Below, one piece after another: positions 1 through 36,744 of a stretch of 36,744 nt of DNA. The stretch covers positions 1 through 36,744 of the forward strand of contig CAJAQO010000329.1 of the NCBI GenBank assembly GCA_903944085.1. The letters run 5' to 3'. Position numbers and translations under genes: made by a program. The notes under the pieces were generated by a model. It worked only from the letters and a program-made list of their open reading frames with translations. It was not told where the DNA came from and made no database searches. This stretch comes from an uncultured Verrucomicrobia subdivision 3 bacterium (GTDB taxonomy: Bacteria > Verrucomicrobiota > Verrucomicrobiia > Limisphaerales > UBA11358). Position 1 is the first letter of the stretch. The number at the start of each line of letters is the position of its first letter.

Positions 1-1
1 C

Positions 2-343
2 CATCCGGCGGATGTGGAGGTCATTATGCCGCTGGTGCTCATCAATCCCGAAATCACGCCGGTCGGCCCGCCGATGACAGGCGGCGAGGGCTGCCTGAGT
101 TTTCCGGAAATTTTCGCGGAGATTACGCGGCCCGGCGTCGTGGATGTCAATGCGCTCGACGCGAAGGGCAAGCCGATTGCGTTCCGCTGCGGCGGCCTGC
201 TGGCGCGCGCGGTGCAGCACGAGACAGATCACTTGCATGGCCTGCTGTTCATTGACCGGATGGAAAAGAAGACCAAGGCGGAATTGCAGCCGGAACTCGA
301 CGAATTGCAGGCCAAGACCAAGGCGGAGCTGCAGGCGAAATAA
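2..343 (+). CDS. def: Peptide deformylase, C-terminal part (5' truncated by window)
   Basis: The reading frame is already open at base 2 and ends with TAA at 341-343, so the start lies upstream of the window. Two of the three peptide deformylase signature motifs are visible: EGCLSFP, which carries the metal-binding cysteine, and HETDHLHG, the HExxH metal site. The first motif (GxGLAAPQ) would lie before base 1. The enzyme removes the formyl group from the N-terminal methionine of new proteins in the cytoplasm. The C-terminus is extended by a charged tail in which KTKAELQ occurs twice, probably a helical extension. The family call is firm. The gene is incomplete here, and the internal GTG at 14 is not the real start. 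Confidence 0.93.
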   Translation, partial: HPADVEVIMPLVLINPEITPVGPPMTGGEGCLSFPEIFAEITRPGVVDVNALDAKGKPIAFRCGGLLARAVQHETDHLHGLLFIDRMEKKTKAELQPELDELQAKTKAELQAK

Positions 344-401
344 TCTGCGCCGCAAATTTCCGTTTTGTTCCCGGCGGCAACTGTGGCTAACTGAAGGGGC
401 C

Positions 402-2207
402 ATGACTGACTGCCCTGACTTAAACTTGCTGCCGGTTCCGAAGACGGCGCGCATTTGCCCCGGCACGTTCTCGCTGCCCAAACATCCGTCGTCCGCCGCC
501 ATCCAGATCATTCGCGGCGGTTCCGCGCCCAAGCAGCCTGAAGGCTATGCGCTGAAAATCTCAAAAAATGGCATCGAAATTTCATTCCACGAACCCGGCG
601 GTTTGCGCGCGGCCACGGCGACCTTGCGGCAATTGCTGCGCGCGCACGGCCGTCGCCTGCCTTGCCTGAAAATCCGCGACTGGCCGGATTTTGCGCGGCG
701 CGGCGTGATGCTCGATATTTCGCGCGGCCGCGTGCCGAAGCTGGCAACCCTGCTCGACCTCGCCGAAAAACTCGCCGATTTCAAAATCAACGAGCTACAG
801 CTTTACACCGAGCACACATTCGCTTACCGCAATTACCAATCCGTCTGGCAAAGCTGGGGCGCGCTCACGGCGAAGGAAATTCAAATCCTCGACGCGCGCT
901 GCCGCGAACTCGGCATTGACCTGGTGCCGAATCAAAATTCCTTCGGCCATCTGCGCTATTTTCTGGCCGACCCGCGCCTGAAAAAATTGGGCGAACTGGC
1001 CGAGCCTTACGAGGCCGAGACGAAGGATTTTCTCCGCCGCCCGACCACGCTCGCCCCGAATCATCCCGGCACCCTGCCCTTTTTGCGCGGGCTTTTCGAT
1101 GAACTGCTGCCGAATTTTTCCAGCGAGTTCTTCAACATCGGCGGCGACGAGACCTGGGACTTGGGCAAAGGCCGGAGCCAAAAATCATGCGCGGCCAAAG
1201 GCAAGGGCCGCGTCTATTTTGATTTTCTCAAAAATATTCATCGCGAAGTTTCCGGCCGGGAAAAAAACATGATGTTCTGGGGCGACATCATTTTGAAATA
1301 CCCGGCGCTCATTCGCGAGCTGCCGAAAAATGTCATCGCGCTGAACTGGGGCTACGAGGCGGATCATCCGTTTGCCAAGGAAGCCGCGCAATTTGCGCGG
1401 GCAAAAATCCCGTTTTACGTCTGCCCCGGCACCTCGACCTGGCAAACGCTGCTGGGCCGGCATGACAACGCATTCGCCAATTTGCGCGCCGCCGCCCAGG
1501 CTGGAAAAAAATTCGGTGCCATCGGTTTTCTCAACACCGACTGGGGCGATGGCGGCCATCCGCAGCCATTGGCGGTAAGCTGGCCGTTGTTCGCCGCCGG
1601 CGCGGCGCTGGCGTGGAATGCGACAGCGCTGGACGAACGCCAGCTGCTGGCCGTTTTGAGCCGCGATGTGTTTGAAGACCCCACGGGCAAAATCGCCGCC
1701 GCCGGACACCAACTGGGTTTTGCCCATCTGAAGCTCGGTGTTAAAGCGATGAATGAAACGCCGCTCGGCACGGTTATCGCCGCGCCGAAGCCGGCCGACC
1801 GCGAACTGTTTTGCCGCAACGGATTGAAATGGTTCGCCAAAATCCCGGCGAAGAATATTGCCGCCGCGTTGAATGAAATTCAGAACCAGCGGATCGCCTT
1901 GCGGCAGGCGAAGCCGCATTCTGATGCTGGAATCATCCTGGCGGAGGAACTGGATTTGGCCGCGCGCATGGCGGAACAGTCCTGCCGGTTCATGCAGTGG
2001 CAGCAGGCTGTCGCCGCCGGGAAAAAGGCCGAGGCGAAACGGCTGGCGCAAGCCGGCGTCCGCGCGCTGCGCCAACTGGATAAAGATTTCAACGCATTTT
2101 GGCCCGTCAGGAACAAGGCGACGCCAAAACATTGTTCGCCGTTTTTGCAGTGGCGGATGAAGGATTATTCGCGCGGCCACACCGGCAATTCCCTGCCGGC
2201 CGATTGA
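402..2207 (+). CDS. Glycoside hydrolase family 20-type beta-N-acetylhexosaminidase
   Basis: The protein has 601 residues. The ATG at 402 is preceded by GAAGGGG at suitable spacing; the frame is open further upstream, but that part overlaps the deformylase gene. An N-terminal alpha/beta domain (about residues 1-95) leads into a TIM-barrel beginning at RRGVMLDISRGRVP. The GH20 acid/base pair is recognisable as GGDE at residues 247-250 (D249, E250); the residue usually His two positions before the GG is Asn here. GH20 enzymes release terminal GlcNAc or GalNAc by substrate-assisted catalysis. No signal peptide is seen, so it probably acts in the cytoplasm on imported chitin, peptidoglycan or glycan fragments. 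The C-terminal 150 residues are helical and unassigned. It lies 58 bp after def and may be co-transcribed. Confidence 0.82.
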   Translation: MTDCPDLNLLPVPKTARICPGTFSLPKHPSSAAIQIIRGGSAPKQPEGYALKISKNGIEISFHEPGGLRAATATLRQLLRAHGRRLPCLKIRDWPDFARRGVMLDISRGRVPKLATLLDLAEKLADFKINELQLYTEHTFAYRNYQSVWQSWGALTAKEIQILDARCRELGIDLVPNQNSFGHLRYFLADPRLKKLGELAEPYEAETKDFLRRPTTLAPNHPGTLPFLRGLFDELLPNFSSEFFNIGGDETWDLGKGRSQKSCAAKGKGRVYFDFLKNIHREVSGREKNMMFWGDIILKYPALIRELPKNVIALNWGYEADHPFAKEAAQFARAKIPFYVCPGTSTWQTLLGRHDNAFANLRAAAQAGKKFGAIGFLNTDWGDGGHPQPLAVSWPLFAAGAALAWNATALDERQLLAVLSRDVFEDPTGKIAAAGHQLGFAHLKLGVKAMNETPLGTVIAAPKPADRELFCRNGLKWFAKIPAKNIAAALNEIQNQRIALRQAKPHSDAGIILAEELDLAARMAEQSCRFMQWQQAVAAGKKAEAKRLAQAGVRALRQLDKDFNAFWPVRNKATPKHCSPFLQWRMKDYSRGHTGNSLPAD

Positions 2208-2253
2208 TCCGCGTTCCGCCAGTTTTCTGAAACTTCAGCCGCCAAGCCGCGAT

Positions 2254-2296
2254 AAAAAACCAACGCGCCCGCCGGCAAAGCCAGCGGACGCGTTGG
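2254..2296 (-). terminator. Rho-independent terminator of the pgk-tpiA-secG operon
   Basis: On the minus strand a long GC-rich stem with arms CCAACGCG and CGCGTTGG, extended by a second paired block (CCGC-GGC with GCC-GCGG) around a TTT loop, is followed by six T residues. It lies 18 bp beyond the secG stop codon. This is a textbook intrinsic terminator. Confidence 0.9.
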
Positions 2297-2313
2297 GTGA
2301 AAATAATGGCCGG

Positions 2314-2733
2314 TTATTTTGCCGCGTTCGTCGCGGCGCTGACAGCGGTATTCGTCGCGGTCAGGGGAATTGTGGAAAGCAGATTGTTGGCCGCCGGCGG
2401 CGCGGCTTGCGGCTTGGGCTGAGTCACCACGGCAGACTGCTGCTGTTTTTGTTCCACCAGCGTGGTGAATTGCGACGAGCTGTTGTCGCTGCGGATCTTG
2501 CTTTGCAATATTCCCAGGAACAACGACAGCCCCAGAAAAATGATGGCCGTGTATTTGGTGATTTTGGTCAGCGCATTGCCCGAACCGGCACCAAACAGCG
2601 CGTCCGCCGTGCCGCCGCCGAACGCCATGCCGACGCCGGCGTCTTTTTTCGGCAGCTGCACCAGCACCAGCAGGATCAGCAACACGCAGTTCAGGACCAG
2701 CAACAAGGTTAAAAAGCCTACGACAAAACTCAT
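2314..2733 (-). CDS. secG: Preprotein translocase subunit SecG
   Basis: The 139-residue protein has two hydrophobic segments (about residues 3-27 and 60-80) joined by a Gly-rich loop containing LVQLPKKDAGVGMAFGGG and LFGAGSGN. This matches SecG, in which a conserved Leu/Gln segment and the FGxG...LFG...G loop sit between the two membrane helices. SecG binds SecY and SecE and assists SecA-driven export. The C-terminal 55 residues are rich in Gln, Ala, Asn and Thr and have no clear domain; such tails vary between phyla. It begins 12 bp downstream of tpiA and is the last gene of the pgk-tpiA-secG operon, an arrangement known from many bacteria. Confidence 0.93.
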   Translation of the reverse strand: MSFVVGFLTLLLVLNCVLLILLVLVQLPKKDAGVGMAFGGGTADALFGAGSGNALTKITKYTAIIFLGLSLFLGILQSKIRSDNSSSQFTTLVEQKQQQSAVVTQPKPQAAPPAANNLLSTIPLTATNTAVSAATNAAK

Positions 2734-2745
2734 AATGGTTGGATG

Positions 2746-3510
2746 TTAAATGGAATTCTTGATGATGTCAGCAAAACTTCTGGCTTCCAGCGCCGCGCCG
2801 CCGACCAGCGCGCCGTCCACGTCCGGCTGGCTCATGAGTTCCTTGGCGTTGTTCGGCTTCACGCTGCCGCCGTATTGGATGCGGACTTTCTTGGCGGTGG
2901 CCTCGTCAAACATTTTCGCAAGCTGCGCGCGGATGAACGCGTGGGCGTCCTGCGCCTGCTGCGTGGTCGCGGTCTTGCCGGTGCCGATGGCCCAGACGGG
3001 TTCATAAGCCACGACGGTTTCCACCATCTGTTCCTTGGTCAAGCCGGCGAGGCTGCCGCGCACCTGCGTTTCCAAAACCTTTTCCATGTGGCCGCCTTCA
3101 CGTTCCGCGAGCGTTTCGCCCACGCAGACAATCGGCTTCAGGCTCGCGGCATGGACGGCTGCCGCCTTCTTGGCGATGAGCGCATCGGATTCTTTCTGGA
3201 ACTGGCGGCGTTCGCTGTGGCCGAGGATGACGTAGCGCACGGAAAATTCCTTCAACATGCCCGCGCAGATTTCGCCGGTGAACGCGCCGAAATTGTTCTC
3301 GCTCATGTTTTGCGCGCCGAGGCGGAGGTTGGAGTCAATGATCGCCTTGGAAACTTCGCTCAACGCCGTAAACGGCGGCGCGACGACGATGTCCACTTCC
3401 TTCACGCCTGCGAGGTCGCGCTTGAGGTCGGCGACGAGGTTCAGCGCCTCGGCGACGGTCTTGTTCATCTTCCAGTTGCCGGCAATAATCAGTTTTCTTT
3501 CTTTGTTCAT
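2746..3510 (-). CDS. tpiA: Triosephosphate isomerase
   Basis: The protein has 254 residues, normal for the family. It interconverts dihydroxyacetone phosphate and glyceraldehyde 3-phosphate in glycolysis. All catalytic elements are visible: GNWKMN with Lys14, ILGHSERR with the electrophilic His98, AYEPVWAIGTGKTAT with the base Glu170 and the start of mobile loop 6, and YGGSVKPNN for phosphate binding. The frame is open 15 codons upstream of the chosen ATG at 3510, but that extension is the acidic low-complexity translation of an intergenic repeat, and family alignment favours MNKERKLIIAGNWKMN. The gene lies between pgk and secG on the minus strand. Confidence 0.97.
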   Translation of the reverse strand: MNKERKLIIAGNWKMNKTVAEALNLVADLKRDLAGVKEVDIVVAPPFTALSEVSKAIIDSNLRLGAQNMSENNFGAFTGEICAGMLKEFSVRYVILGHSERRQFQKESDALIAKKAAAVHAASLKPIVCVGETLAEREGGHMEKVLETQVRGSLAGLTKEQMVETVVAYEPVWAIGTGKTATTQQAQDAHAFIRAQLAKMFDEATAKKVRIQYGGSVKPNNAKELMSQPDVDGALVGGAALEARSFADIIKNSI

Positions 3511-3520
3511 AGTTTTTAAA

Positions 3521-3580
3521 TCATGCTCATCCTCGTCCTCATCCTTCATCCTCAATGTTGATTTATGAGGATGAGCATGA
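3521..3580. repeat. Inverted repeat between pgk and tpiA
   Basis: A perfect 14-bp inverted repeat, TCATGCTCATCCTC at 3521-3534 and GAGGATGAGCATGA at 3567-3580, is separated by 32 bp. The loop and flanks carry further related CTCATCCT/GGATGAGG tracts that allow alternative pairings. It fills most of the 86-bp pgk-tpiA spacer. It is not followed by a T-run, so it is not a normal terminator; mRNA processing or stabilisation is possible. Confidence 0.7.
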
Positions 3581-3596
3581 CGATGAGGAGGATAAA

Positions 3597-4841
3597 TTAC
3601 TTCTCGCTCAACGCCGCCACGCCGGGCAGCACCTTGCCTTCGAGAAATTCCAGCGACGCGCCGCCGCCGGTCGAGGTGTGCGACACTTTCTTGTCCGCGC
3701 CGTATTTCTTCGCGGCCGTCGCCGTGTCGCCGCCACCGATGACCGTCGTCGCGCCGACTTGCGTGGCCGCCACGATTGCGTCAGCCATGGCTTTAGTGGC
3801 TTTCTCAAAAGCCGGATATTCAAACACGCCCGCCGGGCCGTTCCAGATGATGGTCTTGGCACGCTTGATGGCGTCAAGGAACAAGGCCGTAGATTTCGGC
3901 CCGACATCCAAGCCCATCCAGCCGTCCGAAATGCCCGAGGCGTCGTCCGCCACTTTGACTTGCGCGTCCGCCGCGAACTTGTCGCCGCACACGTAATCCA
4001 CGGGCAGGATGATCTTCTTGCCTTTTTCCTGCGCCTTCTTCATCAGGTCGGGCACGAGTTTCGCGCCCTCGGCATCGTAGAGCGAATTGCCGATGGGCAT
4101 GTTGTTGAGAACCTTCTTGAAAGTGAACGCCATGCCGCCGCCGATGATGATTTCGTCGGCCTTGTCGAGCAGGTTGTTGATGAGTTGAATCTTGTCCGCG
4201 ACCTTCGCGCCGCCGAGGATGGCGAGCAGCGGACGCTTCGGGTGGTCGAGCACCGCGCCAAACGCATCCAATTCTTTCTTCATCAAATAGCCGCACGCGC
4301 GCTGCGGCAATTGCACGCCGGTCATCGAGCTGTGATCGCGGTGCGCCGTGCCGAAGGCGTCGTTGATGTAAACATCGCCGAGCTTCGTGAGGCTGGCGCG
4401 AAACGCCTTCACCTTTTCGGGGTCGGCTTTGAGTTTGGTGCCATCTTCGAGTTTCACCTTGCCCTCTTCCTCGATGTGGAAGCGGAGGTTTTCGAGCAAA
4501 ATGACATCGCCTGGTTTGGCTTTGGCGCAGACGGCTTCGACTTCCGCACCGACGCAGTCGTTAAGAAATTGCACGGGTCTGCCAAGCAGCTTGGCGAGCG
4601 CATCGGCGACCGGCTTAAGGGAAAATTTTTCAATGCGCTTGCCATCGGGACGCCCGAGATGGCTCATCAGAATCACCGACGCGCCTTTGTCGAGCGCATA
4701 GCGGATGGTCGGCAAGGCGGCTTCGATGCGCTTGGTGTTGGTGATGGCACCGGTGACTTTGTCCTGCGGGACGTTGAAATCCACGCGGATGAGGACGCGC
4801 TTGCCCTTCAAATCGAGATCTTCAATAAACAGTTTGGCCAT
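3597..4841 (-). CDS. pgk: Phosphoglycerate kinase
   Basis: The 414-residue protein carries the Pgk hallmarks: RVDFNVPQ near the N-terminus, SHLGRPDGK, the HRDHSS segment, and the C-terminal nucleotide-binding motifs GGGDTATA and [13 protein letters not shown]. It transfers phosphate from 1,3-bisphosphoglycerate to ADP in glycolysis. The open frame extends 63 codons upstream, but [20 protein letters not shown] is the typical Pgk N-terminus, so the ATG at 4841 was chosen. It is the first gene of the pgk-tpiA-secG operon; no gap gene is adjacent in the window. The upstream 266 bp (4842-5107) contains the promoter region and a small hairpin with GCCGCC/GGCGGC arms, but no gene. Confidence 0.97.
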
Positions 4842-5107
4842 AAAATTAAAAATGTATGTGTTTGCCAAGCAAACAAGGCCGATGAGCTTATCAGAGGTTT
4901 CCCGCCAGTAAAGTGAATTTAACCGAAATTCCACCGTAGCATTAGCCGCCAAGCGACCCGGCAACGGCGGCTTTGAGTTCTGCTCTGGCCTTGGACTGCG
5001 CAAGGGATGCAACCGAAAGACCGCTCGCAAGCTCTAGCACGAGAACTTCAGCCGTGGATTGAAAAGGTCAAGACAAAGCAACGCGCGACAAAATAGTTTC
5101 AATCTGT

Positions 5108-6007
<900 letters not shown>

Positions 6008-6011
6008 GCGC

Positions 6012-7025
6012 TCAAGTCTCCTGCTTGTTCAGCCGCGCCGTTTCTTCCAGAACGATGGTTTTGAACTGCGGATCGGCCGGCAAAGCCTTCGGCGCTTCCT
6101 GGCCGAACAGTTCGCGGATGAATTTGCCGAGCGTCTCGTTGGTGGGGCCGTAGCCGGTGCCGTAGATGTAAAATTCCAAATCATACATCAACTGGTCGGC
6201 GGTGGCGTAACGGCGGTTCGGGTCATGCACGAGGCAGTGATGCAGAATGTCGTTGAGCTTGTCGTCAATCCGCGGATCGAGGATGCGAAAATCGGGAATC
6301 GGCTGGTTGAGGATGCGGTTGCGCGATTCCTCGGCGGTCGCGCCCTTGAAAATATTCCGGCCGAGCAGCAGGTGCGCGAGCACGACGCCGGCGGAAAAAA
6401 TGTCCGAACGCTTGTCGGTGATCTGAAAATCCGCCTGCTCGGGACTCATGTAATCCGGCTTGCCGGCGACGACTTCGCCTTCCTGGTCGGTGAGAAAACC
6501 CTTGGCTTTGGCGATGCCAAAATCCGTCAGCTTCACGTCGCCCTCAAACGCGATCATGATATTTTTGAAACTCACGTCGCGATGGACAATGCCCATCGGC
6601 CTGTTGTTTTTGTCCGTCTTGGCATGCGCGTAGGCGAGGCCGCGCGCGATGCGGCTGGTGATGAACACCGCGAGCTCCTTGGGCAAGGTCTTGCGTTTGT
6701 CCGCGAGCTGGTGGGTGAATTGTTCGAGATTCACCCCGCGAATCAGTTCCATGGCGATGAACGCGATGCCGTTCGTCTCGCCGAGTTGGTAAGTCTGGAC
6801 AATGTTCGTGTGAATCAAGTCCGCGACGAGCTTGGCCTCGCCGACGAAATTTTCGATGAACATCTTCTGGCTCGCGAAATTGGGCCGGATGATTTTGATG
6901 GCGACGCGCTTGACGAATTCGCGCGCGCCGCGCTGCTCGGCTTCATACACGATTCCCATGCCGCCCTCAAAAATTTTGCGGACGATTTCATAGCGGAATT
7001 CGTTCTGGATGGTGAAGAGCGCCAC
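6012..7025 (-). CDS. Hanks-type serine/threonine protein kinase
   Basis: The 337-residue protein is almost entirely one kinase domain. Visible elements are the Gly-rich loop FEGGMGIVYEA (residues 19-29), VAIK with Lys44, IVHRD with catalytic Asp150 and Asn155, DFG at 168-170, and PDYMSPEQ of the activation/APE segment. The catalytic loop reads HRDVSFKN rather than the common HRDLKPxN, a Ser-for-Lys variant also seen in other bacterial kinases. No transmembrane helix or extracellular sensor is visible, so it is a soluble cytoplasmic kinase. It is divergent from the HU gene (183 bp apart) and lies directly upstream of aguB. Its targets cannot be inferred from the sequence. Confidence 0.92.
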   Translation of the reverse strand: MALFTIQNEFRYEIVRKIFEGGMGIVYEAEQRGAREFVKRVAIKIIRPNFASQKMFIENFVGEAKLVADLIHTNIVQTYQLGETNGIAFIAMELIRGVNLEQFTHQLADKRKTLPKELAVFITSRIARGLAYAHAKTDKNNRPMGIVHRDVSFKNIMIAFEGDVKLTDFGIAKAKGFLTDQEGEVVAGKPDYMSPEQADFQITDKRSDIFSAGVVLAHLLLGRNIFKGATAEESRNRILNQPIPDFRILDPRIDDKLNDILHHCLVHDPNRRYATADQLMYDLEFYIYGTGYGPTNETLGKFIRELFGQEAPKALPADPQFKTIVLEETARLNKQET

Positions 7026-7170
7026 GGGTGCATGGTCGGAAATTGCCCCGCGAAGTCAAGCCTTGCGGCGGTTTGGCAATCAAAAAAACCGCTTTTTTTT
7101 TGATTTTTTCGCTTGCACGAAGCGCCCATTGGATTTTTACTCGACTCAAGTCTGGTGACAATTTCGGACT

Positions 7171-7208
7171 AAACAAACAACAACAAACAAACAACCAAGA
7201 CAACAAAT
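7171..7208 (+). promoter_or_regulatory. CAA-rich leader of the HU gene
   Basis: The 38 bases before the HU start codon consist almost only of A and C, as repeated AAC/CAA/CAAA units, with no Shine-Dalgarno-like purine tract. Such leaders are unstructured. CAA repeats are known to support translation without a Shine-Dalgarno sequence, so this is probably a highly expressed, SD-independent start. Confidence 0.55.
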
Positions 7209-7496
7209 ATGGCAAAAGCACTCTCCAAAGCTCAAATCGCCGCGCTCGTCGCGGAGAAAAACGGTCTGTCCAAGAAACAGGCCGTGGAAATCCTCGACCA
7301 CATCGCCGCGCTCGCCTACAAGCACGCGAAAGACACGTTCACGCTGCCCGGCATCGGCAAGCTCGTCCTGAAGAACCGCGCCGCCCGCATCGGCCGCAAT
7401 CCCAAGACCGGCGAACAGATCCAGATCAAGGCCAAGCGCGTCGTGAAGTTCCGCGTCGCCAAGGCCGCGAAAGACGCGATCCTCGGCACCAAGTAA
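7209..7496 (+). CDS. HU/IHF-family nucleoid DNA-binding protein
   Basis: The 95-residue basic protein matches HU in length and layout. An N-terminal helical dimerisation part (LSKAQIAALVAEKNGLSKKQAVEILDHI) is followed by the beta-ribbon arm containing GIGKLVLKNRAARIGRNP and KTGEQIQIKA, the DNA-clamping part. The Pro that intercalates into DNA in HU is present in RNPKTG. The C-terminus is Lys/Ala-rich. It would compact and bend the chromosome as a dimer. It is monocistronic, with its own leader and a strong hairpin terminator after the stop codon. Confidence 0.95.
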   Translation: MAKALSKAQIAALVAEKNGLSKKQAVEILDHIAALAYKHAKDTFTLPGIGKLVLKNRAARIGRNPKTGEQIQIKAKRVVKFRVAKAAKDAILGTK

Positions 7497-7513
7497 TTTC
7501 CATTACTTTCCGC

Positions 7514-7545
7514 AAAGAGCGCTCCGGCAACGGGGCGCTCTTTTT
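7514..7545 (+). terminator. Rho-independent terminator of the HU gene
   Basis: A 12-bp stem (AAAGAGCGC and GCGCTCTTT, extended inward by one G-U and two G-C pairs) closes a GGCAAC loop and continues into a T-run (TTTTT at 7541-7545). It lies between convergent genes. Confidence 0.9.
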
Positions 7546-8192
7546 CATTCGCCGAACAACGCAAGGTCCGCGTAGCTACCGGTCAGCTTCTGGCCCAAAC
7601 TGTCGCTGTCGGTCATCACGCCGATGCCCACGATTTTCGACATGGGCTGGCCGGGAAAAACTTTTTTCCAGTCGGCCGTCACGTCGCGTTCCTCGGCCAG
7701 CCATTGCCCGGCCTGCGCCCCGCCGGATTCCAAAATGAAAAGCTGCGCGCGGCCGGATTTGGGATGTGCCAGCACCGTGCCGGCCGGCTCCACATTCGCC
7801 CACAGATAATTCAGCGTGCGCGGCGGCCCGATGAACGTGTCAAATCCCACGAACACCCGCGCCGCGTGGTCGAACTTTTTCAGCTCCCGCTCCGAGCCGT
7901 TGGTATTCACGCCGTCAATTTTCCAGCGCCAACGCAGCGTCAGCCGCGCCGGCGGCGCAAAGTTCAATTTTCGACTGAAGGCGGAGCAGGAATGGTCCGC
8001 CGTGCCGCGCAGGATAAAATTTGTGCCGTCGGGAACAACCGTGTAGTCCGTGAGTTTCTTGAAAAAAGCGACGTTTTCCCAACCGCTCACGCGACCGGCC
8101 GAAAAATTTTCGGCGAAGAGAATCTGCTCCGCCAGCGCACGGCCTGCCGCCAGCGCCAAAACCAGCGCGGCCAGGAAAATTGTTTTTTTCAC
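7545..8192 (-). CDS. Exported DUF3047-family protein
   Basis: The protein has about 215 residues from the GTG at 8192. The frame also allows an ATG at 8240, but the GTG start gives a clean signal peptide (basic VKKT, hydrophobic core, cleavage near GRALA-E). The mature part matches DUF3047 proteins: a beta-rich fold with the recurring elements RWRWKIDG, AARVFVGF, LNYLWAN and IVGIGVMTDSDSLG. The function of this family is not known; it is thought to be periplasmic. It runs convergently towards the HU gene and divergently from the CHASE2 cyclase gene. The 137-bp spacer to the cyclase start presumably holds both promoters. Confidence 0.78.
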   Translation of the reverse strand: MKKTIFLAALVLALAAGRALAEQILFAENFSAGRVSGWENVAFFKKLTDYTVVPDGTNFILRGTADHSCSAFSRKLNFAPPARLTLRWRWKIDGVNTNGSERELKKFDHAARVFVGFDTFIGPPRTLNYLWANVEPAGTVLAHPKSGRAQLFILESGGAQAGQWLAEERDVTADWKKVFPGQPMSKIVGIGVMTDSDSLGQKLTGSYADLALFGE

Positions 8193-8329
8193 GGCGCAAA
8201 AATAACGGCTCCCGCCGTAAAACAGAAGTGACAATTCCATGACCGGCGCGCGCGGCGGCCGGCGCCCGGCTTTTTATTGCTTGAATTCGGGGCCGCCGCT
8301 TGCGAATTAACCCCCGGATTTTGCAACGC

Positions 8330-10465
8330 ATGTTCAAATTTCTCATCCTCCGCCCGAAGTGGATTGTCGTCGCCGTCGGCGTGCTGGTGTTCTGGCTCAC
8401 GCACAAGGAGTGGTTCACGGACACTTATCTCTGGCAAAAAGCCGAAGGCTCGTTGACGGATTACAGCTATCGTTTCGGCGGCGGCAGTTTGTCCGACCCG
8501 CGCATCAAGCTCATCGGCCTCGGCACCACGTCGTTCAAACTGGACACTTTGGCGACGGAAGAAATCGCCGCCTCGCCGACGCTTCGAAAAATGCAGCAGC
8601 CGTGGCCGTGGGACCGTTCCGTGTATGCCGCGATTCTGGAAAAGCTCATGGCTGCGGGCGCGAAGGTGGTGATGTTTGATTTTGTTTTCGCCAGCGGAAT
8701 GGAGGGCGACGAGGTCTTTGCCAGCGCGCTGGAAAAATACAAGGACCACGTTGTCATCGGCGAAATGTTCTCGGATGAGCAAGGCCTCGACAGCAAAACT
8801 AAAAAACTGGTTCCGCCAAACGAACGGTTGCTCCGGCCCGGAACCGAATCGGTTGCCGGCCTTGTCAACATTTGGACGGACAGTGATGAAACCGTCCGCC
8901 GCGCGCGTTACCAAACGTCGGTGGAACGGGAAACTTTGGAGCTGCCGAATCTTGATCCCCGGATCGCGGCGTATCTTAAAAAAGAAATCAGCGCCGGACA
9001 CATTCCCGATGAGCTCACGCACATCACCGCGCGCGCCGCTGAAAAATTCCAGGGCAAAATCGCCACGCCCTCGCCGGATCAATTAAGCTTCATCAATTTT
9101 CAAGGCCCAAAAGGAACCTACCGCGCGCTGCCGGTGGAGAATTTATTTGTGGACCGGCTTTGGAAAAAACCCAGCACCACGTTCAGCAACAAAATTGTCA
9201 TTGTCGGTCCGATGGCGGAAATTTTTCATGACGTTCACGCCACGCCGTTTGGCGAAACGCCCGGGCCGGAAATTCAGGCGCAGATGCTGGCCGCCTTGCT
9301 GCAAGGTCACTGGCTGGCCGAGACTTCGGAAACCACGAATTTCCGGCTCGCCCTCGGCGCGGTGGCGCTGGCGCTGCTGATCTGCCTCGGCGTGCCTCAA
9401 GCCTTGCTCAAAGGCCTGCTGCTCGTCGGCTCAACGGTGGCGCTCGTCGTGGGCTGCCAGTTCGCTTTCACCCAAAGCAATCTGGTCATCCCGCTGCTGA
9501 CACCGCTGCTCTGCCTGGTGGCGACCGGTTCATTCGGGATCATTTTCGAATACGCGCTGGAACAGTTGGAGCGGCGGCGTTACCGCCACATTTTCAACCG
9601 GTATGTTTCGAAAAATGTGGCCAAGGTGATTCTGGAAGACACGCGTTCGGTGGAAGATTCTTTGCGCGGCATCAAAAAGCCGGTGACGATTCTGTTCAGC
9701 GACATCCGCGGTTTTACCACGATGACGGAAAAAACCGACGCCGCCAAGCTGGTCGCCCAGCTCAACGAATATTTCGCCGAAATGGTGGACATCATTCAGG
9801 AGCGGCACAGCGGCACGCTGCAAAAGTTCATCGGCGATGCCCTCATGGCCGCTTGGGGCGACACGCACACGCATGGCAACGAGATGGACGCCCGCCGCGC
9901 GGTCGCCGCCGCCTTGGAAATGCGGCGCGGACTGGCAAAGCTAAATGGCCTGTGGAAAGACAACCCGGACCGGCTCGTCCTAGCCACCGGCATTGGCGTG
10001 AACCACGGCGAAGTTGTTTATGGCAATATCGGCTCAAAGGAACGGACCGAACTCACGGTGCTCGGCGATGGTGTGAACCTGGCCGCCCGACTGGAAAGCG
10101 CGACGAAACAATTTCACACGGACATTCTGGTCGGTGAGCAGGTGGAAAAGCTGACGCGCGAACATTTTGTTTATCGCAGCGTCGGTGCCGTCGCGTTCAA
10201 AGGCAAAACGAAGCCCGTGGAAACATTCACCGTTTTAAGCGACCGCTCCCTGCCGCCGCCAGCATGGTTGGCGAAATATCACGAGGGCATCAAACTTTAT
10301 CGCGCCCGAAAATTTGCCGACGCCGCGCGGCAGTTTGAAATTGCCAGCCACGAAATTGGCATGGCCGACTATCTCTGCGAAATGTATTTGCTCCAATGCG
10401 CGGCCGGCCTCGAAACGCCGCCGCCGGAAAACTGGGACGGCTCGTTCACGCTGGCGGACAAGTAG
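8330..10465 (+). CDS. CHASE2-domain adenylate cyclase
   Basis: The 711-residue membrane protein has an N-terminal membrane helix (about 5-24), an extracytoplasmic CHASE2 sensor domain (about 30-330, including WPWDRSVYAAIL and VMFDFVFAS), three membrane helices (about 338-410) and a class III cyclase domain (about 450-630). Metal-binding residues are Asp458 (FSDIRGF) and Asp503 (KFIGDALMAAWG). The substrate-selecting pair is Lys (KFIGD) and Thr (TVLGDGVN), which points to ATP and cAMP production. A 65-residue helical tail follows. The ATG at 8330 was preferred to an upstream TTG at 8300. It is followed by a FecR-domain gene and a barrel gene, which suggests that envelope state is sensed and converted to cAMP. 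Confidence 0.93.
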   Translation: MFKFLILRPKWIVVAVGVLVFWLTHKEWFTDTYLWQKAEGSLTDYSYRFGGGSLSDPRIKLIGLGTTSFKLDTLATEEIAASPTLRKMQQPWPWDRSVYAAILEKLMAAGAKVVMFDFVFASGMEGDEVFASALEKYKDHVVIGEMFSDEQGLDSKTKKLVPPNERLLRPGTESVAGLVNIWTDSDETVRRARYQTSVERETLELPNLDPRIAAYLKKEISAGHIPDELTHITARAAEKFQGKIATPSPDQLSFINFQGPKGTYRALPVENLFVDRLWKKPSTTFSNKIVIVGPMAEIFHDVHATPFGETPGPEIQAQMLAALLQGHWLAETSETTNFRLALGAVALALLICLGVPQALLKGLLLVGSTVALVVGCQFAFTQSNLVIPLLTPLLCLVATGSFGIIFEYALEQLERRRYRHIFNRYVSKNVAKVILEDTRSVEDSLRGIKKPVTILFSDIRGFTTMTEKTDAAKLVAQLNEYFAEMVDIIQERHSGTLQKFIGDALMAAWGDTHTHGNEMDARRAVAAALEMRRGLAKLNGLWKDNPDRLVLATGIGVNHGEVVYGNIGSKERTELTVLGDGVNLAARLESATKQFHTDILVGEQVEKLTREHFVYRSVGAVAFKGKTKPVETFTVLSDRSLPPPAWLAKYHEGIKLYRARKFADAARQFEIASHEIGMADYLCEMYLLQCAAGLETPPPENWDGSFTLADK

Positions 10466-10528
10466 CGGAGTCGGTCGCGCAGGCCATTCTGCGCTGCGGA
10501 CGCCGGCAGTTTTCTGTGCAGATAAGAT

Positions 10529-10557
10529 TTGACCCAACAGTCCGGTTAATTTAGTAA
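10529..10557 (+). promoter_or_regulatory. Possible sigma70-like promoter before the FecR-domain gene
   Basis: TTGACC at 10529-10534 is followed after 17 bp by the AT-rich TAGTAA at 10552-10557, about 45 bp before the ATG at 10600. The -35 element matches well; the -10 match is weak (3 of 6). Confidence 0.3.
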
Positions 10558-10599
10558 ATTACTGGTTGTTGGAGTGCTGTTGTTACCCAAAGGAATGTT

Positions 10600-12642
10600 A
10601 TGAAAAAACTGGTGGCGCTTTGGCTGGGTTTCGGTTTTGTTTTCACCGTTTCCACTGGCCGCGCGATTGACCTGAAGCAATCCAAGGTCACACAAGTCGT
10701 CAACGAGGTGCAGATCATTTCCGCCGGCGACCAGTCGAAGAAAATCGCCGTCGTGAACGACATTTTTTCCATGCCGGACATTTTGCGCACCGGCACTGCC
10801 TCGCGCGCGGAATTGGTGGCACCGGATGAAACCATCACGCGGGTCGGCGCCAACACGATGTTTTCCTTCGATCCGGCGAACCGCACAATTGATCTGAAGC
10901 AGGGCAGCTTGTTGTTTCATGCGCCGCACGGCAAGGGCGGCGGCACCATCCACACCGGCTCGGCGACAGCTTCCGTGCTGGGCACCACGCTGATTGTCGC
11001 CACGACGCCAAACGGGGGCTTGAAAGTTCTCGACCTGGAAGGTGCAGTGGAAGTGAAATTTTTAAACGGACTGAAACAGCGGCTGAATCCCGGCCAGATG
11101 ACGTTCATTCTACCGGGCGGCGGCCAGCTCGCGCCCATCATTATTTTCCGGCTCGATGAATTGACGCGGAGCAGTCTGCTGGTAAAAGGCTTCAACCAGC
11201 CGCTGGATTCGCTGCCGCTTATTCAAAACCAAATTGAGAAGCAGCAGAAGCTTATCCAGTCGGGCAAAGTCACCGACACCGGCTTGTATGCCGGCAACGA
11301 TGCCAGTCCCAACCAAGTCGCGGTGCTGGATCCGAACACGGTGAATCTGCACAATCAAAATCCGCTCCTGGCGGCGGCGATCAGTTCCGATGCGACCATC
11401 AGCCAACCTTCGTTGACCGACGCGTCCATCCCGACGCCGCCGAACCATGTGTTTGCCGATCCAGCGATTTCGTCCGCCGGCGGTGTTTTTTTAAGCGGTG
11501 AGCCTTTTGCCGGTTTTCTCGCCCGGAACATTTTTGTCAATCCGCCGGTAGCCGGGTTGGACTCGCTCACCGTGGATTTGAGTCCTTACGCCAACTTGGC
11601 CACCTTTGACCTGGTCGCGGTGAACAACCTGTCGCTCGAAGGTGCGGTGACGTTCAGCGGGCTTTCGCCGCTGGGCAATCTTTCGCTGATCGCCGGCAAT
11701 CAATTGCTGCTGGCACCGGGCATCACGGTGCGCGCCGAGGTTTATAATTTTCTGCTCTCGGCTCCCGCCACCTTGACTTTGGATGGCGTGACGCTGTTCA
11801 ATTTTGTCAACAATGACGGCGGCAGCCCGGAAAATTCCGTCAACAGCCTGGACCTGAATTCCGGCGGCGACGTGGTGTTCAAAAACGGCGCGCTGGTCAA
11901 TGCCGGCAGCTTGTTGACCGTCAGCGCCGGCAACGACATTTCCGCGACCGATGCCCATCTCATCGGCTCCGGCGCGATGTTCATGGCGCAGAGAAACCTT
12001 GCTTTTGATACGACGACGATTGATGCGAAGAACCTGGCGATTTTCAGCGCGCCGGGCGCAATCAACTTCAACAACGCCACCATCAACTCCGCCGCCGTCA
12101 CGGTGGAGGGCACCGGCAACGCGCCGCTGACTTTTAACAACACCACGATCAATGCGCCCAGCGTGCTGGCGGCCACCACGGTCGGCGCGCTCAACGTGAC
12201 GGGTTCCACAATTGAGACCGACGCCGGCGCTGGCGGGGTATCGCTGATTTCGAGTTCCGGTTCGACGACGATTACGGGCACGACCATCACGACGCATTAT
12301 CTCACGGTAAACTCCGGCGATGGCATTTTGCTGGACGGCAGCGGACAGGCTTTGACCGCGACCGGCAGCGGCGCGACGGCCAATTTCACCGCGCCCAATC
12401 TGATCACTGTCAACAACGCGGACTTCAGCGCGTTTGCTGCGGTCAATCTGGCGGCCAACACGCTCAACTTGAGCGATGTGAATTTTGGCTCCGGCATCGT
12501 CACGCTGAAAAGTCTTATGGGATTGCTCAACCTCGGCTCGTCGCGTTCGGGCTATGTGAATTTCATCGAGAATGTCACCTACAAAGGCGGCCTCGCCCAA
12601 AATTACATCAACAATGGCATCACCGTGACCACACTCCATTGA
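10600..12642 (+). CDS. Secreted FecR-domain protein with beta-helix region
   Basis: The 680-residue protein has a signal peptide (MKKLVALWLGFGFVFTVSTG, cleavage near RAI). Residues of about 25-165 form a FecR-type domain: VNDIFSMPDILRTGTASRAEL, LVAPDETITRVGANTMFSF, GSLLFHAP, TASVLGTTLIV and LEGAVEV are its usual beta elements. From about residue 320 onward the sequence is made of short repeated beta-strand turns rich in Asn, Thr, Gly, Ala and Ser (LDGVTLFNF, VSAGNDISATDAHLIGSGAMF, FNNTTINAPS), as in haemagglutinin-like parallel beta-helices. It starts 134 bp after the cyclase gene and ends 18 bp before the barrel gene. A surface or periplasmic structural role is inferred; the ligand is unknown. 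Confidence 0.82.
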   Translation: MKKLVALWLGFGFVFTVSTGRAIDLKQSKVTQVVNEVQIISAGDQSKKIAVVNDIFSMPDILRTGTASRAELVAPDETITRVGANTMFSFDPANRTIDLKQGSLLFHAPHGKGGGTIHTGSATASVLGTTLIVATTPNGGLKVLDLEGAVEVKFLNGLKQRLNPGQMTFILPGGGQLAPIIIFRLDELTRSSLLVKGFNQPLDSLPLIQNQIEKQQKLIQSGKVTDTGLYAGNDASPNQVAVLDPNTVNLHNQNPLLAAAISSDATISQPSLTDASIPTPPNHVFADPAISSAGGVFLSGEPFAGFLARNIFVNPPVAGLDSLTVDLSPYANLATFDLVAVNNLSLEGAVTFSGLSPLGNLSLIAGNQLLLAPGITVRAEVYNFLLSAPATLTLDGVTLFNFVNNDGGSPENSVNSLDLNSGGDVVFKNGALVNAGSLLTVSAGNDISATDAHLIGSGAMFMAQRNLAFDTTTIDAKNLAIFSAPGAINFNNATINSAAVTVEGTGNAPLTFNNTTINAPSVLAATTVGALNVTGSTIETDAGAGGVSLISSSGSTTITGTTITTHYLTVNSGDGILLDGSGQALTATGSGATANFTAPNLITVNNADFSAFAAVNLAANTLNLSDVNFGSGIVTLKSLMGLLNLGSSRSGYVNFIENVTYKGGLAQNYINNGITVTTLH

Positions 12643-12660
12643 TTTTCCAAACTTGATTCC

Positions 12661-13647
12661 ATGACTCCCACCCGAACCGGCGTTTTGCTTGCCTTTGCGC
12701 TCGGCGGCCTCGTGTCGCTGCACCCGCAGCCCGCCGCCGTTCAGCAATTGCAAAACAACCAGCTTTCCCGGCAGTTTCCCGCCGCCATGCCGGCCTTGGC
12801 CGCCGGCACAAACGCTCCGGAATTATATCAGGGCGAAAACACGGATGTCGGACCGCAGCGCATTCTGCGGCGGAATCCGCGCCGCACATATTTTGACCTC
12901 CTCTTCGACAGCCAGGTTTTCTTCAGCGACAACGCCAATTTTGCGACGGCGCCCAACGCCATCGCCAGCGCGGTTTTTGTCAACACCGTGCAGGCCGCGT
13001 TCGCGCCGCCGGCGTTTGAATTGGGGCCGGGCAAATTTTCCGGCTCCATCGGCGTCGCGAGCCAGTGGTATAATTACGGCGACAACCGCCTCGCGCCGCT
13101 CGACTTCAACGCGCAGACTTTTTTCGTCAACGGCAAATATGACCTCGACAAATGGCAGCTCGGCGTGGGCGTGAATCTGACGCGCCTGGTCAATCAGGAA
13201 AATTACGACGAAACCTACCGCGAGTTCATGCCCAATCTCGGCATGCAGCGATTGATTCCGCTCAACGACCGGATGATTTTTGCGGTCGGCGATCTGGTGG
13301 ATTATCACCTCACGGAAGTGCCCCGCGTGTTCGGCAGCCGCTCGGACATCAATGACCGCTTGGACAACGTCGTCAGCCTCACTTTTACCTGGCAGGCGAC
13401 GCGGTGGCTTGTCTTCCAGCCGTTTTACCGGTTTCAGTATTCTTATTACCAGCACGACACGCTGACTACCTCCGACCGCAACGATTATCTGCAAAGCTTC
13501 GGGTTGTCGGCGGCGTATTATTTCAATAAAAACGTCAGCCTGCGCGCCTTTTATAGTTACAATCGCAAGCAGTCCAGCGACCCGTTCACGCCCGCCTACC
13601 ACGAAATGAACGGCGGCTTAGGCGCGGCGCTGGAGATCAAATTTTAA
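12661..13647 (+). CDS. Predicted outer-membrane beta-barrel protein
   Basis: The 328-residue protein begins with a hydrophobic export signal (about 1-26) and a proline/alanine-rich linker. From RRTYFDLLFDSQVFFSDN onward it shows alternating polar/hydrophobic strands with aromatic girdles (GSIGVASQWYNYGDNR, FQPFYRFQYSYYQHDT, FGLSAAYYFNKNVSLRAFYSY). It ends in the strand ALEIKF with a C-terminal phenylalanine, the BAM-recognition signature of outer-membrane proteins. No named family is evident. It is 18 bp downstream of the FecR-domain gene, so the two are co-transcribed; it could anchor or export the beta-helix protein, but no POTRA domain is present. Confidence 0.75.
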   Translation: MTPTRTGVLLAFALGGLVSLHPQPAAVQQLQNNQLSRQFPAAMPALAAGTNAPELYQGENTDVGPQRILRRNPRRTYFDLLFDSQVFFSDNANFATAPNAIASAVFVNTVQAAFAPPAFELGPGKFSGSIGVASQWYNYGDNRLAPLDFNAQTFFVNGKYDLDKWQLGVGVNLTRLVNQENYDETYREFMPNLGMQRLIPLNDRMIFAVGDLVDYHLTEVPRVFGSRSDINDRLDNVVSLTFTWQATRWLVFQPFYRFQYSYYQHDTLTTSDRNDYLQSFGLSAAYYFNKNVSLRAFYSYNRKQSSDPFTPAYHEMNGGLGAALEIKF

Positions 13648-13689
13648 AACTCACTAACTCCAAAAGGATCGCCGACGGTGGAGTGGAAT

Positions 13690-13736
13690 GACAAAAAAAC
13701 GGAATTCGCCGTTTTAACATCCGGCAAATTCCGTTT
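13690..13736 (-). terminator. Terminator hairpin of the Gly/His-rich protein gene
   Basis: The arms AAACGGAATTCGCCG (13697-13711) and CGGCAAATTCCGTTT (13722-13736) pair with one mismatch around a 10-nt loop. On the minus strand the stem runs directly into a T-run (13693-13699 region), so it fits the minus-strand gene that stops at 13757. The plus-strand barrel gene also ends close by and may use the hairpin. Confidence 0.8.
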
Positions 13737-13756
13737 CAACCGTTGCGGAAAAAATC

Positions 13757-14419
13757 TCAATGGTGTCCGCCACCATGCCCGCCACCGCCATGGCCGCCGC
13801 CGTAACCACCGCCGCCATGCCCGCTCCCGCCGTAACCACCGCCGCCGTGCCCGCCATAATAACCATAACCGTGTCCCCAATAACCGCCCCAGCCAAAGGA
13901 CAGCGAAACGCCCGGATAATACCCGTAACCATAGTAATCATAAGCCGGGTAGTAATAAGGCTGATAATAATAGGTTGTCGCCGGCACCGTTTGCACATAC
14001 GTCACCGTGGGGTCCACGGTAGCGGTCGCGACCGGCTCCGGGCTGATCATCGCAGGCGCGGGTGCGGGCGCGCTCACGATGCTTGCCGCCACGCCGGGTT
14101 TGGGCTGGTTCAACATGGTCGTGATGACGGGGCCGGAAACGCCCTGCTGTTGCAGGTAAATAATCTGGTCCGCGTTCAGCCCGTAACTGTTGCCGGAACT
14201 CTTAATGTAGGCGATGATCGTGTCATCGCCGACTTTCGCCTGCGCGAGCTGGAGAATTTGCGACACGCCGTAAGCCAGCGGCGGTGCAGACGCGTTTACT
14301 ATGGCTGGCGGCACCGTGACGGTGGCGGTGGAATCCTGTGCCCGCACCGTGGCGGCCGATAAAACCAAACTGGTGGCGGCCAAGGCCGCGATTATTTTTT
14401 TTGTGTTCATTGTTTTCAT
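13757..14419 (-). CDS. Secreted Gly/His/Tyr-rich protein of unknown function
   Basis: The protein has about 220 residues from the ATG at 14419; ATG at 14410 is equally possible, and the frame is open further upstream. A signal peptide (KKIIAALAATSLVLSAATVRAQ) is followed by a helical region of about 75 residues (YGVSQILQLAQAKVGDDTIIAYIKSS, then LNADQIIYLQQQGVSGPVITTML), then a Pro/Ala linker, a Tyr-rich stretch (TTYYYQPYYYPAYDYYGYG), and a tail of Gly-His-Tyr repeats ending in HGGGHH. The helical region resembles small modules found in many Verrucomicrobia and Planctomycetes exported proteins. The His-rich tail could bind metal and the Tyr/Gly tract could cross-link or phase-separate; both are guesses. 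It is convergent with the barrel gene. Confidence 0.72.
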   Translation of the reverse strand: MKTMNTKKIIAALAATSLVLSAATVRAQDSTATVTVPPAIVNASAPPLAYGVSQILQLAQAKVGDDTIIAYIKSSGNSYGLNADQIIYLQQQGVSGPVITTMLNQPKPGVAASIVSAPAPAPAMISPEPVATATVDPTVTYVQTVPATTYYYQPYYYPAYDYYGYGYYPGVSLSFGWGGYWGHGYGYYGGHGGGGYGGSGHGGGGYGGGHGGGGHGGGHH

Positions 14420-15015
14420 AAATTCATACATACATTGATTGAACACCACAGCCTCGCGCGAGTTGCAAACGGTGTCAACTGCCGGCGAAACGCTGCAAGC
14501 CCAAACCTGGCGGGTAAAAGAATTGGCTGGCGTGGGCGTATCAACCTCGGACAACTGCCAACTGCATTCACGTCCATGCCAGCCACCCAGAACATCGGCC
14601 TGTTTCCGTTTCTGTCAAGTGGGCGAAGCAATTTTTTTGGCCGCGCCGCCGCGTCAAAGCGCCGCCATCCATCGGCGTTTGCACTTCCTTTCGAGCGAGC
14701 CAGCTCGCGCTGAAACGCCTTGTCGCGGCGCTTGATCTTGGCAATGAATTGCGCGGCGGGTCCTCCGCCTGAATTTCATCCGGCGCAATCGTGCCGACGG
14801 GGCGGACGCAAAATAAAGCATGGAATTTTTTTGGCGAATTTGAGTGGCGATCATAATCGCGATTTCGGTTAAAACTCCTGATGGCAAACTGCTGCGCCGC
14901 CGTTCAAAAACAAGGGTCGTTGGGACCAAAAATTTTAGGGCAATTCCGCCACCGTAAATGTTCCGCCTGCAAAAATTCCGTGTGCATCCGCGCGCGGCGT
15001 GGTTAAAATCAATCC
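14420..15015. other. Intergenic region with no supported gene
   Basis: Between the divergent Gly/His-rich protein gene and gltX, 596 bp contain only short overlapping open frames with no recognisable protein features. Several AT-rich patches close to 14820-14890 and 14925-15010 could be promoters, but no clear consensus element, palindrome or RNA gene was seen. Confidence 0.5.
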
Positions 15016-16359
15016 ATGAAAACTCGTGTCCGTTTTGCTCCTTCGCCCACCGGCTACCTCCACATCGGTGGTGCGCGCACCGCTTTGTTCAACTGGCTTT
15101 ACGCCCGGCACACCGGCGGCACGTTCGTCCTGCGCATCGAAGACACCGATGCCGCGCGCAATTCGCAGGAAGCCGTGGATGTCATCCTCAACGGCCTGCG
15201 CTGGCTCGGCCTCGACTGGGATGAAGGCCCGCTCACCGGCGACGCCACCGGCGCGAGCAAGGGTGATTGCGGCCCCTATTTCCAATCGCAGCGGAAGGAA
15301 AATTATCAGCGCCGCGTCGAAGGACTTTTGTCACGTGGCCTCGCTTACGAACATGAAGGTGCCGTCAAGTTCAAGATGCCGCGCGAGACCGCCGTCATTC
15401 AAGATCTTATCAAAGGCGAAATCCGCCGCGACCTCACCGACCGCGAAGAAGCCGATCCCGATTTTGTCATCATGCGCTCCGACGGCCAGCCGGTGTTCCA
15501 TCTCGTCAATGTCATTGACGATTTGGAAATGAACATCACCCACGTCATCCGCGGCGAAGATCATTTGATCAACACCACCAAGCACATTGCGCTCTTCAAA
15601 GCGTTCGGCGTCCAGCCGCCGCATTACGCGCATATTCCGCTGATCTTGAACAAGGACGGTTCCAAGATGAGCAAGCGCGACCAAGGCGCGTCCCTCACCA
15701 GTTACACCGAAGGCGGCTTTCTGCCCGAAGCCGTCACCAATTACATCAGCCTCCTCGGCTGGTCGCCCAAGGAAAACCGCGAGAAAATGTCGCTGGCCGA
15801 AACCATCGAACGCTTTGACCTGCCGCAAATCCTCAAGCACAACGCGCGGTTCGATTACGAAAAACTTTTGTGGCTCCAGGGCGAATACGCCCGCGAACTC
15901 GCGCCCGACCGGTTTTACGAACTCGCCGTCCACACCTTCGCCAAGGCCGGCGTGGATACGAATCATTTTCCGCTCGGCTACGTCAAGGCCGCGCTCGACA
16001 CCTGCAAGGGAAAGTTCAAAACCTTCAGCGAACTGCCGAGCTACGCCGGATTTTATTTCACCGACAAAATTGAATACGACGCCGAAGCCGTCAAAAAAGA
16101 TTTCGTGCCGGAGAATAAACCGCGCTTGGAAAAGCTCCGCGACGCGTTCACCCATGCCCCTGCGTTCAACGCCGAGAGCCTGGAAGCCGCGCTCAAGGAA
16201 ACCGCCAAGACGCTTGGCGTAAAAGCCGGCCTCCTGGTGCATCCGTGCCGCCTGGCCGTGACCGGCAAAACCTCCGGCCCGAGCCTCTACCACCTGCTCC
16301 AAGTTCTCGGCAAGGAACGCGTCCTGGCGCGGATTGAGAAGGCGCTGGGAAGTTTTTAG
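15016..16359 (+). CDS. gltX: Glutamyl-tRNA synthetase, compact form
   Basis: The 447-residue class I synthetase charges tRNA with glutamate. It has PSPTGYLHIGG (HIGH motif, residues 10-19), RIEDTD, HLVNVIDD, THVIRGEDH and the KMSKR motif (217-221), followed by a helical anticodon-binding part. The usual length is about 465-490. The difference lies mainly near residues 109-118, where GLAYE leads almost at once into GAVKFKMP. In typical enzymes about 40 residues intervene there, including the CxC zinc-knuckle region of E. coli type. The C-terminal helices (LVHPCRLAVTGKTSGPSLYHLL) are normal. Start ATG 15016 fits the family N-terminus. Whether it is discriminating (Glu only) or also makes Glu-tRNA-Gln cannot be told. 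Confidence 0.96.
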   Translation: MKTRVRFAPSPTGYLHIGGARTALFNWLYARHTGGTFVLRIEDTDAARNSQEAVDVILNGLRWLGLDWDEGPLTGDATGASKGDCGPYFQSQRKENYQRRVEGLLSRGLAYEHEGAVKFKMPRETAVIQDLIKGEIRRDLTDREEADPDFVIMRSDGQPVFHLVNVIDDLEMNITHVIRGEDHLINTTKHIALFKAFGVQPPHYAHIPLILNKDGSKMSKRDQGASLTSYTEGGFLPEAVTNYISLLGWSPKENREKMSLAETIERFDLPQILKHNARFDYEKLLWLQGEYARELAPDRFYELAVHTFAKAGVDTNHFPLGYVKAALDTCKGKFKTFSELPSYAGFYFTDKIEYDAEAVKKDFVPENKPRLEKLRDAFTHAPAFNAESLEAALKETAKTLGVKAGLLVHPCRLAVTGKTSGPSLYHLLQVLGKERVLARIEKALGSF

Positions 16360-16360
16360 C

Positions 16361-16389
16361 CACAGATGAAACACAGATTGAGCACAGAT
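16361..16389 (+). repeat. Triplicated CACAGAT motif, 11-bp period
   Basis: CACAGAT occurs at 16361, 16372 and 16383, exactly 11 bp apart, in the 32-bp spacer between gltX and the glycosylase gene. The period is close to one DNA helical turn. I recognise similar CACAGAT tracts as frequent intergenic sequence in environmental bacterial genomes, with no agreed function. Confidence 0.6.
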
Positions 16390-16391
16390 AT

Positions 16392-17156
16392 ATGAATATA
16401 ATAGCCATTCGCGACAGACTCGTTGAACGAGGAAAAATTGAACTGTCGGATTCATTCACTGGAAACCCCGAAGCCGATGCACTACTTAAAGACCTCGACA
16501 AACATCCTCATGCTTTCGTTCTTGCTTGTGTGATGGATCGCCAGATTTCAGCGGAAAAGGCATGGATTATTCCTTATCGTTTCTTACAGGAACTAGGCGA
16601 GTTCTCGATGGATCGGTTGAAAAAACTGTCAGAGTTAGACGTGCGGAACATCATGTCGCCCCCAAAGCCAGCTCAATCTCTTCATCGTTTAGTAAAACAG
16701 ATGAGCACGAATTTCCACTTGGCGATTCAACGTATTGGCAATCAATACGCGGATGATGCCAGTCTTATCTGGAAAGGTAATCCTTCGAGCGCAGAGGTAG
16801 TTTATCGTTTTCTGGAATTTGATGGAATCGGCCCAAAAATTGCGACGATGGCTGCCAACATACTCGCCCGTGATTTCAACATTCCATTTGCTGACCATTA
16901 CTCAATTGACATCTCGGCTGACGTGCATATTCGCCGGGTTTTTGCTCGGCTTAAACTTACCACTTCCACGGAAGCCTCGGTTGAACAAGTTATCTACAAG
17001 GCAAGGACACTTTACCCTGAATATCCGGGTATCATGGATTTGTCATGTTGGAAGATCGGCCGGAATTGGTGCAAGCCAGACGAGGCTGATTTGATGTGCG
17101 GGGAATGTTTTATGGAGAATTTGTGCCCCACAGCGGCACTTCGTCCAGCGCCGTAG
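16392..17156 (+). CDS. Endonuclease III-like DNA glycosylase with [4Fe-4S] cluster
   Basis: The 254-residue protein belongs to the HhH-GPD superfamily. A helix-hairpin-helix lies at about 141-157 (LEFDGIGPKIATMAANIL) with Lys149 at the place of the Nth AP-lyase lysine. The GPD aspartate is Asp177 in SADVHIRRVFARL. A C-terminal cluster motif has Cys227, 236, 239 and 245, spaced x8-x2-x5 rather than the x6-x2-x5 of E. coli Nth. It would excise damaged bases and nick the abasic site. It is not the canonical Nth: its N-terminal half diverges. The coding sequence is visibly AT-richer than its neighbours, which suggests transfer. Its stop codon lies inside a repeat element that begins at 17148. Confidence 0.85.
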   Translation: MNIIAIRDRLVERGKIELSDSFTGNPEADALLKDLDKHPHAFVLACVMDRQISAEKAWIIPYRFLQELGEFSMDRLKKLSELDVRNIMSPPKPAQSLHRLVKQMSTNFHLAIQRIGNQYADDASLIWKGNPSSAEVVYRFLEFDGIGPKIATMAANILARDFNIPFADHYSIDISADVHIRRVFARLKLTTSTEASVEQVIYKARTLYPEYPGIMDLSCWKIGRNWCKPDEADLMCGECFMENLCPTAALRPAP

Positions 17157-17392
17157 GCGCGGTATCTTTGTAGAACCCAGCCTAAAATAATTTCCCAGCT
17201 CCGTCAGGAGCGGCATCGGCGGCATCGGAATTAACGCAAAGGCGCAAAGACGCAAAGAAACCGTGGGATGACCAATCCAATGCCTTGCGCCTTGGCGACT
17301 TTGCGTTTTGGCGTTAAATATTTATGCCGCCCCAGACGGGGCTTTTTCATTTTGCGAATCGTGTTCTACAAATATGTCGCGCCTAACGGCGC
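17148..17392. repeat. Nested inverted-repeat element (about 245 bp)
   Basis: Three elements appear in order and then return inverted. The outer left arm (17148-17176) has GCGCC-gta-GGCGC followed by TATCTTTGTAGAAC. The outer right arm (17363-17392) is GTTCTACAAATATGTCGC followed by GCGCC-taac-GGCGC, the reverse complement with few changes. Inside are the hairpins GCTCC-gtca-GGAGC (17199) and GCCCC-agac-GGGGC (17329). At the centre are CGCAAAG at 17235, 17243 and 17251 (8-bp period), and a related inverted tract at 17283-17316. No coding capacity is visible. A third copy of the outer arm starts at 36718. Confidence 0.72.
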
Positions 17393-17401
17393 TTTGCTCT
17401 G

Positions 17402-17619
17402 GGAATCCCAACGGGATTCCATCCTTCAGCCCGGGGTTGCGCGGCACGCGCTACCCTAGTTCAGCGTCCAAACAAAATCACAACCCCAACGGGGTTGCAT
17501 CACCGTGCCGTCTGATGGATTCAACCCTTTCAGGGTTGTTTTGCGTGCGCCCGTCCACCCAGCGTAGGCCGACTCCGTCGGCCAACGCCGGGCTGAATGA
17601 TTAAATCCCGTTGGGATTT
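17402..17619. repeat. Cluster of 17-19 bp palindromes with a 3-nt centre (left group)
   Basis: Five perfect hairpins lie here: GGAATCCC-aac-GGGATTCC (17402-17420), CAACCCC-aac-GGGGTTG (17481-17497), CAACCCT-ttc-AGGGTTG (17522-17538), GGCCGAC-tcc-GTCGGCC (17567-17583) and AAATCCC-gtt-GGGATTT (17603-17619). The arms differ in sequence, but every change in one arm is matched in the other, and the centre is always 3 nt. Confidence 0.85.
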
Positions 17620-17670
17620 CTCATTGCGAATTTGCGTGCCGGTTTTCCATCCGCGCGCCTCGCACCCACC

Positions 17671-17700
17671 CCTTTCCGTGGTGCTGCGCCGTGCTTTCGC
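17671..17700 (+). repeat. 30-bp direct repeat, left copy
   Basis: CCTTTC.GTGG.GCT.CGCCGTGC.TTCGC (dots vary) occurs here and at 18058-18087, with 26 of 30 bases identical. The two copies enclose the 22-bp array. Confidence 0.75.
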
Positions 17701-17722
17701 GTCTTGGGGGCTGCTTCACGGC

Positions 17723-18000
17723 AAGCAAGGGTGAGGAAGCCTCCCGGCATGGGTGCTGGGCTTGCACCTCATCCTTGCTGTGCCTGCCCAGCAAGGGTGC
17801 TGTTCGAGTCCAGCAAGGGTGCTGCGACCTCTCGGCAAGGATGCTGTTGGCGATAAGCAAGGGTGCCGGGCTTGAACCTTACCCTTGCTGAGACCTCTCA
17901 CCATGGGTGCTGCCTTCAACCAGCAAGGGTGAGGTTCACGTCCAGCAAGGGTGGTGTGACCTCCCAGCAAGGATGCTGTCCTTGACCAGCAAGGGTGCTG
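17723..18000. repeat. 13-unit phased array with exact 22-bp period
   Basis: Units start at 17723, 17745, 17767 and so on to 17987, each exactly 22 bp after the last. Each unit has a 14-bp core, consensus CAGCAAGGGTGCTG, whose ends CAGCA and TGCTG are inverted copies of each other, and an 8-bp spacer that differs between units and is pyrimidine-rich. In units 3 (17767) and 8 (17877) the core reads as the reverse complement (ATCCTTGCTG, ACCCTTGCTG), but the phase is kept. Three units cycle through all frames, and no start, signal or domain supports translation. It is too short-pitched to be a CRISPR array. Confidence 0.9.
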
Positions 18001-18057
18001 GACGGGGTGGTTTGGGTCAAAATGCCCGCTTTTTGGCAAAAACCGCCTCGCGGCCGT

Positions 18058-18087
18058 CCTTTCGGTGGGGCTACGCCGTGCCTTCGC
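18058..18087 (+). repeat. 30-bp direct repeat, right copy
   Basis: This is the second copy of the 30-bp sequence found at 17671-17700 (26 of 30 identical), placed 58 bp beyond the last array unit. Confidence 0.75.
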
Positions 18088-18111
18088 TTCCGTCCCCCGC
18101 CCCACCGCTCC

Positions 18112-18284
18112 GGTCGCGGAGCGACCACCGGAAATGAGCCAGCTACGGAGTGGCTGGTAAGCTGCCGCAAAAACCACGCGCCCTGAAAGGACGCCGGATG
18201 CCACCGTCCTTTCAGGACGATTCCATTTGTCACCGCAACCCGGCACCTCGTGCCGGGCTAATTTCCGAATGTCGCTCCGCGACA
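18112..18284. repeat. Cluster of 3-nt-centre palindromes (right group)
   Basis: Hairpins of the same geometry as the left group recur: GGTCGC-gga-GCGACC (18112-18126), GCGCCCT-gaa-AGGACGC with one mismatch (18178-18194), CGTCCT-ttc-AGGACG (18205-18219), CCCGGCAC-ctc-GTGCCGGG (18239-18257) and TGTCGC-tcc-GCGACA (18270-18284). A degenerate one with arms AGCCA and TGGCT lies at 18137-18155. Confidence 0.85.
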
Positions 18285-18666
18285 AAAATCCGCGTTTCAT
18301 CCGGGTTTCATCGGTGGCTGAAATAATTGGCCCGCCCGCCGCTCTCCCCAAGTTTTTATGCAGGGATCGCTGCCAAAATTCGGTTCGAACATTTTATGCG
18401 CGTCACAGGGTGTCTCCGTGGATGAGGAATTAAATGAGCGAATGGGGGCAATTTCCCCAGTGGTTGATTCTATTGGTTCTGCACCGCGTCGGGTCACAAA
18501 ACCATCGTGGATAATCGGGCTAATCCCGGGCTGTCCAAAAACTCACCTTCCTGGTCTCATCCGGCGTCCCGACGGTGTCTTTTAACTCATCTATTCGTTG
18601 GCGAAAAACGGTTTCTACGGCGTCTTTCGCTTGGAAAGTCAGCCGGGGTTTGTTATCCACCCGTTA
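18285..18666. other. Upstream region of the LacI-type regulator
   Basis: This 382-bp stretch after the palindrome cluster has no supported gene; short open frames overlap in several phases. It should contain the promoter of the regulator gene at 18667. The frame of that gene is open up to a TTG at 18598, but the residues before 18667 do not fit the family. Confidence 0.5.
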
Positions 18667-19716
18667 ATGCTTTCCAAACGTGTTACGGTTTACGATATCG
18701 CCAAAAAGGCGGGGGTGTCGCATTCGACCGTGGCCCTGGCTTTAAGGAATCACCACCGCATTTCGGAAGCCAGACGCAAACAAGTCAGGCGGATTGCCGA
18801 CGAAATGGGCTACGTTCCAGATCCCATGTTAACGGCGCTGGCCTCCTATCGGGCGCAAATGCATCCAACCAGATTGCAGAACGCCATTGCTTGGATTAAT
18901 CACTGGGAGCAGCCGGATAAATTGCGCGGGGCACATCGGGAGTTTGATGCCTATTGGCTGGGGGCGCAAGCAGCGGCCCGCCGCTATGGCTTTCGGCTGG
19001 AGGAAATCTGCTGGCTGCCGGAATTTTCGGCCAGACGGTTTGAGCAGATTCTCCTGACGCGCGGAATTCGCGGCGTGTTGATTCCGCCGCATCCCGCCGC
19101 GCCGGACTGGGGCGATTTCGACTGGTCGAAATTTTCCGTGATTCGCTTTGGTCTTTCGGTGCCAAACCCCGATTCACATCTGGTAACGGCTGACCAATTG
19201 CGCGCCGTGTTGATGGCGATGCGCCGAATCAGCGAGCTTGGCTATCAGCGCATCGGGTTGGTGATTCCCGAAGATCAAGACCGGCGCCTGGGGGGAAATT
19301 TCATTGGCGGATTTTCAGCCGCGCAAAAATTTTACGATTTGGCCGTGCTGCCGCCGTTGCTGACGGAAGAAAAGTTTTATGTGACTAAGACCGCCAATGG
19401 CGCACGACGGCTCCATCAATGGCTCCGCAAACACCAGCCGGATGCGGTGCTGACCTCCGTCAGTTCCCTGCCCGACATGCTCGGCCAGCTCGGCCAGCGG
19501 ATCCCGAGAGACCTTGCCGTGGCCGGCACCAGTCTGGACGTGCCGGTGGATGCGGGCATTGACCAGCATTCGGAAGCCATCGGGCGCATGGCCGTGGAGA
19601 TGCTCGTCTCGCAGATCAACTTGAACGAACGCGGCGAACCGGCCAACCCATCCCGCATTCTGATTGAAAGCCGCTGGCGGGACGGCAGATCCATGCCGCC
19701 GGCAAAACCGTCATAA
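18667..19716 (+). CDS. LacI-family transcriptional regulator
   Basis: The 349-residue protein starts at ATG 18667, which places the DNA-binding domain at the N-terminus as usual. VTVYDIAKKAGVSHSTVALALRNHHRIS (residues 6-33) is a LacI helix-turn-helix with the hinge helix region following (PDPMLTALASYRAQ). Residues of about 75-335 form the periplasmic-binding-like sensor, with a typical SELGYQRIGLVIP segment. LacI regulators bind palindromic operators and release or gain binding on a sugar ligand. It precedes the carbohydrate-related genes in the same direction, which suggests that it controls them. A perfect 20-bp palindrome lies 36 bp after its stop codon and is a candidate operator. Confidence 0.93.
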   Translation: MLSKRVTVYDIAKKAGVSHSTVALALRNHHRISEARRKQVRRIADEMGYVPDPMLTALASYRAQMHPTRLQNAIAWINHWEQPDKLRGAHREFDAYWLGAQAAARRYGFRLEEICWLPEFSARRFEQILLTRGIRGVLIPPHPAAPDWGDFDWSKFSVIRFGLSVPNPDSHLVTADQLRAVLMAMRRISELGYQRIGLVIPEDQDRRLGGNFIGGFSAAQKFYDLAVLPPLLTEEKFYVTKTANGARRLHQWLRKHQPDAVLTSVSSLPDMLGQLGQRIPRDLAVAGTSLDVPVDAGIDQHSEAIGRMAVEMLVSQINLNERGEPANPSRILIESRWRDGRSMPPAKPS

Positions 19717-19752
19717 TACTTTTTAATTCGTTGCATATGCCAATGAAGACAC

Positions 19753-19772
19753 AAGGTTTACTGGTAAACCTT
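19753..19772. promoter_or_regulatory. Perfect 20-bp palindrome: candidate LacI-type operator or terminator
   Basis: Half-sites AAGGTTTAC and GTAAACCTT flank a TG centre, 111 bp before the ATG of the beta-strand-repeat protein. The size and symmetry fit a LacI-family operator. It also runs into TTTT, so it could instead terminate the regulator transcript, although the stem is rather AT-rich. Confidence 0.55.
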
Positions 19773-19883
19773 TTTTGTGGTTGTAAATCCACCCAGACGC
19801 GCGGAAAGTAAAAGCACAAACCCATGTGGCCTTTGCCGACCTGTGCGTCGCCGCTGGGCGCAACCCCAAACCAAAGAAAGCCA

Positions 19884-22800
19884 ATGAAAACGACAACCAA
19901 AAACTGGAGCCGCGCCGTGCGAACCGCGATGACGGTCGCGCTGCTCGCCGCCGCGGCGTCCGCCGCGGCCACCAACGGCACTTGGACCAACCTCGTGCTC
20001 ACCGCCACGAACAGCACCGCTGCGGGCAGTTGGCTCAAAGCGGCCAACTGGCAGGGCGGCCTCATCGCCACCAACATGGACGGCATCGCCGACTTCAGCA
20101 CGCTCACTTTTACCAACGTCAGCAGCACGGTGACGCTGGACGCGCCGCAGACGATTGGCACTTTGCTGTTTGCCAATGGTGCGCCGACGAACTGGCTGGT
20201 GAACGCCAGTTCCACCAACGCCACGCTGCCGACGACGAACGCCATCACGTTGGCCACCAGCACCGGTCAACCGGTTATCAATGTCAGCAATCAGCTCGTC
20301 ACGTTCAACGCCCCGATTTTCGGCACGAATGGATTTATTAAAACGGGCGCGGGCACGTTGCTCTTGAACAACGCCAATACGAATGGGGCGGGGTTTTTGA
20401 ACGGCACGGTCATCGTGTCCAACGGCGTCCTGCAATGCGGCAACGCCACGTTCGGCATCGCCGGCAACCAAGATGGGACGAACATCGTGAGCGTGACGAA
20501 TGGCGCGACGTTGCAGGTGATGCCGGGCATTGCGGTCAACAACAAATATCTCTTGATCAGCGGGGCCGGCGCCGGCGGCACGTTGGGCGCGATTTATGCC
20601 AATCCCGCGACCAACACCAGCAGCACCCGCTGGGGCTTGAGCACGGTCAATGACAGCGGCATCTCGGCCAACAGCAGCGCGGCGTTTCCGGCCATCGCGC
20701 TGGCGGGCAACAGCAGCATCCGTGTGGATGGCTCCAATTTCACTTATTCCGTGCTGTTGGGCTATATGACGAGCACCACAAATAATTTCACACTGACCAA
20801 GACTGGCACGGGCCGCGCTTCCTTTGAACGTGGCGCCAACGTGTCCAATATCGTGGTGAATGCGGGTTTGTTGACTCCCAATTCGGCCAGCGCCTTTGGT
20901 GCGGTCCAGACTTGGACGGTTAACTCCGGCGGCTCGATTCTCACCTGGCAGAACAACTGTTACAGTTCCGGAGCTTCGATGACGGTCAATGCCGGCGGGG
21001 TTTGGGACATCAACGGGCGCAACGACCAGGCTGGAACCGGTTACACGGAAACCATCGGCTTTCTGACCGGTGCCGGAACCATCACGCACGGTGAAAATGG
21101 CACGCTTGTTTCCACCATTCTTGCGGTCAACAATAACAGTTCGTTCAGCGGCTCGATCACGGTGTCAAACGGCACGTTGCACCTGACCAAAAACACCGCC
21201 GGCACGACGCTTACTTTAAGCGGCACAAACAGCTACAACGGCATCACCACCATTAATGCCGGCACGCTGCTGGTGGACGGCCAGCACACGGGCGGCAGCA
21301 ATTATGTGGTGAACGCCGGCGCGGTTCTTGGCGGCAAGGGAATAATTATTCCGAACGCGCCAAATATCATTACCTTGAACGGCGAGTTGGCGGCGGGCGA
21401 CAATGGCGGCACCCTTACGGTCAGCAACGTCGTCGGTTCCGGCGACGTTTATGTGACCAATGCCAGTCTCGTGGTGCTCGGCCAGCTCAACACTTCCGCC
21501 AGCGGCAACTATCTCAATTCGCTCAATCTCACGAACTGCACCATCACCGCGCCGCTCCAGCAGAACGGGACGGAAGCCTCGATTTACACCTCGGTGTTGA
21601 ACGTGGACGGCACGAACAACACGTTGAGTTTTACCACGGCCAATCCCACCATCGGCCAGTTCCCGCTGATAAAATTCAACGGCAGCACCTCGATTGGTGG
21701 CCTGAATGGTTTTGCCGGCTTGAACCTGTCGGCGGCGACGGGCGTCAAGGCCTACCTTTCCAACAACACGGCCAATGCCTCGATTGACATCGTGGTGACC
21801 AATGTTCCCGCGCTCGTCTGGCAGGGTCCCGGCAATTGGACCATCGGCGGCCCGACCGACTGGCTCAACCTCGCGACCCCCACGGCCTATACTGAAACCG
21901 CCGGCAGCGGGCCGTTCGTCATCTTCAACGACACCGGCGCGGCGGCCGTCAACCTCGCGGCGACGGTCACGCCCAAAGGCATCAGCGTGATTAACACCAA
22001 TGATAATTATATTTTCAGCGGCCCCGGTTCGCTCAACGGCAGCGGCAGTTTCTTGAAGGACGGCCCCGGCACGCTCACGTTGGCGAACACGAACATGCTC
22101 TCCGGCACCATCACTGTCCTCAACGGCGCGCTGGCCATCGGCAACGGCGGCACTTCCGGCAGCCTCGGCGCAGCCAGCGTCGCCAACTCCGGCCAGGTCA
22201 TCTTTAATCGCAGCGACAATGTGACCATTGCCAACGTTATTGGTGGCTCCGGCTCGCTGGTCAAGAATAGCACCGACGCGGTCACGCTGACCGGCGTCGG
22301 CAATGTCGGCGGCAGCATCGCGGTGAACGCGGGCACGCTCGCGCTCGGTCCGACGGGCACCATCACGGTTTCCGGCGATGTCACCGGCAACGGCGCGTTT
22401 GGCATCAACAGCGCGGGCCATGTCATTTTGAGCAGCGGCAACATCACTTACTCCGGTGGTTCGCTCATCACCAATGGCGGCACGCTGGAATTTGACAATG
22501 CCTTCCCGCCATCCGGCAACATTTCGGACAACGGCACGCTGGCGTTCGGCTCGGGCGGCACGTTTAACGACAATATTTCCGGCCCCGGCGGGCTGACGCT
22601 TCTCAACAGTGCCTATGTGACGCTGGCGGGTGCGAACACCTACACCGGCCCGACCGTGGTGCTCGGCAGCGGCTCGCTGACGGCAAACGCCGCGAATTAT
22701 CCGCCTGCCAGTGCTCTGACGCTTGGCAGCACCAATGGCGCAGCCGACGTCGGCTCGGCCAATTTCAACGCCGGCAATCCCGTTCTGGCCGGCCTCATCG

Positions 22801-24263
22801 CCGGCGGCAACAACAGTTCCGGCGATACCATCAGTTTCGGCGGCAGCGGCCAGACGCTTACCATCGCCGGCAATGTTTACGTCGGCAACTCCGGCCCCGT
22901 TGGCGCGTCCGTTGCGCTGCCGGTTTCCGGCGCGGGTGATTCTTTGACCGTCGTCACCAACGGCGGCGTATTCCAAATCGGTCTGGGCAACACCGGTTCC
23001 GGTGTCAACCCGGACAATGTGCTGGTGGACTTCAGCGGCTTGGACAACTTCATTGCCAATCTGGGAACCAACGGCACGCTCAACCTGGGCACGCTCGACG
23101 GCAATCCTGGCCCGCCCAATGGCGCGACGGTGGTCAACCAGTTTATTCTGGCGTCGGTTTCCAATTCCATTACCGCCGGCACCCTCATGGTCGGCGCGGG
23201 CGGGCGCCAGTTGGTGCCGGAACTGGAATTGGGCGCGGGCACCAACGTGTTTAATGTGAATACCAATTACGCGGGCGGCGGCGGACGCGACGGCAGCTAT
23301 GTTCACTTTGCCACCAGCACCGGTGGCCTGCGCCTGCGTGCCTTCGACGGGGTTTCCCGCGCGGTTTTCAACGTGGGCGTGAACCCGACCACCGGCACTG
23401 GCGCGGGTATCACGAACACAGTGGATTTCACCGGCCATCAGGTGGACCTGTTGTTGAGCACGCTGACCATTGGCGATTACAACAATGCCGGCGCGTATTT
23501 GAACACCTTCTCGTTTGACACCGGCACCCTGGACGCGCAAGTCACCAGCCTCTCCGTGCTGCGCAACAACAATGCCAACGCCTCCGTCAGCGGCAGCACG
23601 TTGAACCTCAACGGCGGCACGGCCAGACTGGGCCCGGTCACGCTCACGGCCAGCCCGGCTTATGGCACGTTGAACATCACCAACGCGAATGTCACCACCG
23701 CAAATATCAGTTCATCGGGCGGCGGCGTGTCTTCGTTAAGCCTCGCCAATTCCACCTGGAGCCTTGTCCTTACTAACAACGGCAACCCGGCGACGGCTCC
23801 GGTGCTGGCCACGAATTTTTCCGTCACGGGCACCGTCAATCTTGGTGTGAACGGCACCAACTGGGCAGTCGGCACGTTTCCGTTGATCACTTACACCGGC
23901 ACGATTGGCGGCGATGGCTATCCCGCGCTGAATCTGGTCAGCCTGCCGGCGGGCGTTGGCGGTTATCTGTCCAACGACGTGGCCAATCTGTCGGTGGATC
24001 TGGTTGTCACCAACGCGCCGCTGCTGGTCAGCACCATTCCGGTGCCGATCGCGTTCTCGGTTTCCGGCAGCACACTGAACTTGTCCTGGCCGGGCGATCA
24101 TCGCGGCTGGCGGCTGCTGGCACAGACGAACAGCTTGAATGCCGGTTTGAATCCGGCGACCAACGCGTGGTTCACCATCAGCGGCTCGACCGGCGTGACA
24201 AACGAATCGTTCCCGATCAATCCGGTGAACGCGACGGTGTTTTATCGTTTGGTTTATCCGTGA
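19884..24263 (+). CDS. Giant secreted autotransporter-associated beta-strand repeat protein
   Basis: The protein has 1459 residues from ATG 19884 (preceded by AAAGAAAG). It has a signal peptide (about 1-29, ending near ASAAA). The body is built of Gly/Asn/Thr/Ser-rich repeats of the PATR type: GAGTLLLNNANTNG, GPGTLTLANTNMLSGTITVL and TLTLSGTNSYNGITTINAGTLLVDG are clear examples, predicting a long beta-helix. A segment of about 50 residues occurs twice (DNA 21660-21809 and 23877-24020; key residues FPLI, IGG, LNL, YLSN, AN.S.D.VVTN). No autotransporter barrel is present; instead the last 72 residues form a domain shared with the protein at 25647. It is probably a cell-surface or extracellular adhesive or carbohydrate-binding protein; no catalytic domain is seen. 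Confidence 0.85.
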   Translation: MKTTTKNWSRAVRTAMTVALLAAAASAAATNGTWTNLVLTATNSTAAGSWLKAANWQGGLIATNMDGIADFSTLTFTNVSSTVTLDAPQTIGTLLFANGAPTNWLVNASSTNATLPTTNAITLATSTGQPVINVSNQLVTFNAPIFGTNGFIKTGAGTLLLNNANTNGAGFLNGTVIVSNGVLQCGNATFGIAGNQDGTNIVSVTNGATLQVMPGIAVNNKYLLISGAGAGGTLGAIYANPATNTSSTRWGLSTVNDSGISANSSAAFPAIALAGNSSIRVDGSNFTYSVLLGYMTSTTNNFTLTKTGTGRASFERGANVSNIVVNAGLLTPNSASAFGAVQTWTVNSGGSILTWQNNCYSSGASMTVNAGGVWDINGRNDQAGTGYTETIGFLTGAGTITHGENGTLVSTILAVNNNSSFSGSITVSNGTLHLTKNTAGTTLTLSGTNSYNGITTINAGTLLVDGQHTGGSNYVVNAGAVLGGKGIIIPNAPNIITLNGELAAGDNGGTLTVSNVVGSGDVYVTNASLVVLGQLNTSASGNYLNSLNLTNCTITAPLQQNGTEASIYTSVLNVDGTNNTLSFTTANPTIGQFPLIKFNGSTSIGGLNGFAGLNLSAATGVKAYLSNNTANASIDIVVTNVPALVWQGPGNWTIGGPTDWLNLATPTAYTETAGSGPFVIFNDTGAAAVNLAATVTPKGISVINTNDNYIFSGPGSLNGSGSFLKDGPGTLTLANTNMLSGTITVLNGALAIGNGGTSGSLGAASVANSGQVIFNRSDNVTIANVIGGSGSLVKNSTDAVTLTGVGNVGGSIAVNAGTLALGPTGTITVSGDVTGNGAFGINSAGHVILSSGNITYSGGSLITNGGTLEFDNAFPPSGNISDNGTLAFGSGGTFNDNISGPGGLTLLNSAYVTLAGANTYTGPTVVLGSGSLTANAANYPPASALTLGSTNGAADVGSANFNAGNPVLAGLIAGGNNSSGDTISFGGSGQTLTIAGNVYVGNSGPVGASVALPVSGAGDSLTVVTNGGVFQIGLGNTGSGVNPDNVLVDFSGLDNFIANLGTNGTLNLGTLDGNPGPPNGATVVNQFILASVSNSITAGTLMVGAGGRQLVPELELGAGTNVFNVNTNYAGGGGRDGSYVHFATSTGGLRLRAFDGVSRAVFNVGVNPTTGTGAGITNTVDFTGHQVDLLLSTLTIGDYNNAGAYLNTFSFDTGTLDAQVTSLSVLRNNNANASVSGSTLNLNGGTARLGPVTLTASPAYGTLNITNANVTTANISSSGGGVSSLSLANSTWSLVLTNNGNPATAPVLATNFSVTGTVNLGVNGTNWAVGTFPLITYTGTIGGDGYPALNLVSLPAGVGGYLSNDVANLSVDLVVTNAPLLVSTIPVPIAFSVSGSTLNLSWPGDHRGWRLLAQTNSLNAGLNPATNAWFTISGSTGVTNESFPINPVNATVFYRLVYP

Positions 24264-24279
24264 GTTTGATCTGGGGTTG

Positions 24280-24307
24280 CGGCCAGGAGAATTTTTTCTC
24301 CCGGCCG
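24280..24307 (+). terminator. Hairpin after the beta-strand repeat gene
   Basis: The arms CGGCC-a-GGAGA and TCTCC-c-GGCCG form a 10-bp stem with one internal mismatch around ATTTTT, 17 bp after the stop codon. It is not followed by a strong T-run (GTTTCC), so termination is likely but not certain. Confidence 0.6.
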
Positions 24308-24437
24308 TTTCCAGCCATAAAACGTTGCCCCCTTCGAATACAGGATACACATGCGCCGGATTTCACGGCGGTTTTCAGTCGCAATTCATTGCCGGCTTGA
24401 ACGGGGTGATTGCGAATGCCGACCGAAACAACTTTAA

Positions 24438-25625
24438 ATGAAAATTGACCATCTTGGTAAAGAACCAGCCGTTATGGCCAGCGGCAAAGCCGCCGCCTCA
24501 CTCCAGCGCGCCTTTGACCTCTGCGTGCGAAAAACCCGCGCCAACATTCAACAACTCGCCGCCGAGCCGAAAGCCGCGCCGTGGGCGGTGGACGGCAATT
24601 ATTTTGCGCACCCGGAAGGCTTCAACGAAATCGGCAACTGGACTTCCTCGTTTTTCACCGGCATGGCGCTCATCGCCTGGCGCGAAACCGAGGATGAATT
24701 TTTTCTCCGCCAGTTGCTCCGCCTCGCGCCGGCTTACCGCGAAAAAGCGCTCAATCCGAAATTCCATTCGCATCACGACATGGGCTTTTTGTATTCGCTC
24801 TATTCCATCGCGCTTTACAAATTGACCGGCGACCAATCGCACCGCGAAACCGGCCTCGCGGCGGCGGAGGCGCTTTATTTGCGGTTCAATCAAAAGGGCG
24901 GTTTCATCCGCGCGTGGGGGCAACTCGGCACGACCGAGCACGACAACATGGCGATCATTGACTGCATGATGAATCTGCCGCTGCTCTATTGGGCCAGCCG
25001 CGAATCCGGCGACAAAAAGTTTCACGACGCGGCGGTGCGCCAGGCGGACAACACCCTGAAATACTTCATCCGCCCGGACGACTCGGTGTTTCACGCGTAT
25101 CGCTTCGATTTGAAAACCGGCCAGCCGCTCGGCGGGGATAATTATTGCGGCCGCGCGGTGGATTCGCATTGGGCGCGCGGCACCGGCTGGGCCATTTATG
25201 GATTTGCCCTCAGCTACCGTTACACCGGCGACAAAAATTATCTCGACGCCGCGCGGCGCCTCGCGCGGAAGTTCAACCAGGAATTGAACGGCGACGACTT
25301 GCCCGTGTGGGATTTCAAATTGTGCATCGGTGAAAAAAGTTTGCGCGACAGCTCGGCGGCGGCGGTCGTGGTTTGCGGCTATCAGGAACTGGAAAAACTC
25401 GGCGCGGCGGACGCCCAAATTTCCCGAATGAAAGAATCGTTGCTGCAAAATCTATGTGCAGACAAAAATTTGAATTTCGACGAAACCTGTCCCGGTATTT
25501 TGCGCGACGGACAAGTCGGCGCCGACGGCCCCGGTTCGGCGCAGAACGCCTACATGAGCTGGGGCGACTATTATTTGATGGAAGCGCTGGACCGTGAACT
25601 CCACAAGAGCGAGACCTGGTGGTGA
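24438..25625 (+). CDS. Unsaturated glucuronyl hydrolase (GH88)
   Basis: The 395-residue protein matches GH88 in length and (alpha/alpha)6-barrel pattern. The two active-site aspartates are recognisable: Asp114 in HHDMGFLYS and Asp175 in AIIDCMMNLPLL. Also typical are FHAYRFD, RGTGWAIYGFALSYRYTGD and the end MSWGDYYLMEAL. GH88 enzymes hydrate the 4,5-double bond of the unsaturated uronic acid left by polysaccharide lyases, releasing it from the oligosaccharide. No signal peptide is visible, so it is likely cytoplasmic and acts on imported oligosaccharides. The gene lies 21 bp before the lyase-like protein gene, which supplies the expected upstream activity. Confidence 0.93.
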   Translation: MKIDHLGKEPAVMASGKAAASLQRAFDLCVRKTRANIQQLAAEPKAAPWAVDGNYFAHPEGFNEIGNWTSSFFTGMALIAWRETEDEFFLRQLLRLAPAYREKALNPKFHSHHDMGFLYSLYSIALYKLTGDQSHRETGLAAAEALYLRFNQKGGFIRAWGQLGTTEHDNMAIIDCMMNLPLLYWASRESGDKKFHDAAVRQADNTLKYFIRPDDSVFHAYRFDLKTGQPLGGDNYCGRAVDSHWARGTGWAIYGFALSYRYTGDKNYLDAARRLARKFNQELNGDDLPVWDFKLCIGEKSLRDSSAAAVVVCGYQELEKLGAADAQISRMKESLLQNLCADKNLNFDETCPGILRDGQVGADGPGSAQNAYMSWGDYYLMEALDRELHKSETWW

Positions 25626-25644
25626 CTTTTAAATGAAGAAGGCA

Positions 25645-25730
25645 GAATGAAGAATGAAAAATTGAAAAATGTCCGGCGCGTGAGGCTGGCGACTTTTTTT
25701 TCTTCTTTCATCATTTTTCATTCTTCATTC
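25645..25730. repeat. 18-bp perfect inverted repeat over the start of the next gene
   Basis: GAATGAAGAATGAAAAAT at 25645-25662 is repeated inverted at 25713-25730 with a 50-bp loop. The left arm contains the ATG at 25647; the right arm encodes part of the signal peptide core (FHSSF). In mRNA the stem would cover that start codon. Similar sequences are familiar as dispersed repeats in other genomes. Confidence 0.8.
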
Positions 25731-28700
25731 GTGTCGGTGGCGAGCATTGGCTGGAACAATGGCGCGGGGAACAACAACTGGATGAATGCCGCCAACTGGA
25801 CTGGCGGCCTGCTGCCCGGTTCCGCCGATACCGCGCAGATCAATCTCGCCGGCGCGAACCGCGCGATCTTCGGCGCCGCCTCGACCAACATCGGCACCCT
25901 TAACGTCGGCAACAGCGCCAGCGGCGAGTTGCTCATCACCAACGGCACGCTTGATACCATCACCGTGGGCACGCGATCCACGGTGGGCAGCAGCAGCGGC
26001 AGCACCGGCACGTTCACCATCAACAACGGCACGTTCCTTTGCGGCGGCTATGTCGAGGCTGGCTTCAATGCCAATGCCAGCGGCACCATCAACGTCGCGG
26101 GCGGATTGTTGGATGTGTCACGCAACCAAACCGTCGCGGGCATTCCGGCCATCAGCCTCGCGCTCGGCGATGGCAGCGGCGCGTCGGGAAATTTATTTTT
26201 GTCCGGCGGTGAATTTCGCACGCGCACCGGCATCGTGCTCGGCGTGAACAGCGGCACGGGCCGTTTTGAAGTGGATGGCGGCGGCGTGGCCAACATCGGC
26301 ACGGACAATGCCGCCGACGATGGTTTCTGGGTGCAAAGTTCCGGCAGCACGCTCGCGGCCTATGTCACGAACGGATCGCTCGGCTCGATTTACGTCGCCA
26401 ACCTGGTCAGCGGTTCCGGGCCTTACAACCACGGCAACGTGATTTTTATGCCGGGTTCAAAACTCGAACTCGGCTTCCATGGCGCGACGAACGCCGGCGC
26501 GTGGACGCTGATGACCTGGGACGGCACGCTGCTGACCAACGGCCTCGCGCTGGTCGCCGGCACGGATACGAACTGGAGTTTTCAATTCCTCACCAACGGC
26601 AGCGCGACCAGCGCGAACGCGCTGCAAATCATTTACATTTCCGCCAACCTCAATGCGCCCGTAGGCATTGTCGCGTATCCGGGAAATGCGCAAGTCACGT
26701 TGCGCTGGTCCGCAGAGAGCGGTGCGACCAATTATTTTCTCAAGCGCGGCCTCACGGTGGGTGGACCTTACACGTCCACGAATTCTCTGACGGGAATCAC
26801 TTTCACCGACACCAGCGTGACGAACGGCGTGACATATTATTACGTCGTCAGCGCAGCGTTGACGAACGGGTTGACGGGAAATTCTTTTGAAGTCCGCGCC
26901 ACGCCTTATGCCGGAAATTTTGTTCATCCGGGAGTCATGCACACGATTGCCGACCTGGAGCGGATGCGCACAAATGTTTTGGCGACAACTTATCCTTGGT
27001 TCATGGGCTACACAAACATGCTCGCCGATTCCCATTCGTCCTCGGCCTACGCGATGGAAGGGCCGGTCAACACGATTTATCGCGATGCGATCACGGGCAC
27101 GTTGCCGACGGCGTTTCAGGACGACTGCGCCGGCGCATATCAAAACGCGCTGCTCTGGTATCTCACCGGCAATCCGGCGAACGCGACCAAAGCGATTCAA
27201 ATTCTCGACGCGTGGTCCACGACCTGCACCAGCGCGACCGGTTCGGACACGCGGCTCGCCTGCGGCTTGCAGGGATTTAAATTCGTCACCGCCGCCGAAT
27301 TGATTCGCTACACCGGCGCGCCGTGGTCGCAGCCGGAAATAAATACTTGCAGCAATTTCATCCGCACCGTCATCGTCCCGCAAAACCGGATGTATGGCGG
27401 CGGCAACTGGGGCCAGTGCGGCGCGGCCAGCGCGATGGCGGCCGGCGTTTTCCTGGAAGACCCGGCGCTGTTTAACGAGGCGATGAATTGCATCAAATTC
27501 GGCGCGCCGACCGAGTGCGACTTGGGTATCGTGAATTACATCAATCCCGCCGGCTGGACGGACGAATCGGATCGCGACATCGGCCACTGGGGTCTCGCGC
27601 TCGACGACCTGATCCAGGCCGAGTGGACCGCGTGGTGCCAGGGCATTGACCTGTGGACTTTTCTTAACAACCGGTTGCTGACCGCGCACGAGTATCTCGC
27701 CTACTTCAACGCGAACAACACGACCAACGGCGGGCTGGCCGGCTTGACGAATGTGCTCGCGCCTTACATCGCCGGCACGCAATGCGACGGCCCGGCCAAC
27801 AGCGGACTCATTTCGCAAACGACCAACGCCATCGCCAATCTCGGCACTTGGTATCCGCTTTGGGAACAGGCGCTGGCTCCGTATGAAACCTTGATCGGCC
27901 TCGCCGCGCCGTGGACCGCCAACGCCGTCGCGCAGGAACGACCGGAAGGTTACGACCGCGACCACATCGCGTTCGGCACGCTTGTTTGCGCGCTGCCGCC
28001 GCGAACGCCCGGCCTGCCCATCATGCCTTCCGGGCTCACGGCGACGTGGAGCAACGCGCAGGTGGAGCTGATCTGGAATTCCGCCTCCAACGCGACGGCT
28101 TATTTTGTGAAACGCGCAATCTTGCCCGGCGGGCCTTACACGAATCTGACGGCAGCCATCACCACGACAATTTTCACCGACAACACGCCGTCGAACAACG
28201 TGCTGTATTTTTACAAAGTTTCCGCCACGAACGCCTTTGGTGAAACCGTGAACTCCGGTTTGGCCACCGCGTATCCGTCGTCCACCGCGCCGGTGGCACC
28301 TGCCAGTTTGGTTGCCAGCGCGACTTCGCACGTTCGCATTGATCTCGCGTGGAATTCGGTTCCCGGTGCGACGAGCTATTCCATCAAGCGCTCAACTTCC
28401 AACGGCGGGACTTACACAACCTTGGCAAACGACGTTGGCACAATTTTTCTCACCTACGCCGACACCGGATTGACACCGAACACAACTTATTACTACGTCG
28501 TCACCGCCACGAACAGTATCGGCGCGAGCGCAATTTCCGCGCAGGCGAGCGCGACAACTTTGCCCGCGCCGCCGTCATTATGGAATTATTCGGACGCCGG
28601 TTATCCAACGCTGCCGGGCAATGCAACTTATTCCAGCGGCGTGTTCACCGTGCATGGCGCCGGCCTCGACTACGGCGGCAGTTCGGCGGACGCTTTTGGT

Positions 28701-29627
28701 TTCGCGTATGTCAGCCTGACCGGCGACGGCACGATTACTGCGCGCTTTGCCGCCCGGACCAATTACAGCGGCCTGGACAAGACCGGTCTCACGATGCGCG
28801 AATCGCTTGCGCTCGGCTCCAAACACGCCTTCGTGATGTGCGACGGCACGACGAACAATTACATGATTTATCGCAGCGCCACCGGCGGCAATGGCACGAG
28901 CAGCGGCACGACGAACATCACCGGCGTCATGCCTGAATGGCTGAAACTCAACCGCGCAGGAAATCAGTTCACCGGCTCCGTCTCGCTCGACGGCACGAAT
29001 TGGAGCGCGCTGAACTCCGCCAGCATTACGATGAGCAACACGCTGCTCGTCGGTTTTGCCGTCTGCTCGCGCAACAACGGTTTTCTCGACACCGCCGTTT
29101 TTGACAACGTGACCGTGACCGGCCTCTGGCCCGCGCTGCCGGGCACGCCGTCGCCGTTGATTGCTGTCGCGGGGGATTCGTCTGCGCTCTTGAGCTGGAG
29201 CGCGGCGACGAACGCGACCGGTTACAATTTGAAGCGCAGCTATTCCAGCGGCGGTCCCTTTGCGTTTGTTGCCACCAATGCGGCCAGCCTCGCGTTCACC
29301 AACACCGGCCTCGCCAACGGCGCGCTTTATTATTTTGTCGTCAGTGGCACGAATTATTTTGGCGAAAGCACGAATTCCAATCCCGTCAGCGTCCGTCCCC
29401 TTTCACTCTTGCCGCCGTCGCTCGGCATCGCGTGTGCCTCCAATCAAATGCAATTCATTTGGCCGACCGACCACCTCGGTTGGAAATTGCAAACGCAGAC
29501 CAATTTGCTGAACACCGGCCTCGGCACAAATTGGTCCGTCGTTGCCAACTCCGGCGCGACGAACCAGGTTTTGCTCCCCGTCGTCACCACCAACGCCAGC
29601 GTGTTTTTCCGGCTGACTTATCCGTAG
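25647..29627 (+). CDS. Giant secreted Fn3 / alginate-lyase-like protein
   Basis: The protein has 1326 residues from ATG 25647; GTG at 25680 is an alternative start that also leaves a signal peptide (FFSSFIIFHSSFVSVAS). In order: a beta-strand-repeat segment (about 35-335); an Fn3 domain (about 340-425); an alginate-lyase-like (alpha/alpha)-toroid domain (about 430-780) with HPGVMHTIADLERM, GGNWGQCG, and DIGHWGLALDDLIQAEW followed by NNRLLTAHEYLAYFN, all typical of that superfamily; two Fn3 domains (about 790-975); a DUF1349-like jelly roll (about 980-1170); another Fn3 domain; and a C-terminal 71-residue domain shared with the protein at 19884. It probably cleaves a uronic-acid polysaccharide outside the cell by beta-elimination, feeding GH88. 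The exact substrate is not determined. Confidence 0.85.
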   Translation: MKNEKLKNVRRVRLATFFSSFIIFHSSFVSVASIGWNNGAGNNNWMNAANWTGGLLPGSADTAQINLAGANRAIFGAASTNIGTLNVGNSASGELLITNGTLDTITVGTRSTVGSSSGSTGTFTINNGTFLCGGYVEAGFNANASGTINVAGGLLDVSRNQTVAGIPAISLALGDGSGASGNLFLSGGEFRTRTGIVLGVNSGTGRFEVDGGGVANIGTDNAADDGFWVQSSGSTLAAYVTNGSLGSIYVANLVSGSGPYNHGNVIFMPGSKLELGFHGATNAGAWTLMTWDGTLLTNGLALVAGTDTNWSFQFLTNGSATSANALQIIYISANLNAPVGIVAYPGNAQVTLRWSAESGATNYFLKRGLTVGGPYTSTNSLTGITFTDTSVTNGVTYYYVVSAALTNGLTGNSFEVRATPYAGNFVHPGVMHTIADLERMRTNVLATTYPWFMGYTNMLADSHSSSAYAMEGPVNTIYRDAITGTLPTAFQDDCAGAYQNALLWYLTGNPANATKAIQILDAWSTTCTSATGSDTRLACGLQGFKFVTAAELIRYTGAPWSQPEINTCSNFIRTVIVPQNRMYGGGNWGQCGAASAMAAGVFLEDPALFNEAMNCIKFGAPTECDLGIVNYINPAGWTDESDRDIGHWGLALDDLIQAEWTAWCQGIDLWTFLNNRLLTAHEYLAYFNANNTTNGGLAGLTNVLAPYIAGTQCDGPANSGLISQTTNAIANLGTWYPLWEQALAPYETLIGLAAPWTANAVAQERPEGYDRDHIAFGTLVCALPPRTPGLPIMPSGLTATWSNAQVELIWNSASNATAYFVKRAILPGGPYTNLTAAITTTIFTDNTPSNNVLYFYKVSATNAFGETVNSGLATAYPSSTAPVAPASLVASATSHVRIDLAWNSVPGATSYSIKRSTSNGGTYTTLANDVGTIFLTYADTGLTPNTTYYYVVTATNSIGASAISAQASATTLPAPPSLWNYSDAGYPTLPGNATYSSGVFTVHGAGLDYGGSSADAFGFAYVSLTGDGTITARFAARTNYSGLDKTGLTMRESLALGSKHAFVMCDGTTNNYMIYRSATGGNGTSSGTTNITGVMPEWLKLNRAGNQFTGSVSLDGTNWSALNSASITMSNTLLVGFAVCSRNNGFLDTAVFDNVTVTGLWPALPGTPSPLIAVAGDSSALLSWSAATNATGYNLKRSYSSGGPFAFVATNAASLAFTNTGLANGALYYFVVSGTNYFGESTNSNPVSVRPLSLLPPSLGIACASNQMQFIWPTDHLGWKLQTQTNLLNTGLGTNWSVVANSGATNQVLLPVVTTNASVFFRLTYP

Positions 29628-29647
29628 CCACCGGGAATCCTTGGGTC

Positions 29648-30490
29648 ATGAAACCGCGCTTCCACGCTTTCTGGGCCATCAACGGGCCGCTCGAAACACA
29701 TCCGCTAAACTCGCTGCTGCTTGAATCCGCGCCGGCAGCAAACGGCGCGTTCACGGCGCGCTTTCAGGCTGCGGACGAGCTGGACAGCGTCGCGTTGCAA
29801 CTGGTTTTTGCCGACGACATTTCTTCGCTCATCGTCAATGGCAAAAGTCTGCCGCTGGAAAATTCCGGCGAAGGTTCGGCTGCCACATTTTCGGGAGCAG
29901 AATTATCGGGTGCGAATTTGATCCGATTTCACCCCGCCCAAAAAACTGAGCGCCCGTTCGTGTGGCTAAAAGGTCTTTTTCGCATCCAGAGCCAGACACC
30001 GTTCGTCGCCGGCCCGAATCACAACCTTCGGACCAACGGCCCATTCAGCGTGAGACCGGCGAGAAATGGTTTGGCGCGCAATTTGGTCGCCGACGGATTT
30101 CCCTTTTTACAAACTGAACTGACGGCAAACGCCGAGGTGGAATTTTCTGAAGCCATTTCTGTTTTACGATTCAACGGCGTCGAGGCCGACGCGGTTCATT
30201 TGAACGTGGACGGAAAAAACTTTGGCTGGTCTGGGCGGCCACATGGAGAAATCAAATTTGCGAACCAGCTCTCCGCCGGAAAACATCGCCTGAAAATCCG
30301 GCTCGTGCCAAACTCGTTCAACGGTTTTGGCCCGCATCATTATTATTTGGGTGACTGGCAGGTCATCAGCCCCGATCAGTTTCGTGGCGTGAAAAATTTT
30401 GCGGACGCGCCGGATGCGCCGTTGAAAACTCACATCGCCGCATGGCATTTTAGAAGATTTCAACTTTCGGACAGCATTTCAGCCTTATGA
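29648..30490 (+). CDS. Predicted jelly-roll protein, unknown function
   Basis: The 280-residue protein starts at ATG 29648, 20 bp after the lyase-like gene; the open frame upstream overlaps that gene and is rejected. Two beta-sandwich-like halves are suggested by alternating strands: ADELDSVALQLVFADDISSLIVNG with GANLIRFHP, and AEVEFSEAISVLRFNGVEADAVHLNVDG with LSAGKHRLKIRLVPNSFN. These patterns resemble galactose-binding-like domains attached to glycoside hydrolases, and the end (GPHHYYLGDWQVISPDQF, then KNFADAPDAP) has the look of a conserved family. No signal peptide and no catalytic domain are visible. It might be the remnant or a stand-alone copy of a larger enzyme's accessory domains. 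I do not recognise a named family. Confidence 0.65.
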   Translation: MKPRFHAFWAINGPLETHPLNSLLLESAPAANGAFTARFQAADELDSVALQLVFADDISSLIVNGKSLPLENSGEGSAATFSGAELSGANLIRFHPAQKTERPFVWLKGLFRIQSQTPFVAGPNHNLRTNGPFSVRPARNGLARNLVADGFPFLQTELTANAEVEFSEAISVLRFNGVEADAVHLNVDGKNFGWSGRPHGEIKFANQLSAGKHRLKIRLVPNSFNGFGPHHYYLGDWQVISPDQFRGVKNFADAPDAPLKTHIAAWHFRRFQLSDSISAL

Positions 30491-30593
30491 AAAACGACTC
30501 CCCGCCGTTTCTCCAGTATCGCCAAAAGGTTTACAGGGAAACCAGCTTGGCCTTTGCATGGCTTGCCCGCAGCCCGCAAACTTTCAAACAACC

Positions 30594-32258
30594 ATGAAAT
30601 TGCGAGCCGACTGGTTTGTCCTGCTGGCGTTGAGCGCGTGCCTGACGGCGCGGGCCGAGGCGGTCTGGCAATGGGCGGCGGAAATTTCAGCCAGCAGCGA
30701 CAAAGGCGGCACGAACGCACATCCGCGCGCGTTTTTATGGATTCCGGAAAACTGCACAAAAATCCGCGCCGTGGTGTTCGCGCAGAACAACATGATCGAG
30801 GAGGGAATTCTGCAGCATCCAAAATTCCGCGCGGAGCTGGCGAAGCTGGGCCTGGCGGAAATATTTGTCGCGCCCTGCTTCGATTATTGGCAGGTGGCAA
30901 CGAACAACGACGCGACGAACCGGAAATTTTTCGCGCTGCTGAAAACGCTTGCCCAAGCCTCGGGTTATGGAGAATTGGAACTTGCACCGGTGATTCCGAT
31001 GGGCCATTCCGCGTCCGCCTCGATGCCGTGGAATTTCGCCGCGTGGAATCCCGCACGCACGCTGGCGATTTTATCCGTTCACGGCGATGCGCCGCAAACG
31101 ACACTCACCGGCAATGGTCGGCCGAATCTGGATTGGGGCGGACGCAACATTGACGGCATTCCCGCTTTGATGGTCATGGGTGAATATGAATGGATGGATG
31201 AGCGGCTCGCGCCGGCGCTGAAATTTCGCGCGGCGCATCCGGCGGCCCCCATTGCGCTGCTCGCCGAACCGGGGCGCGGACATTTCGATTATTCGGACGA
31301 CTTGGTCAAATTTCTTGCGCTGTTCATTCGCAAATCGGTTGAGCAACGGTGGCCGGAAAATGTTCTTCGGGGACAGCCGCCGGTTTTGAAGCCAATTGAA
31401 CCCCGCGCTGGCTGGCTGGTGGAACGCTGGCATTTGAATCGGCCGCGAACCGGCCCGCCCGCGCCGTTTGCAAAATACGCCGGCGATAAAAACGACGCGT
31501 TCTGGGCATTTGACAACGAAACCGCGGCGGCCATCCAAAATTATCGCGCCAACCAAATCGGCAAGACGCCGCAACTCAATGGATTTGTGCAGGACGGGAA
31601 AATTGTTTTGCAGACCGCGACGCACCAGCAGGTGAACTTGAAATTTGAACCGGATGCGGACGGCCGCAGTTTCCATGTGGCCGCGACAAATCTGGATTTT
31701 GTGGATGGCGGCTCGCCGCACACCACGCGCTGGACCGGACTGCCTGCTGGTTCACCGCTTGGTCATCAGGCAAACGGCTCGATAAAAATCTCCCGCATCA
31801 GCGGGCCGGTGGAGCAGATTGGCGCGGACACGTTTGCTGTCAGCCTCAATCGTTCAGCGTTGTCATTTGACCGGCGCGCAGGTGACATTTGGCTGCTGGC
31901 CGAACTTCCGGGCGACGCGAAGTTCAAAAGCGCGGTGCAGCAGGCGTTGCTGCAAATTCCCATCCGCTTGAACGCGGGCGTGGAGCAACACATCACATTT
32001 CAGAAAATTGCGGACGTGAAATCGTCTGTCGCCAAAATCAAGCTGGCGGCGATCTCGGACGCGGGTGTGCCGGTGAAATTTTTTGTCCGCGAAGGCCCGG
32101 CGGAAATCCATGGCGACGAACTGCGGCTGACTAAAATTCCGCCGCGCGCAAAATTTCCGCTGAAGGTCACCGTCGTCGCGTGGCAGTATGGGCGCAATTT
32201 CGAACCAAAATTAAAATCCGCCGAGCCGGTGGAGCAGACCTTCAACATTGAGAAATGA
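30594..32258 (+). CDS. Secreted alpha/beta-hydrolase (probable carbohydrate esterase)
   Basis: The 554-residue protein starts at ATG 30594. The N-terminal signal carries LSAC at residues 13-16, which fits a lipobox, although cleavage after ARAEA by signal peptidase I is also possible. The nucleophile elbow is PMGHSASASMPW with Ser139; the likely catalytic His is His230 in PGRGHFDYSDD. The fold (LWIPENCTKIRAVVF, IFVAPCFDYW, IPALMVMGEYEW) fits a serine esterase domain of about 250 residues, followed by about 300 residues of beta-rich sequence of unknown role. In this locus it may remove acyl groups from the polysaccharide. Its stop codon overlaps the next start codon by 4 bp, so the two are translationally coupled. 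Confidence 0.75.
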   Translation: MKLRADWFVLLALSACLTARAEAVWQWAAEISASSDKGGTNAHPRAFLWIPENCTKIRAVVFAQNNMIEEGILQHPKFRAELAKLGLAEIFVAPCFDYWQVATNNDATNRKFFALLKTLAQASGYGELELAPVIPMGHSASASMPWNFAAWNPARTLAILSVHGDAPQTTLTGNGRPNLDWGGRNIDGIPALMVMGEYEWMDERLAPALKFRAAHPAAPIALLAEPGRGHFDYSDDLVKFLALFIRKSVEQRWPENVLRGQPPVLKPIEPRAGWLVERWHLNRPRTGPPAPFAKYAGDKNDAFWAFDNETAAAIQNYRANQIGKTPQLNGFVQDGKIVLQTATHQQVNLKFEPDADGRSFHVAATNLDFVDGGSPHTTRWTGLPAGSPLGHQANGSIKISRISGPVEQIGADTFAVSLNRSALSFDRRAGDIWLLAELPGDAKFKSAVQQALLQIPIRLNAGVEQHITFQKIADVKSSVAKIKLAAISDAGVPVKFFVREGPAEIHGDELRLTKIPPRAKFPLKVTVVAWQYGRNFEPKLKSAEPVEQTFNIEK

Positions 32259-34582
32259 AAAATAAATCCAATTGCTTTGCCTGGTCCGGCGGTGTGCTGC
32301 TGTTCGCCCTGCTCAATTGTTCTGGCGCCGCTGAAATCACGGACACGCTTCTATTTGGCGACGCCAATTCCGAATCCGCCCACCACTTCGCGGACACGCG
32401 CAGCGAAAAAATTTCCGGTGCTCTCGGCGAATCCGCGCGCCGGCTGCTCGCGCCACCGGTCGAAAACTGGGACGGCGGGCGGATGGCGTTCACGCTCGCG
32501 GTTGATCCGGTGAAACAAAATTATGCCACGGTGCGCCTGTGGGGTTCGGACGCAACGCTGGATGATTTGATTTTGTTTTGCGACGGCAAGCAGGTCGGCT
32601 ACCGGCATCTCGGCGATATTGATTTGCTCGACATCGGCGGCGAGCAGGCAGCGTTTCCCGGTCGCTACATTTACGCCACCACGCCGCTGCCGCCGGCCAT
32701 GACGCGCGGAAAAACGAATTTGAACCTGGAAATCCGCAGCAGCGGCCCGACGTGGGGCTACGGCAATACATTCGCGCAATTTCAAAAGCCGATGACCACC
32801 CCGACGCGCGGCATTTACAAAATTTATTCGCACACGGACGGCTTTTTCTCGCCGCCCGCCGCCGAAATGCAAGGCGCCGCTCCCAAAAATCCGCCGGTGC
32901 GAACCGCGCCCGGCGTGGAGGTGCTGGACAAATTGAAAACGCGCGTCAACGCCGAGGCGGCCCGTTGGCTCAAGGCCGCAAAGCCGCTGGATGAAATGCA
33001 GATGGAATTTCTGGCGCGGGCGTATTTTGTGAAGTGGACGCCGGCATTTCAAAATCCCCAAGTCGTTGCGCAAGTGGTGAAGGGCATGGACGCGCTTTTC
33101 GGCGCGTGGCGGGTAAATCCCCGGCTCGCGCAGCACGACCCCGTGACGCCCAACCCGGAATGGTTTGAGTTCGGCCCGGCGGGTCATGCGATTTCTTTAC
33201 TGGGTGATGAGGTGCAGGGTTGGCTCGACACAGAAATTTCCGACGGCGACAAGAAAATTTTCCGGCGGACCGCGTGGTCGCAGTTGCTGGTGGCCGGGCG
33301 CGACTGGCATCGCAAACATCGCCGGCTTTACACGAACCAGACGATGATCACGGACATGGAAATTTATTTGTCCAATCGCGGGCTTGAAGTGGTTGATCCG
33401 GCGAACGCGTTGTCCGAGGCGGAAGTCCGCCGCTACCTCTACGAAGCCGTCGCGCTGGAACCGTGGCGCGACAGCGATCCGGGCGACGGCAGCCGCAATT
33501 GGGGCATGGGCACAAATTACTGGCAGCTCACGGCGAAGCATTTGACGAAGGAACTCGGCTACGTCGGTTATTATGGCGAGGTGCTGGACTGGGTAACTTT
33601 GATTTACAACGCCACGCGCCGCGCGCCCGGCCGGCCCGGCGATGAAAAAATCAAATCGCAGCTTGAAAAAATCGCCGCCACCCGCGCGCTCTTCCGTTAT
33701 CCCGGCGTGGATGAAAATGGTTTCCGTGCGATGCTCATCGAAGCGGTCGTTGGCTGGCGCGACGCGGGCCATTATCCCGGCAACGTGGCGTATGCTGAAC
33801 GGCCGACCTGGGATGCCTCGCCGCTCGCCGCCGCCGCCGCGACGCTGGCCGCGGATGCCGTGGGGTGCGCGCAGCAGCTCTTCGCCGACGGACAGTTTTT
33901 TATTTCGCTCGAACGCCAGATGGCGCAGGCGAATAATTTGCGCGTCACCGCCGGGCTGCTCGAAGTGCCAGACGATTACGAACTCATCAAGGCGCAGCCG
34001 CCGAGCGCGAGACGACTGCCGATGACGCCAGGCCAACCGGATTTCGTTTTCAGCGACGAAGAGGATGGCGTGGTGGCCATCAAGAACGGCGAGGAAATTT
34101 TTTACGCCTCGCTTTACTGGCGCGCACGCAATGCGGTCAATTTTCTCGCCCGCGTCCATTTCACCACGCCCACGGTTGACCGCATCGCCGTTGTCCACGA
34201 AGAGGCGCAGTTCACTCCCAGCGGACAATTTTACACGCGGCCTGACCATATCAATTTTGGGTTTGCCAACGGCGGTCCCAAGTTTCCGGTCGAGCTGCAT
34301 TCCGCGCACGCGGGGGAAAAACTGCCCATCGCAAAAATCCCCGACGGCGTAATGTTCCAGCCCGGCGACGAAAGCATTTATGCCGGCAAAGGCGATTTTT
34401 ATACGCTCCGCTACGGCGCTTATCTGGTCGGCATGAATCTGACGACCGACCGGACGTTTGAGTTGAAAACGCCGGCAGAGATCGCCAGCGCGAAGGAACT
34501 GATTTCCGGCAAGACGATTCAACTGGGCGCACCGCTGCCCGTCGCACCGCGCTCGACCGTGGTTTTGTTCTTCGCAAAATGA
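32255..34582 (+). CDS. Exported lyase-like protein of unknown family
   Basis: The 775-residue protein has a signal peptide (MKNKSNCFAWSGGVLLFALL, cleavage near CSGAA). Residues of about 25-210 are beta-rich (jelly-roll-like, with LRLWGS-type strands), about 220-570 are helical with repeated Trp/Tyr motifs (HRRLYTNQTMITDMEIYL, RNWGMGTNYWQLTAKHL, YGEVLDWVTLIYNATRRAPG), and about 590-775 are beta-rich again. A helical toroid followed by a beta-sandwich is the layout of heparinase/alginate-type polysaccharide lyases, and Tyr, Asn and His residues are present, but I cannot name catalytic residues. It overlaps both neighbours by 4 bp and is the centre of a three-gene coupled unit. A new lyase or hydrolase acting in the same pathway is an inference. 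Confidence 0.7.
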   Translation: MKNKSNCFAWSGGVLLFALLNCSGAAEITDTLLFGDANSESAHHFADTRSEKISGALGESARRLLAPPVENWDGGRMAFTLAVDPVKQNYATVRLWGSDATLDDLILFCDGKQVGYRHLGDIDLLDIGGEQAAFPGRYIYATTPLPPAMTRGKTNLNLEIRSSGPTWGYGNTFAQFQKPMTTPTRGIYKIYSHTDGFFSPPAAEMQGAAPKNPPVRTAPGVEVLDKLKTRVNAEAARWLKAAKPLDEMQMEFLARAYFVKWTPAFQNPQVVAQVVKGMDALFGAWRVNPRLAQHDPVTPNPEWFEFGPAGHAISLLGDEVQGWLDTEISDGDKKIFRRTAWSQLLVAGRDWHRKHRRLYTNQTMITDMEIYLSNRGLEVVDPANALSEAEVRRYLYEAVALEPWRDSDPGDGSRNWGMGTNYWQLTAKHLTKELGYVGYYGEVLDWVTLIYNATRRAPGRPGDEKIKSQLEKIAATRALFRYPGVDENGFRAMLIEAVVGWRDAGHYPGNVAYAERPTWDASPLAAAAATLAADAVGCAQQLFADGQFFISLERQMAQANNLRVTAGLLEVPDDYELIKAQPPSARRLPMTPGQPDFVFSDEEDGVVAIKNGEEIFYASLYWRARNAVNFLARVHFTTPTVDRIAVVHEEAQFTPSGQFYTRPDHINFGFANGGPKFPVELHSAHAGEKLPIAKIPDGVMFQPGDESIYAGKGDFYTLRYGAYLVGMNLTTDRTFELKTPAEIASAKELISGKTIQLGAPLPVAPRSTVVLFFAK

Positions 34583-35457
34583 ATGCCGCCAGCCAGCATG
34601 AGTTCATCGCGATTGACGAGGGCCACGCGACGTTGCTGCACGTTGCCGAGCGTGACCAGTCGAAAAACTGGCTCGTGCCCATTGGCCAGCCGGCCGCGCG
34701 CGATCTGCAACTTGTCGGCGACGGAAAAATCCTCGTCGGCCATCATCACGGCTACAGCGAATTTGACATCGCACTTGGCCGCTTGGTGAAGGAATTCAAG
34801 TCGCTCGCAGGGGTGACCGCTGTGCGCCGGCAGCCAAACGGCCACACCATCATTGCCGGCGTGGACCTGCCACGAACAAAAGGCGTCGTCGTTTTGGAAC
34901 TGGATGCGAACGACCGGGAAATTCATCGCGCGCTTTTCCCCGGCGACTATGTGCGGCTCATTCGGCAGACGAAGGACGACACTTACTTGATGAGTTGCAA
35001 CGACCGCATCCGCGAAGGCTCGCGCGACGGGAAATACCTGCGCGAATTTCCGGTGGCGGGATTTTATCACGCCTGGAAATCACTGCGCTTGCCGAACGGA
35101 AATTTGATAGTCACCGCCGGCTACGGCGCGTTTGTCGTGGAGTTGGATGCTTCGGGAAAAATTATTCGCAAGTTCGGCGGCAAAGAATTCGTGCCGGAAA
35201 AAGTGCGGCCGTTTTTCTACGCCATGTTTCAATTATTGCCAAATGGCAACCTCGTCCTCGCCAACTGGCAGGGCCATGGACCGGGCTTAGGCCAGTCAGG
35301 CGTGCAATTGTTGGAATTCAATCCGGCGGGCGAAATCGTCTGGACGTGGAGCCAGGCGGATTTGATTTCGTCGCTGCAAGGCGTGCTGGTGCTGGACGGC
35401 TTGGACACGGCCAGGCTGCACGACGAGCGCGGCGGCGTGATGGCGCCGGTTTTGTAA
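34579..35457 (+). CDS. Cytoplasmic beta-propeller protein
   Basis: The 292-residue protein shows repeated four-strand blades with motifs such as RDLQLVGDGKILVGHHHGYSEFD, AVRRQPNGHTIIAGVD, WKSLRLPNGNLIVTAGYGAFVVELD and MFQLLPNGNLVLANWQGHG. Each contains a PNGN or DG turn before a hydrophobic strand, as in PQQ/NHL-like propellers. There is no signal peptide. Its start overlaps the upstream gene by 4 bp, so it is made together with it. Propeller proteins in polysaccharide loci may be lyases or isomerases, but no catalytic residue can be assigned. A 73-bp direct repeat begins 13 bp after the stop codon. Confidence 0.75.
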   Translation: MNAASQHEFIAIDEGHATLLHVAERDQSKNWLVPIGQPAARDLQLVGDGKILVGHHHGYSEFDIALGRLVKEFKSLAGVTAVRRQPNGHTIIAGVDLPRTKGVVVLELDANDREIHRALFPGDYVRLIRQTKDDTYLMSCNDRIREGSRDGKYLREFPVAGFYHAWKSLRLPNGNLIVTAGYGAFVVELDASGKIIRKFGGKEFVPEKVRPFFYAMFQLLPNGNLVLANWQGHGPGLGQSGVQLLEFNPAGEIVWTWSQADLISSLQGVLVLDGLDTARLHDERGGVMAPVL

Positions 35458-35469
35458 ACCACCCTGACC

Positions 35470-35542
35470 GCAAGGTCTGGCCGGACGCAAGGACCGGGGC
35501 AAAAGGCCAACGACCAACGCCTGGCCGGGCCGGGGCCGGATT
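35470..35542 (+). repeat. 73-bp direct repeat, copy 1
   Basis: This GC-rich sequence begins GCAAGGTCTGGCCGGACGC and ends TGGCCGGGCCGGGGCCGGAT plus T. It recurs at 36599-36671 with 69 of 73 bases identical. The differences cluster at four positions in the middle. Confidence 0.9.
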
Positions 35543-35613
35543 GGCCAGCCCGGCCGGAATCGGGCGGACTTTTCACGCTCGACGCGCGGCTTAATCGCGC
35601 TACTTTTTCCGAT

Positions 35614-36408
35614 ATGTCAGCCTTCACCCCGGTGAACAATCTGGAAATCGTCCTCCGCACCCTGCTGGCGGATCGCAACACCCCGCTCTGGAATTTCTAC
35701 ACGCCGCTCGCCGCCGCGCCGCTGTGGATCATCATCCAAAATCATCCCGAGCTGGATGGCAGCGACCTCGTCGCGCCGCCCGGACAGAATCCCGGCATCT
35801 GCATCTTCAAGGGGCCGACGGATTCCTACATTGGACTTTACACCTCGGCGGGCCGCGCGCAGGCGGCATTCACGCAAATGAAGATTTCCCCGCAAGCCAT
35901 GCGGATCGTTTCTGCGCCGGGCTACCAACTGCTGAAACTCGTGAGCCAATACGACGCCCACCTCTGGATCAACTGCGGACTAAAGGAATGTCAATATCAT
36001 CTTGACCCGGACATGGTGGAAATCCTCCTCTCCCGGCCCGAACCGCATTACGACCACCCATCACCGCGCAAAAAGGCCGTCTTCGAACCCGCCGCCGAAC
36101 TGGAGCAACATCTGGTGCCGCTCCGTGATTATTTCAGCAGGCAACCCACGGTGCGGGCGGTGTGGATTTACCGCCAGCAAACCAATTCTCCCCAGCCGGC
36201 GGACAGTCCCGTTTATGAGATCGGCCTCTTGATGGACGACCCGGAAGATAAAAGTCTCCTGTCCGAAGTCGGCGTGATCGCCAAGGCGCTCACCCCGGTG
36301 GAGATGGAATGTGTGCCCGCCATGCTGATGGCCGACGACCAATCCCTGCGCAACCTGACGAAGATACGCCCGCCCTTCTACGCCCGCCCCGATTTCCTGA
36401 AGAGCTGA
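35614..36408 (+). CDS. SseB-family protein
   Basis: The 264-residue protein matches the SseB family: an N-terminal domain (about 8-140; TPLWNFYTPLAAAPLWIII, GYQLLKLVSQYDAHLWINCG) and a C-terminal domain (about 155-260; LVPLRDYFSRQPTVRAVWIY, YEIGLLMDDPEDK). E. coli SseB is linked to serine sensitivity, and the family is often found near type III secretion or immunity genes, but its biochemical role is unresolved. It is preceded by 156 bp that include the first 73-bp repeat, and lies between the two repeat copies. Nothing else about its regulation can be read. Confidence 0.8.
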   Translation: MSAFTPVNNLEIVLRTLLADRNTPLWNFYTPLAAAPLWIIIQNHPELDGSDLVAPPGQNPGICIFKGPTDSYIGLYTSAGRAQAAFTQMKISPQAMRIVSAPGYQLLKLVSQYDAHLWINCGLKECQYHLDPDMVEILLSRPEPHYDHPSPRKKAVFEPAAELEQHLVPLRDYFSRQPTVRAVWIYRQQTNSPQPADSPVYEIGLLMDDPEDKSLLSEVGVIAKALTPVEMECVPAMLMADDQSLRNLTKIRPPFYARPDFLKS

Positions 36409-36428
36409 TTGAAAATGCGGACGGAATC

Positions 36429-36572
36429 CACGCCAAGCCGCCAAGCCGCAATCGGAGTTTTTTTATTATGAAACCAGGAAACCAGGAATCAGCGAAAAAA
36501 TCTCATGGCTTCCTGGCTTCCTTATGTGGCATTGTTTTTGGTCGCGCCTTTGCGCCTTGGCGGCTTGGCGTG
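36429..36572. repeat. Nested inverted repeat
   Basis: The outer arms CACGCCAAGCCGCCAAG (36429-36445) and CTTGGCGGCTTGGCGTG (36556-36572) are perfectly inverted, and the match extends inward by a further 5-6 bp with one mismatch. Inside, ACCAGGAAACCAGGAA faces a TTCCTGGCTTCC tract in inverted order. Confidence 0.8.
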
Positions 36573-36598
36573 AAAAGTTTTTTGCCTGGTGGCTGACG

Positions 36599-36671
36599 GC
36601 AAGGTCTGGCCGGACGCAAGGACCGGGGCAAAAGGCCAACCGCCACCGCATGGCCGGGCCGGGGCCGGATT
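36599..36671 (+). repeat. 73-bp direct repeat, copy 2
   Basis: This is the second copy of the repeat at 35470-35542, same orientation, 69 of 73 identical. The pair encloses the SseB-family gene. Confidence 0.9.
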
Positions 36672-36677
36672 TTTAAC

Positions 36678-36704
36678 CACGAAACACACAAAACACACGA
36701 AAGG
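36678..36704 (+). repeat. Three 9-bp tandem units (CACGAAACA type)
   Basis: CACGAAACA, CACAAAACA and CACGAAAGG follow one another at 36678, 36687 and 36696. Similar tracts are widespread in intergenic DNA of environmental bacteria. Confidence 0.6.
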
Positions 36705-36717
36705 GAATCCACCGCAA

Positions 36718-36744
36718 AGCCCGTAGGGCTGTCATATTTGTAGA
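36718..36744 (+). repeat. Partial copy of the hairpin-plus-TTTGTAGA element
   Basis: AGCCC-gta-GGGCT (36718-36730) is followed by GTCATATTTGTAGA, matching the outer arms of the element at 17148-17392. The window ends inside it. Confidence 0.7.

Follow-up and report, generated by a model that had tools for sequence, protein, structure and literature searches.

A 22-bp Phased Repeat Array from a Verrucomicrobia Bacterium, Possibly an Orphan of a Class of Arrays Defined by Their Period

The genome of an uncultured Verrucomicrobia subdivision 3 bacterium carries an intergenic array of thirteen units that appears to belong to a class of phased arrays, each of them a string of about 5–17 often quasi-palindromic sites, repeated every 21 bp exactly or, in one clade, every 22 bp, and many of them lying upstream of genes for FN3-type (fibronectin-III) or ArsR-like proteins. 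Judged from sequence comparisons, the chances are about even that this array is an orphan of the class and that, in the class as a whole, sites for protein dimers aligned on one face of the DNA control the downstream gene. The arrays point to a so far undescribed spacing-based system of DNA recognition or control. To our knowledge, operator, iteron, and centromere arrays conserve their sequence. Here, it is the period that the members of a gene clade have in common and the sequence that differs, across numerous loci in numerous species of a single genus.

The Window Array

The window, that is, the whole 36,744-nucleotide stretch analysed, is the complete contig C329 of a 5.79-Mb genome assembled in 335 contigs. 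The features of the array and of its surroundings (a second array, on contig C315, is described below) are as follows.

17723–18000, plus strand: array of 13 units with a period of exactly 22 bp, each unit a 14-bp quasi-palindromic core (consensus CAGCAAGGGTGCTG) and an 8-bp spacer
17745–17802, plus strand: array head (unit, inverted unit, TGCCTGYC spacer, first regular unit), common to the C315 array
17767–17780, minus strand: first inverted core, CCTCATCCTTGCTG as read on the plus strand, in phase, with an inverted unit as its counterpart at the corresponding end of the C315 array
17877–17890, minus strand: second inverted core, in phase, 110 bp past the first and probably a copy of it
18001–18035, plus strand: distal flank GG-CGGGGTG-TTT...AAAATGCCCG-TTTTTG, common to C315, where the gene lies on the opposite side
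17157–17722, no strand: position of the gene by analogy with C315, made mostly of long imperfect palindromes, with no FN3- or ArsR-type gene or detectable remnant

The geometry is that given by the initial annotation: the first unit starts at 17723, the others follow every 22 bp, and the last core ends at 18000. Identity within the array is 0.56 at a lag of 22 bp versus 0.22–0.23 at lags of 21 and 23 bp, and longer periods of 66 and 110 bp are also present. The self-complementary core ends and the two in-phase inverted cores, at 17767 and 17877, were likewise correctly recognized, the consensus being palindromic at P=0.003. The spacers, in contrast, are not unrelated as had been claimed. Eight of the twelve lie within two mismatches of two spacer types found on C315 (TTCAAGCC/TTCAAGGA and YGACCTCA), three of these eight as reverse complements, and the remaining four are 3–5 of 8 bases away; the summed mismatch is 27, compared with 53.6 ± 3.4 in shuffled spacers, none of 20,000 shuffles being as good. 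In consisting of tandem copies of one unit, the window array also has the form of a minisatellite (VNTR).

The inverted cores had been taken as a product that simple slippage cannot yield. They are indeed inverted in phase; selection is not required to explain them, since quasi-palindromic cores place each spacer between inverted repeats, and an inversion there keeps the phase. As the two inverted units stand 110 bp apart and the spacers that precede them differ at one of eight bases, they are probably copies of one event, spread by duplication.

A Paralogous Array on Contig C315

The second array of the same genome, also of 13 units with a 22-bp period, lies on contig C315 (locus L020, 2482–2759). 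Its actual repeat unit measures 44 bp, a dimer in which two spacers alternate, with a 90% match between dimers, and the end that carries the inverted unit faces an FN3-type gene. In alignment, the window and C315 arrays have in common the head, inverted unit included, and about 35 bp of flank at the other end; therefore, either one array was copied from the other, or both stem from one segment. Neither the C315 gene nor its leader aligns to anything beside the window array, and profile searches of the six frames of the window found no FN3-type or ArsR-type gene at E<0.5. The array is flanked instead by an HhH-GPD-like gene (a weak match) and a LacI-type gene, and its units have diverged further than the C315 units have (0.61 versus 0.76 for the best identity over six units). 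We read the window array, from these alignments, as a putative orphan copy: the C315 array would have been duplicated without its gene, leaving a second binding place or a decaying relic. The advice to look for a nearby conserved gene was sound: C315 has its FN3-type gene downstream. The window copy shares the 22-bp period exactly and has no such gene.

A Class of Arrays Defined by Period

A match to one flank of the window array led to contig C302, where an unrelated array with a 21-bp period is found. An open scan of about 748 kb of the genome for periods of 13–40 bp over six units gave 14 arrays at 21 bp, 2 at 22 bp, 3 at 24 bp, and 2 at 15 bp, in a sample that includes loci picked for a reason (window, C315, and C302), so that both 22-bp arrays (window and C315) were chosen rather than sampled, and with a period-21 count that includes the array L123, called coding below. 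No array at any other period within 13–40 bp was found in these 748 kb, and block-shuffled sequence gave no array of such strength in the same scan. Outside the window and C315, which have a core in common, every array is built on a different one. The consensus is palindromic (P<0.05) in 10 of 18 arrays not called coding versus none of three coding ones.

Relatives are uneven in this respect. One array was found in 324 kb of G001, with codon bias (L087), none in 93 kb of G041, three in 87 kb of G021 and none in a further 100 kb, one in 86 kb of G083, within a 1123-aa frame (L111), and two in 60 kb of G034; the samples of G008, G012, G032, and G042 held no array of period 21–22.

Ten of the 15 own-genome arrays not called coding, the window array included, have neither of the two gene families nearby, so further families or orphans must exist. 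The nine others are all 21-bp arrays (L037, L051, two in L065, L071, L072, L114, L119, and L126); two of them are near contig ends, and the L071 array is overlapped by one weak FN3 match (E 0.008). The genes within a few kb of these gene-less arrays include HemA, Der, PurD, PAS-domain, and transporter genes. Among 20 neighbours scanned, arrays outside the two families have no common helix-turn-helix (HTH) neighbour; the single exception is an HTH_3 gene that lies some 560 bp ahead of the array in L126. Perfect 21-bp tandem arrays occur in L065 (2–127, own contig C32) and in L294 (G019:C70), one of them at the very beginning of its contig; arrays that are young may go missing where the assembly breaks.

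Coding Status

The C315 array is closed in all six frames, and the window array has one open frame on the minus strand, inside a mechanical ORF (17716–18351). Open frames were rejected as a coding test, as such a mask is uninformative: it marks most 21-bp arrays as coding, and the 22-bp window array too. Because of this, and because few arrays are closed in all six frames (15/72), the non-coding status rests on the 22-bp period and on a test of codon-position bias. Bias at P<0.05 appears in 1 of 49 FN3 arrays and 1 of 18 ArsR arrays, in a test whose power is low with 21 columns (two of three coding controls are positive and one fails). The initial annotation had called the window array non-coding, and the 22-bp period, not a multiple of three, together with the closure of the C315 array in all frames, supports it. 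A protein-coding heptad repeat was considered as the cause of the number 21 and is disfavoured, since codon bias was detected in so few arrays and a 22-bp period breaks the frame. We call coding the arrays of L123, L087, and L111, given long frames (892 aa in L123 and 1123 aa in L111) and codon bias (L123 and L087); these are presumably coiled coils.

Two Gene Families with Upstream Arrays

Downstream of the C315 array is the gene of a protein of about 210 aa, which has no Pfam match and belongs to a multi-copy family; the predicted structure of this FN3-type protein is a helical part followed by a fibronectin-III (FN3) domain (mean pLDDT of 90). Among the members first found in the source genome, seven of eight have an array upstream. 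The best loci of the genus (E<1e-20, at least 800 bp of upstream sequence) have one in 19 of 22 cases compared with none of five weak matches, a search with P0005 found one in 14 of 17 loci with upstream sequence (five already counted), and further members in three genomes have one in 19 of 19. Pooled over distinct loci from the source genome and the genus, an array of 21 or 22 bp stands upstream in 53 of 59, the 59 being those fetched with at least 600 bp before the match and not all family members of the genus; six lack an array at the threshold of the detector. When 1326 random points are put through this detector, 23 have an array in the 1 kb upstream. For both families, the threshold was set at 0.50 over five units, and L170, at 0.49, was counted as a miss; six FN3 loci at a contig edge, with short upstream sequence (L241, L242, L255, L262, L272, and L284) were dropped before the counts. 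A narrower set of 52 FN3 loci, used below, consists of loci already known to have an array; L254 has one and is absent from it.

The arrays end 118–773 bp before the FN3 gene. A dip in GC content about 100–175 bp before the genes fits a promoter between array and gene, and we infer that a promoter lies in this gap, downstream of the array; hexamer counts give no proof, as promoter hexamers are not enriched between array and gene, TATAAT occurring in 5 of 52 gaps versus 3.6 in shuffled sequence. The consensus is palindromic in 32 of the 52 arrays. The family is rare in the wider phylum (5/387 genomes at E<1e-15, the source genome included) and patchy, with 0–23 matches per genome. In a scan with defence and phage families, two FN3 proteins match tail proteins, in their FN3 half.

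The second family came from two own-genome arrays directly upstream of related genes for ArsR-like winged-helix proteins of about 110 aa. All six clear paralogues in the source genome have a 21-bp array upstream, each with a different core, two of the six arrays being just at the detector threshold (0.50 and 0.51). Six weaker matches in the same genome have none; one of these (C64), truncated by a contig start, was dropped before the counts. Relatives at E<1e-15, taken as one best locus per genome, have an array in 12 of 17 cases, with five below the detector threshold, compared with none of 41 more distant matches; inside the genus alone, the figures are 11/14 and 0/15. One array-bearing relative, L195, comes from a genome of another taxonomic class in the same phylum. 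All the ArsR-linked arrays found lie upstream of the gene. The predicted fold, from an alignment of six, is the ArsR/SmtB winged helix (mean pLDDT of 74). A role of these proteins as defence or phage factors was considered and rejected, their matches being confined to the HTH parts of Csa3-like, CasR, and CARF models. The two array-linked families are unrelated to each other, and their genes are solitary.

Period Kept, Sequence Replaced

With array sets (52 FN3 and 18 ArsR) picked by a detector for periods of 20–23 bp, the period is 21 bp at all 18 ArsR-like loci and in 49 of 52 FN3 arrays, and 22 bp in the other three; wider scans of FN3 and ArsR loci add a few far-upstream repeats of period 14, 15, or 18 (L226, L231, L174, L175, L176, and L168). 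The three 22-bp FN3 arrays belong to C315 and to its two nearest relatives, G029 and G019:C33, whose FN3 proteins are, respectively, 71% identical to that of C315 over 214 residues and 43% identical over 113 residues; the open frame at G019:C33 has only 132 aa, and this gene may be shortened. At these three loci, period 22 scores 0.69–0.76, no other period in the range of 18–26 exceeds 0.35, and the cores are unrelated. Between C315 and G029, this is so even though a 67-bp stretch of leader in front of the gene aligns at 72%. Likewise, the FN3 proteins of L291 and L292 are 83% identical and their cores unrelated; at 90–95% protein identity, the cores are similar. Overall, array similarity correlates with protein identity at 0.35, a value that none of 2000 permutations reaches. 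Phase slips are seen in 78 units versus 717 in phase; 57 of the 78 are by 1–2 bp, and slips of this size also arise from ordinary small indels. These comparisons indicate that the period travels with the gene and that the core sequence turns over faster than the gene, “clade” being used here in the sense of pairwise similarity.

The proposal that a spacing of about two helical turns is kept is therefore well supported by the other arrays (FN3, n=52; ArsR, n=18; all at 21 or 22 bp); the window array would not have sufficed for it. Relatives without conserved phase had been named as the finding that would speak against the proposal; what the relatives have is a 22-bp period common to one gene clade, over unrelated cores.

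Searches by Sequence

BLAST searches with the array in 97 genomes matched the source genome alone, and a search with the array pattern in 293 genomes of the order gave the source genome and three others with one weak match each. The genome_contigs collection gave five single matches; viral contigs and 72,556 plasmid records gave none. Two of the five single matches are to local repeats in other phyla, of periods 21 and 22, near 3202 in L021 (Oscillatoria PCC 10802) and near 2622 in L022 (a Prevotella MAG). Sequence searches find nothing because the members of a gene clade agree in period and not in sequence, and this blindness may be the reason that the class was missed. No published description of such arrays was found in the literature searched, whose coverage leaves out most subscription journals.

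A Possible Mechanism

In the reading preferred here, each site would be bound by a protein dimer, and neighbouring dimers would make contact only when placed two turns apart, on one and the same face of the DNA; the spacing would hence be under selection, and the core would be free to drift together with its binder. The assembly of dimers upstream of the promoter would then silence the downstream gene or time its expression. For the ArsR-like family, the obvious candidate binder is its own product, in a form of autoregulation; in the FN3 family, it is possibly the FN3-type protein itself. A palindromic consensus without clear covariation within the unit is easier to reconcile with dimers on duplex DNA than with hairpins. 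The pair L291/L292, with similar proteins and unrelated cores, is awkward for this reading if the neighbouring protein reads the core. Among the roles originally put forward for the window array, protein sites on one face of the DNA remains the best; a template for small RNAs finds no consistent support, and a cassette array built unit by unit is unsupported because the spacers recur.

A broader and more tentative version, to which we give rather less than an even chance, is a spacing code in which solitary genes of at least two unrelated families have private upstream arrays with inherited period and replaced sequence; the arrays would serve as fast-diverging addresses, each read by a co-evolving protein. 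Paralogues in one cell would then stay orthogonal, the window array would represent an address cut off from its gene, and the system would be a bacterial parallel to the fast-evolving sequences of centromeres or recombination hotspots. The arrays offer a ready test case for the separate evolution of binding-site spacing and sequence, and they give a context to two uncharacterised multi-copy protein families.

Alternative Explanations

Ordinary minisatellites, that is, functionless tandem duplication and homogenisation with the period kept by in-register copying, are an unlikely explanation that nevertheless accounts for part of the data. Duplication clearly contributed, which qualifies the earlier claim that the spacing in the window array is not the result of recent tandem duplication: the 44-bp dimers of C315 are 90% alike, the window array has its longer periods of 66 and 110 bp, and 21-bp copies are perfect in L065 2–127 and L294, so that much of the regularity within arrays can be explained in this way. 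Quick core turnover and unit shifts of mostly 1–2 bp would also be expected. The part of that claim that stands is the conserved period. The sharp period spectrum of the 748-kb scan from 13 to 40 bp (14 arrays at 21, 2 at 22, 2 at 15, and 3 at 24) argues against minisatellites, and duplication alone leaves unexplained why most of the genes examined in the two families are preceded by an array. A quite improbable alternative is that array and gene form a mobile cassette in which the arrays are recombination sites, used for attachment or replication. The multi-copy and patchy genes (0–23 FN3 matches per genome), the lack of a widely recurrent third protein family (largest cluster, 5/70 loci), and the copying of the array within its own genome are consistent with mobility; however, array sequences differ at each locus, common cassette ends were not seen in an unsystematic look, and no mobility gene was identified among the neighbours scanned, which are part of all neighbours.

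It is very unlikely that the array works as RNA, as a chain of hairpins transcribed within the gene's leader. The quasi-palindromic consensus in 32 of 52 FN3 arrays would suit hairpins, and the window array folds better than its shuffles (z of −4.4), but the C315 array does not (z of −0.3). Covariation within the unit is not above a matched null in 19 arrays (P of 0.3) and is marginal in 65, where 2 of 40 null sets reach it. No Rfam family reaches its gathering score in the window and three loci; below the cut-off, the window has Acido-Lenti-1 at 18239–18284 (22.5 bits, cut-off of 37) and mir-729 at 17746–17823 (20.2, cut-off of 61). Least probable of all is a sequence-independent effect of DNA shape, with phased arrays that bend the DNA upstream of promoters and that involve a general nucleoid protein at most. 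A two-helical-turn period with free sequence is what such bending predicts, and many FN3 arrays, on inspection, have a T- or A-run per unit; yet, the window and C315 arrays have no such runs, and the units within one array stay alike, which shape alone does not need.

Comparison with Known Systems

The iterons of plasmid origins are tandem binding sites about two helical turns apart, a geometry that the phased arrays share. Unlike at such origins, the neighbours of the window array are the HhH-GPD-like (weak match) and LacI-type genes and no Rep gene, and the C315 product has no Pfam match; the plasmid records searched (72,556) hold no match either, and cores differ between nearest relatives. 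The window array differs from a CRISPR array in that 8 of its 12 spacers fall in two recurring types and its cores vary, and there is no cas gene among its two flanking genes.

In type III plasmid partition, as described in the available part of the source, the winged-helix protein TubR binds upstream direct repeats (tubC) as a filament and represses its own operon (PMC5016525). The ArsR-like loci resemble this arrangement in having a small winged-helix gene with repeats upstream. A winged-helix gene directly downstream, as in TubRC-type centromeres, is present at the ArsR-type loci and absent at the window array. The ArsR-type loci differ in having no recurrent partner gene and in having several paralogues per genome, each with another core. 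As to a motor partner, clustering of the ORFs of 70 loci reveals no widely recurring third protein: the largest cluster that does not overlap the two genes is in 5 of 70 loci, and anything above this number consists of members of the two families or of frames that overlap their genes.

Some prokaryotes are known to have tandem repeats that are unique, unrelated to each other, and dispersed over the genome, and repeat periods in multiples of three have been attributed to coding repeats, according to the available part of a study of such repeats (PMC6749651). That part names no fixed non-coding period or linkage to a gene family for bacterial minisatellites and satellites; the phased arrays differ on both points and have no detected codon pattern. 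REP palindromes, intergenic palindromic repeats, are abundant in one Verrucomicrobia species, O. terrae, as reported in the part available of PMC3733652, and the phased arrays are like REP/RAYT elements in being intergenic and palindromic. As far as the same part goes, REPs form sequence families with tags, some of them with a transposase, in contrast to phased arrays, each of which has its own core at a fixed period.

Surroundings of the Window Array

The 1.4-kb intergenic region of the window is largely made of palindromic modules. Imperfect self-palindromes of about 170–240 bp each, with 63–68% identity to their own reverse complement, occupy 17157–17393, 17404–17618, and 18113–18283, and the weak Acido-Lenti-1 match (18239–18284) sits inside one of them. 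A direct repeat with 79% identity between its copies flanks the array at 17656–17703 and 18044–18090, and a further copy is present in the same genome at C302:1859–1915.
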